Of a stretch of DNA of 64,000 bases, positions 1 through 64,000 are shown in pieces. How positions within the stretch are numbered: the first letter of the stretch is position 1; each line of letters begins with the position of its first letter. Origin of the DNA: Phoenicibacter congonensis (GTDB lineage Bacteria; Actinomycetota; Coriobacteriia; Coriobacteriales; Eggerthellaceae). A program made the translations under genes and the position numbers. The stretch covers positions 1,240,001 through 1,304,000 of the forward strand of contig NZ_LT821227.1 in NCBI RefSeq assembly GCF_900169485.1, written 5' to 3'. The notes under the pieces were generated by a model, which was not told the DNA's origin, did no database searches, and worked only from the letters and a program-made list of their open reading frames with translations.

Positions 1-1080
1 TATACAACTGTAACGGGTTGGTTTTTAGCCTATATTTGTTACTCATTAACTGGCACTTTCAACAAAGTTGACACCAGCGAGATTCCAAACATTTTCGCCG
101 GGCTTTTAGCCGACCCAGTTCAACTGACTCTTTTTATGTTGATAGTTGTTTTTATTGGCTTTATTGTGTGTAAGGCAGGAATACAAAACGGAGTTGAAAG
201 AATTACAAAATGGATGATGACAGCTCTTTTTGCAATTATGATTTTGCTCTGTATCCATTCTCTAACTCTTAAAGGCGCAGGAGAAGGACTTGCTTTTTAT
301 TTAATGCCAGACTTCGGAAAAATCTTTGATGGCGGCTGGCAAAAAGTAATTGAAGTATGCTTTGCTGCAATGGGTCAAGCATTTTTTACTCTTTCAATTG
401 GCATTGGGTCTATGCTTATATTTGGTTCATACATTGAAAAAGAAAGAGCATTACCAGGTGAGGCAGTTCGCATTTGTGCACTTGACACCGCAGTTGCATT
501 TATGGCTGGGCTCATCATATTCCCTGCTTGCTTTACCTATGGAATAACTCCTGATTCTGGTCCTGGCCTTGTGTTTATCACTCTTCCAACTGTGTTTTCA
601 CAAATGCCCCTCGGGCAACTGTGGGGAAGCTTGTTCTTCTTGTTTATGGCGTTTGCTGCATTGTCAACGATTATCGCCGTGTTCGAAACAATAATCGCAT
701 GGGGCATGGACCACTTTGGCTGGAGCCGCTCGAAGTCATGCATTATTAACAGCACACTGATTGCTCTACTCTCTATGCCTTGTATTTTGGGCTTTAACGT
801 TTGGGCTGGCTTTACAATCCCTGGAATTGGCGACATCCAAGCAATCGAAGACTTTTTGGTTTCAAATAATCTACTTCCAATTGGTTCTCTCGTGATTCTA
901 CTTTTCTGCACCAAAAGATCCGGTTGGGGTTGGGATAATTTCATCAAAGAGGCTGACACTGGAAAAGGATTAAAATTCCCTAAATGGATCAAAGGTTACA
1001 TTACCTACTTTGTTCCAATTTTTGTACTGCTTGTGATTATTTCTGGATACATTCCAATTGTCACAAAATGGTTCGCATAG
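1..1080 (+). CDS. Sodium-dependent NSS-family transporter, C-terminal part
   Basis: The reading frame is open from the first base of the window, so the 5' end lies outside. About 359 codons are visible and they form a series of hydrophobic segments typical of the neurotransmitter:sodium symporter (NSS) fold. The visible start reads YTTVTGWFLAYICYSLTG, which resembles NSS transporters. Members of the family import amino acids or related compounds with sodium across the cell membrane. The substrate cannot be read from sequence. An internal Met at position 136 could be mistaken for a start, but the conserved residues upstream of it argue against that. A glycosyltransferase gene follows 24 bases later on the same strand. 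Confidence 0.85.
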   Translation, partial: YTTVTGWFLAYICYSLTGTFNKVDTSEIPNIFAGLLADPVQLTLFMLIVVFIGFIVCKAGIQNGVERITKWMMTALFAIMILLCIHSLTLKGAGEGLAFYLMPDFGKIFDGGWQKVIEVCFAAMGQAFFTLSIGIGSMLIFGSYIEKERALPGEAVRICALDTAVAFMAGLIIFPACFTYGITPDSGPGLVFITLPTVFSQMPLGQLWGSLFFLFMAFAALSTIIAVFETIIAWGMDHFGWSRSKSCIINSTLIALLSMPCILGFNVWAGFTIPGIGDIQAIEDFLVSNNLLPIGSLVILLFCTKRSGWGWDNFIKEADTGKGLKFPKWIKGYITYFVPIFVLLVIISGYIPIVTKWFA

Positions 1081-1104
1081 AGGCTAAAACAAAAGAGAAT
1101 AACA

Positions 1105-2319
1105 ATGAGAATTCTGTCGATTACTGCCCAAAAACCAACGTCTACAGGAAGTGGAGTTTATCTGACGGAAGTCATAAAGTCGTTTAAAAAAAGGGGTCAT
1201 GATCAGGCAATAATTTATGGAAGAATGCCAGACGATCAGCAAATGAAAGTTGAGGAGGAAGTGCAGGCTTCTTATCCTGTAACATTCATGCAGAGAGACC
1301 TTAACTTCCCAATCGCAGGCATGAGCGACAACATGCCCTATCGTTCCACAAGATATTGTGATTTCACAGATGAGATGACAGCAAATTTCGTTAGTGCCTA
1401 TTTCTCTCAAATCACTAAAGCCATAGCAGAATTTAAGCCCGACTTAATAATTTGTCATCATCTCTACCTTGTAACTGCAATTGCGTCACACGTAAACAAG
1501 GCTATGATGAGCAAATCAAAAATCATAGCAATCTGTCACGGCACTGACATTCGTCAAATGAAGAAGCATCAGCTTTGCAAAAACTACATCAAAGACGGAA
1601 TATGCAACCTTGATCAGGTGTTTGTCTTACACACTGACCAAATTGATGAAATTAACAATGTATATGGCATGGATCTCTCAAAAATCGACATCATCGGAAC
1701 TGGTTTTAACTCCGATGTGTTTAAAAGTCCAACAGAAGAGTGCAAAAGAGACGATAAAACAATCATATATGCCGGAAAGATTTGTAAACAAAAAGGTGTG
1801 CGAGAACTCATAGAGGCTTGCGAAGAAATATCACAAGAAATCTCAGGGATAAAACTCGTTTTAGCAGGCGGATATAGCAACAAAGAAGAGTATGACGAAA
1901 TAGCCGCACTTGCAAAAGATGCAAATGCTGACATCACTTTTACAGGGCAAGTCCATCAAGGAGATCTTGCTAAACTTTACTCCACGTCTAAAGTGTTTTG
2001 TCTTCCCTCTTTCTTTGAAGGCCTGCCGCTTGTGACGCTTGAGGCAATCGCGTGTGGATGTTCCTGCGTTATGACAGATTTGCCTGGCATAAGACAATGG
2101 TATGTAGAAAATGTAAAAGATGCTCCCCTCATTTTTGTCACTCCACCAAAAATGAACAACGTAGATGTGCCCGTTCTTTCAGACCTCCCTGTTTTTAAGA
2201 GACATCTCAAAGAAGCAATTTTGGAAGCTTTTAAAATTGAAGGCAATTCGCATTCTGTAGACAAATTGAGTTGGTATTCTCTGGCAGATAGACTCCTTGA
2301 AAAAGTTTCAAGAATCTAA
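1105..2319 (+). CDS. Glycosyltransferase family 4 protein
   Basis: This 404-residue protein has the two-domain GT-B layout of family 4 glycosyltransferases. The N-terminal half begins MRILSITAQKPTSTGSGVYL, the acceptor-side Rossmann start. The C-terminal half has an IIYAGKICKQKGVRELIEA segment and an EGLPLVTLEAIACG motif matching the retaining GT4 E-x7-E signature. It would transfer a sugar from a nucleotide sugar to a glycan or lipid at the inner face of the membrane. The acceptor is unknown. The gene starts 24 bases after the transporter gene and may be cotranscribed with it. No other glycan genes are nearby, so the pathway cannot be inferred. Confidence 0.88.
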   Translation: MRILSITAQKPTSTGSGVYLTEVIKSFKKRGHDQAIIYGRMPDDQQMKVEEEVQASYPVTFMQRDLNFPIAGMSDNMPYRSTRYCDFTDEMTANFVSAYFSQITKAIAEFKPDLIICHHLYLVTAIASHVNKAMMSKSKIIAICHGTDIRQMKKHQLCKNYIKDGICNLDQVFVLHTDQIDEINNVYGMDLSKIDIIGTGFNSDVFKSPTEECKRDDKTIIYAGKICKQKGVRELIEACEEISQEISGIKLVLAGGYSNKEEYDEIAALAKDANADITFTGQVHQGDLAKLYSTSKVFCLPSFFEGLPLVTLEAIACGCSCVMTDLPGIRQWYVENVKDAPLIFVTPPKMNNVDVPVLSDLPVFKRHLKEAILEAFKIEGNSHSVDKLSWYSLADRLLEKVSRI

Positions 2320-2436
2320 CTAAAGATCAAACTTTTAATAAGCACTGACATCTCACAATAGAGTTATCAGATAATTCGCTACATATATAGCGCATAATGT
2401 AGTCGTCTTAATTATTCTCGACTATATGTAGTGTAA

Positions 2437-2460
2437 ATGTGTCATATTTGATGTGTCATA
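2437..2460. repeat. Tandem ATGTGTCATA sites before the LuxR-like gene
   Basis: The 10-mer ATGTGTCATA occurs at 2437-2446 and again at 2451-2460, start to start 14 bases. It lies just upstream of the ribosome site GGGAGG at 2474-2479 and the start codon at 2485. A short inverted repeat CGCTA/TAGCG lies further upstream near 2378-2393. The tandem copies could be a protein-binding site that controls the downstream regulator gene. No function can be shown from sequence alone. Confidence 0.4.
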
Positions 2461-2484
2461 GGTTATGCGTTAAGGGAGGTATTT

Positions 2485-2988
2485 ATGAAAAACGCAATTA
2501 ACTACAACACATCTTCAATTTCAGGCAAGAGTGGAGCAATTGACAAAACCACTCAGGTTTCTAACTCTGAAATCCTAGTAGACATTATGTCTTTACTGCT
2601 CGTTTTATTTGCTCGCCTAGAGCATCCCAAAAACGCTAAATCTATGCCGGTCATAACGTCAGTACCTCAATTGCTAGAAAGCATAACGAAAGAAAAGAAA
2701 CTAGCGATAATGAACCTGGCACAGTCAAGAAGTGACGTGATTTGTGAATTTAACGACAGAATGAAAGAAATGTATTTCACCTACTTTGATAAATATGAAT
2801 TTAAAACACAGGAAAAGGAGCTCGCATGGCTTCTGTTAAAAGCTAATTCAACAAAAGAGTGTGTTGAAAAGATGCACACTAGCGAAAGTCAGTTTAGATA
2901 TTCCATCAAAAAAATGTGCCAAAAGACTAAAACTGACTCTAAAGACAGCCTAATTACAAAGCTAAGAACTGAAGTTGAGTGCTATTAA
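2485..2988 (+). CDS. Small protein with LuxR-like C-terminal helix-turn-helix
   Basis: The product is 167 residues. Its last 55 residues (from about 112) resemble a LuxR/GerE DNA-binding domain: the run KELAWLLLKANSTKECVEKM and the following SESQFRYSIKKMCQKTKTDS match the family's pattern of two helices followed by a recognition helix. The first 110 residues have no domain I recognise. The start is supported by GGGAGG six bases upstream of ATG. The gene stands alone between a glycosyltransferase and tRNA-Glu. It is likely a transcription regulator, but the HTH is divergent and the target unknown. No sensor domain or transmembrane segment is visible. Confidence 0.6.
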   Translation: MKNAINYNTSSISGKSGAIDKTTQVSNSEILVDIMSLLLVLFARLEHPKNAKSMPVITSVPQLLESITKEKKLAIMNLAQSRSDVICEFNDRMKEMYFTYFDKYEFKTQEKELAWLLLKANSTKECVEKMHTSESQFRYSIKKMCQKTKTDSKDSLITKLRTEVECY

Positions 2989-3233
2989 AAAGCACGAGGG
3001 CATAAAAATTTTTTAACTTCTTCACTCAAATGTATTGCAAACTTTTGTCAGGATTACGAGAGATAATGAGCAAGACTCTTATTGTGAATTTATCATGAGC
3101 TAGGCCACTTTTTTAAAAGAAAAAATCAGTACAGCGATGAGTCGAATTTTACAAGAGAATAGTAGAGCAGAAAAAGCGATTCATGGTGTTACAAAAAAAT
3201 TTAGATTTAGGCCAAACAATTAATTTTTTATCA

Positions 3234-3239
3234 TATAAT
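3234..3239 (+). promoter_or_regulatory. Putative -10 box for tRNA-Glu
   Basis: A perfect TATAAT hexamer lies about 33 bases before the mature tRNA 5' end, in an AT-rich stretch. No convincing -35 hexamer was found at 16-18 bases upstream. The 283-base stretch between the LuxR-like gene and the tRNA holds nothing else I can name. Confidence 0.4.
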
Positions 3240-3271
3240 TTAAAGTCGCGTTCGCAACAACGCCACTAAAT

Positions 3272-3348
3272 GGCTCCGTCGTCTAGCGGTTTAGGACGCC
3301 GCCCTCTCAAGGCGGAGGTCGAGGGTTCGAATCCCTTCGGAGCTACCA
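3272..3348 (+). tRNA. tRNA-Glu (CTC anticodon)
   Basis: The sequence folds into a standard cloverleaf. The acceptor stem pairs GGCTCCG with CGGAGCT (one G-U pair), the anticodon stem CCGCC/GGCGG closes a seven-base loop CTCTCAA with anticodon CTC, and the T loop reads GGTTCGAATCC. The 3' CCA is encoded at 3346-3348. It delivers glutamate at GAG codons. The cognate synthetase gene gltX is also in this window, near 39-40 kb. Confidence 0.97.
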
Positions 3349-3357
3349 AAAAGCAAT

Positions 3358-3387
3358 GAGCTGTCGATAATTCGGCAGCTCTTTTTT
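3358..3387 (+). terminator. Rho-independent terminator after tRNA-Glu
   Basis: GAGCTGTCG at 3358-3366 pairs with CGGCAGCTC at 3373-3381 (one G-U pair) around a six-base loop, followed by six T residues. It begins ten bases after the tRNA CCA end. Confidence 0.9.
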
Positions 3388-3597
3388 ATTGCTCGTTACA
3401 TCAAGCTTTCAAAATGAAGATTTACCAAAACTCTAATCACCTGACAGCTTCGAGTCCACGTTTTGACTTAGGCAAACCTTTTTCAAATCACCAAATAACA
3501 CAGGCAATCAAACATGCATCGTTGCTCGTTTGCTTTATCAATTGTGAACAAATTCGTTTTTGCAGAAACTAAAAACCAGCATTTGATAGAATTAACA

Positions 3598-3965
3598 GCT
3601 GCGGAGGCTTGGACGGGAGCGTGCACAATGCATGAGGAAAGTCCGGGCTTCAAAGAGACAAGATGCCAGTTAACGACTGGGCGGGGTAACCCGACGGATT
3701 AGTGTCGCAGAAAAGAAAACTCCCGCGCACTGTGTGTGCGAGAAAAGCTGAAACGGTGTGGTAAGAGCGCACCAGCATGTTGGCAACAGCATGGCTTGAT
3801 AAACCCCATCTGAAGCAAGCGCAAGTAGGAACGCGCATGAGGTGTCTCTTCCTCGCGTTCGGGTTGCGTGCTAGAGGTGTGCGGCGACGCACATCCAAGA
3901 TAAATGACCGTCGCTCTGCTAAAACTAGCAGTTCACAGAACCCGGCTTATATGGCCTCCGCTAAA
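3598..3965 (+). ncRNA. rnpB: RNase P RNA, bacterial class A
   Basis: The RNA is recognised by its universal core segments: GAGGAAAGTCCGGGCTTC near 3633-3651 and ACAGAACCCGGCTTATA near 3935-3951. The ends pair as helix P1, GCGGAGGC at 3601-3608 with GCCTCCGC at 3954-3961. It is the catalytic RNA that removes 5' leaders from pre-tRNAs, including the tRNA-Glu just upstream. Ends are approximate to a few bases. A short ORF inside the region is chance. No clear promoter was assigned in the preceding 200 bases. Confidence 0.95.
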
Positions 3966-3992
3966 AGAATCAATTCTAGTAACCCCAACAAA

Positions 3993-4018
3993 AATAGGAG
4001 CCAAAATTGGCTCCTATT
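3993..4018 (-). terminator. Terminator hairpin between rnpB and divIVA
   Basis: AATAGGAGCC at 3993-4002 and GGCTCCTATT at 4009-4018 form a perfect ten-pair hairpin. On the minus strand it is followed by TTTTTGTT, so it fits best as the terminator of the divIVA gene ending at 4052. It also lies about 30 bases after rnpB and may stop that transcript too, although the plus-strand T-tract is poor. Confidence 0.75.
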
Positions 4019-4051
4019 GAAATCAAAAATTATTGTGCTGTTAAACAGAAA

Positions 4052-4819
4052 TTAATCAATATCATCATCGTCATCTGACAATGCACCAAAACCACTCATG
4101 TCTTTTTCGACAAGTCCACCAATCGGCTCAACAGCTGTAGTTTGACCCAAATCTACAGACATGGGCTCATAGCCAATTGGTGCAGGGTTTGAGGTTGGTT
4201 GAATGTCTTCATATGGAATAGCAGAAACATCGTCATCAAAGCCAAGGTTTGTGAGCTTCGAATTAGCATCCTCAATGAAGTCACGAAGCATCTCTGCATA
4301 ATGATTTCTGCTTTCTTCACGATTCTCTTCTAGTTTTGAAATCGCATTCATTATATTTTGCTTTTCGGCCTCAGCACGGTTAACAATTCTGTCTGCTTCA
4401 TCATGTGCATCTTGAATAGTAATGTCAGCTTTTGTGTTAGCCTTAGCAACAATTTCATCAGCTGAACGCTGAGCAACAATCAATGCTTGAGAAATAGCAG
4501 CACCGTCAGCTTGCTTTGCAGCAAGTTGTTCTTGCAGCTGATTAATGAGGCGCTCTTTTTCAGCAATAATTTGCTTAGCATCTTCCCCAAGGTCGTCAAA
4601 ATCCTCTGACTTGTCAATATTATCAATCTGCTCGGTTTGATCATCGAGCTCTTGTTGTGCGTTGCTGGCTAACTGAGCGCGAAGATTAGCAATAGTGGAA
4701 TGCAATTCTTCAATGCCATCAGCAACTTTTTCAAGGAATACATCGACTTCGTCAACGTCGTAGCCTTTTTTTGTGATTGCAAAACTGACATTTTCGATGT
4801 CTGAAACACTAATTGGCAT
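4052..4819 (-). CDS. divIVA: DivIVA-domain protein
   Basis: The 255-residue product begins MPISVSDIENVSFAITKKGY, followed by DVDEVDVFLEKVADGIEEL, the conserved membrane-curvature-binding N-terminal domain of DivIVA/GpsB proteins. A long glutamate- and glutamine-rich coiled coil follows (about residues 35-190). The tail is acidic and ends in a run of aspartates. In Gram-positive bacteria these proteins mark poles and septa and recruit cell-wall or division machinery. The gene stands alone, convergent with rnpB and divergent from a ModE-like regulator. Which DivIVA role it has, polar growth or septum placement, cannot be told from sequence. Confidence 0.88.
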   Translation of the reverse strand: MPISVSDIENVSFAITKKGYDVDEVDVFLEKVADGIEELHSTIANLRAQLASNAQQELDDQTEQIDNIDKSEDFDDLGEDAKQIIAEKERLINQLQEQLAAKQADGAAISQALIVAQRSADEIVAKANTKADITIQDAHDEADRIVNRAEAEKQNIMNAISKLEENREESRNHYAEMLRDFIEDANSKLTNLGFDDDVSAIPYEDIQPTSNPAPIGYEPMSVDLGQTTAVEPIGGLVEKDMSGFGALSDDDDDID

Positions 4820-4847
4820 GTTTTACACCTCTTTTTTCATAGATATA

Positions 4848-4876
4848 TTGCTCATAAATTTTAACATAAGTATAAT
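4848..4876 (+). promoter_or_regulatory. Promoter for a leaderless modE-like gene
   Basis: TTGCTC at 4848-4853 and a perfect TATAAT at 4871-4876 are separated by exactly 17 bases. The predicted transcription start falls within a base or two of the ATG at 4884, and no ribosome-binding site is present. The mRNA would therefore be leaderless or nearly so. Confidence 0.55.
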
Positions 4877-4883
4877 TATCAAT

Positions 4884-5246
4884 ATGAAAGCTAAAAAACA
4901 CATTTCCCCAGCTATAAAGCTCTCTTTTGTAAATCCTGACTCAGAATCTAAGTCAGTTTTAGGCAAGGGTGTTGTTCGTTTGATGCAAAACGTAGATGAG
5001 GTTCATTCCCTCAATCAAGCATCAAAAATGATGAACATGGCCTATTCAAAAGCGTGGAGAATAACAAAAAAAACGAGCGAGGCACTTGGCTTTGAGCTAA
5101 TCGAAAGTGTCCGTCCAAAAGGAAGCATACTCACACCCGAAGGCAAGGAACTTTTAGAAGTCTATCTCAAAATGGAGCGGCAACTAAGAGATGAGGCGAC
5201 AGAGATCTTTGATTCACTTCTAAAGGAAACTACTCATCTTAAATGA
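4884..5246 (+). CDS. ModE-like winged-helix regulator, DNA-binding domain only
   Basis: The 120-residue product has the ModE N-terminal winged-helix signature: LGKGVVRLMQNVDEVHSLNQ, then an SLNQASKMMNMAYSKAWRI recognition region and LTPEGKELLEVY. The TOBE molybdate-binding domains of full ModE are absent. Many short homologues of this type exist near molybdenum or selenium enzyme genes, but none are in this window. A longer frame opens upstream at 4773, but its first 37 residues overlap divIVA and are low-complexity. The ATG at 4884 follows a good -10 box, so I chose that start. Ligand and target are unknown. Confidence 0.75.
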   Translation: MKAKKHISPAIKLSFVNPDSESKSVLGKGVVRLMQNVDEVHSLNQASKMMNMAYSKAWRITKKTSEALGFELIESVRPKGSILTPEGKELLEVYLKMERQLRDEATEIFDSLLKETTHLK

Positions 5247-5426
5247 GCCAACTTTACTCAGGTGACAATTAAATAATCGAACAATTAAAAACGATTAAGC
5301 TCTGCGGAAATTCAGGCTTTTATTTCAGATACACTTTTCTTAAAAGAACCGCATCTTTAAAAGTCGCAACAACTTCTAAAAACTTAAGTTGGGGTTAAAA
5401 AGTCACGCTAATGTTCAATAACAAGT

Positions 5427-6971
5427 TTACTGTTGTTGAGATGCGTAGTCGTCACCAAGCACAACCAAAACGCTTGAAGACACGATGTAGCTACCGTCAT
5501 TTTTCACAACTTGATTAAACCCGAGCTGTGCAGCTATGATTTCAGCGTCGCGCTTGTAGGTGTCATCGTCATAAATAACTATTGACTTATCATAGTCAGA
5601 CGAGTTAGCGTTGCCAGCAGAAATGTTTGAATAACCGAAATCTTTGAGCTTATCGACAGCAGCGGCAGCAATGCCAGAAGTTTCTGTGCCATTTCTGACA
5701 GCAATTGATGCAGAAGCATGGGCTGGGGATGAAGCTGTGGTCGAAGAAAAGTCAGTCTCGCCACCATCACCACCAGATGAAATAACAATTCCAGTAGCAG
5801 GATCAATCTCGGTCTCAGCAGGTGGCAAACCTTGGTTCATTCTGTTTACCATCTCTTTCCACTGATCCATGTAGACAAAGTCATACCAAACGCCATCTAC
5901 ATATTGTGATGTCTTTGGCACAGATGCGGTGTAAATTTTTGAAGAATCAATCCCCTGCAAGCTTTTCGCAAGACCAAGCAACGAATTAACGTCAAAGTCG
6001 GTGTTGACATAGCTAACTAAAGAATTAACGGTGTTTACAATCGTTCCAACGTCGCTCTTTAGAACCTTTGCAGCTAATGCTGAGATTACTTGTCGCTGAT
6101 AGGCGGTGCGGAGTGCATCTCCATCTCCTAGATTGTCATATGTGTGACGCGAGCGGCAAACAGAAAGCGCCTGCTCGCCATTTAAAGTGTTTTTGCCAGC
6201 GGGAACATAAACGCCTGTGTGTGGGTCATCAATTTCTACAGAAACGTCAACTTCGACTCCTCCCACCGCGTCAACTGCAGCAGTAAAACCATCAAAGTCA
6301 ACCTCGACATAGTGAGAAATTGAAATGCCAGAAATGTCAGCAACAGTTTTTACACAAAGTGCTGGTCCACCAAATGTATATGCAGCATTTAGCTTTTGAG
6401 TGCCATAACCAACCGGGTTATCGCTCGTAGCTCCCATGTTTTGAATTTGCAAGTCGCGAGGCATTGAGACCATAGACACTTGCTTGTTTTTAGGGTCAAC
6501 GCGGCATAATATCATTGTGTCACAACGATATGATCCATCAAACTCACCGGAAGCGTCTCTATCTTCGCTTTTGTCAACACCAAGCAACAACATATAAAAA
6601 GGATCAGAAGATGAGTCTGTTGGCACAAGTGCGCTCAACAAATCCTGAGTCAGTCCATCATTCATCTGATTATTTAAATAGTTAATGTAGGCAAACGCAG
6701 AGCCAACGCCCAAAAGCAAAACAGTCAAAACACCAATAAGAACTGCAGCAAGGCGTCTTTTTCTCTTTCTTGATTTGCGAATCTTCGAATAGCGAATTGC
6801 ATCTACAGAACCTGGATTGGGAACTTCGTCAGCACTATATGGCATTGAAGCAGGCTTTACAGTGCCCGAAACATAGGAATCTCTATTAAATGACCTTCTG
6901 CTTCCCTCTGAGCCAGTGCTAGCTAAATTATCTGCAATTGTGTAGCTGCGTTTGTTTCTTCGCGTAGTCAT
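5427..6971 (-). CDS. LytR-CpsA-Psr (LCP) family cell-wall glycopolymer ligase
   Basis: The 514-residue protein has a basic N-terminus (residues 1-75), one membrane anchor (about 76-97, AVLIGVLTVLLLGVGSAFAY), then an extracellular LCP domain. Visible LCP marks are LLLGVDKSED, RCDTMILCRVDPKNKQVSMV, SMPRDLQI and the arginine-rich SVCRSRHTYDNLGDGDALR. A C-terminal LytR_C domain follows from about residue 420 (IAVRNGTETSGIAAAAVDKL). LCP enzymes transfer lipid-linked glycopolymers to peptidoglycan. The gene is 17 bases downstream of ligA on the same strand and may share its transcript. The polymer is not known. Confidence 0.9.
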   Translation of the reverse strand: MTTRRNKRSYTIADNLASTGSEGSRRSFNRDSYVSGTVKPASMPYSADEVPNPGSVDAIRYSKIRKSRKRKRRLAAVLIGVLTVLLLGVGSAFAYINYLNNQMNDGLTQDLLSALVPTDSSSDPFYMLLLGVDKSEDRDASGEFDGSYRCDTMILCRVDPKNKQVSMVSMPRDLQIQNMGATSDNPVGYGTQKLNAAYTFGGPALCVKTVADISGISISHYVEVDFDGFTAAVDAVGGVEVDVSVEIDDPHTGVYVPAGKNTLNGEQALSVCRSRHTYDNLGDGDALRTAYQRQVISALAAKVLKSDVGTIVNTVNSLVSYVNTDFDVNSLLGLAKSLQGIDSSKIYTASVPKTSQYVDGVWYDFVYMDQWKEMVNRMNQGLPPAETEIDPATGIVISSGGDGGETDFSSTTASSPAHASASIAVRNGTETSGIAAAAVDKLKDFGYSNISAGNANSSDYDKSIVIYDDDTYKRDAEIIAAQLGFNQVVKNDGSYIVSSSVLVVLGDDYASQQQ

Positions 6972-6987
6972 GGATAAGAATTATACA

Positions 6988-9162
<2,175 letters not shown>

Positions 9163-9214
9163 TTAGATTATTATTACTTAAAACAAACACATAGTAAAAA
9201 AGGATGCTTCGCAA

Positions 9215-10099
9215 ATGTATGACGATTTTGCAGAACTTGGAAGAAACGATGCTTGCTGGTGTGGAAGCGGTAAAAAATATAAAAAATGCCACGCTGACTT
9301 CGACGAAAAACTAGAAGAACTCTATCTAGAAGGCAAATGTGTTCCACCTCGCAGCCTCATAAAAACGCAAGCTGACATCGAAGGTATTAAAAAGAGCGCA
9401 AAAGTAAACATTGGAGCTCTCGATGAGGTTGCAAAAAACATAAAAGCTGGATGCACAACTGAAGACATCGACAACTGGGTGCATGACTTCACACTTGATA
9501 ACGGAGCTATTCCTGCGCCTCTAAACTACGAAGGATACCCAAAAAGCTGCTGCACTTCGGTAAACGATGTGGTTTGCCACGGAATTCCAAATAAAAACCA
9601 AGTGTTAAAAGATGGAGATATTGTAAACGTTGACTGCTCGACAGTTAAAGATGGATATTTCTCTGATTCAAGCAGAATGTTTATCATTGGCGAAGCTTCT
9701 AAAGAAATTAACAAATTTGTTGAAACTGTCAGAAAATCGATCAATGTGGGACTCACACAGGTTAAGCCTTGGTTTAATTTACAAGACATGGCTCGTGAAC
9801 TTCAAAACTATGTAGAAGCGCAAGGCTACAGCGTTGTTCGGGAATATGGCGGTCATGGAATTGGCAAAGAATTCCACGAAGACCCTTGGGTGAGCCACAC
9901 TGTTTATGCCGGCGAAGACATGATTATGCCTCCAGGAATGTGTTTTACCATTGAGCCAATGGTAAACATGGGGAAATACAAAATTGTAACAAGCAAAGAG
10001 GATGGCTGGACGGTCCGCACAAAAGACCACTCTTTGTCAGCTCAATGGGAAATTCAGCTAGTCGTAACTAATGATGGATATGAGATACTGAGCTGGTAG
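9215..10099 (+). CDS. map: Methionine aminopeptidase type I with SEC-C motif
   Basis: The 294-residue enzyme has an N-terminal SEC-C zinc motif (GRNDACWCGSGKKYKKCH, residues 9-26) and then a type I MetAP domain. Metal ligands are visible in VNVDCSTVKDGYFSDSSRMF (two Asp), GHGIGKEFHEDPWV (His), TIEPMVN (Glu) and SAQWEIQLVVTNDG (Glu). It removes initiator methionine from nascent proteins. The SEC-C extension probably guides it to ribosomes. In many actinobacteria and clostridia map lies beside adk and secY, but here it is unlinked from the secY-adk genes at 27-29 kb. Confidence 0.96.
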   Translation: MYDDFAELGRNDACWCGSGKKYKKCHADFDEKLEELYLEGKCVPPRSLIKTQADIEGIKKSAKVNIGALDEVAKNIKAGCTTEDIDNWVHDFTLDNGAIPAPLNYEGYPKSCCTSVNDVVCHGIPNKNQVLKDGDIVNVDCSTVKDGYFSDSSRMFIIGEASKEINKFVETVRKSINVGLTQVKPWFNLQDMARELQNYVEAQGYSVVREYGGHGIGKEFHEDPWVSHTVYAGEDMIMPPGMCFTIEPMVNMGKYKIVTSKEDGWTVRTKDHSLSAQWEIQLVVTNDGYEILSW

Positions 10100-10134
10100 A
10101 GAAACCTAGCTCAGTATCAAGCATCGCGAAAAAT

Positions 10135-11271
10135 CTAGATAACAATTAAGTCGTGTGTCAACGTCGTGAACGATTCAAAACCGTTTTCAGTCAAGACTCC
10201 ACAATCCTCAAGACGAATTCCAAACTTTGAAGCTTTATAAACGCCGGGCTCAATTGTAATCACGTTGTTTTTAGTGAGTTTTGCACTGCATCGTGGTGAC
10301 AAAACAGGCTTTTCATGAATGTCGCGACCAACACCGTGTCCTAGACCATGAGGCATGCAACCCTTAAAGCCATAGTCATTAATTACCTCAATTGAGCGGT
10401 CGTGACACTGCTTTCCTGTCATTCCAATCTTCACTTCACGAGCGACAGTCTCGTGAGCATCTTTAACTGCCAACCACGCGCGATAAAGCTCACCTCTCGG
10501 AGTCCCAACAAACAGAGTTCTTGTGGTGTCGGAGCAAAGTCCTTTATAAACAACACCAAAATCAATAACGACACTGTCTCCATGTTTTAGTTTTTGATCA
10601 CCCGGTTCTGCATGTGGATTGGCTCCGTTTGCTCCTGTTCCAACAATTGTTGGGAAGCTAAAAGATTCAGCTCCAAACTCGAGCATAAAACCTTCGAGAA
10701 TGTCTCGAACTTCAAGCTCTGTCATCCCTTCTTTCACTTGTTCTAACATGGCAAGAAACGCCCTGTCTGCAATTTTTTGTGCTTCTTTTAGAACTTCAAT
10801 TTCATCGTCAGTTTTCACTGAACGCTTCCACAAAACATCGCCTTCGTTGTTTAGAAAAGTCTCTACTGCCTTTGTGTAGGAATCTTTCCCCAGGCCAGAA
10901 ATTTGGCACTCACAAGCAGGTGACAGAACCGATTTTCTCCTAAAGTCCTCACGAGTCTTGATGTCTGAAATGTGAACCTCAATAACAGGTGTACTAACTG
11001 AAGAAATAGCATCACGAAGAGCATAGGAATAATGAGTGTGAGCACCTGGGTTATAAACTATTCCATCGATGTCAGAACAGTGAGTTTCATGGATTTTATC
11101 GATGAGCTCGCCTTCAGAATTTGATTGAAAAAATTCAAATTCAACTTCTTTATTCGAAAATGAGCTTTTAATATTCTCGTTTATTTCATCGAGCGTTAAA
11201 GTTCCATAAATCTGAGGCTCTCGCACCCCCAGCATATCCAAATTTGGCCCGTTCAATATGAGCAATTTCAT
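10135..11271 (-). CDS. Fusion of type II 3-dehydroquinate dehydratase and M24 peptidase
   Basis: The first 145 residues are a full AroQ domain: LLILNGPNLDMLGVREPQIY, the YNPGAHTHYSYALRDAI core and VIEVHISD. It dehydrates 3-dehydroquinate in the shikimate pathway. Residues 150-378 are a complete M24 Xaa-Pro-aminopeptidase-like domain with ligands in VVIDFGVVYKGLCSDTTRTL, GLGHGVGRDIHEKPV, ITIEPGVY and RLEDCGVLT. The usual M24 N-terminal domain is replaced by AroQ. The ATG at 11271 is chosen over a TTG two codons earlier because AGGAG lies six bases before it. The gene is 16 bases after aroK in an aroC-aroK-aroQ operon. Confidence 0.9.
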   Translation of the reverse strand: MKLLILNGPNLDMLGVREPQIYGTLTLDEINENIKSSFSNKEVEFEFFQSNSEGELIDKIHETHCSDIDGIVYNPGAHTHYSYALRDAISSVSTPVIEVHISDIKTREDFRRKSVLSPACECQISGLGKDSYTKAVETFLNNEGDVLWKRSVKTDDEIEVLKEAQKIADRAFLAMLEQVKEGMTELEVRDILEGFMLEFGAESFSFPTIVGTGANGANPHAEPGDQKLKHGDSVVIDFGVVYKGLCSDTTRTLFVGTPRGELYRAWLAVKDAHETVAREVKIGMTGKQCHDRSIEVINDYGFKGCMPHGLGHGVGRDIHEKPVLSPRCSAKLTKNNVITIEPGVYKASKFGIRLEDCGVLTENGFESFTTLTHDLIVI

Positions 11272-11287
11272 TATCAACTCCTAATTA

Positions 11288-11830
11288 TTAGCTTTCAATG
11301 ATGTCTATTAACCCTTCTTCAGACATCATATCTATTACCTCATGATAGACCCGCCCAGAAGTTTTTCTTGTGGTATCAATCGTGTAATCGGCGGCCTCTT
11401 CATATTTCGGCAGTCTTTGAAAAAACAGCTTCTGCGCCTTTTTTACATCCTTAAATAACGGTCTTGTTTTTTTATTAGAAATTCTTCTTGCGCCGTTTTT
11501 TGCGTCGGAATATAGATGAATCACGATGCCAGAGTTCTTCATGATTCTAATATTTTCATCTGTGACAATAATTCCCCCTCCACAAGAAACAAGTCTTGGG
11601 GTGTTTGATTTAGAAATGTTTAAAAGAGCCTCTGTTTCATATTCCCTAAAGCCACTCTCTCCCACCTCGTCAAAAATTTCAGAAATTTTCTTGCCGTGAA
11701 AACGCTCAATGTAGAAATCCACATCAACGCACTCGCAACCACAAACTTTAGCAAGCTTCCGGCACACAGTAGTCTTTCCTGCGCCCATAAAGCCTATGAA
11801 ATAAATTGTTTTGTGTAACTTAATCTTCAT
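11288..11830 (-). CDS. aroK: Shikimate kinase
   Basis: The 180-residue protein begins with a Walker A loop in IYFIGFMGAGKTTVCRKLAK and has the shikimate-binding DVDFYIERF and SCGGGIIVTDENIRIM motifs, plus the lid RISNKKTRPLF. It phosphorylates shikimate with ATP. Its start overlaps the aroC stop by four bases (ATGA), so the two are probably translationally coupled. Length is typical of the family. Confidence 0.96.
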   Translation of the reverse strand: MKIKLHKTIYFIGFMGAGKTTVCRKLAKVCGCECVDVDFYIERFHGKKISEIFDEVGESGFREYETEALLNISKSNTPRLVSCGGGIIVTDENIRIMKNSGIVIHLYSDAKNGARRISNKKTRPLFKDVKKAQKLFFQRLPKYEEAADYTIDTTRKTSGRVYHEVIDMMSEEGLIDIIES

Positions 11831-13008
11831 CGTGAAATAACAGAAAGACGATCCTTGTAGTGCTTAAGGTTAGCTTTCAAGTCGCTCATGCAAGTGTTCC
11901 CAAACATTTCAATGTAGGCATCAGCCAAAACAAGCGACACCTCCGCTTCCGCAACAACAGCGGCGGCAGGCACAGCACAAACATCCGACCTTTCTTTGCT
12001 TGATTTAGCAACTTCTAGAGTGTCAAGATTGACTGTTTCAAGAGGGTTCATGCATGTTGGAATTGGCTTCATTGCAGCTGTGATAATGAGCGGCATTCCA
12101 TTTGTCATGCCACCTTCAAGCCCACCAGCGTTATTAGTCTTTCTAACAAATGAGCCACTCAAGATTGCGATTTCATCGTGAAAACGAGTTCCCAATTGTG
12201 AGACACCAGCAAAACCTGCACCGAATTCAAGTCCTTTTATTGCAGGAATTGAAAAAATGCTTGCTGCAAGCTTTGAGGTGAGACGACTTGTTGCTTCAGA
12301 ATAGGAACCAAGACCAGGGACAAGGCCGGTTGCCACAACCCTAAAAGTGCCACCACAAGTCTCACCAGCCTCTTTTGCTTCATCTATTCGCTTTATCATG
12401 CGCTGTGTTACCTCATCGTCAGGACAACGCACCTCCGAAAATTCAATTCGAGCAAGCAAATCACTAGGAATCTCATTATTTGTATAGTCAATTAAACAAG
12501 AGTCATCGGTTGCAACATCTGCAATAGATTTGACCCAAGAAAAAACTTCAACGCCAACTTCGGCTAAAAGCTCTCGCGCAATAGCTCCTGCCGCAACACG
12601 TGCAGCGGTTTCCCTAGCCGATGCTCTCTCTAGAATGTCACGACAATCATCGGTGTTGGTTTTCATAAAACCAACAATGTCAGCGTGACCTGGCCGTGGA
12701 GTCACTTCGCGAGGGCACTCATCGGGACGATTTCCAAAGGCAGCCATTTTTCCAGTCCAGTTTTTCCAATCTTTGTTGACAATATCAATAGAGACTGGGC
12801 TGCCTAGAGTTTTCCCAAAACGAACACCGCTAGTGATTGTTGCAGTGTCGGTCTCTATAATTTGGCGACCACCGCGACCATAACCACTTTGCCGACGTCT
12901 CATGTCACTAGCGATGCTTTGTTCATCTAAATTTAGACCCGCAGGAACGCCTGTCACGATCGTAGTTAGTTTTGGACCGTGAGATTCTCCAGATGTTACA
13001 TATTGCAT
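11827..13008 (-). CDS. aroC: Chorismate synthase
   Basis: The 393-residue protein has the family signature GESHGPKLTTIVTGVPAGL at the N-terminus, RRRQSGYGRGGRQIIE, the RPGHAD core and SSKERSDVCAVPAAAVVAEA near the end. It converts EPSP to chorismate with reduced FMN. It heads the minus-strand operon aroC-aroK-(aroQ fusion) and is divergent from aroF across an 87-base gap that probably holds both promoters. Confidence 0.97.
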   Translation of the reverse strand: MQYVTSGESHGPKLTTIVTGVPAGLNLDEQSIASDMRRRQSGYGRGGRQIIETDTATITSGVRFGKTLGSPVSIDIVNKDWKNWTGKMAAFGNRPDECPREVTPRPGHADIVGFMKTNTDDCRDILERASARETAARVAAGAIARELLAEVGVEVFSWVKSIADVATDDSCLIDYTNNEIPSDLLARIEFSEVRCPDDEVTQRMIKRIDEAKEAGETCGGTFRVVATGLVPGLGSYSEATSRLTSKLAASIFSIPAIKGLEFGAGFAGVSQLGTRFHDEIAILSGSFVRKTNNAGGLEGGMTNGMPLIITAAMKPIPTCMNPLETVNLDTLEVAKSSKERSDVCAVPAAAVVAEAEVSLVLADAYIEMFGNTCMSDLKANLKHYKDRLSVISR

Positions 13009-13095
13009 TTCAAGCTCGTTTCAACTCGTCTACCTTAGTTTTGCTTATGCTATCATAATCCCACTAAGCACCCAAGATCGATACAGGAAACTCGC

Positions 13096-14118
13096 ATGAT
13101 AGCTACAGTTAAAAATACGGCAACAGAAGAAGAACTCAAGCATTTAATCGACTGGCTAAAAACAAAGGGATTAAAAGTTGACATCTCAAGAGGCACCACT
13201 GAGACAATAATTGGTCTTGTTGGTGACACAACAAAACTTGACCCTTTTCTTCTCGAAAGCATGGAAATTGTCAATCGAGTAACTCGTGTTTCAGAAAGCT
13301 TTAAGCTAGCAAACAGAAAGTTTCACCCACAAGACACAGTAATCGACTGCGGTCACGGAGTCAAAATGGGTGGAGATAACTTTAACGTTATTGCAGGACC
13401 ATGTTCAATTGAAGGCGACAATCTCTTCGAGATTGCAAAAGAAGTTAAAAAAAGTGGCGCGACAATGCTTCGCGGTGGTGCTTGGAAACCACGCACTTCC
13501 CCCTATTCAAATCAGGGAATGGGAGAATCTGGGCTAAAACTCCTTCGTCAAGCAGGCGATGAACTTGACATGCCAATCGTCACTGAAATTATGGATGCCA
13601 GAGACATTGAAGTGTTTGAGAAACACAACGTTGATGTCATGCAAGTTGGAGCACGCAACATGCAAAACTTCTCACTTTTAAAGGCGCTGGGCACAATTAA
13701 CACGCCAGTGCTACTAAAAAGAGGTTTGTGCTCAACCGTAGACGAGTTGTTAATGGCTGCAGAATACATCATGTCGGGCGGAAACAAAAATGTAATGCTT
13801 TGCGAGCGTGGAATTAGAACATTTGAAACTCGAACAAGAAACACATTTGATTTGAGCGCAATTCCTGTTGTTAAAGGCCTGTCTCACTTACCAATTGTCG
13901 CAGACCCAAGCCATGCAACAGGCTACACACGCTATGTTGTGCCAATGTCACTTGCTGCAACAGCAGCAGGTGCACATGCTCTAGAAATCGAAGTTCACAA
14001 CAATCCTTCTAAAGCATGGAGCGATGGCGCACAGGCACTCACTCCAGCGCAATTTGATGACGCGATGAAACGCATCAAGATTATTCGCCAAGCAGTAACA
14101 ATGAAGACAGAAGAATAA
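13096..14118 (+). CDS. aroF: 3-deoxy-7-phosphoheptulonate (DAHP) synthase
   Basis: The 340-residue enzyme is of the AroA-beta/KDOPS-like type. An N-terminal ACT-like/ferredoxin-like segment (1-70) precedes the catalytic barrel, seen in VIAGPCSIEGDNLFEIAKEV, LRGGAWKPRTSPYSNQGMGE and VADPSHATGYTRYVVPMSLA. It makes the first intermediate of aromatic biosynthesis from PEP and erythrose 4-phosphate. The stop overlaps the tyrA start as TAATG, which couples the two genes. Feedback control cannot be read from sequence. Confidence 0.95.
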   Translation: MIATVKNTATEEELKHLIDWLKTKGLKVDISRGTTETIIGLVGDTTKLDPFLLESMEIVNRVTRVSESFKLANRKFHPQDTVIDCGHGVKMGGDNFNVIAGPCSIEGDNLFEIAKEVKKSGATMLRGGAWKPRTSPYSNQGMGESGLKLLRQAGDELDMPIVTEIMDARDIEVFEKHNVDVMQVGARNMQNFSLLKALGTINTPVLLKRGLCSTVDELLMAAEYIMSGGNKNVMLCERGIRTFETRTRNTFDLSAIPVVKGLSHLPIVADPSHATGYTRYVVPMSLAATAAGAHALEIEVHNNPSKAWSDGAQALTPAQFDDAMKRIKIIRQAVTMKTEE

Positions 14119-14969
14119 TGACAGTAGGAATAGTTGGTCTCGGACTAATCGGCGGCTCGTTTGCCAAGGCGTTTAAAAATAGCGGCACAGACGTTTATGC
14201 ATGGAACAGAAACAAAGAAACTCTGGCTGCTGCCAAAATCGACTCTGTCAAAAAAGAGCTAACAAAAGAAAACATCGACGAGTGCGAACTTGTAATATTG
14301 ACAACATACCCTCAACACTGTGTAGATTGGCTTCGTGAATTTGCTCCCCACATCAACAAAAGCACGATAGTAATTGATGCTGCAGGCATAAAACGAAAAA
14401 TATGCGCTGAGTGTTGGAAAATCGCTGAAGAGCATGGCTTTACTTTCATTGGCGCGCACCCAATGGCAGGAACACAGTTCTCTGGTTATGCTCATGCAAA
14501 TGCAAGCCTCTATGAAGGTGCACCAATGATTCTGGTTCCAAATCCAAAATTAACCGACATGGAGCGCGTAATCGCAATCGACAAGGTGCAAACGATGCTT
14601 ACACCTTGCAAATTTGGCTTCTATACGGTGACAAATGCAGAACATCATGACAAGATAATCGCCTACACTTCACAGCTTGCACACGTTGTGTCATCATGTT
14701 ATGCAAACAACGAACTTGCGCTAAAACACGATGGCTTCTCAGCTGGAAGCTGGAAAGATTTAACTCGAGTAGCATGGCTAAACCCGGTTATGTGGAGTGA
14801 ACTCTTCCTTGAAAACAGAGATTACTTAAGTGTAATGATTGAAAAAACAATTAATAATTTAGAGCGCTGCAAAAAAGCTATTGATGATAATGATAGAGAG
14901 GCACTAGAAGCATTCTTGAGCGAAGGCGACGCTATTAAAAAAGAATCTGAAAGAATAAGGACTGCATAA
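14118..14969 (+). CDS. tyrA: Prephenate dehydrogenase
   Basis: The 283-residue protein opens with a Rossmann GLGLIGGSFAKAFK motif and carries the TyrA landmarks IGAHPMAGTQFSGYAHA and the helical AHVVSSCYANNELALKHDGF segment. It oxidatively decarboxylates prephenate to hydroxyphenylpyruvate for tyrosine. There is no ACT domain. It lies between aroF and pheA with one-base TAATG overlaps on both sides. Confidence 0.94.
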   Translation: MTVGIVGLGLIGGSFAKAFKNSGTDVYAWNRNKETLAAAKIDSVKKELTKENIDECELVILTTYPQHCVDWLREFAPHINKSTIVIDAAGIKRKICAECWKIAEEHGFTFIGAHPMAGTQFSGYAHANASLYEGAPMILVPNPKLTDMERVIAIDKVQTMLTPCKFGFYTVTNAEHHDKIIAYTSQLAHVVSSCYANNELALKHDGFSAGSWKDLTRVAWLNPVMWSELFLENRDYLSVMIEKTINNLERCKKAIDDNDREALEAFLSEGDAIKKESERIRTA

Positions 14970-16120
14970 TGACCGATTCAGGACTACAAAAAATCAGAGA
15001 AGAAATGGATGAAGTCGACGAAGAGATAGTCGACACTTTTTTAAAACGCATGGATGTAGCTGCAAAAGTTGCAAATTACAAGCGTGAACATGACATTCCA
15101 GTTCTCGACCGCGCACGAGAGCGGGAAAAAATAGCAAAAGTTATTGAAAGTGTTCCTGAAAATCGCAAGTCATATGTGATGGCATTGTTTAACACGCTCT
15201 TTGAGGTGTCTCGCGCTGACCAGTCAGCGGCGATAAACATGGATTGCCCAATTGTTTCAAAGATAGAAGATGCAATCAAAAACACTCCGGCACTCATGTC
15301 TGACACAGCATATGTCGCATGCCAAGGCGTAGAAGGTGCTTTTTCTGAAATTGCAACTGACAAAGTTTTTAAACATGCCAAAATCTCATTTTTCCCAAGC
15401 TTTAGAAGTGTATTCAAAGCTGTCGATGAAGGATTCTGCAAATATGGAATGCTTCCAATCGAAAACTCAACTGCAGGTGTTGTAAACGAAGTTTATGAAT
15501 TGATGCGCGAATTTGATTTTTACATTGTAAAAATTGTTCGCCTGAAGGTGTCTGAAAATCTGCTTGCCAAACCTGGCACAAAACTTGAAGATATAACTGA
15601 CATTTATTCACACCAAAAGGCGATTCAGCAGTGCTCAAGGTTTCTAGAGAATCTAAAAGGCGTCAAAATCCACGTGGCAGAAAACACTGCAACAGCCTCA
15701 AAAATGGTTGCCGAAAGTGATTCCAAAACTGTAGCATCAATTGGGAGCTCAAATGCAGCTGAAATATATAACCTTGATTTCGTTGCTAAATCCATCGAAG
15801 ACAACAATGCAAACTACACTCGTTTTGCATGCATTTCAAAAGATTTAGAGATTTATCCTGGAGCTGACAAAACATCTCTGTCAATTGTCACCAGAAATGA
15901 ACCTGGGTCGCTCTATAAAGTGCTTGCACGTTTTAACACATTAGAGATTCAGCTTTGTAAGCTAGAATCAAGACCAATCCCAAACCGCGACTTCGACTAC
16001 ATGTTCTATTTTGACATCGGCTGCAGCGTTTATGCGCCTGAATTCAAGCGCTTAATGGCTTCCCTTGACGATGTTGTCGAAGAATATCGTTATTTGGGTT
16101 CTTATTCAGAAATTATTTAG
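14969..16120 (+). CDS. pheA: Bifunctional chorismate mutase / prephenate dehydratase
   Basis: The 383-residue protein has three parts: an AroQ-type chorismate mutase (1-90; IREEMDEVDEEIVDTFLKRM and DRAREREKI), a prephenate dehydratase domain (about 108-290; CQGVEGAFSEIATDKVF, LPIENSTAGVVNEVY) and a C-terminal ACT domain (about 300-378; TSLSIVTRNEPGSLYKVLAR, the phenylalanine-sensing region). It commits chorismate to phenylalanine. It is the third gene of the coupled aroF-tyrA-pheA set, and grdX starts only 12 bases after its stop. Confidence 0.95.
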   Translation: MTDSGLQKIREEMDEVDEEIVDTFLKRMDVAAKVANYKREHDIPVLDRAREREKIAKVIESVPENRKSYVMALFNTLFEVSRADQSAAINMDCPIVSKIEDAIKNTPALMSDTAYVACQGVEGAFSEIATDKVFKHAKISFFPSFRSVFKAVDEGFCKYGMLPIENSTAGVVNEVYELMREFDFYIVKIVRLKVSENLLAKPGTKLEDITDIYSHQKAIQQCSRFLENLKGVKIHVAENTATASKMVAESDSKTVASIGSSNAAEIYNLDFVAKSIEDNNANYTRFACISKDLEIYPGADKTSLSIVTRNEPGSLYKVLARFNTLEIQLCKLESRPIPNRDFDYMFYFDIGCSVYAPEFKRLMASLDDVVEEYRYLGSYSEII

Positions 16121-16131
16121 GAGGCATTTTA

Positions 16132-16527
16132 ATGTCACTTCAAAAACTAGAATATGCAACCATCGTAACTAACAACGACAGAGTTGCTGAAAAATACAAA
16201 GATGTAACAAACATTATTTTGTGTGACACCTATGAGCAAGTGTTGATTAAAGTTCGTGATTTAGTTTATGACAAGCACATCCTGCTAACCCACCCACAAG
16301 CTTCAAGCCTAAAACCAAACCAGACTCCCTACAGAAGCGTGATTGTATACCCAAAAGGTGATCAGGATAACATCAAAGACATCATGTTGATTGATAAATG
16401 CATCCAAGTTTATTATGAGTGGCAAGAGATTTCTCCCAGCCCAGAGTCGTATAAACCAAAAGTTGCAAACGATTTTAAAACAATAGATTTGTCAGTCATT
16501 GATAACGTTATTCCTAGAATAGAATAA
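16132..16527 (+). CDS. grdX: GrdX family protein
   Basis: The 131-residue product matches the GrdX family, small proteins usually first in glycine reductase operons. Visible landmarks are IVTNNDRVAEKYKDV, a KVRDLVYDKHILLTHPQASS core and LKPNQTPYRSVIVYP. Its biochemical role is not established. It has a strong AGGAGG site and starts 12 bases after pheA, so it is probably read from the aromatic operon. It is separated from grdE by a TetR-like gene and 439 bases. Confidence 0.88.
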   Translation: MSLQKLEYATIVTNNDRVAEKYKDVTNIILCDTYEQVLIKVRDLVYDKHILLTHPQASSLKPNQTPYRSVIVYPKGDQDNIKDIMLIDKCIQVYYEWQEISPSPESYKPKVANDFKTIDLSVIDNVIPRIE

Positions 16528-16576
16528 CCATCTGATAACATAAGTCCTTGTAAGCTAGTGAAACGCCGGTGGGACA

Positions 16577-17293
16577 GTGAAGCCTAAAGACAAAAACACA
16601 TATTTTAAAGGCTTAAATAGAAAAGAATATATCAATAGAGCGATTGCGCTTTCAAATAAAATCGGAATAGACAACATAACAATCAGAAGTCTAGCTGAAG
16701 AATTGAAGTGTTCTTCTGCTGCGCTTTATAGATATTTCAAATCTAAGGAAGAACTTGTTTATTATGTCAATTTGCAAGTTTTAGAAAACTACATAATTCG
16801 TCTAAACAAAGCCGAACAAAATTGGAAGACCCCGTGGGACATGTATTCTGGGGTTTGGGATTGCTATTGCCGCGAAGCTTTTACCCACGTAAAAGCCTAT
16901 GACCAAATCTTTTTTCAAAACACTAACAGCGATTTGAATAAATCCATGAAGGAATACTACAAGATGTTTCCAAACAACATCACCCACTCAAATGAGATTT
17001 TCCAACAAATGCTCTCAACTTCAGACTTCATGGGACGTGACTACAAGATGTGCCTGAAATGTGCCGATTTAGGATGCATTTCATATGACAAGGCAAAACA
17101 ACTCAACAGATCTGTTTGCATGCTCTATAAGGGTTATTTCAAAACTATCGAAGATGAAGGCATTGAGCAATATGGTGTCGATTCTTGGACAAGACAATGC
17201 ATTGAAGACATTGACATGATAATTTTTGCACTTGCAGATGACCTTCAAGGATACAAAGGATACTACGTCACCAACTCCCCTTCAGTTTTGTAG
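16577..17293 (+). CDS. TetR-family transcription regulator
   Basis: The 238-residue protein has an N-terminal TetR helix-turn-helix (residues 14-63: YINRAIALSNKIGIDNITIR, SLAEELKCSSAALYRYFKSK, EELVYYVNL). The remaining all-helical part would bind a ligand and dimerise. The start is GTG. A half-site TGATAACA near 16533-16540 lies in the gap before it, the reverse complement of the TGTTATCA sites ahead of grdE. Position between grdX and grdE suggests it controls the glycine reductase genes. The ligand is unknown. Confidence 0.88.
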   Translation: MKPKDKNTYFKGLNRKEYINRAIALSNKIGIDNITIRSLAEELKCSSAALYRYFKSKEELVYYVNLQVLENYIIRLNKAEQNWKTPWDMYSGVWDCYCREAFTHVKAYDQIFFQNTNSDLNKSMKEYYKMFPNNITHSNEIFQQMLSTSDFMGRDYKMCLKCADLGCISYDKAKQLNRSVCMLYKGYFKTIEDEGIEQYGVDSWTRQCIEDIDMIIFALADDLQGYKGYYVTNSPSVL

Positions 17294-17466
17294 CAACTCA
17301 TTTGTTCAACCGCGCCATTAAGACATTAATCACTTGAGCTCACAATCACTCAAATAAACATCAAAAATAGCGACCCTTAAATCTCTCATCCAAAAAAACA
17401 TGTTTAAAAAATTAGCGTGATTACATTATTAAAATTTCTTAGTCTATGAAAAATCAGGAAATAGAG

Positions 17467-17701
17467 TTGTTATCAAGGTAACACTGGGAAAACTTGATTA
17501 AACGATTTTTTGAATGTTGCAAAAAAGTTAACGAATTCCAGAGCATATGCACTAAATTGGTGCATAATATAGACATCTTCGTGAAACAGTTTTAGGGGAA
17601 TTATTCAGAGGTTATTGTTATCACGATTACAAGAATGGGGGGATCTAAAACAACTCAACTTATCACTGCAAATCTCTATGCAATTGTTATCACGATCATT
17701 C
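17467..17701. promoter_or_regulatory. Repeated TTGTTATC sites and promoter region before grdE
   Basis: The 439 bases between the TetR-like gene and grdE hold three copies of TTGTTATCA (17467, 17615, 17684). The copy at 17615-17632 extends to an imperfect 18-base palindrome, TTGTTATC-AC-GATTACAA (7 of 8 arm positions match). The copy at 17467 matches 6 of 8. An inverted repeat ATGCAC/GTGCAT at 17547-17552 and 17560-17565 abuts the -10-like TAATAT at 17565-17570, giving a leader of about 155 bases. No good -35 is present, which fits an activator-dependent promoter. I saw no glycine riboswitch core here. Confidence 0.5.
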
Positions 17702-17732
17702 TGTAATTTCTGTAGAAGAGGAGGTTTAAGTT

Positions 17733-19022
17733 ATGAAACTTGAACTTGGAGAAATTCAAATTAAGGATATCCAATTCGCAGACAAGTCGGAAGTTAAAGA
17801 CGGAGTTCTCTACATCAATAAAGAAGAAGTAGAAGCTCTAGTTCTTGAAGACGAGAAACTTGCCGGATGCAAATTGGACATTGCTCGTCCAGGAGACAAG
17901 ACAAGAATCACTCCTGTAAAAGACGTGCTCGAGCCACGCGTTAAAGTATCTGGTGGCGGAGAAATCTTCCCAGGCATTCTTGGTAAAGTATCACCAGCAG
18001 TTGGCGAAGGTCGCACTCATGCATTGAAGGGCTGCACTGTTATGACAGTCGGACGCATCGTTGGATTCCAGGAAGGCGTTGTCGACATGTCAGGTCCAGC
18101 AGCTGACTACTGCCCATTCTCAAAGACAGTAAACCTTTGTGTTGTCATTGAGCCAAATGGTGAGCTTGAGACACATGTTTATGAGAAGGCTGGAAGAATG
18201 GCAGGCCTCAAGGTTGCTCAATATGTTGGCGCACTTGGCAAAGACGTCGAGCCTGACAACATCATCACATATGAGACAAAGCCAATCTTCGAGCAAGCAG
18301 CTCAATACCCAGATCTTCCAAAAGTTGGCTATATCCACATGCTTCAGTCACAGGGACTTTTGCACGACACCTACTACTACGGCGTTGACGCAAAACAAAT
18401 CGTTCCTACTGTCATGTACCCAACCGAGATTATGGACGGCGCTATCGTTTCTGGTAACTGCGTTGCTCCATGCGACAAGGTAACTTCATTCCATCACATG
18501 AATAACCCTGTTATTCATGACCTCTATGAGCACCATGGAAAAGACGTTAACTTCATGGGTGTAATTCTCACAAATGAAAACGTCTTCTTGGCTGACAAAG
18601 AGCGTCACTCAGACATGGTTGCAAAACTTTGCAAATGGATGGGTCTCGACGGTGTGCTCATTTCTGAAGAGGGATATGGCAACCCAGACACTGACCTCAT
18701 GATGAACTGCCGCAAAGTTGAGCAAGCTGGCACAAAAGTTTGCTTGATTACTGACGAATTCCCTGGCAAAGACGGCAAGTCAGCATCTCTGGCTGACACA
18801 TGCGAAGAAGCAACAGCGCTTTCTTCATGTGGCCAAGGCAATGCTACATTGCAATTCCCTGCCATGGACAAAGTCATTGGCATGCAGGACTTCATCGAAT
18901 CACAAATTGGTGGATGGGCTGGATGCATGAACGAAGACGGCTCATTTGAGGCTGAACTCCAAATCATCATCGCTTCCACAATCGCAAACGGCTACAACAA
19001 GCTTGCTGCAAGAGGATACTAA
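17733..19022 (+). CDS. grdE: Glycine reductase component B, alpha/beta precursor
   Basis: The 429-residue proprotein resembles GrdE throughout, from MKLELGEIQIKDIQF to the closing NGYNKLAARGY. Cleavage between Asn242 and Cys243 in IVSGNCVAPCDK would give the two subunits and a pyruvoyl-type cofactor from the cysteine. Component B binds glycine and, with GrdB, passes a carboxymethyl group to selenoprotein A. A strong GAGGAGG site lies before ATG. grdB follows 18 bases later. grdA, usually between grdE and grdB in known operons, is absent. Confidence 0.95.
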   Translation: MKLELGEIQIKDIQFADKSEVKDGVLYINKEEVEALVLEDEKLAGCKLDIARPGDKTRITPVKDVLEPRVKVSGGGEIFPGILGKVSPAVGEGRTHALKGCTVMTVGRIVGFQEGVVDMSGPAADYCPFSKTVNLCVVIEPNGELETHVYEKAGRMAGLKVAQYVGALGKDVEPDNIITYETKPIFEQAAQYPDLPKVGYIHMLQSQGLLHDTYYYGVDAKQIVPTVMYPTEIMDGAIVSGNCVAPCDKVTSFHHMNNPVIHDLYEHHGKDVNFMGVILTNENVFLADKERHSDMVAKLCKWMGLDGVLISEEGYGNPDTDLMMNCRKVEQAGTKVCLITDEFPGKDGKSASLADTCEEATALSSCGQGNATLQFPAMDKVIGMQDFIESQIGGWAGCMNEDGSFEAELQIIIASTIANGYNKLAARGY

Positions 19023-19040
19023 GAGGGAGCGTGATAGAAA

Positions 19041-20348
19041 ATGGCTAAATACAAAGTAGTACACTACCTAAATCAGTTCTTCGCAGGCATTGGCGGAGAA
19101 GACAAAGCTGACTTCAAACCAGAAGTACAAGAAAAGGTAATCGGACCAGGAATGGCTCTTCAAGCTGGTCTTGGTGAAGACTTTGAAATTGTTGCAACAG
19201 TTATCTGCGGCGACAACTTCTTCGGCGAGAACCTTGACGAAGCAACAGACACAATTGTTGACATGGTTAAGCAATATGAACCAGACGTGTTCGTAGCTGG
19301 ACCTGCATTTAACGCTGGTCGTTATGGTGTTGCTTGCGGCACAATCTGCAAAGCTGTTGAAGAGCGTCTTGGTGTTCCAGTTCTTTCTGGTATGTACACA
19401 GAAAACCCTGGTGCTGACATGTTCAAACAGGACGTAATTCTCGTTGCTACTGGCGACAGCGCTGCAACAATGAGAAAAGCAGTTCCTAACTTTGTAACAC
19501 TCATCAAAAAGATGGCTACTGGCGAGGAAATCCTCGGACCAGACGAGGAAGGTTACCTCGAGCGTGGCATCCGTGTTAACTACTTCGCTGATGAGCGCGG
19601 TTCTGAGCGCGGAATTAAAATGCTCATCAAAAAGATGGCTGGTGAGCCATTCAAGACAGACCTTCCAATGCCTAAATTTGACCGCGTTGAGCCAGGCCCT
19701 GCAATCACCGACATGGCACATGCAACAATCGCTGTTGTAACATCAGGCGGCATTGTTCCTCTTGACAACCGTGACCACATTGAGTCATCAAACGCTACAA
19801 AGTTTGGTTGGTACACAATGGAAGGCATGGACTCCTTAAGCAAAGATGACTACATGACCATTCATGGTGGCTATGACCGTCAATTTGTTCTCGAGAATCC
19901 AAACCTTGTTGTTCCTCTTGACACACTTCGTCAAATGGAAAAAGATGGCCGCATTGGAAAACTCTATCCAATGTTTGCATCAACAACTGGCACTGGTACT
20001 GCTACAAACTCAGCTGCTAAGTTCGGCACTGACATTGGAGCGAAGCTCAAGGAAGACGGTGTAGACGGCGTAATTCTCACATCCACTTGAGGCACTTGCA
20101 CTCGTTGCGGTGCAACGATGGTAAAAGGAATTGAGGCTTACGGCATTCCTGTAGTTCACATTTGCACAGTTGTCCCAATTTCTAAGACAATCGGTGCTAA
20201 CAGAATCGTCCCTGCTATTGGTATCCCTTACCCATTAGGCGACCCAACCGAGGGCGAAGAAGAGTCAAGAAAGATTCGCGACGAACTCGTCGAGAAATGC
20301 CTTGAGGCTCTTGAAACACCTGTCACAGAACAGACAGTGTTTGAATAA
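19041..20348 (+). CDS. grdB: Glycine reductase component B gamma subunit, selenoprotein
   Basis: The frame runs 435 codons with one in-frame UGA at 20088-20090, codon 350. The flanking sequence, VILTST-U-GTCTRCGATMVKGI, is the GrdB active-site motif, and known GrdB proteins carry selenocysteine at this position. Reading UGA as stop would give a 349-residue fragment plus an orphan 76-residue frame, although both parts match one protein. The selenocysteine attacks the glycine-derived Schiff base to release ammonia. The best resemblance is to the glycine-specific GrdB rather than the sarcosine (GrdF) or betaine (GrdH) forms. The closing residues TEQTVFE are also typical. Confidence 0.96.
20088..20117 (+). 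promoter_or_regulatory. Selenocysteine UGA and SECIS-like hairpin of grdB
   Basis: After the UGA at 20088-20090, CGTTGC at 20103-20108 pairs perfectly with GCAACG at 20112-20117 around a GGT loop (20109-20111). The loop begins 18 bases after the UGA, within the range known for bacterial SECIS elements, and the GGU apical bases resemble the SelB-binding loop of enterobacterial fdhF. The selenium machinery genes are not in the window. Confidence 0.8.
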
Positions 20349-20367
20349 AAAACGGTAAGTGAGGCAA

Positions 20368-20411
20368 GGGGGCTTGTAATTATTTAGCTCGGTAGGCTAA
20401 ACGAAGCCCCC
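20368..20411 (+). other. Strong hairpin in the grdB-transporter gap
   Basis: GGGGGCTT at 20368-20375 pairs with AAGCCCCC at 20404-20411, and inside it TTTAGC at 20383-20388 pairs with GCTAAA at 20396-20401 around a TCGGTAG loop. No T-tract follows. It may protect the grdE-grdB mRNA from 3' decay or weaken read-through into the next gene. It begins 20 bases after the grdB stop. Confidence 0.6.
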
Positions 20412-20468
20412 TATCCTCAGCAGCAACGTCTGCTAAAGCAGATTCCAAAAAAACTTGAGGGGTTTATT

Positions 20469-21620
20469 ATGGAAAACAACAAAATGAAAATCGGAGCCGT
20501 TATTGGCTTCACAGGCGCCATGATCGCTTTCTACATTGGCGCAGGCTTTGCAACCTTCCAAGAGGTTCTTCAGTATGAGGCATCATACGGCAATGCAATG
20601 ATTGTCGTCGTTATTGCATTGGCAGTAATTTACCTTTACACCAACTTTTCATTTGCAACAGTTGGCTCAAGGGTAAACGTAGAACGTGGCGGCGATATTT
20701 ACCAGCACTACTGCGGCAAATATGTCGGCACATTCTTTGACTGGTTTTGCGCAATTTATTGCTACATTTGCTTCTTCGTAATGTGCGGCGGCGCAAACTC
20801 AACTTTGACACAGCTCTTCGGATTCTTCGGCATTAACTGCCCATATGGCGTTGGTGCTGTAATCATTACAGTAGCAGCAATTGCAACTGTAGTTTTCGGG
20901 CTCGACGGCATTGTTAACGCTCTTGGCAAACTTGGTCCAATCATCATCGTTCTCATTCTTTTCGTTGCAATTTGGACATTGGTAGCAAACATTGGCGGAT
21001 ACACACAAGGCATCCAAGACATGGAAAGATTAGTAGCTGATGGCACGGTAGCAAAAGTTGGCACAAATCCAATTTCAGCAGCCCTTTCATACAGCGGCTT
21101 TGTAATCATGTGGTTTGCAGCATTCATGGCTGAGCTCGGCGCAAAGAACAAGCTGAAGGAAGTTAACGCTGGTGTTGTTCTCTCAATTATCGGCATTGCT
21201 GCAGCAGCAATCCTTTGCTCACTCGCTTTGATTTGCACAGCTAGCTGGTCATGTGTACAACCTATTCCATCACTCGAGATGGCAATGGCAATCCACCCAA
21301 TCTTCGGCGTAATCTTCGCATGCATCGTTTTCTGCGGAATTTACACCACATCAGTACCTCTGCTTTGGACTGGCATTACACGCATCACTCCAGAAGGAAC
21401 AACAAAGTACAAGATTACCGTTGTAATCGGCGCTATCGTTGGATGCTTGATTGCATGCTTTGTCCCATACAAAGGTCTCGTAAACTTCATTTACGGTACA
21501 CTAGGATATGTAGGATTTGTTCTTGTAATCTTCATGATTATCTATGACATCCGCACAAAGATGGGCAAAAACCCAATTAAACCTGGCAACCTCCCATTTG
21601 TTGGCGCTAAAGACGAATAA
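20469..21620 (+). CDS. YkvI-like membrane transporter
   Basis: The 383-residue protein is almost wholly hydrophobic with about ten membrane segments. Its N-terminus, IGAVIGFTGAMIAFYIGAGF, followed by ATFQEVLQYEASYGNAMIVV, matches the YkvI family (COG3949), relatives of the APC superfamily with unproven substrates. Placement 120 bases after grdB, on the same strand and in the same region, suggests it imports glycine or a glycine source, or exports a product. That is inference from position only. An AGG-type site (CTTGAGGGG) precedes the start. Confidence 0.8.
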   Translation: MENNKMKIGAVIGFTGAMIAFYIGAGFATFQEVLQYEASYGNAMIVVVIALAVIYLYTNFSFATVGSRVNVERGGDIYQHYCGKYVGTFFDWFCAIYCYICFFVMCGGANSTLTQLFGFFGINCPYGVGAVIITVAAIATVVFGLDGIVNALGKLGPIIIVLILFVAIWTLVANIGGYTQGIQDMERLVADGTVAKVGTNPISAALSYSGFVIMWFAAFMAELGAKNKLKEVNAGVVLSIIGIAAAAILCSLALICTASWSCVQPIPSLEMAMAIHPIFGVIFACIVFCGIYTTSVPLLWTGITRITPEGTTKYKITVVIGAIVGCLIACFVPYKGLVNFIYGTLGYVGFVLVIFMIIYDIRTKMGKNPIKPGNLPFVGAKDE

Positions 21621-21703
21621 AGCAGAACAACCAACAAACGCAAATGGGATTTGCATAGCGTAGAGAAAAGTAATGGTTCTACCTTCTCTACCCCCCTCCA
21701 ACA

Positions 21704-21733
21704 GAAGCGGCGTCTCAATCCCGGCGCCGCTTC
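21704..21733 (+). terminator. Terminator after the YkvI-like gene
   Basis: GAAGCGGCG at 21704-21712 pairs perfectly with CGCCGCTTC at 21725-21733. The T-rich tail TTCCTATATTTG is weak. A smaller hairpin, TAGAGAA at 21661-21667 with TTCTCTA at 21684-21690, lies just upstream. Confidence 0.65.
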
Positions 21734-21768
21734 TTCCTATATTTGAAACAAAATTTATTTAACTTTTA

Positions 21769-21806
21769 AGATTGACCTAGCTAGACAAGCCCAGTCAATC
21801 TATAAT
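21769..21806 (+). promoter_or_regulatory. Promoter with inverted repeat before the NhaD-like gene
   Basis: A perfect -10 hexamer TATAAT at 21801-21806 overlaps the right arm of an eight-base inverted repeat, AGATTGAC at 21769-21776 and GTCAATCT at 21794-21801. No strong -35 is present at the right spacing. The repeat is placed to act as an operator. Confidence 0.5.
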
Positions 21807-21873
21807 TCTTATAGCCGTGTGAATGAGGGGTTCGCAGGGCGATAGGTTAATTTATTAGTTAGGAGAAATTTGT

Positions 21874-23265
21874 ATGGACGTCGGCTCTTTACTTCCGATT
21901 TGGAGCATCATACCTTTCGTTGGCATGCTGCTCTCAATCGCAATTTTCCCACTTGTTAAACCAGAGTGGTGGGAAGCTCATCAGCTGCATGTCGCCTTGG
22001 CCTGGGGCTTTTTGTTCCTGATTCCATTTACCTTTGCATATGGAATGAATGAAACGCTCTATCAGCTCGCGGAATCTATCATCGTTGACTACATTCCTTT
22101 TATCGTGCTGTTACTTGGCCTGTTCGTTGTTTCAGGTGGCATTCATGTGGCTGGATCTATTGCAGGCACAACAAAAAACAACGTTATTTTGCTTGCAATT
22201 GGCACATTTTTAGCAAGCTGGATTGGAACTACTGGAGCAGCAATGCTTCTCATTCGCCCAGTCATCCGTGCTAACAAATGGCGCAAAAACAAAAAACACA
22301 TCATTATCTTCTTCATTTTCTTAGTAGCGAACATCGGCGGATGCCTAACCCCTCTCGGTGACCCACCTCTGTTCCTTGGCTATTTAAGAGGAATTCCATT
22401 CTTCTGGACTCTTGAACACATTTGGCCACTTCTTCTCTTGAATTCAGTGCTTTTGCTTGCTCTTTTTGCCGCAATTGATTATCACTTCTTCAAGAAAGAA
22501 GATGCCGAAGCTAGAGCCGAACTTGAGCTTCAACAAAAGGCAGAAAACAAAGTGCCAATCAAGCTCGAAGGTCTTGTCAATATCGCATGGCTCGCGCTCA
22601 TTATCGTCGCTGTAATTCTGAATGGCTTGATTCCACAAATGCCACAATTCATAGATCCAGCTACAAATCAAGTCTATGGATTTACAATGTCATTTGGTGA
22701 GCATTCAGTTCACATTGGATTCCAATACTTTGTACAGATTATTCTTATTTTGATTGCTGCTTTCTGCTCGCTCAAAACAACAAAGAAGCCAGTTCGTGAA
22801 GCTAATGAGTTTGAATGGGGTCCAATCGCAGAAGTTGCAAAACTCTTCATTGGAATCTTCATCACAATGATTCCTGCTCTTGCGCTTCTCCGTGTAAACG
22901 GTGGCAGCCTAGGCATTGACAGTCCGCTCAAGTTCTTCTGGTGCACTGGTGCTCTTTCGGGCTTTTTGGACAACTCGCCAACATATGTCGTGTTCCTCAC
23001 AACAGCAGGTGCACTTGGCTCAGAAGGTATGCCAGCAATTGTAACCACTGTTGGCACTGTTGCAATTAGGAACTTGCTCGCAATTTCTGCTGGCGCAGTG
23101 TTCATGGGTGCTCTCACCTACATCGGCAATGCACCAAACTTCATGGTCAAATCGATGGCTGAAAAAGCACACATCAACATGCCATCTTTCTTTGGCTACA
23201 TGGCCTGGTCATTTGGCATACTAATACCTTTGTTCATAATCGACACGCTCATTTTCTTCCTATAG
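21874..23265 (+). CDS. NhaD/CitMHS-type ion transporter, probable Na+/H+ antiporter
   Basis: The 463-residue membrane protein has about 11-12 hydrophobic segments and belongs to the ion transporter (IT) superfamily. The motifs TTGAAMLLIRPVIRANKWRK, NIGGCLTPLGDPPLFLGYLR and LSGFLDNSPTYVVFLTTAGA are the conserved repeats of the group that includes NhaD-like sodium/proton antiporters. The acidic and asparagine residues in GDPP and DNSP fit ion binding. It has its own promoter and terminator. It could restore sodium or proton balance for the nearby transporters. Transport of an organic acid instead cannot be excluded. Confidence 0.8.
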   Translation: MDVGSLLPIWSIIPFVGMLLSIAIFPLVKPEWWEAHQLHVALAWGFLFLIPFTFAYGMNETLYQLAESIIVDYIPFIVLLLGLFVVSGGIHVAGSIAGTTKNNVILLAIGTFLASWIGTTGAAMLLIRPVIRANKWRKNKKHIIIFFIFLVANIGGCLTPLGDPPLFLGYLRGIPFFWTLEHIWPLLLLNSVLLLALFAAIDYHFFKKEDAEARAELELQQKAENKVPIKLEGLVNIAWLALIIVAVILNGLIPQMPQFIDPATNQVYGFTMSFGEHSVHIGFQYFVQIILILIAAFCSLKTTKKPVREANEFEWGPIAEVAKLFIGIFITMIPALALLRVNGGSLGIDSPLKFFWCTGALSGFLDNSPTYVVFLTTAGALGSEGMPAIVTTVGTVAIRNLLAISAGAVFMGALTYIGNAPNFMVKSMAEKAHINMPSFFGYMAWSFGILIPLFIIDTLIFFL

Positions 23266-23317
23266 AAAAAAGGTGAAAACAATCAAACTCGCATCCCTAT
23301 TGCGATTTGTTTTTGCA

Positions 23318-23355
23318 AACCCCTTGAGGCAAACGCTTCAAGGGGTTATTTTTTT
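23318..23355 (+). terminator. Rho-independent terminator after the NhaD-like gene
   Basis: AACCCCTTGA at 23318-23327 pairs perfectly with TCAAGGGGTT at 23338-23347, followed by ATTTTTTT. It lies about 50 bases after the stop codon. Confidence 0.92.
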
Positions 23356-23561
23356 GCATTTAAACATATCATCCATGTGATAACATCATTGATTCACTCT
23401 AGCACACAGGCTTTTTTTAAGCTGCGCCTTCAGGATGCCCAAATGCTTCGTGTTTTAAAAAATAAGATAAATAATTAATGAGACAAGGGTACAAGTCGAG
23501 CATTGATGTTTATATACAATGAAATGAATGGACAAAACAATTATTCAAGGAGCACCTCTAA

Positions 23562-24518
23562 ATGCATGCAAGCATTAAAGAATTGCACACAAATGATTCT
23601 TTTACCGATTTTTATTTACTAAAAAACTACATAAAACAAGCTAAGAAAAATGGAGATCCCTACTTCCGCGTGGAGCTAGCCGACAACTCAGGAACGTGCT
23701 CAGGCATTAGTTGGGAAAACCCTGACCAATTTTACGTCTCTCAAAAGTGTATAGGCTCAATTGTAAAAGTCAAAGGCGTTATGAATGACTACAACGGAGT
23801 CCCCCAAATGCGCATATTTAACATCAGACAAGCACGCGAAGATGATTTTAATCTCTTCGACACTTCTGACATAGTGACAACTGCGCCGATCGACACAAAC
23901 GAATATCAGCAAGCATTAGAAAAAATGATTGATGAAATTGCTGATGATGACTACAGATTGGTTTCACAAACCATTTATTCGGAAATCAAAGAAGAATTTC
24001 TAAACATTCCAGCAGGAAAAACCGTTCATCATTCATTTAGATGTGGTCTTTTAATGCACACAGTAAACATGATGAAACTGAGTTTAATGACTGCTGAACT
24101 TTACCACGAAATCATAGATAAAGACCTTCTTGTTGCAGCAACTTTTTTGCATGACATAGCAAAAATTCAGGAATTTACATTATCGGAGCTAGACCTTGTT
24201 AGCGACTATTCAGCCGAAGGGCAACTGCTTGGACATCTATACATGGGAGCTGCCAAAGTGAAGGAAGTCTGCGAGCGTCTTAATGTAGATGAACACAAGA
24301 AACTCATGCTAGAGCATCTCATATTAAGCCACCACGGCGAACCTGACAAAGGAGCTGTTGTTACTCCAAAGTGCGCTGAAGCCGAAGTCTTACATATCAT
24401 CGACTTGCTCGACTCGAGGTTAGAGATTTATGCAGAAGAATATGAAGGACTTGAGGTGGGACAATTCTCTCTTAAGAAAAACTGGGCTCTAGATCACAGA
24501 ATATACAGAAACAAATAG
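23562..24518 (+). CDS. yhaM: YhaM-type 3'-5' exoribonuclease (OB fold plus HD domain)
   Basis: The 318-residue protein has an N-terminal OB-fold nucleic-acid-binding domain (about 15-90; FTDFYLLKNYIKQAKKNGDP, YFRVELADNSGTCSGISWEN) and an HD domain (about 160-290) with HHSFRCGLLMHTVNMM, TFLHDIAKIQEF and LEHLILSHHGEPDKGA. This is the YhaM/CBF1 layout, a manganese-dependent 3'-5' exonuclease of RNA and single-stranded DNA. A GGAG site lies 10-12 bases before the ATG. It is convergent with the acyltransferase gene, with about 210 bases between them that hold no clear terminator. Confidence 0.88.
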   Translation: MHASIKELHTNDSFTDFYLLKNYIKQAKKNGDPYFRVELADNSGTCSGISWENPDQFYVSQKCIGSIVKVKGVMNDYNGVPQMRIFNIRQAREDDFNLFDTSDIVTTAPIDTNEYQQALEKMIDEIADDDYRLVSQTIYSEIKEEFLNIPAGKTVHHSFRCGLLMHTVNMMKLSLMTAELYHEIIDKDLLVAATFLHDIAKIQEFTLSELDLVSDYSAEGQLLGHLYMGAAKVKEVCERLNVDEHKKLMLEHLILSHHGEPDKGAVVTPKCAEAEVLHIIDLLDSRLEIYAEEYEGLEVGQFSLKKNWALDHRIYRNK

Positions 24519-24730
24519 CTCAAAATTTAAGAAAACTGATAATGTTAATCTGACTTCTGAAACATGCGAAATTGGTCACATCAAAATAACTAACAGGAAA
24601 CGCTTTCACTGAATAAATAATTTTGCAGACAAAAAAATCTGTCAAACAGTTAGCAAGCACCATAAATTGGGCAATGCACTGCTAAAAACTAAAAAGATGC
24701 ATTATGTCTCATTAATGGAAGTTGTTATTT

Positions 24731-26740
24731 CTAGGCGCCTGAAAGTTTTTCGTTTCGTTCTTCTATTTCATCGGCCGTAGGTTCTTCAGGAAGACCACCA
24801 TTTGCTGTAATTGAATCAACGATTAACTGGGTGTATTGCGGTGCCATATCATATTTCAAATGGGTTCCATCACCATCAAAAAGGTCTGACTTGTTTATGG
24901 AATAGGAATACCAATCGATGAGATAGGCGTTATCATAGCGATTGCAGCCTGAAGCAATTGATGCATTGCATGAGGAAACCCAATCTCGCGGTGACTTTGT
25001 GTTAACAAAAAATGCACGCTTATCCTTCCCCACCTTTTCCATAATATTGTCGAAATCACTATCGGACATTGGACCGTTTGTTCCAACCGCAAACACAACG
25101 ACATCTCCAACAAGTTTATAGCCGTCGTAATAATCATATAGCCCAGGGACTTCACTGACATATCTGCTCACAGCACTGTCAAGATGGCCGCCTGGGAAAG
25201 CCTCCATAAACGAATCGTTGGCCATAAGCGACACCGAGTCGCCAATCAAAAGAACAGAATATGGCTTGTATTCAGGAGTTTCAGCGGGAGGAGCTTGCGC
25301 GGTGGGAGTGGCATCTTGAGACTGCTCGGAGAGCTGTTTTAAAGTGTCGGCAGTCGACACTCCAGAGGTAGCAGGTACAAAGATAATTCCGCCCAGAGCA
25401 ACTAAAAAAACGAGCGCAGTAGCTACTGACGGGATTGCATGGTTTAAAAAAAATGATTTTATTCGCTGCATAGGTGAAGCGGCAAAAGCATGCCCTGAAG
25501 CATAAATTCCACCAACGCCGCCAGACGCATAGGCATAGGTGGAGTCAGCGCGCGTCCTAGCATGTTGCCTTGATCTTGCTCTGGCACGCGAGGAATCACA
25601 CGTCGTTGCCTCTGGATGCAAAATTGATTTCCAAATTCGCCCTATGGCACCCTTTCTGATGGGGTTTTCAACAAACCTATATGAAAGTTCAGAAACGATA
25701 AAAGTGACAGCTAGAAAGACAATGAGAAGCCACACAGGCGCATTGTCTGCAATACTTCGCGGAATTAACAAAAGCAATATTGGATAGTGCCAAAGGTAAA
25801 TGCCGTATGACCTGGTGCCAATCCAAGAACAAACTGGATTAGAGAAAATCGGAGTCAAAATAGAGCAAGGATGCACGATGTTGGCTATCAAAACCGCAGT
25901 GAGAATTGAGATAAGAATCATTCCACCACGATAAAGAAAAGGCGAAAAACCGTTTGTAAAAGTCAAAAGAAGAACAAGTCCACATAAAGAGACGATTCCT
26001 GCAACGTTAAGTTTTATTCTGTTTGTTTCGCTGAGTTGGACATCATGTTTAAATCCAAGCCCCTTGACAGGCCACACAAACGCCAGCAGAGCACCAATTA
26101 ACAAAGAAAAGCAACGAGTGTCAGTCCCATAATAAACGCGGCTAGGATCGCCTGCAGGGTCAAACAGGACAACCATCAAAACAGCAGATGTGCAAGCAAC
26201 TGCCCCCACAAGTCCCATAATAAACTTCTTGTCGAACTTTAACGTCAGCAACAACAGAAGCACTGGAGGCCAGATGAGATAAAACTGCTCCTCAATGGCA
26301 AGTGACCAAAATGTAGTCAGGGGAGAAGGCGCACCAAGCGCATCAAAATAGGAAATGTTTTGAAAGATTTGATGCCAATTGTTGAAGAACAATAGCGACG
26401 ACAAAATGTCAGGACGCATTTTTGTCAGTAGCTCGTGATTAAAAACAGTAAAAACGGCTGCGGAAGTAAAGATAACTAAAACAATCGCAGGGAAAAGGCG
26501 CTTTACTCTTCTTAGCCAAAAATGAGGGAGATCTATTGTCCCCTTGTTTGAAAATTCAACAAGAAGAAGAGATGTGATGAGGAATCCACTCAGGACAAAA
26601 AACACTGTAACACCAGAAAGTCCGCCAGAAACAAAGGGGACTTTCATGTGATATGCAAGAACAAAAAGGACGGCAAGTGCCCGCAAACCGTCTAGGGAGG
26701 ATACATATCCCTTTTTTCCAGCTGGGGCAGCTTTCCGCAT
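24731..26740 (-). CDS. OatA-like acyltransferase (acyltransferase 3 plus SGNH domain)
   Basis: The 669-residue protein has an acyltransferase 3 membrane domain (1-370, about ten segments, with SLDGLRALAVLFVLAYHM near the N-terminus and a WSLAIEEQFYLIWP motif), a linker with a further membrane segment near residue 440, and an extracellular SGNH esterase-like domain (about 495-650) with VLLIGDSVSLMAND, FAVGTNG and GDGTHLKYDM holding the Ser, Asn/Gly and Asp-His pieces. This layout is that of peptidoglycan O-acetyltransferases, which confer lysozyme resistance. It starts only 12 bases after adk, so it probably rides on the ribosomal operon transcript. Confidence 0.88.
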   Translation of the reverse strand: MRKAAPAGKKGYVSSLDGLRALAVLFVLAYHMKVPFVSGGLSGVTVFFVLSGFLITSLLLVEFSNKGTIDLPHFWLRRVKRLFPAIVLVIFTSAAVFTVFNHELLTKMRPDILSSLLFFNNWHQIFQNISYFDALGAPSPLTTFWSLAIEEQFYLIWPPVLLLLLTLKFDKKFIMGLVGAVACTSAVLMVVLFDPAGDPSRVYYGTDTRCFSLLIGALLAFVWPVKGLGFKHDVQLSETNRIKLNVAGIVSLCGLVLLLTFTNGFSPFLYRGGMILISILTAVLIANIVHPCSILTPIFSNPVCSWIGTRSYGIYLWHYPILLLLIPRSIADNAPVWLLIVFLAVTFIVSELSYRFVENPIRKGAIGRIWKSILHPEATTCDSSRARARSRQHARTRADSTYAYASGGVGGIYASGHAFAASPMQRIKSFFLNHAIPSVATALVFLVALGGIIFVPATSGVSTADTLKQLSEQSQDATPTAQAPPAETPEYKPYSVLLIGDSVSLMANDSFMEAFPGGHLDSAVSRYVSEVPGLYDYYDGYKLVGDVVVFAVGTNGPMSDSDFDNIMEKVGKDKRAFFVNTKSPRDWVSSCNASIASGCNRYDNAYLIDWYSYSINKSDLFDGDGTHLKYDMAPQYTQLIVDSITANGGLPEEPTADEIEERNEKLSGA

Positions 26741-26752
26741 TTTTATACTTTT

Positions 26753-27382
26753 CTACTTAAATAAATGTTCCTTGATGTCTTTATAGACAACTTCAGGGTC
26801 ACGGTCACCATCGACAGTGACCAACAAATCGCAACCTTTGTAATAGTCGATGAGAGGCGCAGTTGACGTCGCATAAACCTCGAGGCGATTTCTGACAGTC
26901 TTTTCGTTGTCATCATCGCGCTGATACATCTCACCACCGCAAACTGTACACTTCTCACCTTCAGCAACAGTTCCAATGTGTCCACATGCTTTACACATGC
27001 GACGTGAGGTCAAGCGTTTAACGATAACTTCTGGCTCTACATCAACAAGAAGAGCAGCGTCTAGCGGGCGCTCCAAATCTTTAAGCATTGCATCGAGAGC
27101 AACAGCTTGCATTGTGGTGCGCGGAAAGCCATCAAGGATGACGCCTTTCTCAGTGTCTGGTTGCTGAATTCTCTCGCGCATCAAATCAATGATGAGGTCA
27201 TCAGGAGCAAGTTCTCCAGCATCCATAAATGACTTAGCTTTTAGTCCAAGCTCAGTTTCGTTTTTTACAGCTGCTCTTAAAATGTCGCCTGTTGAAATGT
27301 GGCAAAGTCCAAAATCTGCAACGAGACGTTCAGCTTGAGTTCCCTTGCCAGCACCTGGTGCACCTAATAAAACAATGTTCAT
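26753..27382 (-). CDS. adk: Adenylate kinase
   Basis: The 209-residue enzyme begins MNIVLLGAPGAGKGTQAERL, the P-loop, and has LDGFPRTTMQA and the lid with four cysteines (CKACG...CTVCGG), which would bind zinc as in Gram-positive Adk. It equilibrates AMP, ATP and ADP. It lies 12 bases after secY, the classic secY-adk order, but map and infA do not follow. Confidence 0.97.
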   Translation of the reverse strand: MNIVLLGAPGAGKGTQAERLVADFGLCHISTGDILRAAVKNETELGLKAKSFMDAGELAPDDLIIDLMRERIQQPDTEKGVILDGFPRTTMQAVALDAMLKDLERPLDAALLVDVEPEVIVKRLTSRRMCKACGHIGTVAEGEKCTVCGGEMYQRDDDNEKTVRNRLEVYATSTAPLIDYYKGCDLLVTVDGDRDPEVVYKDIKEHLFK

Positions 27383-27393
27383 AATTAAATTCC

Positions 27394-28674
27394 TTACTTA
27401 AAGAATCCGTCGTAATTATGCATCTTCAATTGGCTCTCAACTTTACTCATTGTGTCAAGAGCTACACCAATCATAATCAAAATGGAAGTGCCACCAAATG
27501 ATTGAATGAGTTGGTTGCCTGTGAAATAGAAAAGAATCGTCGGAATTACAGCGATGGCAGCAATAAACAAACCTCCAGGTAAAGTAATTCTTTTCAAAAC
27601 GTTTCTAATATAGGTGACAGTTGCGCTTCCCGGACGAACACCAGGAATAAATCCACCTTGCTTTTTAATGGTGTCAGCAGTCTCTTCGGGATTAAACACC
27701 ATTGAAGTGTAGAAGTATGCAAAGAACACAATCATCAAAAGTGTCAAAATCCAGTTAATCCAACCCGTAGAACAAGCATTAGCCATTGCATGGAGCCAGC
27801 CAACATTAAAGATTGCGCTCAGCTGGGCAGGCAAATAAAGAATGCAGCTCGCAAAGATGATTGGAATAACGCCAGCTGCGTTTACTTTCAGAGGAAGATA
27901 GGTGTTTTGTCCACCCATCATTTTTCGTCCTTGAACGCGCTTTGCATAAGAAACAGGGATTCTTCTTTGAGCTCTCTCAACGTAAATGATTGCAGGGATG
28001 CAAGCAAGAACAATAAGGATTATGAGAATTGTCAGCGCAATTCCCATCCCAGTGTCTGATTGATTTGTTACAGACGAAAAGATTGCGCTAGGCACGCGAG
28101 AAACGATTGAAGTAAAGATGATCAACGACATTCCGTTGCCAACGCCGCGTTGTGTAATGAGTTCGCCCATCCACATGATAAAAGCTGTGCCTGCAACAAG
28201 TGTGAAGACAATTGTGAAGCACATTAGAGGATAAGGTACGCTGCTTGGGAAAACAACGCCATATTGTTTTGATTGGAACAAAAGAAGATAGCCAATAGCA
28301 TTGATGAGACCAAGTCCAAGTGTTAAATAACGAGTGACCTGTGTAATCTTTTTTCTGCCAGATTCCCCCTCTTTTGCCCAACGTCCAACAGCAGGAATGA
28401 CACCCTGCATCAACTGCATAATAATCGAAGCAGTGATGTAGGGCATAATTCCAAGAGAAAACACACTAAAGTTAGAAAGAGCGCCGCCGGTAAACAAGTC
28501 GAGCATCGACATCGCAACGCCAGAATCTTGATAGGCAGTTGCAAATTCACGGAATGGAATTCCAGGAACCGGAACATAGGCACCGAGGCGATAGAGAGCA
28601 AGAATTGCAAGAGTGAACAAAATCTTCTTGCGAAGCTCTGGGACCTTGAATGCGTCGACGATCGACTTTAGCAC
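27394..28674 (-). CDS. secY: Preprotein translocase subunit SecY
   Basis: The 426-residue protein has ten membrane segments and SecY marks such as [27 protein letters not shown] and the cytoplasmic [20 protein letters not shown] loop. It forms the protein-export channel. Translation starts at GTG (28672-28674) and overlaps the end of rplO by seven bases, which suggests coupling. Confidence 0.97.
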
Positions 28675-29117
28675 TGCTCTTCAACCTTTCCGCCGGCCGC
28701 TTCAATCTTTGATTTTGCTGAAGCAGAAACTTTGTCAACTTTAACAGTTAAAGCTTTTGTGAGATCGCCATCTCCAAGAACTTTAACAAGATCGGTTGTG
28801 TGTTTTGTGATGCCTTTTGCAAAAAGAGTGTCGGCATCGACCGTCTCGCCTGCTTCAAACTTAGAGTCGAGACGAGAAACATTAACTGCGATATATTCAG
28901 CACGATTTGGGTTTTTAAATCCAGGTAGTTTAGGAAGGCGACGTGCAAGAGGAGTCTGACCGCCTTCAAATCCTGCGCCTTTGCCGCCACCAGAACGTGA
29001 CTTTTGGCCATTCATGCCTCGACCAGATGTTTTTCCAGTTCCTGAAGCAGGACCACGACCAACGCGCTTTCTTGCTTTTGTTGAACCTGTAGCAGGTGTT
29101 AAATCTTTGAGTTCCAT
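28668..29117 (-). CDS. rplO: 50S ribosomal protein L15
   Basis: The 149-residue protein has the L15 N-terminus [20 protein letters not shown] and the glycine-rich [20 protein letters not shown] stretch. A longer frame starts 48 bases upstream, but ATG at 29117 sits behind an AAGGAG site and matches the family start. It overlaps secY. Confidence 0.96.
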
Positions 29118-29201
29118 TAAAATCTCCTTAAATACGCTTTTGGGGGCTGCAAAAAGCGCCCCCATCTGGCAGCTCGCCGCCAGTAACTAACAAATTAACA
29201 T

Positions 29202-29390
29202 CTAGAGTTCTTCAACAGTAACAAGATGCTTTACTTTAAAAATCATTCCACGTGTTGCATCGTTATCTGGAAGCACGTGTGAGCTGTTTACTTTGCCAAG
29301 TCCGAGCGCTCTTAGAGTTTTGTGCTGATCAGCACTTCTTCCGATTGGGCTTTTAACAAGTGTAACCTTGAGAGTCTTTGCTTCTGCCAT
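29202..29390 (-). CDS. rpmD: 50S ribosomal protein L30
   Basis: The 62-residue protein contains [20 protein letters not shown] and [14 protein letters not shown], standard L30. It lies two bases after rpsE. The 84-base gap to rplO holds nothing I can name. Confidence 0.95.
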
Positions 29391-29392
29391 TT

Positions 29393-29974
29393 TTATACCT
29401 CAGCTTTCTCGCTAGTCTCTCCAACTTTTTCGGTTTCAGATGCCTTTTCGACAACTTTAGTACCAAAAATGTGAGAGACGCTAACTCCGCGACGACGGGC
29501 AACATCCTCAGGGCTTTCCATGAGTTTTAGACCCTCAGCAGTAGCTTTAACGATGTTGAGGGAGTTGCTTGTTCCGAGAGATTTGGTGATAACGTTTTTA
29601 ACGCCAGCGAGCTCAAGAACGGCACGAACTGGGCCACCAGCCATAACACCAGTACCAGGAACAGCAGGGCGAATCAAAACGCGTCCAGCACCATAAACAC
29701 CCATTACCTCATGTGGCACAGTTCCTTCTTCAGTGATGGGGACCTTGAACATGTTTTTCTTTGCGTCCTCAACACCTTTTTTGATTGCGTTAGGAACTTC
29801 TTGGGATTTGCCCATTCCAACGCCTACTCTGCCCTTTCCGTCGCCAACAACAACAAGAGCTGAGAGTTGCATTCTTCTGCCACCCTTAACAGTTTTAGAA
29901 ACGCGCTTAATCGAAACGACGCGCTCTTCAAGCTCAGGGATGGCGTTTTGCTGTTGATTGCTTCTTTTTGCCAT
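29393..29974 (-). CDS. rpsE: 30S ribosomal protein S5
   Basis: The 193-residue protein has the S5 double-stranded RNA-binding domain ([40 protein letters not shown]) and the C-terminal ribosomal fold. A lysine- and glutamate-rich tail extends the usual length by about 20 residues. Confidence 0.96.
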
Positions 29975-29985
29975 TTGCTTCTCCT

Positions 29986-30357
29986 CTAGAACTTGAGACC
30001 TGCTTCACGTGCAGCTTCAGCCAAAGCTTTAACGCGTCCGTGATACAAGTTTCCTCCACGGTCGAATACGACCTCGCTTACATTGTTTGATTTAGCAGCC
30101 TCGGCAATCATCTTGCCAATTTCAGCAGCACCTTCGACAGTGCCTGATTTTTTGCCGCTTGCTTTGAACTCTTTTGAAAGAGTGCTCACGCCACAAATTG
30201 TGGTGTGTGTTACATCATTGATGACTTGAGCCTCAATGTTGCTGTTTGATCTGAACACACAGAGTCTTGGACGCTCTGCAGTTCCTGACACCTTGCCGCG
30301 AACGCGACGATGACGACGCGCGATGCCATTTTGTCTTTTCAGTTGGGATTGAATCAT
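29986..30357 (-). CDS. rplR: 50S ribosomal protein L18
   Basis: The protein has the L18 core [20 protein letters not shown] and ends in [15 protein letters not shown]. Three possible starts (GTG at 30363, ATG at 30360 and 30357) lie in a row. The ATG at 30357 is best spaced from the GAGG site, so I chose it; two residues either way make no functional difference. Confidence 0.94.
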
Positions 30358-30372
30358 CATCACACCTCGTTA

Positions 30373-30915
30373 TTATTTATCCTTGCCAGCCTTGCCAGCC
30401 TTACGACGTACAAATTCACCTTCGTAACGGATGCCTTTGCCTTTATATGGCTCTGGTTTTCTCCATTTGCGAATGTCGGCTGCAACTTGTCCAACCTGCT
30501 CTTTTGAAGCGCCTTTTACAACAATTTTTGCTGGATCTGGAACTTCAAAAGTGATTCCCTCGGGAGCATGAATGATGACAGGATGCGAATAGCCCAAAGA
30601 AAGCTCCATGTCGCTTCCCTTCATAGCTGCACGATATCCAACACCGACAAGCTCAAGATTTTTTGAAAAACCATGCTCGCAACCTTCAACCATGTTGTGA
30701 ATGAGAGTGCGAGTGAGTCCCCAATATGCGTTTGTCTGAGGCTCTTCATCTTTAGGGCTGCAAATAATTTCAGCACCCTCTTGTTTGATTTCGATGCAAT
30801 CTTGGAATGAACGAGTGAGTTCTCCAACTTTGCCTTTTACGTTTACTGTTGTTCCATCAATTTTGACTTCTACGCCCTCTGGAACAACAACAGGAAGTTT
30901 ACCGATTCTAGACAT
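30373..30915 (-). CDS. rplF: 50S ribosomal protein L6
   Basis: The 180-residue protein begins MSRIGKLPVVVPEGVEVKID and ends with GKGIRYEGEFVRRKAGKAGK, both L6 hallmarks. It binds near the sarcin-ricin loop. It is in the standard spc order between rpsH and rplR. Confidence 0.96.
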   Translation of the reverse strand: MSRIGKLPVVVPEGVEVKIDGTTVNVKGKVGELTRSFQDCIEIKQEGAEIICSPKDEEPQTNAYWGLTRTLIHNMVEGCEHGFSKNLELVGVGYRAAMKGSDMELSLGYSHPVIIHAPEGITFEVPDPAKIVVKGASKEQVGQVAADIRKWRKPEPYKGKGIRYEGEFVRRKAGKAGKDK

Positions 30916-30932
30916 TTATTCACACCTCCTGA

Positions 30933-31331
30933 CTACCAAACATAGGCAACGACTTCGCCGCCAACACCCTTTGCACGAGCGTCACGGTCAGCCATTACAC
31001 CTTCTGAAGTTGAAATGATTGCAAGTCCAAGACCGCCAAGAACGCGAGGAAGTTTGTCTTTTCCTGCATAAATGCGAAGGCCTGGTTTTGAAATGCGCTT
31101 AATTCCACGCATTGTTTTTTCGCCGTTAGGACCATACTTAAGATTGATTGTGAGCGTTGCTCTTGGGCTTCCATCAACTACTTCGTATGAAGAAATGAAG
31201 CCTTCCTCGTTCATAACACGAGCAACCTCTACGAGCTTTTTGCTCGTTGGCATTGACACACTGTCTTTGCCAGCAGACTGCGCATTGCGGATGCGCGTGA
31301 GCATGTCTGCAATTGGGTCTGTCATTGTCAT
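30933..31331 (-). CDS. rpsH: 30S ribosomal protein S8
   Basis: The 132-residue protein starts [20 protein letters not shown] and ends with [20 protein letters not shown], typical S8. In enterobacteria S8 represses its own operon by binding mRNA near the rplX-rplE junction; a structured gap is present there in this window. Confidence 0.96.
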
Positions 31332-31418
31332 TTTGATTCCCTTCTAGTTAATGATGCACAATTTGAGCGGTTCGCTTAAGTGCCCATAGCAAAAACGCCT
31401 GCTCAGTTGGTGCCAGTT

Positions 31419-31604
31419 CTACCAAGAAGACTTGGTTACGCCTGGCAATTTGCCTTCGTTAGCGAGCTCACGCAAGCAAACCCTGCAAAGCCCAAACTTA
31501 CGAAAATAGCCATGTGGACGTCCGCAACGACTGCAGCGATTGTAGCCACGAGTCGAGAACTTAGGTTCACGTTTGGCCTTGGCAATCATCGATTTTTTAG
31601 CCAT
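31419..31604 (-). CDS. rpsN: 30S ribosomal protein S14, zinc-binding type Z
   Basis: The 61-residue protein has two CxxC pairs, [20 protein letters not shown], that bind zinc. This short form is typical of Gram-positive bacteria. No second, zinc-free S14 gene is in the window. Confidence 0.96.
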
Positions 31605-31669
31605 TAATTCCTTCTTTCTAAAAAGTCTTTAAATTATTCAAAACAGACAAAGTCTGAATTAAACCAAAA

Positions 31670-32221
31670 TTAGTTTTCTTTGAAAGGGAAACCGAGTGCC
31701 TTTAAAAGCGCAAATGCTCCCTCATTGTCTCTTGCAGATGTAACAATCGTGATGTCCATGCCACGAGTTCTGTCAATCTTCTCATAATCAATCTCAGGGA
31801 AGATGAGCTGTTCGGTTACACCAAAGGTGTAGTTACCGCGTCCGTCAAAGCTCTTTGTTGACAAGCCACGGAAGTCACGGATTCTAGGAATAGCTGTTGA
31901 CACAAGACGGTCATAGAATTCCCACATGCGGTCGCCTCTCAGAGTCGCTTTGCAGCCAATTGCCTGGCCTTCACGAAGTTTAAAAGAAGCGATTGATTTT
32001 TTTGCGCGGCAAATCATTGGTTGTTGTCCTGTGATTTGTCTCATGTCGTCTACTGCATGATCGAGAATTTTATGATCAGAAGTTGCAGCCCCAACGCCCA
32101 TGTTTACGACAATTTTCTTAAGGCGTGGAATATCGTTAACGTTTTTGATATCGAGCTCTTTTGAGAGCTGACCACGAAGCTCGTTAACATACTTCTCTTT
32201 AAGTCTTGGCATATCAGCCAT
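31670..32221 (-). CDS. rplE: 50S ribosomal protein L5
   Basis: The 183-residue protein has [20 protein letters not shown] and [21 protein letters not shown]5 signatures. It binds 5S rRNA. A 115-base structured gap separates it from rplX upstream, unusually long for this operon. Confidence 0.96.
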
Positions 32222-32262
32222 TCTTATCTCCTAACACTTGGTGATTTAAACACTGGATTTCC

Positions 32263-32327
32263 AAACCAGCGTCCCGCATGAGGCTTAGATGAACTAAGCC
32301 ACTCACGGGCCAACTAATCATTATACT
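32263..32327 (-). promoter_or_regulatory. Structured rplX-rplE gap with a -10 box
   Basis: On the minus strand a TATAAT hexamer (complement of 32321-32326) is followed by a stem in which GGCTTAG and CTAAGCC (32294-32300 and 32282-32288) pair perfectly, with CCCG/CGGG (32306-32309 and 32273-32276) outside, and then a smaller CTGG/CCAG hairpin. The gap sits where S8 controls the spc operon in E. coli. It could be an autoregulatory site or an internal promoter; neither is proven. Confidence 0.5.
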
Positions 32328-32336
32328 AAATCGGTT

Positions 32337-32705
32337 TTATTTATCGATGTCTGCGCCGCATTTTTTGCAGACACGAATCTTTTTACCATTCTCGTCACGA
32401 CGACGAGCAGCTCTTGTTTTAGCGCCACATGAAGGGCAAACAAGCGCAACGTTTGAAACGTTGAGAGGTGCCTCAACAGTTTGGATGCCACCTTGTGGAT
32501 TAGCTTGTGTTGGGCGCATTGTTTTTCTCACTGTGTTAATTCCCTCCACAACAACTCTGTTTTGAGCAGGAATTACACGAAGGACTTTACCCTTCTTGCC
32601 TTTGTCTTTTCCAGCAAGGATTTCGACCTGATCGTCAGATTTAATAGGGAGAACCTTGAACTTGTCGAGTTTTCCTCTTGCATTAGTTCCAAATTTAACT
32701 GCCAT
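32337..32705 (-). CDS. rplX: 50S ribosomal protein L24
   Basis: The protein has the L24 KOW motif KSDDQVEILAGKDKGKKGKV. A CPSC...CKKC zinc ribbon follows (CPSCGAKTRAARR, CKKCGADID), as in Gram-positive and actinobacterial L24. At 122 residues it is a little longer than the typical 103-105. Confidence 0.95.
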   Translation of the reverse strand: MAVKFGTNARGKLDKFKVLPIKSDDQVEILAGKDKGKKGKVLRVIPAQNRVVVEGINTVRKTMRPTQANPQGGIQTVEAPLNVSNVALVCPSCGAKTRAARRRDENGKKIRVCKKCGADIDK

Positions 32706-32719
32706 TACTCGTCCCTCCC

Positions 32720-33088
32720 CTAAAGTGTCTCAGGTGCCAAAGACACGATTTTCATGTATTTCTTGTCACGAAGTTCACGAGCGACAGGTCCAAAAATACG
32801 AGTTCCGCGAGGAGTTCCATCAGCGTTAATCAAAACACAAGCGTTTTGGTCAAAGCGGATGTAGGAACCATCATCGCGACGAACCTGCTTTTTGGTTCTA
32901 ACGATCACGCAGCGAACAACTTCGCCTTTTTTGACTGATCCATTTGGGATAGCCTCTTTAACAGCGCAAATAATAACATCACCAATTCCGGCATATCTTC
33001 TTTTAGATCCTCCGAGAACTTTGATGCATTGCACTTTGCGAGCACCAGAGTTATCTGCTACTTGCAAGTAAGATTGCATTTGTATCAT
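32720..33088 (-). CDS. rplN: 50S ribosomal protein L14
   Basis: The 122-residue protein has [20 protein letters not shown] and the closing EMRDKK-like [20 protein letters not shown], standard L14. Fourteen bases separate it from rplX. Confidence 0.97.
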
Positions 33089-33130
33089 TTTTGACCTCTT
33101 TGTCCTTTTTAATAATGCCCAAAAGGAGCA

Positions 33131-33403
33131 CTATTTAGCCTTCTCGACGATGTCTAATAATCTCCAGCGCTTAAGTTTTGAGATTGGACGAGTCTCGGCG
33201 ATATGAACGCGGTCGCCAACGCCAGCCTCATTATTCTCATCATGGGCGTGATACTTCTTTGTGGAAGTCATCATCTTTCCATAAACTGGATGTGGTTTGT
33301 CGCTTTGCACAGCTACGACGATTGTTTTATTGCCAGCAGCGCTAACAACAACGCCTTGGCGCACCTTGCGGTGATTGCGAGTTTCTTGTGCTTCAGTAGT
33401 CAT
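33131..33403 (-). CDS. rpsQ: 30S ribosomal protein S17
   Basis: The 90-residue protein has [40 protein letters not shown] and [21 protein letters not shown]17 landmarks. It is in the expected place between rpmC and rplN. Confidence 0.96.
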
Positions 33404-33419
33404 TGCTCTTCACACCTCC

Positions 33420-33617
33420 CTATTGCGCATTGATTTCTCTTGCTCTCATTTCGGTGAGAATGCGAGCAATGTCTTTTTTTACAAGAGCCACGCGAGCTGT
33501 GTTATCGAGCTGACTTGTAGCCATTTGAAAACGAAGGTTAAAAAGCTCTGTGCGGTTTTCAGCAAGTTTGGCTTTTAAATCTTCTGTCGTGAGTTCTTTT
33601 ACTTCACTAGGTTTCAT
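33420..33617 (-). CDS. rpmC: 50S ribosomal protein L29
   Basis: The 65-residue helical-hairpin protein reads MKPSEVKELTTEDLKAKLAE, then NRTELFNLRFQMATSQLDNT. It sits near the exit tunnel. The start abuts the rplP stop. Confidence 0.95.
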   Translation of the reverse strand: MKPSEVKELTTEDLKAKLAENRTELFNLRFQMATSQLDNTARVALVKKDIARILTEMRAREINAQ

Positions 33618-34055
33618 TTAGGCCTCCTTTCCTGCAGCAGCCTGTTGTGCTTCGCCTGTAACGATTTTGCATTTAACAGGCAACTTCATTGCAGCAAGAC
33701 GAAGAGCCTCTTTTGCAGTAGCTTCATCAACACCATCAATCTCAAACATAATGCGACCAGGTTTTACAACAGCTACCCAATACTCAGGAGCGCCCTTACC
33801 TTTACCCATTCTAGTTTCAGCAGGTTTCTTTGAAACTGGTTTGTCTGGGAAAATCGTAATCCAAACACGGCCACCACGCTTCATATGACGAGTCATTGCA
33901 ATACGAGCAGCCTCAATCTGGCGGTTAGTAATCCAATGGCGCTCGGTGGTTGCGAGACCATATGAACCAAATGCAAGTTTAGTGCCGCCTTTTGCATTGC
34001 CCCTCATGGAGCCACGTTGCACTTTTCTGTGCTTAACACGTCTTGGCATTAACAT
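33618..34055 (-). CDS. rplP: 50S ribosomal protein L16
   Basis: The 145-residue protein starts [20 protein letters not shown], as many Gram-positive L16 proteins do, and contains [20 protein letters not shown]. Its ATG overlaps the rpsC stop in TAATG. Confidence 0.97.
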
Positions 34056-34774
34056 TATTTCTGCCTCCGATTCTCGTTGCCACGACGGCCACTGCGACCG
34101 CGGTTGTTGCGTCCAGAACCCTCAAGAGCTGGATCGGAATATTTCTGACCAGGCATAACGTCGCCATGGTAAACCCAAACTTGAACACCAATTGCTCCCA
34201 TTTGAGTGTTAGCTGTGCAAAAACCATAGTCAATCTTTGCACGAAGAGTTTGTAGAGGCACACGGCCTTCACGATACCACTCACGACGGCTCATCTCAGC
34301 GCCACCAAGACGACCAGAGCATTGAATTCTGATGCCTTCAGCTCCACTGTTGCGAGCTGATTGAACAGCCTTTCTCATTGCACGGCGGAAAGCGACACGT
34401 CCTTCGAGCTGCGCACAAACTGTTTGAGCAATCAAATTAGCATCAATTTCTGGACGACGCACTTCAAGAACGTCTACGCTCACTTTGCCGTTAGCAATCT
34501 CTTGGAGCTTTTTGCGCAAAATGTCGATGTCTGCGCCTTTCTTGCCAATGATTACGCCTGGGCGAGCAGTTTTGATGGTGATTTTAACTGCATCACCAGT
34601 TCTCTCGATGTCAACCTTAGAAACAGCAGCATCTTTGAGAGTTTTTTCAATGTAGGAACGAAGTTTTAAATCGTTCTCAAGCAATGTCGCATAGTTTTTA
34701 TCGGCATACCAGCGACTTTTCCAATTCTCAGTAATTCCGAGGCGGAATCCTGTTGGGCATACTTTTTGACCCAT
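34055..34774 (-). CDS. rpsC: 30S ribosomal protein S3
   Basis: The 239-residue protein has the KH domain ([20 protein letters not shown]) and the S3 C-terminal domain ([20 protein letters not shown]). A basic arginine-rich tail ([18 protein letters not shown]) is longer than the usual end. It helps the ribosome unwind mRNA at the entry site. Confidence 0.97.
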
Positions 34775-34777
34775 GCT

Positions 34778-35149
34778 CTATGCCTCCTTGCCAGTTGCGA
34801 CTGTAATCTTGATGTGAGAAGTGCGCTTGTTAATGCGACTTGCGCTTCCCTTTGCACGAGGGCGAATTCTTTTAATTGTTGGACCCTCGTCAGCTACAGC
34901 TGTTTTAACAACAAGTGAGCTCTCGATCAAATGGTTGTTGTTCACAGCATTAGCAACTGCGCTGTTCAAAGTTTTGAGAACAACTTCAGAGACTGCACGC
35001 TCTGAGAATTGAAGAATCTCACGAGCTTGCGCTACAGATTTACCTCTAACAAGATCTAATACAATGCGAGCTTTTCTTGGAGAAACTCTCACAAATTTAG
35101 AAGTAGAAGTAGCTTCGTTTGGGTTAACTGTTTTCTTAGTTTTTGCCAT
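34778..35149 (-). CDS. rplV: 50S ribosomal protein L22
   Basis: The 123-residue protein has [20 protein letters not shown] and the exit-tunnel hairpin region [20 protein letters not shown]. Three bases separate it from rpsC. Confidence 0.96.
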
Positions 35150-35164
35150 GTTACTCCTCCTTCA

Positions 35165-35431
35165 CTATTTTCTCTTGTCGGCATGGCCACGGAACGTGCG
35201 TGTTGGCGCAAATTCACCAAGCTTGTGACCAACCATTGACTCTGTTACATAAACTGGAACATGCTTGCGACCGTCGTGCACTGCAATTGTGTGACCAACC
35301 ATTTCAGGGAAGATCGTTGAAGAGCGCGACCAGGTCTTGACAACTTGCTTGTCATTTTCGTCGTTCATCTTCTGGATTCTCTCCAAAAGACGCATCTCGA
35401 CGAAAGGTCCTTTTTTCAAACTTCTGCTCAA
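35165..35431 (-). CDS. rpsS: 30S ribosomal protein S19
   Basis: The 88-residue protein begins [20 protein letters not shown] and has [20 protein letters not shown] and [20 protein letters not shown], all standard S19. Confidence 0.97.
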
Positions 35432-35454
35432 AATTTTCTCCTTAAACCTTTGCG

Positions 35455-36285
35455 CTATTTCTTGCGACGACGGATAATGAGCTTCTGTGAAGCCTTCTTC
35501 TTATTGCGTGTGCGTTGACCTTTTGCAGGCTGACCCCAAGGAGAAACTGGATGACGACCAGCACTCTTGTTCTTGCCTTCACCACCACCATGAGGGTGGT
35601 CAACAGGGTTCATAACAGTACCACGAACAGTTGGGCGAATACCCTTCCAGCGATTGCGGCCTGCTTTACCAATTTTGATGTTGGAATGTTCAGCATTTCC
35701 AACCTCACCAACAGTCGCACGGCAAGTGAGAAGAACACGCCTCATTTCTGATGAAGGCATGCGCAAGATGGCATATTTTCCCTCTTTGCCCATCAACTGA
35801 ATAGAAGCACCAGCTGATCTTGCCATTGAAGCACCTTTACCTGGTTGAAGCTCAACACAATGAATCAATGTGCCCACTGGAATGTTTGCGAGAGGAAGTG
35901 CATTGCCTGGCTTAATGTCAGCATCAGGGCCGCTCACGACAACGTCTCCAACTTTCAAACCTTTTGGTTGAATGATGTATCTCTTTTCGCCATCAGCATA
36001 GTGCAAAAGAGCAATGCGTGATGTGCGGTTTGGATCATATTCAATAGTTGCGACTTTAGCTGGAACTCCGTCCTTGTTACGCTTAAAGTCAATTACACGA
36101 TAACGTGCATGGTTTCCACCGCCCTTATGACGGCAAGTGATGCGACCATAATTGTTGCGGCCAGCTTTCTTTGGTTTCTTCGCAAGAAGCGATTTCTCAG
36201 GCTTTGAAGCTGTTACATCTTCAAAGTCAGAAACCATCTGAAAGCGACGTCCTGGGCTGGTCGGCTTGTAATTCCTGATTCCCAC
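35455..36285 (-). CDS. rplB: 50S ribosomal protein L2
   Basis: The 276-residue protein has [40 protein letters not shown] and the peptidyl-transferase loop [14 protein letters not shown]. It starts with GTG (36283-36285). It is the first gene of the operon: rpsJ, rplC, rplD and rplW, which normally precede it, are not upstream. Confidence 0.97.
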
Positions 36286-36736
36286 TTTTTCTCACTTTCT
36301 TGTGACTTGACGCGAAATAGTGCGTCCCTCTTATACATTCTGACAGCGATTGCCAATAAAGCAGATAAAGAGGCTTTCTACCTTGACTCCGTCTGTCAAA
36401 CGCGTCCGGGCGTGTCTGCCCTTCATACAAACGCGACTTTATATGTTACCACAAGAAAGTTAGCACTTTAGAAAAGTTTTTTCGTGCTGCCCAAAAGCCT
36501 ACTTAAACCTAAAAACCAATGGCAGAAATGAAAACCTATAAAGAATTTTCTGCACTATTTAAAAACCGAAAATCATTAGCTGTTTAACTTAGACAGCTAA
36601 AAATTGCTAAGGGAGTTTTTTAAAGTTATGGCCTAGCACTCCAAACTAGCTTTAATTAAAAATCATCAACATTAAAAAACAGTTTTAATGTGCTGATTAG
36701 AAATTTATTAATCTATTAAGAAAAATGTTTAAGATG
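36286..36736 (-). other. 451-base gap before rplB, probable operon leader and promoter
   Basis: No ORF here matches a ribosomal protein; the 67-codon frame at 36227-36430 is not L23. On the minus strand TATAAG in GAATGTATAAGAGG lies about 55 bases before the rplB start, and an AT-rich CATATAAAG lies further up, both possible -10 boxes. Toward ceoC there are two AT-rich hairpins: TTAGCTGT/ACAGCTAA at 36576-36600 and ACATTAAAA/TTTTAATGT at 36669-36691. Neither has a clear T-tract. I see nothing else. Confidence 0.4.
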
Positions 36737-37408
36737 CTACAAATTCTTAAAAGCCAAACGAATTTGAGGAATCAAAGATTTGTCTGAAATGATGATTACT
36801 TTATCTCCAGGATGCAAAATTTCATCTTCTGTTGGAACTTCTGCATCACTGTCAGTTTCAATTGCAACCCATCGCGCTCCCTCAGGAAGCTCCATGTCAC
36901 CAAGTCGAATCCCTTTATTCTCTGTAATGTGTCGCCGGTGAGGAATTGTGTGCTCACTTAAAATCACATCGCCATGAGTTAGGGATGAAGTGATTGAAAC
37001 GCTGCCATAAAGAGCTTCTTCTAAAATCAGAGAACCAATGAGGCTTGTAGATGATACGCTCTCGATGCCAACTTCTCTAAAAATTCTTAAATTGCGAGGG
37101 CTGTTAACGCGAGCAACAACACGAGGGACATCAAAGAGACAATCAGCCAGCTCACAAGAAACAAGATTGGTTTCGTCTTGACCTGTGCTTGCCACAAAAA
37201 CATCAGCACGGTCAACGCCAGCGTCTTGTAATATGCGACTTTCGCAGCAATCTCCTTGAATAACTAGAAACCGGCCGGTCAACCTTTCACTTAGGGAACT
37301 ACACAACTGCTCATCTTTTTCGATGATTGCAACCTCATTGTCGTTTTCTATAATCGTTTCAGCAAGGTAAAAACCAATCTTTCCGCCTCCGGCAATTACG
37401 ACATACAT
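36737..37408 (-). CDS. TrkA-type potassium channel regulatory protein, CeoC-like
   Basis: The product (223 residues from the chosen start) has a TrkA_N Rossmann domain (MYVVIAGGGKIGFYLAETII and IQGDCCESRILQDAGVDRAD) and a TrkA_C domain (about 140-215; GVRLGDMELPEGARW-like IRLGDMELPEGARWVAIETD). These RCK proteins bind NAD(H) or nucleotides and gate potassium uptake. A longer frame exists, but ATG at 37408 matches the family start and overlaps the upstream trkA-like gene by 13 bases. The membrane subunit TrkH/KtrB is not in the window. Confidence 0.88.
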   Translation of the reverse strand: MYVVIAGGGKIGFYLAETIIENDNEVAIIEKDEQLCSSLSERLTGRFLVIQGDCCESRILQDAGVDRADVFVASTGQDETNLVSCELADCLFDVPRVVARVNSPRNLRIFREVGIESVSSTSLIGSLILEEALYGSVSITSSLTHGDVILSEHTIPHRRHITENKGIRLGDMELPEGARWVAIETDSDAEVPTEDEILHPGDKVIIISDKSLIPQIRLAFKNL

Positions 37409-37809
37409 GGCTTTTCTACCTTCTTTAGAATTGCTTTTGCAATGAGTGTTGTGCCGCAAATGTATTCAATACCAAGTTCTTCATAAACTTCAAGACGAGT
37501 TGGATTGTAAAGTCGTGCGATAACCCTATCAACTCCGCACAAACGTTTTGCGACTTCACAAGCCATGAGATTGACGTCGTCGCTTTGGGTGCATGCAACC
37601 ACAACATCGCAATCTTCTGAACCAGCTCGCTCAAGAGTGTCAACATCAAACCCTAAGCCTTGAATTTTGACGCCGTTAAAATCGGAGCCAAGGGCCTCAA
37701 AAGCTGCGGAATTCTTGTCGATACAAGAAACGTTGTGCCCTTGCAACGACAGCCCTTCAGCTAGTTGAGAACCCACTCGACCGCACCCTATGACAATAAT
37801 ATTGCTCAT
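37396..37809 (-). CDS. TrkA-type potassium channel regulatory protein, CeoB-like
   Basis: The 137-residue protein is a single TrkA_N domain (IIVIGCGRVGSQLAEGLSLQ, VIARLYNPTRLEVYEELGIE) with little or no C-terminal domain. Paired, tandem TrkA-like genes of this kind occur as ceoB-ceoC in actinobacteria. It overlaps the following gene by 13 bases, so the two are probably made together and form a complex. Confidence 0.86.
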   Translation of the reverse strand: MSNIIVIGCGRVGSQLAEGLSLQGHNVSCIDKNSAAFEALGSDFNGVKIQGLGFDVDTLERAGSEDCDVVVACTQSDDVNLMACEVAKRLCGVDRVIARLYNPTRLEVYEELGIEYICGTTLIAKAILKKVEKPCMS

Positions 37810-37853
37810 AATTTAAGAGATTATAGTCAATTGAACAGAAATAGAAACTGTGT

Positions 37854-38732
37854 CTAGATTAAAGCAATTTGCGAAATGGTTTTGCCATACCAATCTTCAT
37901 ATGTTGGAGGGCAATATTTCTTAGCAGCAGACAAAGTCACAGTGTAGCCATAGCCACTTGCAAAGCCGCTAACATGTGCATCAATAGCTGTCTCCCAGTC
38001 GGACCAATGAGCGGTTCCCATCCAGCCCCAAGCGTTGTGAGACCTGAAGCAATTTGCTCCTTTTGTTGACTCAGTGTTAGAAATAGCAGGTGAAACGCGA
38101 GGGTCAACACCATATTCAAACGCCGCATTAGCAAAAATCTCGCCGTAGCCATCTAATGCAGAGCCAGCGAGATAGGCATTTATTCTTGCGCCCCAAAGTG
38201 AAACGAATTCATCTCTGCCAATAGTGAAATCAACGCCATCGTTTGGATTTCCAGCCGCAGCTTTGTTGGAAACACCACGATTTATGCATTCATTGTCGTG
38301 CTTGCGTTTTTTTTCTGCTTCAATGCGAGCTTTTTCGTCTTCTTCGTCTTTAATTTCGTTATAGAGGGCTGAGACATCTCGCTTAGTCGTTGCCTTAAGG
38401 GCATCAGATTCATGGGTTGTGTCATCGTCAAAATCGGTTGCAGAGGTGGCCGCTTTATCTTCAACTTTTACTTGGGGCTCACCGAAGCTAAACCCATTAG
38501 CATAGGAAATGCCTGCAACAGAGATAAAAACAAAAGCACAAACAACACATAGTGCAACTGTTAGAACGCTAACTCGTGCAGTTGGTTTTGCAACCGCCGA
38601 AAAGCTTTTATTTCTAGAATTAATCTTCAAAAAACTCCATCTAACGTGTTTTGTCACAAACTCAAGTCCCCGCCCACACAGTCGGGCTGGCTCAGCTTGT
38701 TGTTCGATTGAAGTGTGATTGCTGATCCGCAA
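37854..38732 (-). CDS. Secreted protein with lysozyme-like C-terminal domain
   Basis: After a basic lead (residues 1-50) there is a membrane/signal segment (about 53-77, VSVLTVALCVVCAFVFISVA), a charged helical linker with KARIEAEKKRKHDNE, and a C-terminal domain from about 165 with INAYLAGSALDGYGEIFANA, AFEYGVDPRVSPAISNTEST and SHNAWGWMGTAHWSDWETAI. That domain resembles glucosaminidase/lysozyme-fold domains. It probably cleaves peptidoglycan. The listed start is TTG with no clear ribosome site; the GTG at 38657 is a real alternative and keeps the signal segment. Confidence 0.72.
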   Translation of the reverse strand: MRISNHTSIEQQAEPARLCGRGLEFVTKHVRWSFLKINSRNKSFSAVAKPTARVSVLTVALCVVCAFVFISVAGISYANGFSFGEPQVKVEDKAATSATDFDDDTTHESDALKATTKRDVSALYNEIKDEEDEKARIEAEKKRKHDNECINRGVSNKAAAGNPNDGVDFTIGRDEFVSLWGARINAYLAGSALDGYGEIFANAAFEYGVDPRVSPAISNTESTKGANCFRSHNAWGWMGTAHWSDWETAIDAHVSGFASGYGYTVTLSAAKKYCPPTYEDWYGKTISQIALI

Positions 38733-38780
38733 AGGCCAAGTAATGAATATTTATGAGTTACCTATTCTACCACAGAACGT

Positions 38781-40268
38781 TTATGCAAAAAATTTGTCTA
38801 GGACAAACTGGATTCTTGCAATCACGTCTTCCCTCTTCATGAGAACAATAGACTCAAACAAAGGAGGTGAAACCATGTTTCCACACACAGCTACTCTGAT
38901 TGGTTGAAAAATCAACTTTGGCTTAAGGCCTGCCTTTTCTCCTAGGGCCTTAACTTTTTCCTGCAATGGCTCGAATTCCCATGAATTCGATTCGTCAGTG
39001 AGAACAGACATTGCAATGCGCAAAGCCTCATCGGCACGAGCACCTTCCTTTAAAAGAACTTTGTTGACAGATTTCTCATCAAGCACAACAGAATCGTCCC
39101 AGAAAAAATATTCAATCTTTTTAGGAATTTCGTTAAAACGTACCATTCTTTCGATTAAAAGAGGACAAATGCTCTTTGCAAAATCGATGTCAACATTAAT
39201 GTGAGATGTTTTAGCGCCTTCTGTTTTTTTAATCCAAGGAAGCGCAACGTTTGCCCATGAATCAACATCCATATCCCGAATGTAGGCGCCGTTCATCCAG
39301 TCAAGCTTAGTCTCATCAAAGATACAGTCTTTTTTGTTGATGCGGTTCAATGAGAATTTTTGCGTCAAAACATCACGCGGAATAATTGTTGTTTCACCAT
39401 CAAGAGACCATCCGAGCAACGCAAGAAAATTAACCATTACATCAGGCAAATACCCAGCATCGCGATATTCTTCAACATTAGTTGCACCATGGCGTTTTGA
39501 GAGCTTTTTTCCATCACTTCCCAAAATCATTGGCAGATGCGCAAAAGTTGGCACTTCAAGGCCTAGCGCTTCATAAATTAAAATTTGTCTAGGAGTGTTA
39601 GAAAGATGATCGTCACCCCTAACTACATGAGTGATTCTCATGTTTGAATCGTCACACACAACCGCAAAGTTATATGTTGGCATTCCGTCGGTTCTAACAA
39701 GAATTAAATCGTCCATAACGTCACAAGGAAATTCCATGTGACCATAAACTTCGTCATCAAATGTTATTGGAGCATGGTCTTTTGGCACTTTTAGTCGCCA
39801 AACATGAGGTTGTCCTGCTTCAATTCTTCTCTTTGCCTCTTCAGCAGAAAGATGTCTGCAGGTGCCATCATATCCAGCATAGCCGCCTTGTTCTTTGTTG
39901 GCTTTTTCGCGTTTCGCATCGAGTTCTTCTTTTGTACAAAAGCAAGGATAAGCATCTCCGCTCTCGATGAGTTTGTAAAGAGCATCTTTGTATGTTTGCA
40001 TGCGCTCAGTCTGAAAATAGGGACCAAATTCACCGCCAATCTCAGGACCTTCGTCCCAGTCAAGACCAAGCCACTTCAAAGCACGAAGAATAATTTGTGT
40101 GTTTTCGTCGGTAGAACGTTCGCGATCAGTGTCCTCAATTCGAAGAATAAACTTTCCGCCCTGTGCCCTAGCAAAAGCCCAGTTATAAATAGCAGTTCTT
40201 GCGCCACCAATGTGAAGCATCCCTGTTGGTGAAGGCGCAAATCTAACGCGCACTTGATTGTTCGACAT
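38781..40268 (-). CDS. gltX: Glutamyl-tRNA synthetase
   Basis: The 495-residue class I synthetase has the HIGH region in FAPSPTGMLHIGGARTAIYN and the KMSKS-type KLSKRHG loop at about 243-249, plus an anticodon-binding C-terminal half. It charges tRNA-Glu, such as the one at 3.27 kb, and perhaps tRNA-Gln if the amidotransferase route is used (not testable here). Confidence 0.97.
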   Translation of the reverse strand: MSNNQVRVRFAPSPTGMLHIGGARTAIYNWAFARAQGGKFILRIEDTDRERSTDENTQIILRALKWLGLDWDEGPEIGGEFGPYFQTERMQTYKDALYKLIESGDAYPCFCTKEELDAKREKANKEQGGYAGYDGTCRHLSAEEAKRRIEAGQPHVWRLKVPKDHAPITFDDEVYGHMEFPCDVMDDLILVRTDGMPTYNFAVVCDDSNMRITHVVRGDDHLSNTPRQILIYEALGLEVPTFAHLPMILGSDGKKLSKRHGATNVEEYRDAGYLPDVMVNFLALLGWSLDGETTIIPRDVLTQKFSLNRINKKDCIFDETKLDWMNGAYIRDMDVDSWANVALPWIKKTEGAKTSHINVDIDFAKSICPLLIERMVRFNEIPKKIEYFFWDDSVVLDEKSVNKVLLKEGARADEALRIAMSVLTDESNSWEFEPLQEKVKALGEKAGLKPKLIFQPIRVAVCGNMVSPPLFESIVLMKREDVIARIQFVLDKFFA

Positions 40269-40308
40269 AAATTGTCTCCATAAAAATCAACTTTATTAAG
40301 CCAAAGAA

Positions 40309-43300
40309 TTATAGCAAATCACTCAAAAACGAAAGAGCATCTAGACATTTGCCTGCCCCACTGTCTATATTGTGAAAAGGAACTTTAAGACGCTTTTTGT
40401 TTTTTGAATAAAGAGCTGATAGATGTCTCACGGAAGCAACCGACTCGCTGTTCAATTCTATTGGCTCAACCACCAAATAGCCACCTGCTATAGAAATGTT
40501 AGTGATGTTATTTTCAAAGCAGAAAGATCGAAGTTTCGCTTTAGCGAAATAATTAAGTGCCTCATCGGGCATCTCCCCATATTTCGATTTAACTTCATCA
40601 AAGATTTCTGACACATCATTTGAGCTAAATGCATTTGCAACTCGGCGATAGAGCATAACGCGCTCTGCCACATCTTCGATAAAGTCATCGGAAAGACGCG
40701 CAGACTCATTGATGTTTACAGAAATGTCACTTAAAACGTGAATTGCGCGGTCGTCGGCCTCATTGTTTCCTTCTCGCTCATTGACTATTGCCTCATTTAG
40801 CATTGCTGCAAACAAATCAAAACCAACAGCACTCATGTTTCCAGACTGCTCGGCACCAAACATCTCACCTGCTCCGCGAATTTCAAGGTCTCGCATCGCA
40901 ATTCGAAGTCCACTTCCAAGCTCCTGATGCTCATCAATTGCCTCAAGTCGACTCTTTGAATCCTCTGTTAATGGCATGTTGTCAGGATACATAAAATAGG
41001 CATGTGCCTGCACAGAAGACCTTCCTACCCTGCCCTTTAGCTGATACATCTGAGCGAGGCCTAGGCGCTCAGAGTCTTCTATGATTAACGTGTTAGTGTT
41101 TCTGTTATCAATTCCGCTTTCTATGATTGTGGTCGCAATTAAAACGTCGAGTTTGCCAGCAGCGAAATCCTCCATAACATGCTCTAGCTCGAGTTTAGAC
41201 ATTTGACCGTGCGCAACACCAATTCGTGCCTCAGGAACAATTTCTTGCACTCTTTGTAGCGTCAAATCAATGGTTTTTACACGGTTCGAGACGTAATATA
41301 CTTGCCCACCACGGGCAAACTCAAAACGCAAAGCCTCACTCACCACATCAGGGTTCCAGCTAGAAACATGAACCTTCACAGGCAACCTCTTTTTGGGCGG
41401 AGTTAAAATGAGCGACATGTCACGAACGCCCGACAATGACATCTGTAATGTCCTGGGGATTGGAGTTGCTGACAGGGTTAAAACTTCTATTGTTTCACGC
41501 AAATCCTTGAGTTGTTCTTTGTGCCCAACGCCAAAACGTTGTTCCTCGTCAACTATCATTAGGCCCAACTCTTTTGGATTGACATCTCGAGACAAAAGCC
41601 TGTGAGTTCCAATGAGAACATCGACACGACCTTCAGCAAACGCGGCAAGCGTTTCTTTCTGCTGCTTTTTTGTTCTAAATCGTGATATGACATCAACATT
41701 TACGCCGAGCGGGTCAAGTCGGTTTAAAAATGTTTCGAAATGCTGCTGAGCTAAAATTGTCGTAGGACAAAGAAGCATGACTTGCTTTTTGTTTTTTACT
41801 GCAACAAAGGCAGCTCGAATTGCAACTTCAGTCTTTCCAAACCCTACGTCACCGCAAACGAGTCGGTCCATAATCCTTTTCGAATGCATGTCTTGGAACA
41901 CATCGTTTATGGCACTAGCCTGGTCTTTTGTTTCATCAAATTCAAACGTGCTCGAAAGCACCTGTTTTGTTTCGTCAGAAATCTCAAAAGAAAAACCTGT
42001 AACGTTTGCACGCCTGGAATAAACATCTACAAGATCAAACGCCAACTTCTTAGTCGCTGCTCGAGCTTTATTGACGGCTTTTGACCAATCGTGAGTGTTA
42101 AGTCTTGTGAGACGGGGGTTATCAGCTTCAGCCCCAACATATCGTGTGACGCGATCAAGCTGTTCAACAGGCAAAAAGAGCTTGTCTCCTTCTGCATAAT
42201 GAAGCTCCATGTAATCGCGCTTAGAACCATCGATGTCACGAGTGACAATTCGAACAAACTTCCCCACACCAAAGTTCATGTGGACAACATAATCTCCTGG
42301 TTTATAGGGAAAAGTAATTTTCGTGATGTCGATGCTTTTAGAGCGACGCATGCCCGAAAGCAAGCCTTTAGAGTCATTTTTAGAAACAAGAACAAACTTG
42401 GCCTGCGGAATAACAAACCCAAGAGGAACCGAAGCTGAAGAAAAATTGACAACTCGTGGAGCAATCTTTTCAGTTAATTCATAATCTCCAATCGAAATCT
42501 CAGTTTCTAACAAATCGTCTTTAGTTGCCCGAGCAGAATTTGGATCTGGGTCCGCAAATAAAACTTTGAAACCAGCGTCAAACCAGTCTTTTATTCTGTC
42601 AACAATAGGAATCTCCACACCGCCTGAATTAGTGCGTAGAATTTTTACTTCATCATCGACAGAAACGTCAACCGACCTCATTATTGACTCAAAAGTAATG
42701 TGACGAACATTAGGAAAACTAATATCAAAAATTGAGGACGCAAACTCGTCAACCTTGTGAGAGGTGCCAGTTAATTCTTTATCAAGGTCGGCTAAAAACT
42801 TGTTAGCCTCCATAATCACCGACGTGGGTTCACACACTGCAACTGTCACATTGTCAGCCAAATAATCGCTAAATGAACTTTGCCTTTTGCACAAATGCGG
42901 CATCAGTAGGTGGGCTTCTTTTAAGTTTATGCCATCTTCCAAAACGTTTCGAAGTTTTCGCATTGAAGCGTTAGTTTTTGCTTTTGACTCGAGTTCTCTA
43001 TTGGCAAAAAACTTGTTTTCTTTAGTAAGGGGAAGCTCACACACTGGATAAACTTCGACTGCACCAACATCTTTTATCGTTTGACCCGTTGATAGAAATA
43101 TCTTTCGAATCGATTCAATTTCATCTCCAAAAAAATCAATCCTCACTGGATAGTCCATGTTTCCCGGGTAAACATCAAGCGTCCCGCCAACAAAAGAATA
43201 ATCACCTCTGTTCTTAATTTTGTTAACACGTTCATATCCTTTAGTAATCAAGGATTCAATCACGTCATCAACTATTAATTCTTCACCAGGAGAAAAAACA

Positions 43301-43719
43301 AGGGGCAGAGTGTAGTTATCGCGAGAGTCAGGAAGAAGGCGCATTACAGCTGAGACAGATGCAACAACAACCACATTTTGTCCTGTCGCTAAAGCATGCA
43401 AACACATGAATCTGTTAGAGCAGGCTTTTGGGTCGATTGCCCTGTCATCTGTTAGCTTGAAGCCATAATCTGAAAATTCATAAACTTTCTTAGGGTCAGT
43501 AAATGCGCACATTTGTCTCGCGAAACTGTGCGCAGAGTCTGCTCCAGAGAGCAAGACAAGAAGCGGACCATTCAAATGCTCAAAACAAAGAGAAGCAAAC
43601 ATCGGTCTCGCCGAGCTAGACAGCCCCAAAGATGCATCTTTTCCTTCATCGATATTTTTAAAAAAATCGATTGCGCAGTTGTTTTTTATAAATATATTGT
43701 TGATTTCATTTGCGAGCAT
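40309..43719 (-). CDS. mfd: Transcription-repair coupling factor
   Basis: The 1136-residue protein has every Mfd part: UvrB-homology N-terminus, an RNA polymerase-interacting domain ([20 protein letters not shown]), a RecG-like translocase with [16 protein letters not shown] (Walker A), [11 protein letters not shown] and QLKGRVGRS, and the C-terminal TRCF domain. It removes stalled RNA polymerase and recruits UvrA. Length is typical. Confidence 0.97.
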
Positions 43720-43755
43720 GAAGTCATTATAATGCCTGCTTTATAATCAAAAACC

Positions 43756-44286
43756 GTGACAAGAAGAAGACATATGCAAGAAGTTGTCGACCAAGCACTT
43801 TCTATTCATGCGAACTCTGAGCAGCTTGGCCTAGGCGTGGATGTAGTTGACATTTCTCACTTTAGGCTCATATGTAAACGCACGCCAAGCTTTGTTAATA
43901 AGATGTTTTCTGAATCAGAAATAAACTATGCTAACAAAAAAACTAATCCAGAAGTGCACCTTGCGGCACGTTTTGCTGCAAAAGAGGCTGTATTAAAATC
44001 ACTCGGTGTTGGTTTTGGGAGAGGCGTTGGTTATAGAGACGTTGAAGTCAAAATCGAAAGAAATGGTGAGCCGAAAGTTCTTTTACACAACAAAGCCAAG
44101 ACAATTGCAGACAAAGCAGGTGTGACCGACATACCAATTTCAATAACTCACACTAAAACAGAGGCAGTTTGTGTGGCAATTGCGATTACAAAAGCAAGTA
44201 TTGAGTCGAAAGAAAAGGCTAATGTTGCCGTCGATGAGGTAACAAGGCAATTTAAAGAGCTCCGGCGCGGTCTAGACGAAATCTAG
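43756..44286 (+). CDS. acpS: Holo-acyl-carrier-protein synthase
   Basis: The core, LGVDVVDISHFRLICKR (about 27-43), LAARFAAKEAVLKSLGVGFG and ISITHTKTEAVCVAIAI, is AcpS, which attaches phosphopantetheine to acyl carrier protein. The listed start is GTG; an ATG six codons later (43774) is possible. The protein is longer than the usual 120-130 residues because of about 25 extra N-terminal and 30 extra C-terminal residues (helical, charged), whose role is unknown. It is divergent from mfd. Confidence 0.9.
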   Translation: MTRRRHMQEVVDQALSIHANSEQLGLGVDVVDISHFRLICKRTPSFVNKMFSESEINYANKKTNPEVHLAARFAAKEAVLKSLGVGFGRGVGYRDVEVKIERNGEPKVLLHNKAKTIADKAGVTDIPISITHTKTEAVCVAIAITKASIESKEKANVAVDEVTRQFKELRRGLDEI

Positions 44287-44395
44287 AAAAGCAACCACAG
44301 CAAACTACCAAACAAATTCGTCTAACGTTTCAATAGCTTTCCTATAAATGAGACAAGCTTCTAAGTTTCTTTTCCAATGATTCTAGATTTGCACA

Positions 44396-45358
44396 TTAAC
44401 GAGAAAGGCCCACAAGACCAGCAACGCTTTTTGCATGTCTAACTGCCTCACGAATTGACTCTTCAACAACTTCGGCCGCCATGACAGAAATTACGTCAAC
44501 ATCGGCTGCAACTTTATCAGAAGCCATTACAAAAACTGCATCTCCATCGTTTTGAGTGTGAACTGGGTTGATTGAGCGAGCATATCCATCGTGGGAGCAA
44601 CTGGCTACTTTTTTGCACATCGATTTTGTTGCTTTTGCGTTTGTCATTACAACAGAAAGTGTTGTGTTTTTGACTCCCCCGAATTTCGATTTTATATTCA
44701 TCGCTTTGAAAGCTGCAATCATCGTCTTTTCATTTTCGATGCCCGCAAGAAAGTCTCCATTTGATTCATATACATTTCCAAGAGCGTTCACAACCGTGAG
44801 GGCCGAAACTTTTAATTTCCCAAAGCTTGCGAATGAATAACCTATTCCAGATTTCATCGGGCTGACTAGGGGCACACCTTTAAGTCCAACTGAAGCACCT
44901 GCGCCTGCACCCACAACTCCAACTCCTGGAGCTTGTGTTTTTCCAACATTATCTAAAGCATTCCTCGCACCTTCTTTTCCCATTTCGACATCAGGGAAAA
45001 CGCATTTTCCAACTCCCAAATCAAAAATGCAAGCCGCTGGAACAATTGGAACAATATCTGTGCCAGCCCGAAAACCAATTTTTTCATCTCGAAGAACGCG
45101 AGCAACACCACTTGCAGCCTCCAAGCCAAAAGCTGAACCTCCCGACAACACAACCGCATGCACGCGCTCGACCATTTTCTCTGGACTCAAAAGATCAGTC
45201 TCACGAGTAGCAGGTCCGCCTCCACGAACATCACAAGAACACACAGCTCCTTCTTTACAAACAACAACGCTCACTCCTGTCAGCGCATCATTGTCAGTAG
45301 CATGTCCAATCCCGAAATCTGCAATTTTTTCATCGATTTTTAGGTCAAATAAACTCAT
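44396..45358 (-). CDS. P1 family (DmpA-like) peptidase
   Basis: The product (about 320 residues) belongs to the S58/P1 family of self-cleaving aminopeptidases: IGHATDNDALTGVSVVVCKE, GGGPATRETDLLSPEKMVER, LSGGSAFGLEAASGVARVLR. The family is cut internally to expose an N-terminal Ser/Thr; here the likely point is before the second Thr region in VKNTTLSVVMTNAKATKSMC. ATG at 45358 is chosen over a start nine codons earlier as it matches the family N-terminus MSLFDLKIDEKIADFGIGHA. Substrates may be D- or beta-amino peptides. Confidence 0.88.
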   Translation of the reverse strand: MSLFDLKIDEKIADFGIGHATDNDALTGVSVVVCKEGAVCSCDVRGGGPATRETDLLSPEKMVERVHAVVLSGGSAFGLEAASGVARVLRDEKIGFRAGTDIVPIVPAACIFDLGVGKCVFPDVEMGKEGARNALDNVGKTQAPGVGVVGAGAGASVGLKGVPLVSPMKSGIGYSFASFGKLKVSALTVVNALGNVYESNGDFLAGIENEKTMIAAFKAMNIKSKFGGVKNTTLSVVMTNAKATKSMCKKVASCSHDGYARSINPVHTQNDGDAVFVMASDKVAADVDVISVMAAEVVEESIREAVRHAKSVAGLVGLSR

Positions 45359-45490
45359 TAGGAAGCCTCTCAAGTTGCTTTTCAATTTGTTTCATATACT
45401 ATATGAATAGACGGAGATTTATAGCGAATCACACATGGCGAAGGTCTAGAATTTGGATACCTTGGGTAATTTTTAAGGAGGTGGACCAAG

Positions 45491-46624
45491 TTGGCAGACG
45501 GCGAAAACAAAAACGTTAACAGCAACAAAAAGAATGACAACATTCCAGAGTGGCTTGCACAGTTCAAACGTGAGCTAGCTGGAAGCGAACAGTCCTCAGA
45601 GCCTGAGGTCAAAAAAAATGAAAAAGCGCCATATGAAAATGCAGACTTCAAAGACGCTGAAAGCATTCTGCATTCGGCAAATGGATTGCAAGGTGTTGCA
45701 GCATCAGACTATCATCCTTTTGCTTACGTCGATTTGGCGGGATATGAAAAAGCTGTAACTAAACTCAAATTCTTGGGCTTTGGAGATCGCACGCAAAGTC
45801 AAAATGAAAGCATAATCAATGCTCTTAACCGTTTTCACGGCATGACATCACGCCCTGCTCTAAAACCGCTCGTGATGATTGGTGACACACCAGAAGAGAT
45901 TGAACCTCTTCTAGATGCAACAGCCGATGAGTTGTCATGCGCGACTGTGAGACTCATGATTCAAGACACCCCAACAGGTCTGCCTGGAATTGCTGCCGCA
46001 GCAAACAAAACTTGCATAAATCTTAGTCGCGGAAAAACACCTTTGCTGTGGCTGGCAGAAAACGATGGCCTTTTGATTGTTGAAAACGTTGAAGACTGGT
46101 CGATTTTCTTCGATGAGGACCCATTTGATTTGGGTGACTCAATGCAGCCAATCGTTCCGGTCAAACTAACACCAGCCGGCAAAGAGTTTTTAGGCCTGAT
46201 TGAAAAATGCGTTGAAAATCCAAAAGTACAAATAATTTGTACAGCGTGTGACCAGGAAATGATTCCTGAAGAAATTCTTGATTTACTTGGAGATTTTAGC
46301 GAGGTTAACATTGAGCTACCAACTAAATCGGAAAGAATACAGCTCTGGAATCAGCTTTCGAACAACCATCCCTCACTTCGTGGATTAAACAATTCTGAAC
46401 TTGCAGATTTCTGCGAAGGGCTAACTCGACACGAGATTGAGGTTATTGCTAATGAAGCGATTGCCGAGGCATACAACTCAGGACTCAAGCGAGGCTACTG
46501 CGATAGTGTGACAAGAGAAAACCTGATGGAAAAAATCATATTGCGCCTAGACCCAAAGAGTGAAGTCTTCAAGAGAATTGAAGATGCTCTAGTGAGCACA
46601 TTCTTGAACTCTTTTGAGATTTAA
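45491..46624 (+). CDS. Degenerate AAA-like protein of unknown function
   Basis: The 377-residue protein starts at TTG with a strong AAGGAGG nine bases upstream. The first 80 residues are charged and disordered. The rest has the order of an AAA domain: NENESIINALNRFHG-type lead-in, a VMIGDTPEEIEPLL segment where a Walker A loop would be (no GKT/S), PLLWLAENDGLLIVENVEDW near the Walker B position, IICTACDQEMIPEEI, and a helical lid with ENLMEKIILRLDP. I infer an AAA+ relative that has lost ATP hydrolysis. I do not recognise a named family. Confidence 0.6.
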   Translation: MADGENKNVNSNKKNDNIPEWLAQFKRELAGSEQSSEPEVKKNEKAPYENADFKDAESILHSANGLQGVAASDYHPFAYVDLAGYEKAVTKLKFLGFGDRTQSQNESIINALNRFHGMTSRPALKPLVMIGDTPEEIEPLLDATADELSCATVRLMIQDTPTGLPGIAAAANKTCINLSRGKTPLLWLAENDGLLIVENVEDWSIFFDEDPFDLGDSMQPIVPVKLTPAGKEFLGLIEKCVENPKVQIICTACDQEMIPEEILDLLGDFSEVNIELPTKSERIQLWNQLSNNHPSLRGLNNSELADFCEGLTRHEIEVIANEAIAEAYNSGLKRGYCDSVTRENLMEKIILRLDPKSEVFKRIEDALVSTFLNSFEI

Positions 46625-46646
46625 GCGAATTGGGTCGCTTTTACAA

Positions 46647-47312
46647 TTAATCACCAAGAATTTCACTGGGGCAAATGTCGGAAAGTGGACATGTGTTGCA
46701 CCTTGGGTGCCTAGCGACACACACTTCTCTCCCAAACAGTACCCATTGGTGATTGATTTTTCCCCAGTATTCTTTTGGATAAAGTTTTAACAATTCTTGC
46801 TCAACTTTATTCGGGTCTTTAACATCTCTTGGGACGAAGGAAAGCATGTGAGCAATGCGATTAACATGCGTGTCAACTGCAATTCCACAAGGCTTTCCAA
46901 ATCCCTCATTCATGACGATATTCGCAGTCTTTCTGCCAACCCCTGGCATTTTTTGCAACTCGTCAAAATCGCAGGGCACGTGCCCTTCATATTTATTAAC
47001 GATAGCATCAGCAATAGCAACACACCGCTCAGACTTTACACGATAAAGGCCAATTCTTGAAATGATTGAGGCAACATCAGCTGGGTTAGCATAGCTCAAA
47101 TCTAGCGGAGTGGGATATTTCTCCCAAAGCACAGGTGTTACCTTGTTAACGCTTTTGTCGGTAGTTTGCGCTGAGAGCATCACGGCAATGAGAAGCTTAA
47201 ATGGGTCACCCCAAAAATCAAGTGGACATATACGCGCGCCATAACGAGCCTCCATTCTGCGCTCAACCTCAAGTGCGCGCTCAACTCTTGATTTCATAGA
47301 TTCTCTTGCCAT
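46647..47312 (-). CDS. nth: Endonuclease III
   Basis: The 221-residue enzyme has the helix-hairpin-helix LQKMPGVGRKTANIVMNEGF with catalytic Asp after VDTHVNRIAH, and a four-cysteine [4Fe-4S] cluster in CVARHPRCNTCPLSDIC. It removes oxidised pyrimidines from DNA. It is 88 bases downstream of rplL on the same strand but a terminator lies between. Confidence 0.95.
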   Translation of the reverse strand: MARESMKSRVERALEVERRMEARYGARICPLDFWGDPFKLLIAVMLSAQTTDKSVNKVTPVLWEKYPTPLDLSYANPADVASIISRIGLYRVKSERCVAIADAIVNKYEGHVPCDFDELQKMPGVGRKTANIVMNEGFGKPCGIAVDTHVNRIAHMLSFVPRDVKDPNKVEQELLKLYPKEYWGKINHQWVLFGREVCVARHPRCNTCPLSDICPSEILGD

Positions 47313-47346
47313 AAAAACATTTTACGAATTCTTGCAAATAAAGCAA

Positions 47347-47373
47347 AAAGAGCCCGCAATTTGCGAGCTCTTT
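47347..47373 (-). terminator. Terminator after rplL
   Basis: GAGC-CGCA and TGCG-GCTC arms (47350-47358 and 47362-47370, one internal mismatch) form a hairpin. On the minus strand it is followed by TTTTTGC. It ends the rplJ-rplL transcript before nth. Confidence 0.82.
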
Positions 47374-47400
47374 AAATAAAGTTTAAGCTTTTTGCAAAAA

Positions 47401-47778
47401 CTACTTAAGGGTAACAGCACCGCCTGCTTCCTCAATTTTTGCCTTTGCATCTTCAGCTTTGTCTTTGTCTGCACCCTCAATGATTGCTTTAGGAGCGCTC
47501 TCAACAGCTTCTTTTGCTTCTTTAAGACCAAGACCAGTGAGTTCACGAACAACTTTAATAACAGCAATCTTGTTGTCACCAAAGCCCTCAAGAACAACGT
47601 CAAAGTTTGTTTTCTCTTCAGCAGCCTCTGCGCCACCAGCAGCAGGAGCAGCAGCAACTGCAACAGGAGCAGCAGCACTTACGCCGAATACTTCCTCGAG
47701 ATCTTTTACGAGTTCAGAAAGCTCAAGAGCAGGCATTTCTTTTAATGCTTCAACAATTTCTTCTCTAGTGATAGCCAT
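47401..47778 (-). CDS. rplL: 50S ribosomal protein L7/L12
   Basis: The 125-residue protein has [20 protein letters not shown], an alanine-rich hinge and the C-terminal [40 protein letters not shown], the L7/L12 domain. The ATG at 47778 is chosen over an upstream one for the family start and GAAAGGATG site. It forms the stalk that recruits translation factors. Confidence 0.97.
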
Positions 47779-47848
47779 GTTATAACATCCTTTCAAAAAT
47801 AATAATCAAAAATCGAGCCTCTATGAGGCAACTTTTAGGCAGCTAGAT

Positions 47849-48364
47849 TTAAGCAGCCTTTTTTGCAATCTCTGAAATTGCACGAACAGGTGCTTCGAGG
47901 ATTGCATTGAGTGTGCGAACTGTCTTTGCCATAGGATTGTTGATAGTTCCGAGGAGCTTTGCAATGAGTTCTTCGCGGCTTGGAAGATCTGCAATTGCTT
48001 GAACCGCTTCAGCGTCCTGGAATGCACCATCCATAATTCCGCCCTTGATTTCAAGCGCTTCATTGTCCTTAGCAAAATTCTTGATAGCCTTTGCACTTGC
48101 GACTGGATCTTCTCCAGTGAAAACAAATGCAGAAGGGCCGCTCAAAATGTCATCCATTGAAGGCATTTCAAGCTCTTCTAATGCGATGTGCATCAACGTG
48201 TTCTTCAAAACAAACATTTGAGCATCATTGGCACGAATGTCGCGACGAAGTTGTTGGATTTGCTTAACAGTGAGTCCACGGTAGTTGACTACCCAAACTG
48301 CACCAGCATTAGAAAGGCTCTCTTTAATTTGAGCGAGCTGTTCTTGATTTGCAGCATTTGGCAT
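47849..48364 (-). CDS. rplJ: 50S ribosomal protein L10
   Basis: The 171-residue protein has MPNAANQEQLAQIKESLSNA and the GLTVKQIQQLRRDIRANDAQ core. It anchors L7/L12 dimers. A strong TGGAGGTG site precedes it, and its leader folds into a conserved L10-binding element. Confidence 0.97.
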   Translation of the reverse strand: MPNAANQEQLAQIKESLSNAGAVWVVNYRGLTVKQIQQLRRDIRANDAQMFVLKNTLMHIALEELEMPSMDDILSGPSAFVFTGEDPVASAKAIKNFAKDNEALEIKGGIMDGAFQDAEAVQAIADLPSREELIAKLLGTINNPMAKTVRTLNAILEAPVRAISEIAKKAA

Positions 48365-48419
48365 AAACCTATTTCACCTCCAATCTTTTAATTAGCAAGC
48401 TAAGTTCTGCCGTTAGCTG

Positions 48420-48602
48420 GGCACAAAAAAACCCTTGCTCTGCGAAAACCGCAAAAAGACAAGGGTAAATCAATTCATATGAATTTCATTAACCACCTCG
48501 GTAGGCTGATTCCTCAATTAAACCTTAACGGTACCGACTGTCTTAAGCAGCAGAACTATTCTGTTATCAAACGCGTTCTCTCAAACGCGACTAGAAATTA
48601 TA
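48420..48602 (-). ncRNA. Ribosomal protein L10 leader with attenuator
   Basis: The minus-strand leader of rplJ carries the L10-leader motif (CCUACCGAGGUGG near 48510-48497) and then an attenuator: ACCCTTG-type arms (CAAGGGT at 48460-48466 and ACCCTTG at 48431-48437 on the plus strand) followed by seven T on the minus strand. When L10 is in excess it binds its leader and favours termination. A TATAAT -10 box (complement of 48597-48602) marks the promoter. Confidence 0.85.
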
Positions 48603-48662
48603 CATCAAAAAAAGTGGCGCTTTTAAACAAAAAGCAAATGAAAAGCGATGAAGCTCTTGTTG

Positions 48663-48691
48663 TTGTTTTGTGACACTGTGCAGTCTATAAA
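48663..48691 (+). promoter_or_regulatory. Candidate promoter of element A
   Basis: TTGTTT at 48663-48668 and TATAAA at 48686-48691 are 17 bases apart. The surrounding 21-mer ending in TTTTGTGACACT (48657-48677) is repeated with 19 of 21 identities at 48924-48944, where TTCTTT and TATTTT sit at the same spacing before element B. Confidence 0.45.
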
Positions 48692-48697
48692 GTCCAT

Positions 48698-48890
48698 AAG
48701 TTTTAAAAAATTCGCCTATTTTTAAAACCCAGGGCAAAATGACAAGAACCTTATATCTTTATCTAAGGTTTCTGATGGTTATTTAAAGGCCCGAAGCGAT
48801 GCCCCCAACCATCCAAATCTCCAGGCATCGCGAAATATGAATGGCGTCCTTCTTACCACCACCACCTTAAGGATGGACGCCTCATTCTTT
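48698..48890 (+). ncRNA. Structured RNA element A with (ACC)4 loop, candidate small RNA
   Basis: Three stems can form. AACCTTA/TAAGGTT (48747-48753, 48764-48770) is followed by GCGATGCC/GGCATCGC (48796-48803, 48824-48831) around a C-rich 20-base loop, then GGCGTCC/GGACGCC (48843-48849, 48875-48881) extended inward and capped by ACCACCACCACC. A T-rich TCATTCTTTT follows, as in a terminator. The middle hairpin contains AAATCTCCAGGCAT, identical in element C. The C-rich loops could pair with Shine-Dalgarno G runs. The strand is inferred; antisense peptide readings exist (see findings). Confidence 0.5.
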
Positions 48891-48964
48891 TAAAAAATCT
48901 TTTTAAAAATTGAATTCTAAATAATGTTGTTCTTTTGTGACACTCAGATTGCTATTTTGTTTTA

Positions 48965-49049
48965 TACAAGGAAATTACAGAAACAGGTGGTGGAATTTGA
49001 ACTAGAAAAAAGAACGAACGCTGATAATAAATCAGCGTTTTTAATTTTT
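48965..49049 (+). ncRNA. Short unit B with GGTGGTGG and terminator
   Basis: Downstream of a promoter-like repeat, AGGTGGTGG (48985-48993) is a nine-base perfect complement of CCACCACCT in the loop of element A. It is followed by a strong terminator: AACGCTGAT (49017-49025) and ATCAGCGTT (49031-49039) around AATAA, then TTTTTAATTTTT. It may be a small RNA that titrates A and C. A GTG-started 24-codon frame runs through the terminator and is unlikely to be coding. Confidence 0.4.
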
Positions 49050-49139
49050 AAAAGTCTCAAATAAAGCCACCAAAAAGATTAATTGAAGAGACGTGAGATA
49101 AGTTTCTTATTGTTTTGCTTAATCAATAGCTAAAGCAAA

Positions 49140-49281
49140 TGGGGTCGCGCTGATAGCGAAAAGAATAAATGAGACCCCAGGCAATGCCAATAACCTCGTC
49201 TAAATCTCCAGGCATTGTAAACATGATAAAAAAGGAGCTCTCCCTACCACCACCACCACCAAATAGGGAAGCTCCTCTTTT
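49140..49281 (+). ncRNA. Structured RNA element C with (ACC)5 loop, candidate small RNA
   Basis: TGGGGTC/GACCCCA (49140-49146, 49173-49179) encloses a small CGCT/AGCG hairpin. CAATGCC/GGCATTG (49182-49188, 49211-49217) follows with the 14-base segment shared with element A, and then GGAGCT-TCCCTA/TAGGGA-AGCTCC (49234-49246, 49264-49275) closes an (ACC)5 loop and ends in TCTTTTG. The pair A-T in the middle stem replaces G-C of element A. The last hairpin also has a T-tract on the minus strand (TTTTTT), so it may double as the terminator of the minus-strand operon. Confidence 0.5.
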
Positions 49282-49330
49282 GTTAATTTTATTTGAGCTT
49301 AAATTAATCTTTAACGAAAACTAGCAATAA

Positions 49331-50227
49331 CTAGAAATTAAGCGACAAATTTGCCGCAGTCAATTCAGCCCACGAGTATTGGCTCATATACTCTCCCCAA
49401 AATCCATCTCGCTCCGACTCGTCGCTAGCCAAAAAATTGTAATAGTCACAGTCAACATAATTGACGTCGACGGCAATGCTATTGTAACTTTTGATAATGC
49501 ACTCTCTTGCACCAACCGACTCAAAGGTCTTCATCAATGAAGAAATTATTGACTGAAGGTAACTTTGCCTTGTTGAATCATATGGCTTATCTTCAAATAA
49601 AACCGCAGCAAGTTCACGAATTGTGCAAGACGAACCACGCCGGTCAATCAAGTAGGCAAAAGCCTCTTTTGCAAGTCCCCTGCTAAATTTCAAAGGCTGT
49701 CCGTTGTAAAAAACTTCAAAATTGCCGAAACAACGAACTTCCAGTTTTTTTGCAGGCGCGTTTGACCCCAGCAATCTTTTGCAAACTCCAGTTTTTGGAT
49801 CACAGCTTCCATCTATGAATGCAACATTGCATTGCTCACGCTCTGCACACAAGGCACACAAATTTTTAACGGAATAGCGCAAGTTCTTTAATTCACATTT
49901 GATTTTTTCTACTGTGACAGGTTTTGTTACATAGCCAGAAGCTCGCAAATTCATAGCATCTGTTGCATAGTGTCCAAATCCTGTAACAAATATGATGTTC
50001 AAAAAAGGAAGTGTCGCCTTTAGCTTTTCAGCTAATTCTACGCCAGTCATCCCTCTCATTTCAACGTCAAGAAAAGCGATGTCAACTACTCCCCCATTAG
50101 CCACATATGCAAGAGCTTCTTTTGGCTTGCAAAAAGAATGCACATTGGCAGTATCCACAGCCGCTTTTACCGAATCCTCTAAAAGCTCAAGAGCAAGCAT
50201 CTCATCATCAACACAGAGAATTTCCAT
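49331..50227 (-). CDS. Response regulator with SARP-type DNA-binding domain
   Basis: The 298-residue protein has a receiver domain (1-118) with Asp7, Asp8, phosphoacceptor Asp54 (IAFLDVEMRG), Thr82 and Lys102. A linker holds cysteines 124, 127, 133, 142 and 149. The C-terminal part from about 163 (LEVRCFGNFEVFYNGQPLKF, KEAFAYLIDRRGSSCTIREL) is a winged-helix domain of the BTAD/SARP kind. It would activate or repress genes when phosphorylated by the kinase gene upstream, whose stop it overlaps in TAATG. Targets are unknown; the structured RNA region follows it. Confidence 0.88.
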   Translation of the reverse strand: MEILCVDDEMLALELLEDSVKAAVDTANVHSFCKPKEALAYVANGGVVDIAFLDVEMRGMTGVELAEKLKATLPFLNIIFVTGFGHYATDAMNLRASGYVTKPVTVEKIKCELKNLRYSVKNLCALCAEREQCNVAFIDGSCDPKTGVCKRLLGSNAPAKKLEVRCFGNFEVFYNGQPLKFSRGLAKEAFAYLIDRRGSSCTIRELAAVLFEDKPYDSTRQSYLQSIISSLMKTFESVGARECIIKSYNSIAVDVNYVDCDYYNFLASDESERDGFWGEYMSQYSWAELTAANLSLNF

Positions 50228-52077
50228 TAATTAAACTCCTCTTCCAAGCCGATGGGCAAGCGAATTGTAACAGTGCATCCTTTTCCATGAGAGCTATCAA
50301 TTGAAAATTCTGCTCCAGGGAAGGCTCCAATTCGCTTTCGCGAGTTCTCAATCCCAAAGTGAGTCTTCCCAACTTCTGGACTTTTTTTGGGATTAAAACC
50401 AGGTCCGTTATCCTTAATTTTTACAACCGCAAAATTTCCTTCTTTGATTGCTGAAAGAATAACTGTGCCTCCTTCCTCAAGCGCACATGCACCATAACGA
50501 ACGGCGTTTTCCACCATTGCTTGTATGCAGAGCGGTGGAACATAGAAATCATCAAAAGATATTACTTCTTTGAAAGCAAGGTCGTCGCCAAATCTCATCT
50601 TTTCAAGTGCCATGAAATGACGAATGTGCTCTAGCTCCTTTTTAAATGGAATTAGACGAGCCTGTGACAAAACGTCCATGTTTTCCCGCATATAATCAGC
50701 AAAAGTTAGGACTTGCGCTTTTGCCTGCTTTGGGTCTTTGTCGCAAAGGCGGGCGATCGAAGCCAAAACGTTATACAAGAAATGTGGCTGTATTTGGCTC
50801 AACATAACTTGTGTTCGAGCTTGCACTAAATTCGCACGCAAGCGTTCAGCCTTTTCCCCTTGAAGCAATTTTTCGTTTGCCTCAACAATGAGCAGGCGCA
50901 GTTGTGATATGCCAAACACCAAAAGTCCAATTTCAAACAAAATGACCCAGAACGTTCCTGATATCACATAATGAACCATCTCAAATAAAGCCATGATTGA
51001 CACACCACATGCGAAAGGAACGAAAAGAAGGTTCTCGCGCCAGTAACGACTTCTCATTTCAATTAAAACGAGCACAATGAGCACAATTATCCCAGCGATA
51101 GCTATTGGAGCAGCAATTTGGACGCACTCTTTTAAACCAAAGACTCCCGCTGCAGCTAAAATCAAAGAAAAGCCAGCACACACTATCAAGGCTCCAAAGA
51201 TTAAAGAACCCACAGTTTGTGATTTGGAGCTCGTTAGAAGTGAGCGCAAATAATCAACAATAGAGACAACAATTAGCAATTGAGAAGCATAGTCGATCCA
51301 ATTGACAACCTGAACTTCAGAAAAAATCAAACAAGTGTAGTGATAATCAATCAAGCAACAGATTGCGCCTGCGATGAGAAGAGTCCCAGTCGAAAAATAA
51401 TGCGGCGAAATCTCTTTTTTTGTTGCCCTCAAAAGAAAAAGTGTGAATGCATAAAATAATCCAATTAGCAAAATTATTAGACCTAAAATAATGTTTACAG
51501 AATGCTTAACAAGCTGCTTCTGTAACAAATTTATGCCGTCTTCTGAGTAGAGACTAGAGCAAAAATCGTCTAAATCTTGGGCAGCGTTGGGCCCCGAAAC
51601 AGTTACTTCAATGGAAGTGTGTGGTTCGCACAAAAAACGATTCCATCCATAGCCATAGTAATGTTGAAGGCGTTTATGTTCTGAGGCATTTCTCTCAAAA
51701 ATTATGGAATCGTCTTCAAGATTTTTAATTGTTATGTTGTCTGCATTAGAGTAAAAATAAAGTTCATGAATTTCAATTTCAAGCACTTCAGCAGATAAAG
51801 TAATCCTTGAGTCACCATCTTTTACTAAAGGCCCTAAAAAATTCTCAAGATCACTGTGATTAGAAACTTCATTCCACTCACCGTCGTCAACTTTCACAGC
51901 TTTCTTTTGAAAGAATTCCTCTACTGGAGTTGAACGATCACGAATGTCGCCATTGTGAACAAGGCTTTTATTTGTAATCGAAAAAAACCCAAGATAAATC
52001 GTGACGACACTAATTGCCGCGATTGCAAAGAGTCGCCACGCAAAATTCCCTTTATTTTCTAAAAACCTTTTTTTCAA
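50227..52077 (-). CDS. LytS/7TMR-DISM-type sensor histidine kinase
   Basis: The 616-residue protein has an N-terminal membrane anchor, an extracellular domain (about 35-180), seven membrane segments (about 190-400) and a cytoplasmic PF06580-type kinase: SQIQPHFLYNVLASIARLCD with phosphoacceptor His432, then AMVENAVRYG (N box) and KDNGPGFN (G box). The start is TTG behind GAGGTG. The extracellular domain resembles the 7TMR-DISM sensory part, suggesting a small ligand or carbohydrate. It is cotranscribed with the response regulator and two upstream genes. Confidence 0.87.
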   Translation of the reverse strand: MKKRFLENKGNFAWRLFAIAAISVVTIYLGFFSITNKSLVHNGDIRDRSTPVEEFFQKKAVKVDDGEWNEVSNHSDLENFLGPLVKDGDSRITLSAEVLEIEIHELYFYSNADNITIKNLEDDSIIFERNASEHKRLQHYYGYGWNRFLCEPHTSIEVTVSGPNAAQDLDDFCSSLYSEDGINLLQKQLVKHSVNIILGLIILLIGLFYAFTLFLLRATKKEISPHYFSTGTLLIAGAICCLIDYHYTCLIFSEVQVVNWIDYASQLLIVVSIVDYLRSLLTSSKSQTVGSLIFGALIVCAGFSLILAAAGVFGLKECVQIAAPIAIAGIIVLIVLVLIEMRSRYWRENLLFVPFACGVSIMALFEMVHYVISGTFWVILFEIGLLVFGISQLRLLIVEANEKLLQGEKAERLRANLVQARTQVMLSQIQPHFLYNVLASIARLCDKDPKQAKAQVLTFADYMRENMDVLSQARLIPFKKELEHIRHFMALEKMRFGDDLAFKEVISFDDFYVPPLCIQAMVENAVRYGACALEEGGTVILSAIKEGNFAVVKIKDNGPGFNPKKSPEVGKTHFGIENSRKRIGAFPGAEFSIDSSHGKGCTVTIRLPIGLEEEFN

Positions 52078-52114
52078 TCCACCTCAAAAAATGCTTTAGA
52101 AAGCCCGCGCTAGA

Positions 52115-54004
52115 TTACCTCTTGATAGCATATGCCTCAAGGCTTCCACCGTCAGCTCGCACATAATCAAACGTAATTGTGTCACCTTCTTTGTAGCGAA
52201 CAATATCAAGCATGTTTGGCATTTTAAAGTCGTAAAGACTACTGTCGCCTTCAAGCATTACATAAAAATGAGTGTTCCCGTCAAGAACTACCTGACTAAG
52301 AAGAGAAATTATTCCACTAGCCTCCGTCACATTAGCAGGCTTGTTTTCCTCTGAAACAAGGCCATTGGTTGCTAATAGCGCTTCATAGGCTTGCTGTGTT
52401 TGGGCAACGGTGTCACCAACAGCAACATTTTGATACCGCTGGATGTCGACCATGGCAAACTTTTTAACAAGGCCAGCGCTGTCCTTTAGCGCCATGAAAT
52501 AGGTTGGCTGATTAGCCACATTAATCAAGAGTGGGAATGTGGCGGAATACCTTAGGTTTTGAACCTGACCTTCAGCTGATCCCATTGCCGATTCTTCAGT
52601 TGCGCCACTAACAGAATAAAAATGCGACTCTTGCGTGCGCTGATTCATCAACACAAAACCAATGATTGAGTCGTCGGAAGTGGCCGAAGTTACGCCCGTA
52701 TACACCCAAACATCGTCATCTTTAGCGATGTAGTTATAGCCAAGAATACTGCCTGACCCTGGTGTGGTTTTAACAACACCTTCTTGTCCCAAGAACGAAT
52801 TGAGCCATCCGTTGTGATATTTTCCATACCAGTTATATTGTTCAATCAACAAATTTGCCGGAAAGCAGCGATCCACCCATTCTGGGACATCTTCAATGGC
52901 TAGACTTTGAGTCTCACCAGTTGTTGCATCGCAAATTACAACGCGGTAGATTGTGTAGCCACCAAACAGACCAATCGTGTATTTTCTAACAGGGCAAATC
53001 CAGTATGGATGTCCACTCTCATCAATTTCAAAACTTTTTTCATCAAAAATGTATGTCGGATATTTCAACTGAACATAACGATCAATGTTTCTTTCTAGTG
53101 GTTCACTTGTTGAATAATACATCGGAGTGTCACCTAAACGAACAATGTCAGCTTCTTGTGTTGTCATGTCAACAAGTGCATATGCAGGCAGTCCTTTATC
53201 TTTGTTCGTAAACCATTTGAACAAATCGGCATAATTTAAAGGAGAGACTCGAACTGGTTTTCCCTGATAGTTAATTTGAGAGTAGAGATCTGAAATTTCA
53301 AACTGAGAAACATATTCCGATATTGTTCCCATTTCACGATTGCCAAGAAGAATCGCTGAATCCCTGTCGATGACTGGAATCTGGTTGTAGTCAACCTCTT
53401 TAATGTCTTCTTTGAACTCGAGCGTGTCAGTGGTAATAACTTTAGAATATCTCTCCGCATTCCCAGGAACAATTGATAACGAAAAAAGTTGACCCAAAAA
53501 ATATGCGATAACGATGAGAATTGGTATCCACATCAATTTTTTGAATCTCTTTTCCTTTGATGGGCTCGGTTCTATTTTTCCGCGTCCATGTTTGTAGGCT
53601 TGCACACGTGAAGAAAAGAAAAGCCAAAGCGGCAATGCAACAAACACAAGAATAAACATCCAAACATCAACAGAATGAATGCTGAGCGCAGGATGAAACC
53701 ACCAATAGGCCGCGCCCAAAATCAAAACAAGCGCGACTATGAGACTAATTTTGCCTTTGTTAGTTTTTGGTCCGTTGAATGAAACGTTAAGAATGTTGGA
53801 GCGTCCGCCACCGTTGCCACCGTGGCCTCCAAAACCGCCACCGCTGTGGCTTTGTTCTGAGCCACCTTGACTTGTAGAGGAATCGTGCGAATTGCTATCT
53901 CGCGAAGAATCGCTAGACGAGCGACCAAATTCTTCACCGATTTTAACGTTACTTTGAGCTAAAGCATCTAAAAGCATGTCTAACCCTGATTTTTTGTTTG
54001 GCAT
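52115..54004 (-). CDS. Membrane protein with large extracytoplasmic domain
   Basis: The 629-residue protein has a glycine/serine-rich cytoplasmic N-terminus (1-80), three membrane segments (about 87-195) and a long outside domain (200-629) with no motif I can name. Sequences such as YNYIAKDDDVWVYTGVTSAT suggest a beta-rich fold. I do not recognise a family beyond its resemblance to uncharacterised proteins of gut actinobacteria. It sits 37 bases before the kinase and may be part of the signal chain, for example as a co-sensor. Confidence 0.55.
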   Translation of the reverse strand: MPNKKSGLDMLLDALAQSNVKIGEEFGRSSSDSSRDSNSHDSSTSQGGSEQSHSGGGFGGHGGNGGGRSNILNVSFNGPKTNKGKISLIVALVLILGAAYWWFHPALSIHSVDVWMFILVFVALPLWLFFSSRVQAYKHGRGKIEPSPSKEKRFKKLMWIPILIVIAYFLGQLFSLSIVPGNAERYSKVITTDTLEFKEDIKEVDYNQIPVIDRDSAILLGNREMGTISEYVSQFEISDLYSQINYQGKPVRVSPLNYADLFKWFTNKDKGLPAYALVDMTTQEADIVRLGDTPMYYSTSEPLERNIDRYVQLKYPTYIFDEKSFEIDESGHPYWICPVRKYTIGLFGGYTIYRVVICDATTGETQSLAIEDVPEWVDRCFPANLLIEQYNWYGKYHNGWLNSFLGQEGVVKTTPGSGSILGYNYIAKDDDVWVYTGVTSATSDDSIIGFVLMNQRTQESHFYSVSGATEESAMGSAEGQVQNLRYSATFPLLINVANQPTYFMALKDSAGLVKKFAMVDIQRYQNVAVGDTVAQTQQAYEALLATNGLVSEENKPANVTEASGIISLLSQVVLDGNTHFYVMLEGDSSLYDFKMPNMLDIVRYKEGDTITFDYVRADGGSLEAYAIKR

Positions 54005-54030
54005 GCTGGTCCTTTCTCTCGTTAAAGAAG

Positions 54031-54678
54031 TTATTTCTTTTTTGATTTTTTCTTACAGTTGTCAATGATTGCTGTGCTTTTGGCAAACAAATTCCCAGTC
54101 GAATTTTCTGCATCAAACTTCATCAATTCTGCAAGCTCGCCTGCGACTTCTGGGTCGATTTTTCCATCAGAAAACTCAACGAGAGAATTCAACATGTCGC
54201 CGAACTCGATGTCACCATGACAGCACTGAGTCGCTTCATCGATGAGAGGCCAAACCTCACGGCTACGAGCCTCAGTTGTGGCACCCAGTTTGCACAAAAA
54301 AACAAACGCAGCCAAGCGCAAAGAGCCAGAGTTCTCATCAAAAAGGGCTGTTTCTGCGGCTTCGATGCAATCCATGCATTCTTTTGCATGCCCATCAACA
54401 AGAAGCGTCAACGTTTGTAACACTTCCCAGCGCGTTTGGCTCTCCGGACGATTGAGTCCATCAACAATATCTTCAGCATAAGGTTCAATTTTTGAAAGAT
54501 CTCTATTTGCTACTTCAAAAACAATAGTTGAAGAAATTTGACGTCCTCGTCTTGTTGGGCCTGCAAGATTTTGGATGTGCTTTGACAACTCTTCATCATT
54601 TTTCATTGCAGATTCAATTAGAGGTGCAATATCTACTTTTTCAGGAATTTTCCTTGTTCTTGGCACAAATACCCCCAC
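54031..54678 (-). CDS. HEAT-repeat-like helical protein
   Basis: The 215-residue product has no membrane segment and is all-helical, with repeat-like units such as NRPESQTRWEVLQTLTLLVD and SGSLRLAAFVFLCKLGATTE that resemble HEAT repeats. It ends in a lysine run (KKKSKKK). Such proteins usually act as scaffolds. It is the first gene of the four-gene operon with the membrane protein, kinase and regulator, 26 bases before the next gene. Confidence 0.6.
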   Translation of the reverse strand: MGVFVPRTRKIPEKVDIAPLIESAMKNDEELSKHIQNLAGPTRRGRQISSTIVFEVANRDLSKIEPYAEDIVDGLNRPESQTRWEVLQTLTLLVDGHAKECMDCIEAAETALFDENSGSLRLAAFVFLCKLGATTEARSREVWPLIDEATQCCHGDIEFGDMLNSLVEFSDGKIDPEVAGELAELMKFDAENSTGNLFAKSTAIIDNCKKKSKKK

Positions 54679-54832
54679 TATAACTAAAATAACTACTCCA
54701 TTATATCAGTCAGACAAAAAGCAACCTAATGGGCAATGTTTCCCTAATTTGCACAAAGCGGCGGTACTCGCAGAATTTAAGTGTCCTCTCCTATAATTTT
54801 TTGTATGGATTAAACACTTAAAGAGGAGAGAC

Positions 54833-55741
54833 ATGCAAGCAGCTTTAATAGATTGCCACACGCACACTTTCTTTTCTGATGGAGAATCATCTTTTGAAGA
54901 AAACTTGCAAGCAGCTGCCAACCAAGGTTGCAAAGTTTTAGTGTCAAGCGACCATCTCACCCTGCCTGCCAGCATGGATCCTAACCAAGAATGCCAAGTT
55001 CCTTATTCAAAGCTTGAAGAGCACAGGTGCAGTTTTAAACAAGCTAAAGAGCAAGCTAAAAGTTTTGCTCCGAATGTTGAGTTCATATTTGGATTTGAAT
55101 GCGATTGGTATCCAGGATGCGAAAAAAACATAGATGACTGGGCAAGAAAAGCACAAGTAAAACTAGGAAGTGTTCATTGGATTGGTGATGCGGGAACTCG
55201 TAATGAGATTGAAATTGCTGCAGGTGAGCCAGGCAGCAAAAATGTGGCACCAGCCGATGCTCCCCTCACAGGAAACGGCTGGATTGATTACTCACAAGAT
55301 TTACACGTGTGGGACGAACTGGGACCCAATGAAGTGTGGAGAAAGTATGTGAGTGCTTGGTGCGCTGCTTGCGAGAGTCCTGCCAATTTCGACATAATGT
55401 CACATCCTGACTTGCCAATGAGATTCTCTAAAACATATGCACCACCATCCAACCTATCACAACTGTGGAGTCAAATGGCAGAATGCGCGAGATACACAAA
55501 TCGCCGAATCGAAATATCTTCCGCTTCATTTCGAGCAGGGCTATGTGATTTTTATCCTGCAAAAGGGCTTTTAGAAAACTTCTTTCAAGCAGGCGTGAAA
55601 ATCACATTTGGATCAGATGCTCACAATGCAAGATTTATCTGTGACGGCATAAGAAAAGCCCAAAAACATGCGTGGGAGATTGGCTATAGACGATTTGATG
55701 TCCCCAGAGCCGACGGCTCATGGGAATCGTGGGAACTATAA
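54833..55741 (+). CDS. hisK: Histidinol-phosphatase, PHP type
   Basis: The 302-residue protein has the PHP fold: DCHTHTFFSDGESSFEENLQ near the start, SSDHLTLPAS, a GFECDWYPGCEKNIDDWARK segment and ITFGSDAHNARF near the end, with metal-binding His and Asp residues. It dephosphorylates histidinol phosphate. It is on the opposite strand to the other his genes and transcribed separately. Confidence 0.88.
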   Translation: MQAALIDCHTHTFFSDGESSFEENLQAAANQGCKVLVSSDHLTLPASMDPNQECQVPYSKLEEHRCSFKQAKEQAKSFAPNVEFIFGFECDWYPGCEKNIDDWARKAQVKLGSVHWIGDAGTRNEIEIAAGEPGSKNVAPADAPLTGNGWIDYSQDLHVWDELGPNEVWRKYVSAWCAACESPANFDIMSHPDLPMRFSKTYAPPSNLSQLWSQMAECARYTNRRIEISSASFRAGLCDFYPAKGLLENFFQAGVKITFGSDAHNARFICDGIRKAQKHAWEIGYRRFDVPRADGSWESWEL

Positions 55742-55849
55742 AACAACCATTAGCTCCACAAAAACTATGTCGAACTCTGCAAGCGTCAGACATAAACAGC
55801 AGGAATGTTAACCAACGGCAGAAGGACGACCTTAAGCAAATATTAAATG

Positions 55850-56167
55850 CTATTTTCGACGTGCGTTTAGCTCACCAGCAAGTTCATTAAGCGTAACGCC
55901 ATATCTCTCGAGTACAACAAGCAAATGATAGACTAAATCTCCTGCCTCATAACGAATGTGAGCATGGTCGTTATCTTTGCAGGCCATGATAACTTCACTT
56001 GCCTCCTCGGCAATTTTTTTTAATAGCTCATCTTCAACGTCGGTCAAAAGACGAGCTGTGTAACTCTCTTCTGGAGATGCATCTCTCCTTGAATGAATCA
56101 CTTGAGAAAGAGATTCGAGAGTGTCACCAATGTTTCCATCCACAACGTTTTCAGTTCTAACTCCCAT
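55850..56167 (-). CDS. hisE: Phosphoribosyl-ATP diphosphatase
   Basis: The 105-residue protein has the MazG-like EEASEVIMACKDNDHAHIRY, AGDLVYHLLVVL core. ATG at 56167 follows AAGGAG at good spacing and is preferred over the GTG two codons upstream. It removes pyrophosphate in the second step of histidine synthesis. Confidence 0.95.
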   Translation of the reverse strand: MGVRTENVVDGNIGDTLESLSQVIHSRRDASPEESYTARLLTDVEDELLKKIAEEASEVIMACKDNDHAHIRYEAGDLVYHLLVVLERYGVTLNELAGELNARRK

Positions 56168-56176
56168 AATCACTCC

Positions 56177-56518
56177 TTAAACTAATTTATTAAAAAAACA
56201 AGTTCTGCTTCCTGTGTGACAAGCTGGGCCTGGAGAATCAACTTTTGCGAGAAGAGTGTCATTGTCGCAATCAGAATACAACTCAAAAACGTGCTGGATA
56301 TTACCGCTTATTGCCCCTTTATTCCAAAGTTCATGCCTGCTGCGGCTCCAAAACCAAGTAGTCTTCGTCTCGACTGTGAGTTTAATGGACTCACGATTCA
56401 TCCACGCAACCATTAAAACTTCTCCTGTGTCATGCTGCTGAACCACACAAGGAATTAGACCATTTTCATCAAACTTTAGGCCCTCAATCAACTCTTCAAT
56501 ATTTTCTACATAACTCAT
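56177..56518 (-). CDS. hisI: Phosphoribosyl-AMP cyclohydrolase
   Basis: The 113-residue protein contains EVLMVAWMNRESIKLTVETK and the metal-binding DCDNDTLLAKVDSPGPACHT, then GSRTCF, the HisI signature. It is separate from HisE and nine bases upstream of it. A 213-base gap to hisF upstream holds nothing I can name. Confidence 0.95.
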   Translation of the reverse strand: MSYVENIEELIEGLKFDENGLIPCVVQQHDTGEVLMVAWMNRESIKLTVETKTTWFWSRSRHELWNKGAISGNIQHVFELYSDCDNDTLLAKVDSPGPACHTGSRTCFFNKLV

Positions 56519-56731
56519 AGCTCTATCTTCTTTTTTAGCATCACTTCAATTTATTCAAAACAACAGCTTACAAACGTCCGCACAAACGATATAGTCGACA
56601 TCCTCAAAAATTCTAAAAGTCCAAACATCGCCAGTGTTGAGAATCCAAAGCTAACACCAAACTACCTCTAACAGTTCCAAAACTCTTACACCCTTTAGCT
56701 GTTAACTATACAGACAAACCACCGCACGCAA

Positions 56732-57514
56732 TTAAAAGTCAAGCCTTACAGGAATGCCTTGACTTGCCATATATTCCTTCACCTGGCGGATGCTAAATTC
56801 CCCAAAGTGAAAAACGCTAGCTGCCAAAACTGCATCTGCCTCACCTTCAACAACGCCTTGAACGAAATGCTCAAGAGTGCCAACACCTCCAGAAGCAATT
56901 ACCGGAATTGGCACCGCTCTCGCGACAGCTCTGGTGAGAGCTATGTCAAAACCCGACTTCGTTCCGTCGCAATCCATGCTTGTGAGCAGAATTTCTCCAG
57001 CTCCCCGATTAGAAGCTTCAATTGCCCATTCGACAGCATCAATTCCAGTTCCGCATCTGCCACCGGCTGTAAAAACTTCCCACTTGTCAGCGCCTGGGGC
57101 CCCAGGTTTTCCAACTCGCTTCGCATCAATGGCACAAATTACTGCTTGGCTTCCAAACGCATTTGCAGAATCTGTTATCAATGATGGGTCTTTGACGGCT
57201 GCAGAGTTTAAAGAAACTTTATCAGCGCCAGCTGCAACCATCGCACGCATGCCTGCTAGGTCTCGAAACCCACCACCAACGGTGTAGGGAATTGATAACT
57301 CACTGGCTGCCTTGCTTGCCATGTCTATCGTGGTATCCCTGCAATCACTCGTTGCAGTTATGTCAAGAAAAACAACCTCGTCGGCTCCCTCTTTGTCATA
57401 GGCTGCCGCCAACTCAACAGGGTCACCAGCGTCCCGCAACGAAACAAAGTTAACGCCTTTAACAACGCGACCATCCTTGACATCAAGGCACGGAATTACT
57501 CGTTTAGTTAACAT
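56732..57514 (-). CDS. hisF: Imidazole glycerol phosphate synthase cyclase subunit
   Basis: The barrel begins [20 protein letters not shown] and has [20 protein letters not shown] and [20 protein letters not shown], HisF signatures. A longer frame adds 13 residues but ATG at 57514 matches the family. It works with HisH. Confidence 0.96.
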
Positions 57515-57619
57515 ATGCAAACTCCATTGTGAAGAAAGTTTTAACAAACCCATTCTCTAGCTTGACAACTTCCGAAAAGTCTGAACCAAAAACAAAACTA
57601 TTTGCAAGCTGAGAGATCA

Positions 57620-58363
57620 CTAGCAAGCACTTTCTGCCACAACGAGCGCATCTTTTAGAGTAAATGCACCTTCATAAAGTGCGCGTCCTATGATGCATCC
57701 TTCGAAAACCACATCGCCGGCACAGACAAGCGCCTTAATGTCATCAAGTGACGAAATCCCACCAGAAGCAACGACCGGAAATCCAGCAACACGAGAAATG
57801 TGCTCGTAGGTCGAAACGTCAATGCCCGTTTGCATGCCATCGCGTGAAATGTCGGTGAACACAAGATGCTTGAATCCAAGCGAAACAAGTGTTTCAACAA
57901 CGTCACCACTTGTCAAGTTAACGTTTTCTCTCCACCCATTTATTTTCACAAAACCTTGTTTTGAAGCAACGTCTGCAACGAGCAATTCTTTATATTCACT
58001 GGCTGCACGCTCAGCAAACTCAGGGTCTTTAATGAGAACTGTTCCAAGCGCAATTCGTTTTGCGCCGAAGCTAGCAAACTCATCGATTCTTTCCAACGAA
58101 CGCACTCCTCCCCCAACATCAATATTTAGACCACTTTCTTTGCAAAGTTTTTTAATAGCTTGGGTGTTTGCATTTCTGGCATATTCATCTTCTTCAAAAG
58201 CGGCAGACAAATCAACGACGTGCAACCATGTTGCACCTTGCTCCAAAAAACCTTTCGCAACATTCAGAGGGTCATCAGAATAAACTGTAACTTTTTTGCG
58301 ATCGCCCCTCTCAAGTCGAACAACTTTTCCACCAATGAGATCAATTGCAGGAAACACTATCAT
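57620..58363 (-). CDS. hisA: ProFAR isomerase
   Basis: The barrel begins MIVFPAIDLIGGKVVRLERG and contains GGGVRSLERIDEFASFGAKR and ASGGISSLDDIKALV. ATG at 58363 overlaps the hisH stop in TAATG and is preferred over a GTG two codons upstream. Confidence 0.96.
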   Translation of the reverse strand: MIVFPAIDLIGGKVVRLERGDRKKVTVYSDDPLNVAKGFLEQGATWLHVVDLSAAFEEDEYARNANTQAIKKLCKESGLNIDVGGGVRSLERIDEFASFGAKRIALGTVLIKDPEFAERAASEYKELLVADVASKQGFVKINGWRENVNLTSGDVVETLVSLGFKHLVFTDISRDGMQTGIDVSTYEHISRVAGFPVVASGGISSLDDIKALVCAGDVVFEGCIIGRALYEGAFTLKDALVVAESAC

Positions 58364-59280
58364 TAACACGCCCCCCTCACAATAGAAACGAAGTTCTCAA
58401 GAATTAACAAGCCTTGACTGCTTGATTTTTCAGGATGAAATTGAACCCCATAGATGTTTTCAGATGCAACAACACAAGGAAAACTTTTTACATAATGTGT
58501 TTTTGCCAAAACGAATTTTTCATAACAGCTTTCAGGAGCAATGTAGGAATGCGTGAAATAAACATTTGCTCCCTCGGTTACACCGCGCAAGAGTGCGTTT
58601 CTCTCTCCAAGCTCAGTTAGATGGAGTTGGTCCCATCCAACATGCGGAACTTTCAAGCGTCTAGATTCAAGCCTTTCACAGGCTCCAGCAATAAAACCAA
58701 AACCTCTAACAAAATTCTTACTGTTAGCGCTAAAAACAGTGCCCACAGAGAAATCTTTTTCTAATGACGTTTGGTAAAGAGATGAATTTACAAAATTGGT
58801 TGTAACACTATCAAGTTGGCTCGATTCTAGCCCCAGTTTATGAGAGTGCTCGACTTTAGCTGAAATAACGCGTTTATCGATTTTGGAATCACAATCATCT
58901 AGAGATTGGCTTTGATCTTTTGGGCTCTCGCAAACATTATCTCTACATTGAGGCAAAGAAGCCCCAACAAGGGTTTCGTTCGATGGCAAAACGCCTTCAT
59001 CTCCGCACTCAAACAATAGCTGAAGACCCAAACATATGCCAAGAAGAGGTTTTCCTGCCTTGCATGATGACAAAATCGCATCACCTAAACCAGATTCACC
59101 CAGAAATTCTGCAGCGTCATAATAAGAACCAACCCCGGGGATCACGATACCATCAGCAGAAGCTATAGTACTAGGATCATCGCTGGAAAAAGCATGAGCT
59201 CCAGAACGAGTGAGACCCTTAACAACGCTTGAAAGGTTCCCTTTGTGATAATCGACAACAGCTATGCGAGGAAAACTCAT
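58363..59280 (-). CDS. hisH: Imidazole glycerol phosphate synthase glutaminase, enlarged
   Basis: The 305-residue protein has the amidotransferase parts (IAVVDYHKGNLSSVVKGLTR; Cys83 in GICLGLQLL; His282 and Glu284 in GVQFHPEKSSSQG). The usual length is about 200; some 95 residues (about 97-191, rich in Ser, Asp and Cys) sit between LLFECGDEG and GFGFIAGACERLESRRLKVP, replacing a short turn. The frame is intact, so it is an insertion and not a frameshift. The start overlaps the hisB stop. Confidence 0.93.
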   Translation of the reverse strand: MSFPRIAVVDYHKGNLSSVVKGLTRSGAHAFSSDDPSTIASADGIVIPGVGSYYDAAEFLGESGLGDAILSSCKAGKPLLGICLGLQLLFECGDEGVLPSNETLVGASLPQCRDNVCESPKDQSQSLDDCDSKIDKRVISAKVEHSHKLGLESSQLDSVTTNFVNSSLYQTSLEKDFSVGTVFSANSKNFVRGFGFIAGACERLESRRLKVPHVGWDQLHLTELGERNALLRGVTEGANVYFTHSYIAPESCYEKFVLAKTHYVKSFPCVVASENIYGVQFHPEKSSSQGLLILENFVSIVRGAC

Positions 59281-59867
59281 TACAAAGCACCTTTAGTAGA
59301 TGGAATTCCTTTTACACGAGGATCAAATTCACAAGCCTGCCGCATGGCCCTGCCGCATGCCTTAAAAGCAGCCTCAATTATGTGGTGAGAATTCGCTCCA
59401 GCTAACTCCTTCACATGAAGAGTTATTTTAGCTTCGCGCGCAAATGCATAGAAAAATTCAACTGCGAGTTCCGTGTCAAAATCTCCAACGCGAGGTGCTG
59501 GAATTGGCATGTCGCAATAGGCTTGGCCCCTACCAGAGATGTCAACTGATGCCATGACTAGTGATTCATCCATTGGAATTATTGACGAGCCAAAACGCGC
59601 AATGCCTGCCTTATCACCGAGAGCTTTAAAAAACGCTTCACCAAGCACAATACCAACATCTTCGGTTGTGTGATGAGCATCAACTTCAAGATCTCCTGTA
59701 GCCTGCACTTTTAAATCGAAAAGCCCATGTCTAGCAAAAGCATTTAACATGTGGTCTAAAAAACCAACTCCAGTTGAAACGGCGCATGACCCTACACCAT
59801 CAAGATTAAGCGCAATAGTAATTTGTGTCTCTCTTGTATTTCTTGAAACTTCAGCACAACGAGCCAT
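59280..59867 (-). CDS. hisB: Imidazoleglycerol-phosphate dehydratase
   Basis: The 195-residue protein has VGFLDHMLNAFARHGLFDLK, GDLEVDAHHTTEDVGIVLGE and the closing SHHIIEAAFKACGRAMRQA. It is the single-domain form without the phosphatase, which fits the separate hisK. Overlaps hisH. Confidence 0.96.
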   Translation of the reverse strand: MARCAEVSRNTRETQITIALNLDGVGSCAVSTGVGFLDHMLNAFARHGLFDLKVQATGDLEVDAHHTTEDVGIVLGEAFFKALGDKAGIARFGSSIIPMDESLVMASVDISGRGQAYCDMPIPAPRVGDFDTELAVEFFYAFAREAKITLHVKELAGANSHHIIEAAFKACGRAMRQACEFDPRVKGIPSTKGAL

Positions 59868-60059
59868 AATTTCTCCTTCAACGTGATAGGGGACAATCCG
59901 TTCCCCAGTTCCTCACAGCTTCATAGCAAGATTAGATAATTAGCCAAAGAAACCTTCTAATAGAAAGAACCAGCAATCAACTTGATTTGGTTCATGCCTC
60001 ATAAACATAGGCTCACCTCAGCCAATTCATCACATAAATTAATTTTATAAATACATCAA

Positions 60060-61163
60060 CTAATTGTTTGTGCTTAATATAGTTTTAATTGCTTCTATTA
60101 GTTCATCGTTTTCGCTTTGTGTGCCAACTGCGATCCGAAGGCAATTTTTTAAACCAGTAGTTGAGCTAAAATCGCGAACAAGAATTGAAAACTCATCGCG
60201 CAGACGTTTATGAACAAAAGTCGCATCAGGGACTCTCACAAGCAAGAAATTAGATTCACTGGGCCACACTTCAATGGGTAGCCCGTCATCTCTCATGCAA
60301 TTAAAAGCAGATAGCAAACGCTGTCTCTCAAACTTAATGTCTTCACAAACACCTTGATATTCATCTCTGTTGGCGATTACCGCCGCAGCAACTGCTTGAG
60401 TGAGGGCATTTACAGAATAGATTTGGCGGACAGAGGCAAACACATCGATTATGTCTGGAGATGCAATGATGTAACCACAACGAATGCCAGCAAGTCCAAA
60501 CGCTTTGGAAAGTGTGTGCAATATTATCAAATTATCGTGCTTCTCAAGAAGGTCATCGCAAGATAATTCTTTGCGCGAAAATTCATCATATGCCTCATCA
60601 ACCATAACAATACCAGGGCACACTTCACACACAGATGAGACAAATTCGCGTGACACAACATCACCCGTCGGATTGTTTGGAGAAGTTAGAATAACTAAAT
60701 TGGCATCTGAAGCGGCATTTAGTGCAGCTTCTTCGTCAATGCAAAAAGTTTCAAGATTGCGCCAAACGTTCACAACTTCAGTGTTTGTAATTTTTGAAAA
60801 AAGTTCATATTCCGAAAAACTTGGTGGGCAATTCAGAAGTTTTCTTCCCTGTCCGCCAAATGCAAGCAAAAAGTTGAAAAGAAGTTCATCGCCCCCATTC
60901 CCAACACAAATGCACGCAGAATCACACTGTCTCCATTCAGCAATTGTTTTGCGCAAGCCATTTGCCATCGGATCGGGATAGCGATTTAGCTGCACCTTTG
61001 AGAGCGCCTCGCAAACAGCCATTTTCGTGCCAGCAGGCATCTCATGAGTGTTCTCATTAGCCGATAAGTTTATTCTTGTTGAAGTGAATTTTGGATCATA
61101 GGGCTCGAAATCAACAAGTGAGGGGGCAACGAGCGTCTTCATCTGACTAGATAGCGATGTCAT
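60060..61163 (-). CDS. hisC: Histidinol-phosphate aminotransferase
   Basis: The 367-residue fold-type I aminotransferase has LNRYPDPMANGLRKTIAEWR, SPNNPTGDVV and the PLP lysine in HTLSKAFGLAGIRCGYIIAS. ATG at 61163 is chosen behind AGGTG; the GTG three codons upstream is an alternative. The 192-base gap before hisB holds no clear feature. Confidence 0.95.
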   Translation of the reverse strand: MTSLSSQMKTLVAPSLVDFEPYDPKFTSTRINLSANENTHEMPAGTKMAVCEALSKVQLNRYPDPMANGLRKTIAEWRQCDSACICVGNGGDELLFNFLLAFGGQGRKLLNCPPSFSEYELFSKITNTEVVNVWRNLETFCIDEEAALNAASDANLVILTSPNNPTGDVVSREFVSSVCEVCPGIVMVDEAYDEFSRKELSCDDLLEKHDNLIILHTLSKAFGLAGIRCGYIIASPDIIDVFASVRQIYSVNALTQAVAAAVIANRDEYQGVCEDIKFERQRLLSAFNCMRDDGLPIEVWPSESNFLLVRVPDATFVHKRLRDEFSILVRDFSSTTGLKNCLRIAVGTQSENDELIEAIKTILSTNN

Positions 61164-61164
61164 C

Positions 61165-62541
61165 TTATTCACCTGCGCTTGGAGTTTTTAAATCCTGTGG
61201 CCAGGCAATTCTATTTATGTCACCCAAATCAACTCCGTCATAGGAACTGATTGACTCATTAATCATCTTGCGTCTGAGTCCAGCTGATAATGCATGTGCC
61301 CACAAACCTTCTGCTTGTGCCATAGTTTGTGTTGCAGGCGCATCATTCATCAAGCCTTCAGGTGTGTAGCAAATAACCGAAGAGCGAGTTACAAAATCTT
61401 CCACCGACAATGGATTAGAAAAAGCAGCAGTCCCTCCAGTTGGGAGAGTGTGATTTGGGCCAGCAACATAGTCACCAAGAGGCTCTGAACTCCATGGACC
61501 AACAAATATAGCGCCAGCGTTCTTTATCTTTCCTAAAAGTCCCATTGCGTTTTCGCAGTGCAATTCAAGGTGCTCAGGTGCAATAGTATTAACAGCATCA
61601 ATTGCAGCCTCCATGTCAGACGCAATAACAACAACTCCTTGGTTGTCAAGAGAAGCCCTCGTAATTTCTTCACGTGGACTAACAGACAAAAGTTTTTCAA
61701 AACTATCTTGAACCTTAATCGCGAATTGCTCATCGCAAGTCACCAAATAGCAAGTAGCAAGTGGATCATGTTCGGCTTGAGCCATTAAGTCAGCAGCAAC
61801 GACAGTGGCATCAGCCGAAGCGTCAGTCAAAACGCAAACTTCGGAAGGGCCTGCAACCATATCAATTCCAACATCACCAGAGACTATTCTTTTTGCAGCT
61901 GCAACAAAAGCATTTCCAGGGCCAACAATTTTTGAAGTTTTAGGGATGGATTCCGTTCCATATGCCAATGCGGCAATTGCCTGAGCACCACCAACGGAAT
62001 AAATATCATCGACGCCAGCAATTTTTGCGGCAGCAAGTGTGTATAGAGAAATGCCGCCTTCCTTCTGCGGAGGGGTCACCATCACAACTTTATCAACTCC
62101 TGCTACTTTTGCAGGAATGCAATCCATCAACACCGTGGATGGATATTGCGCACGACCACCTGGCACATAAACTCCTGCTGCAGAAACTGGAGTAATTTTT
62201 ACACCAAGAATAGTCCCATCTTCGCGTGCTGTAAACCAAGACTGTTCGACCTCACGCTCATGAAATTCTCTAATTTGCGCAGCTGCTTTTCTTGTTGCTT
62301 TTACAAACTCGGAATCAACTTTTGAAAGTGCCTCATCCATGAGTTTTGAATCAACTAAAAAGTCGTCAACTTTAACGCCGTCGAATTTTTCGCTGTACTC
62401 GCGAAGCGCTTCGTCTCCTCGCAACTTGACGTCATCAACTATATCTTGCGCTACCTGCATGATGTTAGCGGGCAAAACTCCCTGACGAGGGAGCTGTCTT
62501 GCTTCGAGCCGCTCTCCGTCTTGCAATTTTATAGTTTTCAT
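61165..62541 (-). CDS. hisD: Histidinol dehydrogenase
   Basis: The 458-residue enzyme has [40 protein letters not shown] and the zinc-binding [18 protein letters not shown] with PNHTLPTGG. It oxidises histidinol to histidine using two NAD+. It starts four bases after the hisZG gene. Confidence 0.97.
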
Positions 62542-62544
62542 AAT

Positions 62545-64000
62545 CTATGCCTTTCTTGAAGTTTCTAATGCACGAGCAAGTTCGCGAATGCGACTGTCGC
62601 AACGAATGCGGGCAGGGCTTGCAAAAAATCTCGCAGAACATTCCATAACGTCATCAACCACAACGAGATTGTTCTCTCGAAGAGTAGTTCCTGTTGCAGT
62701 AATGTCTACAATTCTATCGGACATGCCAACAATGGGTCCAAGCTCAATGTTGCCATGAAGCGTGATAATGTCAGCTTGCACTCCAATGCTGTCATAATAC
62801 ATTTGCGTAATACGAGGATACTTTGTTGACACCCGAATCGACCCTCGTCTTGAATAAGACTGCGCTGCCTTGCCGGCAGCATCTACAGGCTCAGCCACAA
62901 CAAATCTACAGCCACCAAATTTCAAATCAACTAGTTGTTGAAGATCAAGACCCGCTTCAACAAGGGAGTCACGACCACAAATTCCACAATCAGCACCTCC
63001 AGAAGCAACAAAAGCAGGAGCATCAGTTGCTCTCACAATCACATAGTCAACACCGTCACCGTGCACTATCAACTGACGCCCAGGATTCTCGAGGGGCTTT
63101 GTGTCATATCCCGCGTTTTCAAGAGCTGCAACAGCTTCCTTGAATAAAGACCCTTTTGGAACTGCTATTCGCAAAGGTCGATTATCGCTCTCGTTTGTGG
63201 CTGCATCCTCCAACTCATCTAACGACAAAGCGAATCCAGCAGAAGGAAGATTACGCTCCCCCAGTTTAGAAAACACGTCATCATATCTACCACCAGATCC
63301 AAGAGGAGAAGACGCGCCTTGAGCATAAACAGAAAACACGAGGCCTGTGTAGTAACCAAAAGAATTCATCACTGAAAAATCGATTGTCACGTTTTCGATA
63401 AACTCTTGAATTTCATCGTCTTCTAAGAGTGCGCGGAGTTCACTAATTCCTTCAACAGGAACCGAAACGCTTTTCAAAAGACGTTCTGCCTCATCAAGTG
63501 CCTCAACACCACCACAAATGCGAGGTAGGGCAGATAAGGCATAAGACAACTTTGCATCAAGTTCCAGGGTTGCAATTTTGTCGTCAAGATCAACAAAGTC
63601 GGACGCGTGCACGCACTTTAATATTTCTGTTTTGTCAGCCTCTTTAATTCCAGCAACTTCAAGCAAATCTTTCATCGCTTTTACATTGCCACAAACTATC
63701 TTCCAATCTTTAACATCGGCAGCACTAAGCGCTTTTTCCGCCAAGGAAAGAATTTCAATATCAGCACCAATCCCGCCGGCTCCAATTAACTCAATGCCAA
63801 GCTGAGTGAATTGGCGAGACTTGCCCATGTTTCTTGCTTGTTCGCGAAGAACAGGCGCAACGTAGCGCAATCTAATTGGAGTCTGGGCGTTTTTAAGACG
63901 CGTAGCAACTAGTCGTGCGACCTGAATTGTTAGATCAGATCTAACTTGCAAAAGATTGCCGTCGCCATCAAATAACGAAAAAGGTGTTGATGATATTTCA
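62545..64000 (-). CDS. HisZ-HisG fusion, ATP phosphoribosyltransferase
   Basis: The frame is open to the window edge, so the N-terminus is missing; upstream residues SLFDGDGNLLQVRSDLTIQV are typical of HisZ. The first 260 visible residues are a HisZ/HisRS-like domain (IRLRYVAPVLREQARNMGKS, LGSGGRYDDVFSKLGERNLP). From about 264 the short-form catalytic HisG follows (LRIAVPKGSLFKEAVAALEN, DYVIVRATDAPAFVASGGAD, GIVDITATGTTLRENNL-type). The two subunits are normally separate. The complex makes phosphoribosyl-ATP and is feedback-inhibited by histidine, probably through HisZ. Confidence 0.93.
   Translation of the reverse strand, partial: EISSTPFSLFDGDGNLLQVRSDLTIQVARLVATRLKNAQTPIRLRYVAPVLREQARNMGKSRQFTQLGIELIGAGGIGADIEILSLAEKALSAADVKDWKIVCGNVKAMKDLLEVAGIKEADKTEILKCVHASDFVDLDDKIATLELDAKLSYALSALPRICGGVEALDEAERLLKSVSVPVEGISELRALLEDDEIQEFIENVTIDFSVMNSFGYYTGLVFSVYAQGASSPLGSGGRYDDVFSKLGERNLPSAGFALSLDELEDAATNESDNRPLRIAVPKGSLFKEAVAALENAGYDTKPLENPGRQLIVHGDGVDYVIVRATDAPAFVASGGADCGICGRDSLVEAGLDLQQLVDLKFGGCRFVVAEPVDAAGKAAQSYSRRGSIRVSTKYPRITQMYYDSIGVQADIITLHGNIELGPIVGMSDRIVDITATGTTLRENNLVVVDDVMECSARFFASPARIRCDSRIRELARALETSRKA

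Follow-up and report, generated by a model that had tools for sequence, protein, structure and literature searches.

Small RNAs (sRNAs) of the alpha-r14 (NfeR1) group occur in rhizobia in several copies, and silence transport and metabolic messages at the ribosome site (PMC10746234). The tandem siblings NmsRA and NmsRB of Neisseria are 70% identical, have three stem-loops and block the Shine-Dalgarno sites of metabolic genes by means of UC-rich single-stranded stretches (PMC5362039). Two reports on E. coli (PMC7730263, PMC10653868) assign CstA and BtsT to the CstA family and to pyruvate uptake, and describe the LytS-type kinase BtsS as controlling btsT.

In the window analysed here, a stretch of 64,000 nucleotides from Phoenicibacter congonensis, two elements named A and C lie in the gap between the L10 leader and rplJ (- strand) and the end of a response-regulator gene (Table 1). 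They resemble alpha-r14, in which an identical antisense motif stays unpaired in hairpins of differing stem sequence (PMC10746234), in that their loops are invariant while 6 of 21 stem pairs are changed on both sides. Alpha-r14 presents one motif, CCUCCUCCC, in three hairpins, whereas A and C have two motifs in two hairpins. Neither A nor C has CCUCC in its loops, and because CCUCCUCCC is absent here they are not alpha-r14 members; by analogy they may work like one. With NmsRA and NmsRB they share the arrangement of two related, here predicted, sRNAs in tandem. The host groups are however unrelated, the Neisseria RNAs lack ACC repeats, and their seeds occupy stem-loop 2 and the stretch that joins it to stem-loop 1, instead of the terminator loop.

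Two related elements and their locus

Both elements are tandemly placed on one strand, 390 nt apart. They share a middle hairpin (8-bp stem, loop of 20-22 nt) followed by a terminator hairpin around an ACC repeat and by T-rich DNA, and the covariance model limits this common part to 48796-48887 in A and 49181-49281 in C. The initial annotation of this DNA had proposed two related RNA structures, and sequence and folds bear this out for A and C, both on the + strand. The 14-base segment that it had reported as identical, AAATCTCCAGGCAT, is present at 48815-48828 and 49202-49215, and its ACC repeats of four and five units are found as (ACC)4 at 48855-48866 and (ACC)5 at 49246-49260. A hairpin loop holds each repeat, and T-rich DNA follows. 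Equally real is the paired change from G-C to A-T in the middle stem (column 3 of the alignment). Other parts of that description had to be revised. The terminator stems, taken to be unrelated and perfectly paired, are diverged yet alignable, with A and C differing on both sides at several pairs, and each contains one bulged base. Nor does a first stem belong to the common layout, since A has a different one from C; the first part of A is without obvious homology to that of C.

Table 1. Features of the gap and its flanks, in positions of the window
Feature	Positions	Strand	Basis or description
Rfam L10_leader	48417-48565	-	Rfam scan
Upstream box TGTTGTTGTTTTGTGACACT before A	48658-48677	+	repeat search
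Promoter-like TTGTTT - 17 nt - TATAAA for A, start near 48698	48663-48691	+	read from sequence, tentative
Element A	48747-48892	+	structured RNA with predicted intrinsic terminator at 3' end
5' hairpin of A (AACCUUA...UAAGGUU), absent from C	48747-48770	+	fold
Middle hairpin of A, 8-bp stem, 20-nt loop with CAUCCAAAUCUCC	48796-48831	+	fold, alignment, covariance model
Invariant loop motif AAATCTCCA in A (9 bases)	48815-48823	+	three-copy alignment
Terminator hairpin of A, (ACC)4 loop and T-rich tail	48843-48892	+	fold, alignment, covariance model
Second copy of upstream box, before B	48925-48944	+	repeat search
Region B, possible third small transcript	48945-49046	+	folds, terminator scan
Element C	49140-49285	+	structured RNA with predicted intrinsic terminator at 3' end
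First stem of C, UGGGGUC/GACCCCA, also in congener	49140-49179	+	folds
Middle hairpin of C, loop with AAAUCUCCA	49181-49218	+	fold, alignment, covariance model
Terminator hairpin of C, (ACC)5 loop	49234-49285	+	sequence, fold, covariance model
Response-regulator gene	49331-50227	-	gene calls
Two-component pair: receiver-domain regulator and kinase with Pfam His_kinase (LytS-type)	49331-52077	-	

The two-component pair beside the elements recalls BtsS/BtsR, in that its kinase has a LytS-type His_kinase domain and that the candidate target discussed below belongs to the CstA family; it differs in that the response regulator here is without a LytTR domain in Pfam, the part of it on the C-terminal side being unassigned. 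A link of the adjoining kinase to CstA-type control is no more than suggestive. We know of no sRNA in the CstA/BtsT-BtsS/BtsR system of E. coli. The close relatives of the response regulator are scattered over several phyla.

Two minor features of the 5' part of A may be recorded. It contains a short open frame, MTRTLYLYLRFLMVI, at 48739-48786, and GATGGTT at 48777-48783 could pair with AACCATC at 48808-48814 in a pseudoknot-like manner, reaching into the middle loop. Such pairing could hide part of the seed; no equivalent was seen in C or in the congener.

Fold, strand and family

The + strand folds of A and C were stronger than those of dinucleotide-shuffled sequences (z -3.6 and -5.5, respectively, with no shuffle as good), whereas the - strand folds were weaker (z -1.3 for A and -2.3 for C). 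In a three-copy alignment of A, C and the single homologue of the one congener examined (assembly G001; L004, 1432-1583), 59 of 61 cells are paired (96.7%). As a control the partner was slid by 1-3 columns, which brought pairing down to 40-52%, and the pairing and covariation values of the alignment were matched by the shuffle control in 2 of 500 cases. Changes on both sides, at the 6 of 21 pairs given above, are modest in number in these three sequences, but they are spread over both helices. MAFFT alone misaligned the stems; in the alignment used, N was inserted manually so that it agreed with the folds. Since such padding favours structure, the result was checked with a covariance model trained on just A and C, the congener sequence not being included.

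A search of related sequence with a model of this kind had been suggested in the initial annotation, and it recovered the congener copy at 49.5 bits (E 1.3e-9). This copy is syntenic, being flanked in that species by the rplJ leader on one side and the response-regulator gene on the other, and it has the same loops on varied but paired stems, as had been anticipated for a conserved RNA structure with selected loops. The middle loop AAAUCUCCA is constant in all three copies; AAATCTCCA in the middle loop and ACCACCACC in the terminator loop are invariant, while the number of ACC units varies between three, four and five. Both loops are almost wholly unpaired in the predicted fold. Taken together, A and C are very probably functional structured RNAs. 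The congener copy carries the first stem of C, UGGGGUC/GACCCCA, which points to it as the counterpart of C and to A as a diverged sibling.

The wobble cells allow the strands to be told apart. Five are G-U on the + strand, and hence A-C on the - strand, against one of the reverse kind, and this suggests that the + strand RNA is the selected one. It could be argued that the functional RNA is instead read from the - strand, as an element in the 3' untranslated region of the response-regulator message presenting GGUGGU loops, since C lies directly behind the stop codon of that gene and its - strand also beats the shuffles. With the - strand of A unremarkable, wobble pairs five to one in favour of the + strand and both copies closed by a + strand terminator, we regard this as very improbable.

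The terminator hairpin of C is flanked by A-rich sequence on its 5' side and T-rich sequence on its 3' side, and on the - strand it may serve as a terminator of the response-regulator message too. The runs of A before and of T after this hairpin and that of the congener, as in a bidirectional terminator, would fit a reading in which A and C are mere terminators with decorative loops and nothing acts in trans. A terminator has no need of a second hairpin and an invariant loop, however, and the middle hairpin, the 9-base motif and the ACC loop have all stayed constant while the stems varied. This simpler reading is accordingly judged improbable.

The spread of the family is narrow. With the covariance model under strict filters and at E 0.1, neither 138 family genomes nor 397 order genomes, outside the genus in both cases, gave a further copy; laxer filters applied to 39 relatives gave a sole match outside the genus, at E 0.28. 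Plasmids and phages gave no match. Pattern hits in viral contigs were dismissed as chance, since of the 80 stretches scored, out of 104, none exceeded 17.8 bits. A mobile or dispersed repeat was likewise ruled out, there being two copies in this genome and one in the congener, in synteny. The initial annotation knew of no fitting family, and in Rfam 15 neither A, B, C nor the congener copy has a match at the gathering score, L10_leader nearby being the only one; relaxed thresholds yielded chance-level matches only. Nothing of relevance came from a search of the literature for small RNAs of related gut Actinobacteria. The family, without a covering Rfam model, is well supported as new and appears restricted to the genus, known here from two species. 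The presence in two species and the lack of copies in the genomes searched outside them suggest that it is young or fast-evolving.

Candidate targets of the two loops

No + strand gene lies downstream of A or C. A cis-regulatory leader was rejected on this ground, which leaves a stand-alone sRNA as the reading that comes most naturally. We favour, with some reservation, the view that A and C are sibling sRNAs restricted to the genus, each with its own terminator, which act in trans through two antisense loops. They would be made as short + strand RNAs of about 145-195 nt, each ending at an intrinsic terminator, and would expose two seeds: the middle hairpin would present CCAAAUCUCCA, or CUAAAUCUCCA in the case of C, and the loop of the terminator would present (ACC)3-5. 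By pairing over the start region of a target, its Shine-Dalgarno sequence included, the middle loop would keep ribosomes from binding; the ACC loop would touch the cstA message a second time, in the loop of its 5' hairpin. As an outcome, cstA and perhaps a few other messages would be repressed in translation. In this small-genome bacterium, such RNAs could couple the uptake of carbon sources to an RNA switch.

The initial annotation had proposed that UCUCC and the ACC runs would be free to meet GGAGA or GGTGGT ribosome sites. As a general rule this did not hold, for in a sample of 464 kb in 21 stretches, with 395 called genes, start regions were on the whole no richer in complements of the loops than gene interiors were, and complements of the ACC loop did not outnumber those of shuffled loops. 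It retains force for one gene, cstA, which fits both loops in order. A general titration of Shine-Dalgarno sites is unsupported, start regions showing no enrichment.

One may nevertheless consider that the siblings have many weak targets, as a broad anti-Shine-Dalgarno regulator, and not a few specific ones. UCUCC can pair with GGAGA within the Shine-Dalgarno sequence, and a pattern search of the whole genome counted GGAGATTT before ATG 21 times, compared with 4 occurrences of the reversed control, and pointed to individual genes. GGAGATTT is the Shine-Dalgarno sequence of rpoZ and hypD in both species, a conservation that could be chance. An excess of this size is however expected of any GGAG sequence, GGAGATTT is not a preferred Shine-Dalgarno sequence (3 of 161 GGAG sites), and with no enrichment of loop complements at start regions we hold such broad action to be unlikely.

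The best candidate target that we find in this genome is the carbon-starvation transporter gene, cstA, whose product matches Pfam CstA. Its leader contains GGAGATTTGGATG, a 13-base perfect complement of CATCCAAATCTCC in the middle loop of A, covering the Shine-Dalgarno sequence and spacer. Directly after TATAAT the leader has a 5' hairpin, GCUGCUA-GAGGUGGUU-UAGCAGC, with GGUGGU in its loop, which in the predicted fold is unpaired except for the last base and lies 21 nt upstream of the Shine-Dalgarno sequence. The two sites are collinear with the two RNA loops in antiparallel pairing. By summed two-loop energy cstA headed the 394 start regions with A as well as with C; shuffled loop pairs equalled its score in 1 of 60 cases for A and 2 of 60 for C, where it should be noted that the cstA stretch was chosen and not random. 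Cofolding ranked cstA third among 395 for both A and C, and second for the congener RNA. When the middle loop of A was changed the rank fell to 117, while changing the ACC loop gave no drop, in a nested model that cannot show loop-loop kissing. Among the readable cstA leaders of other genera both sites are absent, and the congener assembly, 84% complete, yielded no cstA; were the gene truly absent there, the congener RNA would need other targets. Since, as given above, shuffled loops can equal the two-loop score of cstA, the gene is to be taken as a lead and not a result, and that it is a real target seems possible but doubtful.

The lack of enrichment of complementary sites at start regions would also agree with a protein-binding RNA, in which the siblings would titrate an RNA-binding protein by offering it the unpaired AAAUCUCCA and the ACC repeats as sites. 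A short single-stranded motif repeated in loops in variable number, here three to five ACC units, would suit such a role. Each RNA nevertheless has the middle motif only once, no protein known to bind ACC repeats was identified, and the two-loop match at cstA would have to be chance, which makes titration of a protein rather improbable compared with antisense action.

Predicted transcription signals and region B

As to stand-alone transcription, A and C have terminator hairpins, and their putative promoters are weak by consensus. The promoter-like site before A has a weak -35 and falls below the threshold of the promoter scan. A 20-base direct repeat with 19 of 20 identical positions (95%; TGTTGTTsTTTTGTGACACT) precedes both A and B, and is perhaps a shared promoter or regulator box.

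Region B has a predicted terminator hairpin of its own at 49016-49040 and carries GGTGGTGG at 48986-48993, complementary to the ACC loops. The sequence of B, including GGTGGTGG, is not conserved in the matching stretch of the congener. One may speculate that B is a sponge for the ACC loops, and, as a long shot, that the locus forms a two-key system, in which the siblings would kiss the GGUGGU loop of cstA by (ACC)n and pair with its Shine-Dalgarno sequence by the other seed, with B, through GGUGGUGG, as the sponge. Where this genome has GGTGGTGG, the congener has GCTGGAGGGTT, in its upstream stretch (L004, 1270-1440), and this is partly complementary to the congener's own middle loop.

Two further observations were made elsewhere. 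Two identical 38-base stretches, GTGAAAGCGTGTAGGGAGATTTCGCATGGAAATCAGCG, lie about 11.5 kb apart in the genome (L136 and L137; genome positions 1306005 and 1317535). Within the window, Rfam SECIS_4 matches at 20091-20128 on the + strand with 61.7 bits, and the organism therefore probably makes a selenoprotein from that region.

Follow-up and report, generated by a model that had tools for sequence, protein, structure and literature searches.

Two paralogous structured RNAs, A and C, are located on the + strand between the rplJ-rplL operon and a response regulator/histidine kinase pair (both on the - strand), and are very probably real regulatory RNAs, a reading that is well supported by their conserved place, their covariation and their conserved loops. 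A likely target of theirs is arcA, which codes for arginine deiminase and would be bound at its leader. A short terminated unit situated between A and C, B, carries a copy of the target site. The account as a whole, in which A and C are genus-specific trans-acting small RNAs (sRNAs) acting on arcA and B is their sponge, is one to which we give slightly less than even weight. Its basis in sequence is the structure and conservation of A and C, the complementarity of loop and leader in both genomes compared, and the site and terminator of B; from these we infer expression of the RNAs, regulation of arcA with its sign, and the sponge role of B. The window (the whole stretch of DNA analysed, 64,000 nucleotides) corresponds to G000:C1:1240001-1304000 in a genome of 1.45 Mb, and the comparison within the genus is with the one other genome available, G001. 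The features are as follows.

48417-48565, beside the rplJ-rplL operon (- strand): L10 leader (Rfam; L10 protein assigned by Pfam)
48658-48692, + strand: promoter-like region of A, with the repeat TGTTGTTGTTTTGTGACACT at 48658-48677 and a -10-like TATAAA at 48687-48692
48699-48893, + strand: RNA A, 5' end inferred (folds, covariation, covariance-model match)
48796-48831, + strand: hairpin 2 of A (fold, covariation)
48843-48881, + strand: terminator hairpin of A (fold, covariation)
48859-48867, + strand: pairing loop of A, CCACCACCT, exact complement of the B site and of the arcA1 leader site
48925-48958, + strand: promoter-like region of B, with the repeat TGTTGTTCTTTTGTGACACT at 48925-48944 and a -10-like TGCTATTTT read by eye
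48965-49049, + strand: unit B, candidate sponge RNA, 5' end inferred (terminator, fold z -4.15)
48985-48993, + strand: AGGTGGTGG in B, complementary to the A and C loops (sequence match)
49016-49049, + strand: terminator of B (10-pair stem, T-rich tail)
49138-49278, + strand: RNA C, 5' end inferred (fold z -4.64, covariation, covariance-model match)
49141-49178, + strand: hairpin 1 of C (fold)
49181-49221, + strand: hairpin 2 of C (fold, covariation)
49234-49275, + strand: terminator hairpin of C (fold, covariation)
49247-49260, + strand: pairing loop of C, CCACCACCACCACC, which holds CCACCACC in three registers
49331-52077, - strand: response regulator/histidine kinase pair, adjoining C

Several features mark A and C as members of one RNA family. 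First, each ends in a terminator hairpin with a ACCACCACC loop, and G001 has a single ortholog at the syntenic position, flanked by the same neighbor genes. Second, A, C and the G001 copy have in common both the hairpin 2 loop TC[C/T]AAATCTCCA and the terminator-hairpin loop holding ACCACCACC, and the first hairpin is closed by GGGGTC/GACCCC in C and in the G001 RNA, with a weaker GGGC/GCCC counterpart in A. Third, two-sided base changes are seen among the three copies in 6 of the 22 pairs, with both modelled helices affected, and 95.2% of the cells in the alignment pair, compared with 41-53% after sliding the partner by 1 to 3 columns (the alignment is hand-made and N-padded, and the structure was derived from the same sequences, which favors the pairing score). 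Fourth, five G-U cells pair on the + strand only and one would pair on the - strand only, a balance that favors the + strand for A and C; the point made in the preliminary description, that the complementarity among A, B and C holds whichever strand is used, is trivially true. Finally, the list of open reading frames has none of at least 60 codons on the + strand over A or C, and a + strand frame of 64 codons stops at 48673, just upstream of A. As free-standing structured RNA genes that are conserved and have their own terminators, A and C have the properties by which sRNAs are recognized.

This family appears to be confined to the genus. The covariance model R1 matches A at 48796-48891 (75.1 bits) and C at 49181-49285 (92.3 bits), together with a weak reverse-strand match at 49224-49315 (25.5 bits) that overlaps C itself, and under strict filters, with which weak matches may be lost, it finds matches in 2 of 138 family genomes, both of this genus. 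A DNA search of 60 genomes, 23 of them with a match at E up to 1, yielded outside G000 and G001 just matches of 15 to 34 bases, and two of these that were inspected by eye fall in coding sequence. Near A, B and C the L10 leader is the only Rfam match at the gathering threshold, and no plausible Rfam match to A or C was found at E up to 5, so that assignment to a known RNA family was rejected. The model of 6C RNA, which is reportedly the subject of a study by Mai et al. (2019), has no match up to E 5 in 48570-49330. Elsewhere in the window, Rfam places SECIS_4, a selenocysteine insertion element, at 20091-20128 on the + strand (61.7 bits; cut-off 38). As to the neighborhood, the named relatives of the response regulator beside C are 38-48% identical to it, the best of them (48%) mainly in Clostridia-type genomes; its horizontal transfer is only a possibility, and the relatives closest to the source genome are perhaps missing from the comparison.

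The pairing loop of A is the exact nine-base complement of AGGTGGTGG in B, as originally described, and these two places are the sole matches to the 9-mer in the window when both strands are searched (0.18 matches expected). The complementarity of B to the loop of C, where CCACCACC lies in three registers, extends over eight bases, again in agreement with the earlier observation. Shuffling B with dinucleotide composition preserved gave the eight-base complement to the C loop 11 times in 5000 and the nine-base complement to the A loop just 2 times in 5000. Complementarity to the pairing region of an sRNA, nine bases to A and eight to C, is what characterizes a sponge or target mimic. The strong hairpin and T-tract at the end of B, and a promoter-like repeat in front of it that matches the one before A, had likewise been pointed out and are borne out: the repeat TGTTGTT[G/C]TTTTGTGACACT is identical at 19 of 20 positions between A and B, with no other place in the window scoring above 15 of 20. 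Use of TTTTGTGACACT as a regulator site throughout the genome is unsupported beyond A and B (13 sites when up to one mismatch is allowed; the control has 15); two further exact sites fall inside long reading frames, and the sequence was not found ahead of the RNA at the G001 locus. A peptide encoded by B was also considered and rejected, the 25-codon frame GTGGTGGAATTTGAA... running through the terminator and being without a well-spaced ribosome-binding site.

The strongest rival to a sponge is that A and C are real sRNAs and B is just the terminated 5' leader, or attenuator, of a transcript running into C, in which case AGGTGGTGG would act in cis or be there by chance. The promoter-like region of B resembles that of A while C is without such a repeat; the best candidate promoter of C is weak by eye, and a consensus promoter scan returned no + strand promoter in the A-B-C region, only - strand sites. 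The B terminator is, moreover, about 90 bases upstream of the first hairpin of C, and B is unconserved, being missing in G001. Set against this is the rarity of the nine-base complement among shuffles of B, and we consider such a leader somewhat unlikely; a sponge is the simplest use for a unit like B.

Across the genome AGGTGGTGG is present at 12 sites and its reversed control at 14, such that there is no over-representation. Besides the complement of A and the copy in B there are 10 sites. Seven of them fall within coding sequence; the other 3 are in the leader of arcA1, in that of a LuxR-type regulator and around the start of a DUF5714 gene. The shorter GGTGGTGG has 47 sites, 41 of them outside A, C and B; 39 of these 41 were classed (the remaining two are in the window), which placed 4 between genes or at a gene start. 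The gene arcA1, whose product falls just under the cut-off of TIGR01078 and above that of NF002381, is the first in a row of genes that includes those for ornithine carbamoyltransferase and carbamate kinase.

At the arcA1 site, complementarity to the RNA loop is kept in both of the two genomes compared, with a compensatory change. In G000 the leader site AGGTGGTGG (in longer context TCAGGTGGTGGATTTTAATATTCA) faces the A loop CCACCACCT, and in G001 the leader site AGCTGGTGG (longer context TTAGCTGGTGGATTTTATTATTCA) faces the loop CCACCAGCTA of the cognate RNA (longer context ACCACCAGCTAGG). A G-to-C change in the G001 leader is matched by a C-to-G change in the G001 loop, giving 10 contiguous Watson-Crick pairs. 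The predicted duplex of A with its own arcA1 leader is -17.7 kcal/mol and that of the G001 RNA with its own leader -21.8 kcal/mol; of the heterologous duplexes, the one between A and the G001 leader is -10.9 kcal/mol, and the one between the G001 RNA and the G000 leader, formed via a shifted register, is -17.0 kcal/mol. When the G001 leader was shuffled 5000 times, a procedure that ignores homology, 2 of the shuffled versions attained a 10-base match; an estimate by hand, given the retained TGGTGG core, puts the chance of the additional bases at 1 to 3%. As one event in two genomes, the apparent compensation is suggestive. The site was judged by eye to be missing from all 27 leaders that could be read automatically among the 28 arcA loci of other genera (L281-L308), genera in which the RNA is missing too. 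On the strength of these comparisons arcA is a likely target of base-pairing by A and C.

Two other explanations of the matches can be weighed here. If A and C were structured RNAs with another role, the matches in arcA and B could be coincidences of a loop that is a low-complexity CCA repeat; the 9-mer is no commoner genome-wide than its control, and the remaining loop complements sit at different genes in the two genomes. Coincidence would nonetheless have to account for a 10-base cognate match at the leader of an orthologous gene, compensatory change included, in a site that adjoins a conserved leader structure, and we find it quite improbable. More improbable still is that AGGTGGTGG is a DNA operator near the transcription starts of arcA1, luxR and B whose likeness to the RNA loop is incidental. 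All three sites come after -10-like sequences (by eye), and the luxR gene adjoining the second arcA codes for a DNA-binding protein; against this, the site and the RNA loop co-vary between species, the loop complement is at the end of an RNA gene, inside a structured hairpin, and the luxR copy of the site is lost in G001.

The place of the site within the arcA1 leader suggests how pairing by A or C could matter. The bases following it, GGATTTTA.TATTCA, pair with arcA1 codons 4 to 9 in both genomes (L253, L254), and the Shine-Dalgarno sequence and start codon therefore lie inside a predicted hairpin. The leaders fold only moderately better than their shuffles (z -2.3 and -1.5). Within codons 4-10, all six codons that specify the same residue in both genomes are identical, compared with 133 of 314 (42%) further along the gene, which points to a constraint at the level of RNA. 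The sRNA site covers the foot of the hairpin stem in both genomes, and blocking it raises the folding energy from -24.7 to -12.3 in G000 and from -16.7 to -8.3 in G001, with predicted access to the Shine-Dalgarno sequence unchanged. On these grounds activation by weakening of the hairpin is tentatively favored.

We set out the following scheme as a proposal. A and C would be two copies of a genus-specific trans-acting sRNA that presents a CCACCACC loop for pairing at the tip of its terminator hairpin. In the arcA leader the partner of the A loop would be AGGUGGUGG, situated at the foot of the hairpin within which the start codon and ribosome-binding site lie, and the pairing would weaken that hairpin and alter arcA translation, more probably upward, the direction being tentative. 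B would be a short RNA carrying a copy of the target site, and would titrate A (and C).

The evidence on B itself is divided. B and the arcA1 leader have CAGGTGGTGGA, of 11 bases, in common, and the duplex with A is predicted at -17.7 kcal/mol for either of them. Over 18 bases the two are identical at 15, the best in the window (the next has 13), but at least 15 identities are also attained by 17 of 300 permuted 18-mers, so that just the 11-base core of the likeness counts. The suggestion in the preliminary description, of a sponge or anti-sRNA encoded among its targets, is partly supported, since B has CAGGTGGTGGA in common with the leader of a likely mRNA target, which is to be expected of a target mimic. 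The loops nevertheless appear to serve an mRNA and not B: in G001 the RNA is present together with an arcA site that carries the compensating change, and B is missing. The loss of the match in relatives that retain A and C, which that description had named as a refutation, applies in part, the G001 locus having the RNA and being without B altogether. With the complements of the G001 loop itself set aside, the 3-kb G001 locus has two one-mismatch GGTGGTGG-like sites, the first in the L10 leader and the second in the rplL region. Present in one of the two genomes of the genus, B is, as judged from this comparison, a lineage-specific addition, and a role as sponge of A and C is possible, though we incline against it.

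There are further sites at which the loops could pair. A AGGTGGTGG site (L119, G000:C1:459903-459911) is in the leader of the LuxR-type membrane regulator, which is divergent from the second arginine deiminase gene; as a conserved target it was rejected, the site being present in G000 and missing in G001. Another (L126, G000:C1:997962-997970) is at the translation start region of the DUF5714 gene, which also resembles the selenoprotein family MbdU, below cut-off. The sequence TGGTGGTGGT (L194, G000:C1:807938-807945) is a 10-base complement of the C loop and follows a -10-like sequence about 200 bases ahead of a gene for a secreted-looking protein. In G001, GGTGGTGGTTA (L248, G001:C386:16968-16975) immediately precedes the start codon in a gene for a symporter of the GltP/DctA type and is an 11-base complement of the loop TAACCACCACC of the G001 RNA; this gene is a possible second target of that RNA. 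The hairpin 2 loop (48796-48831 and 49181-49221) is invariant across all three copies, and its complement TGGAGATTT is present 29 times in G000 (control 13) and 19 times in G001 (control 12), RNA genes counted in; when AAATCTCCA was considered as a second seed and 44 loci (L309-L352) were classed, no leader common to both genomes was found.

Related systems are known. The ArgX sRNA of Lactococcus lactis (PMC6586332) acts on the arginine deiminase operon, with base-pairing as the predicted means; its gene follows argR, and the pairing is predicted to occlude the arcC1 ribosome-binding site and so lower expression. A and C are like ArgX in being sRNAs with the arginine deiminase operon as candidate target, and differ in being two copies beside rplJ whose site, in the leader of arcA, is at a hairpin foot. 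The 6C RNA of Actinobacteria has C-rich hairpin loops and is reported to bind several mRNAs (PMC9569102); A and C are likewise non-coding with C-rich loops, but their loop differs as a CCA repeat in a terminator hairpin, and up to E 5 the Rfam 6C model does not match them. RosA of Bacillus subtilis (PMC8216469) is a sponge that pairs with and controls the metabolic sRNA RoxS, which shows that a sponge is used in a Gram-positive organism. Unlike RosA, which is tested by experiment, B is known from sequence alone, and it would sit between both of the sRNA copies that it bound, sharing a piece of their mRNA target. Our literature search found no sRNA work for Eggerthella, and none for Coriobacteriia among the matches listed. 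The mechanism is thus of a known kind, and the RNA family, the target and the layout look new within the databases and literature searched.

A fuller version of the proposal, which we hold to be rather doubtful, is a three-gene module of sRNA, sponge and sRNA that arose by duplication in one lineage. The twin CCACCACC-loop RNAs would govern the arginine deiminase operon, and their activity would be tuned by a decoy that had arisen between them, with its own copy of the arcA site and a promoter derived by duplication. If the account is true, these genomes would contain a new sRNA family for which a metabolic target can be named, along with a base-pair swap that has occurred naturally between two species, and the candidate sponge, being recent and absent in the sister species, would offer a before-and-after view of how a sponge originates.
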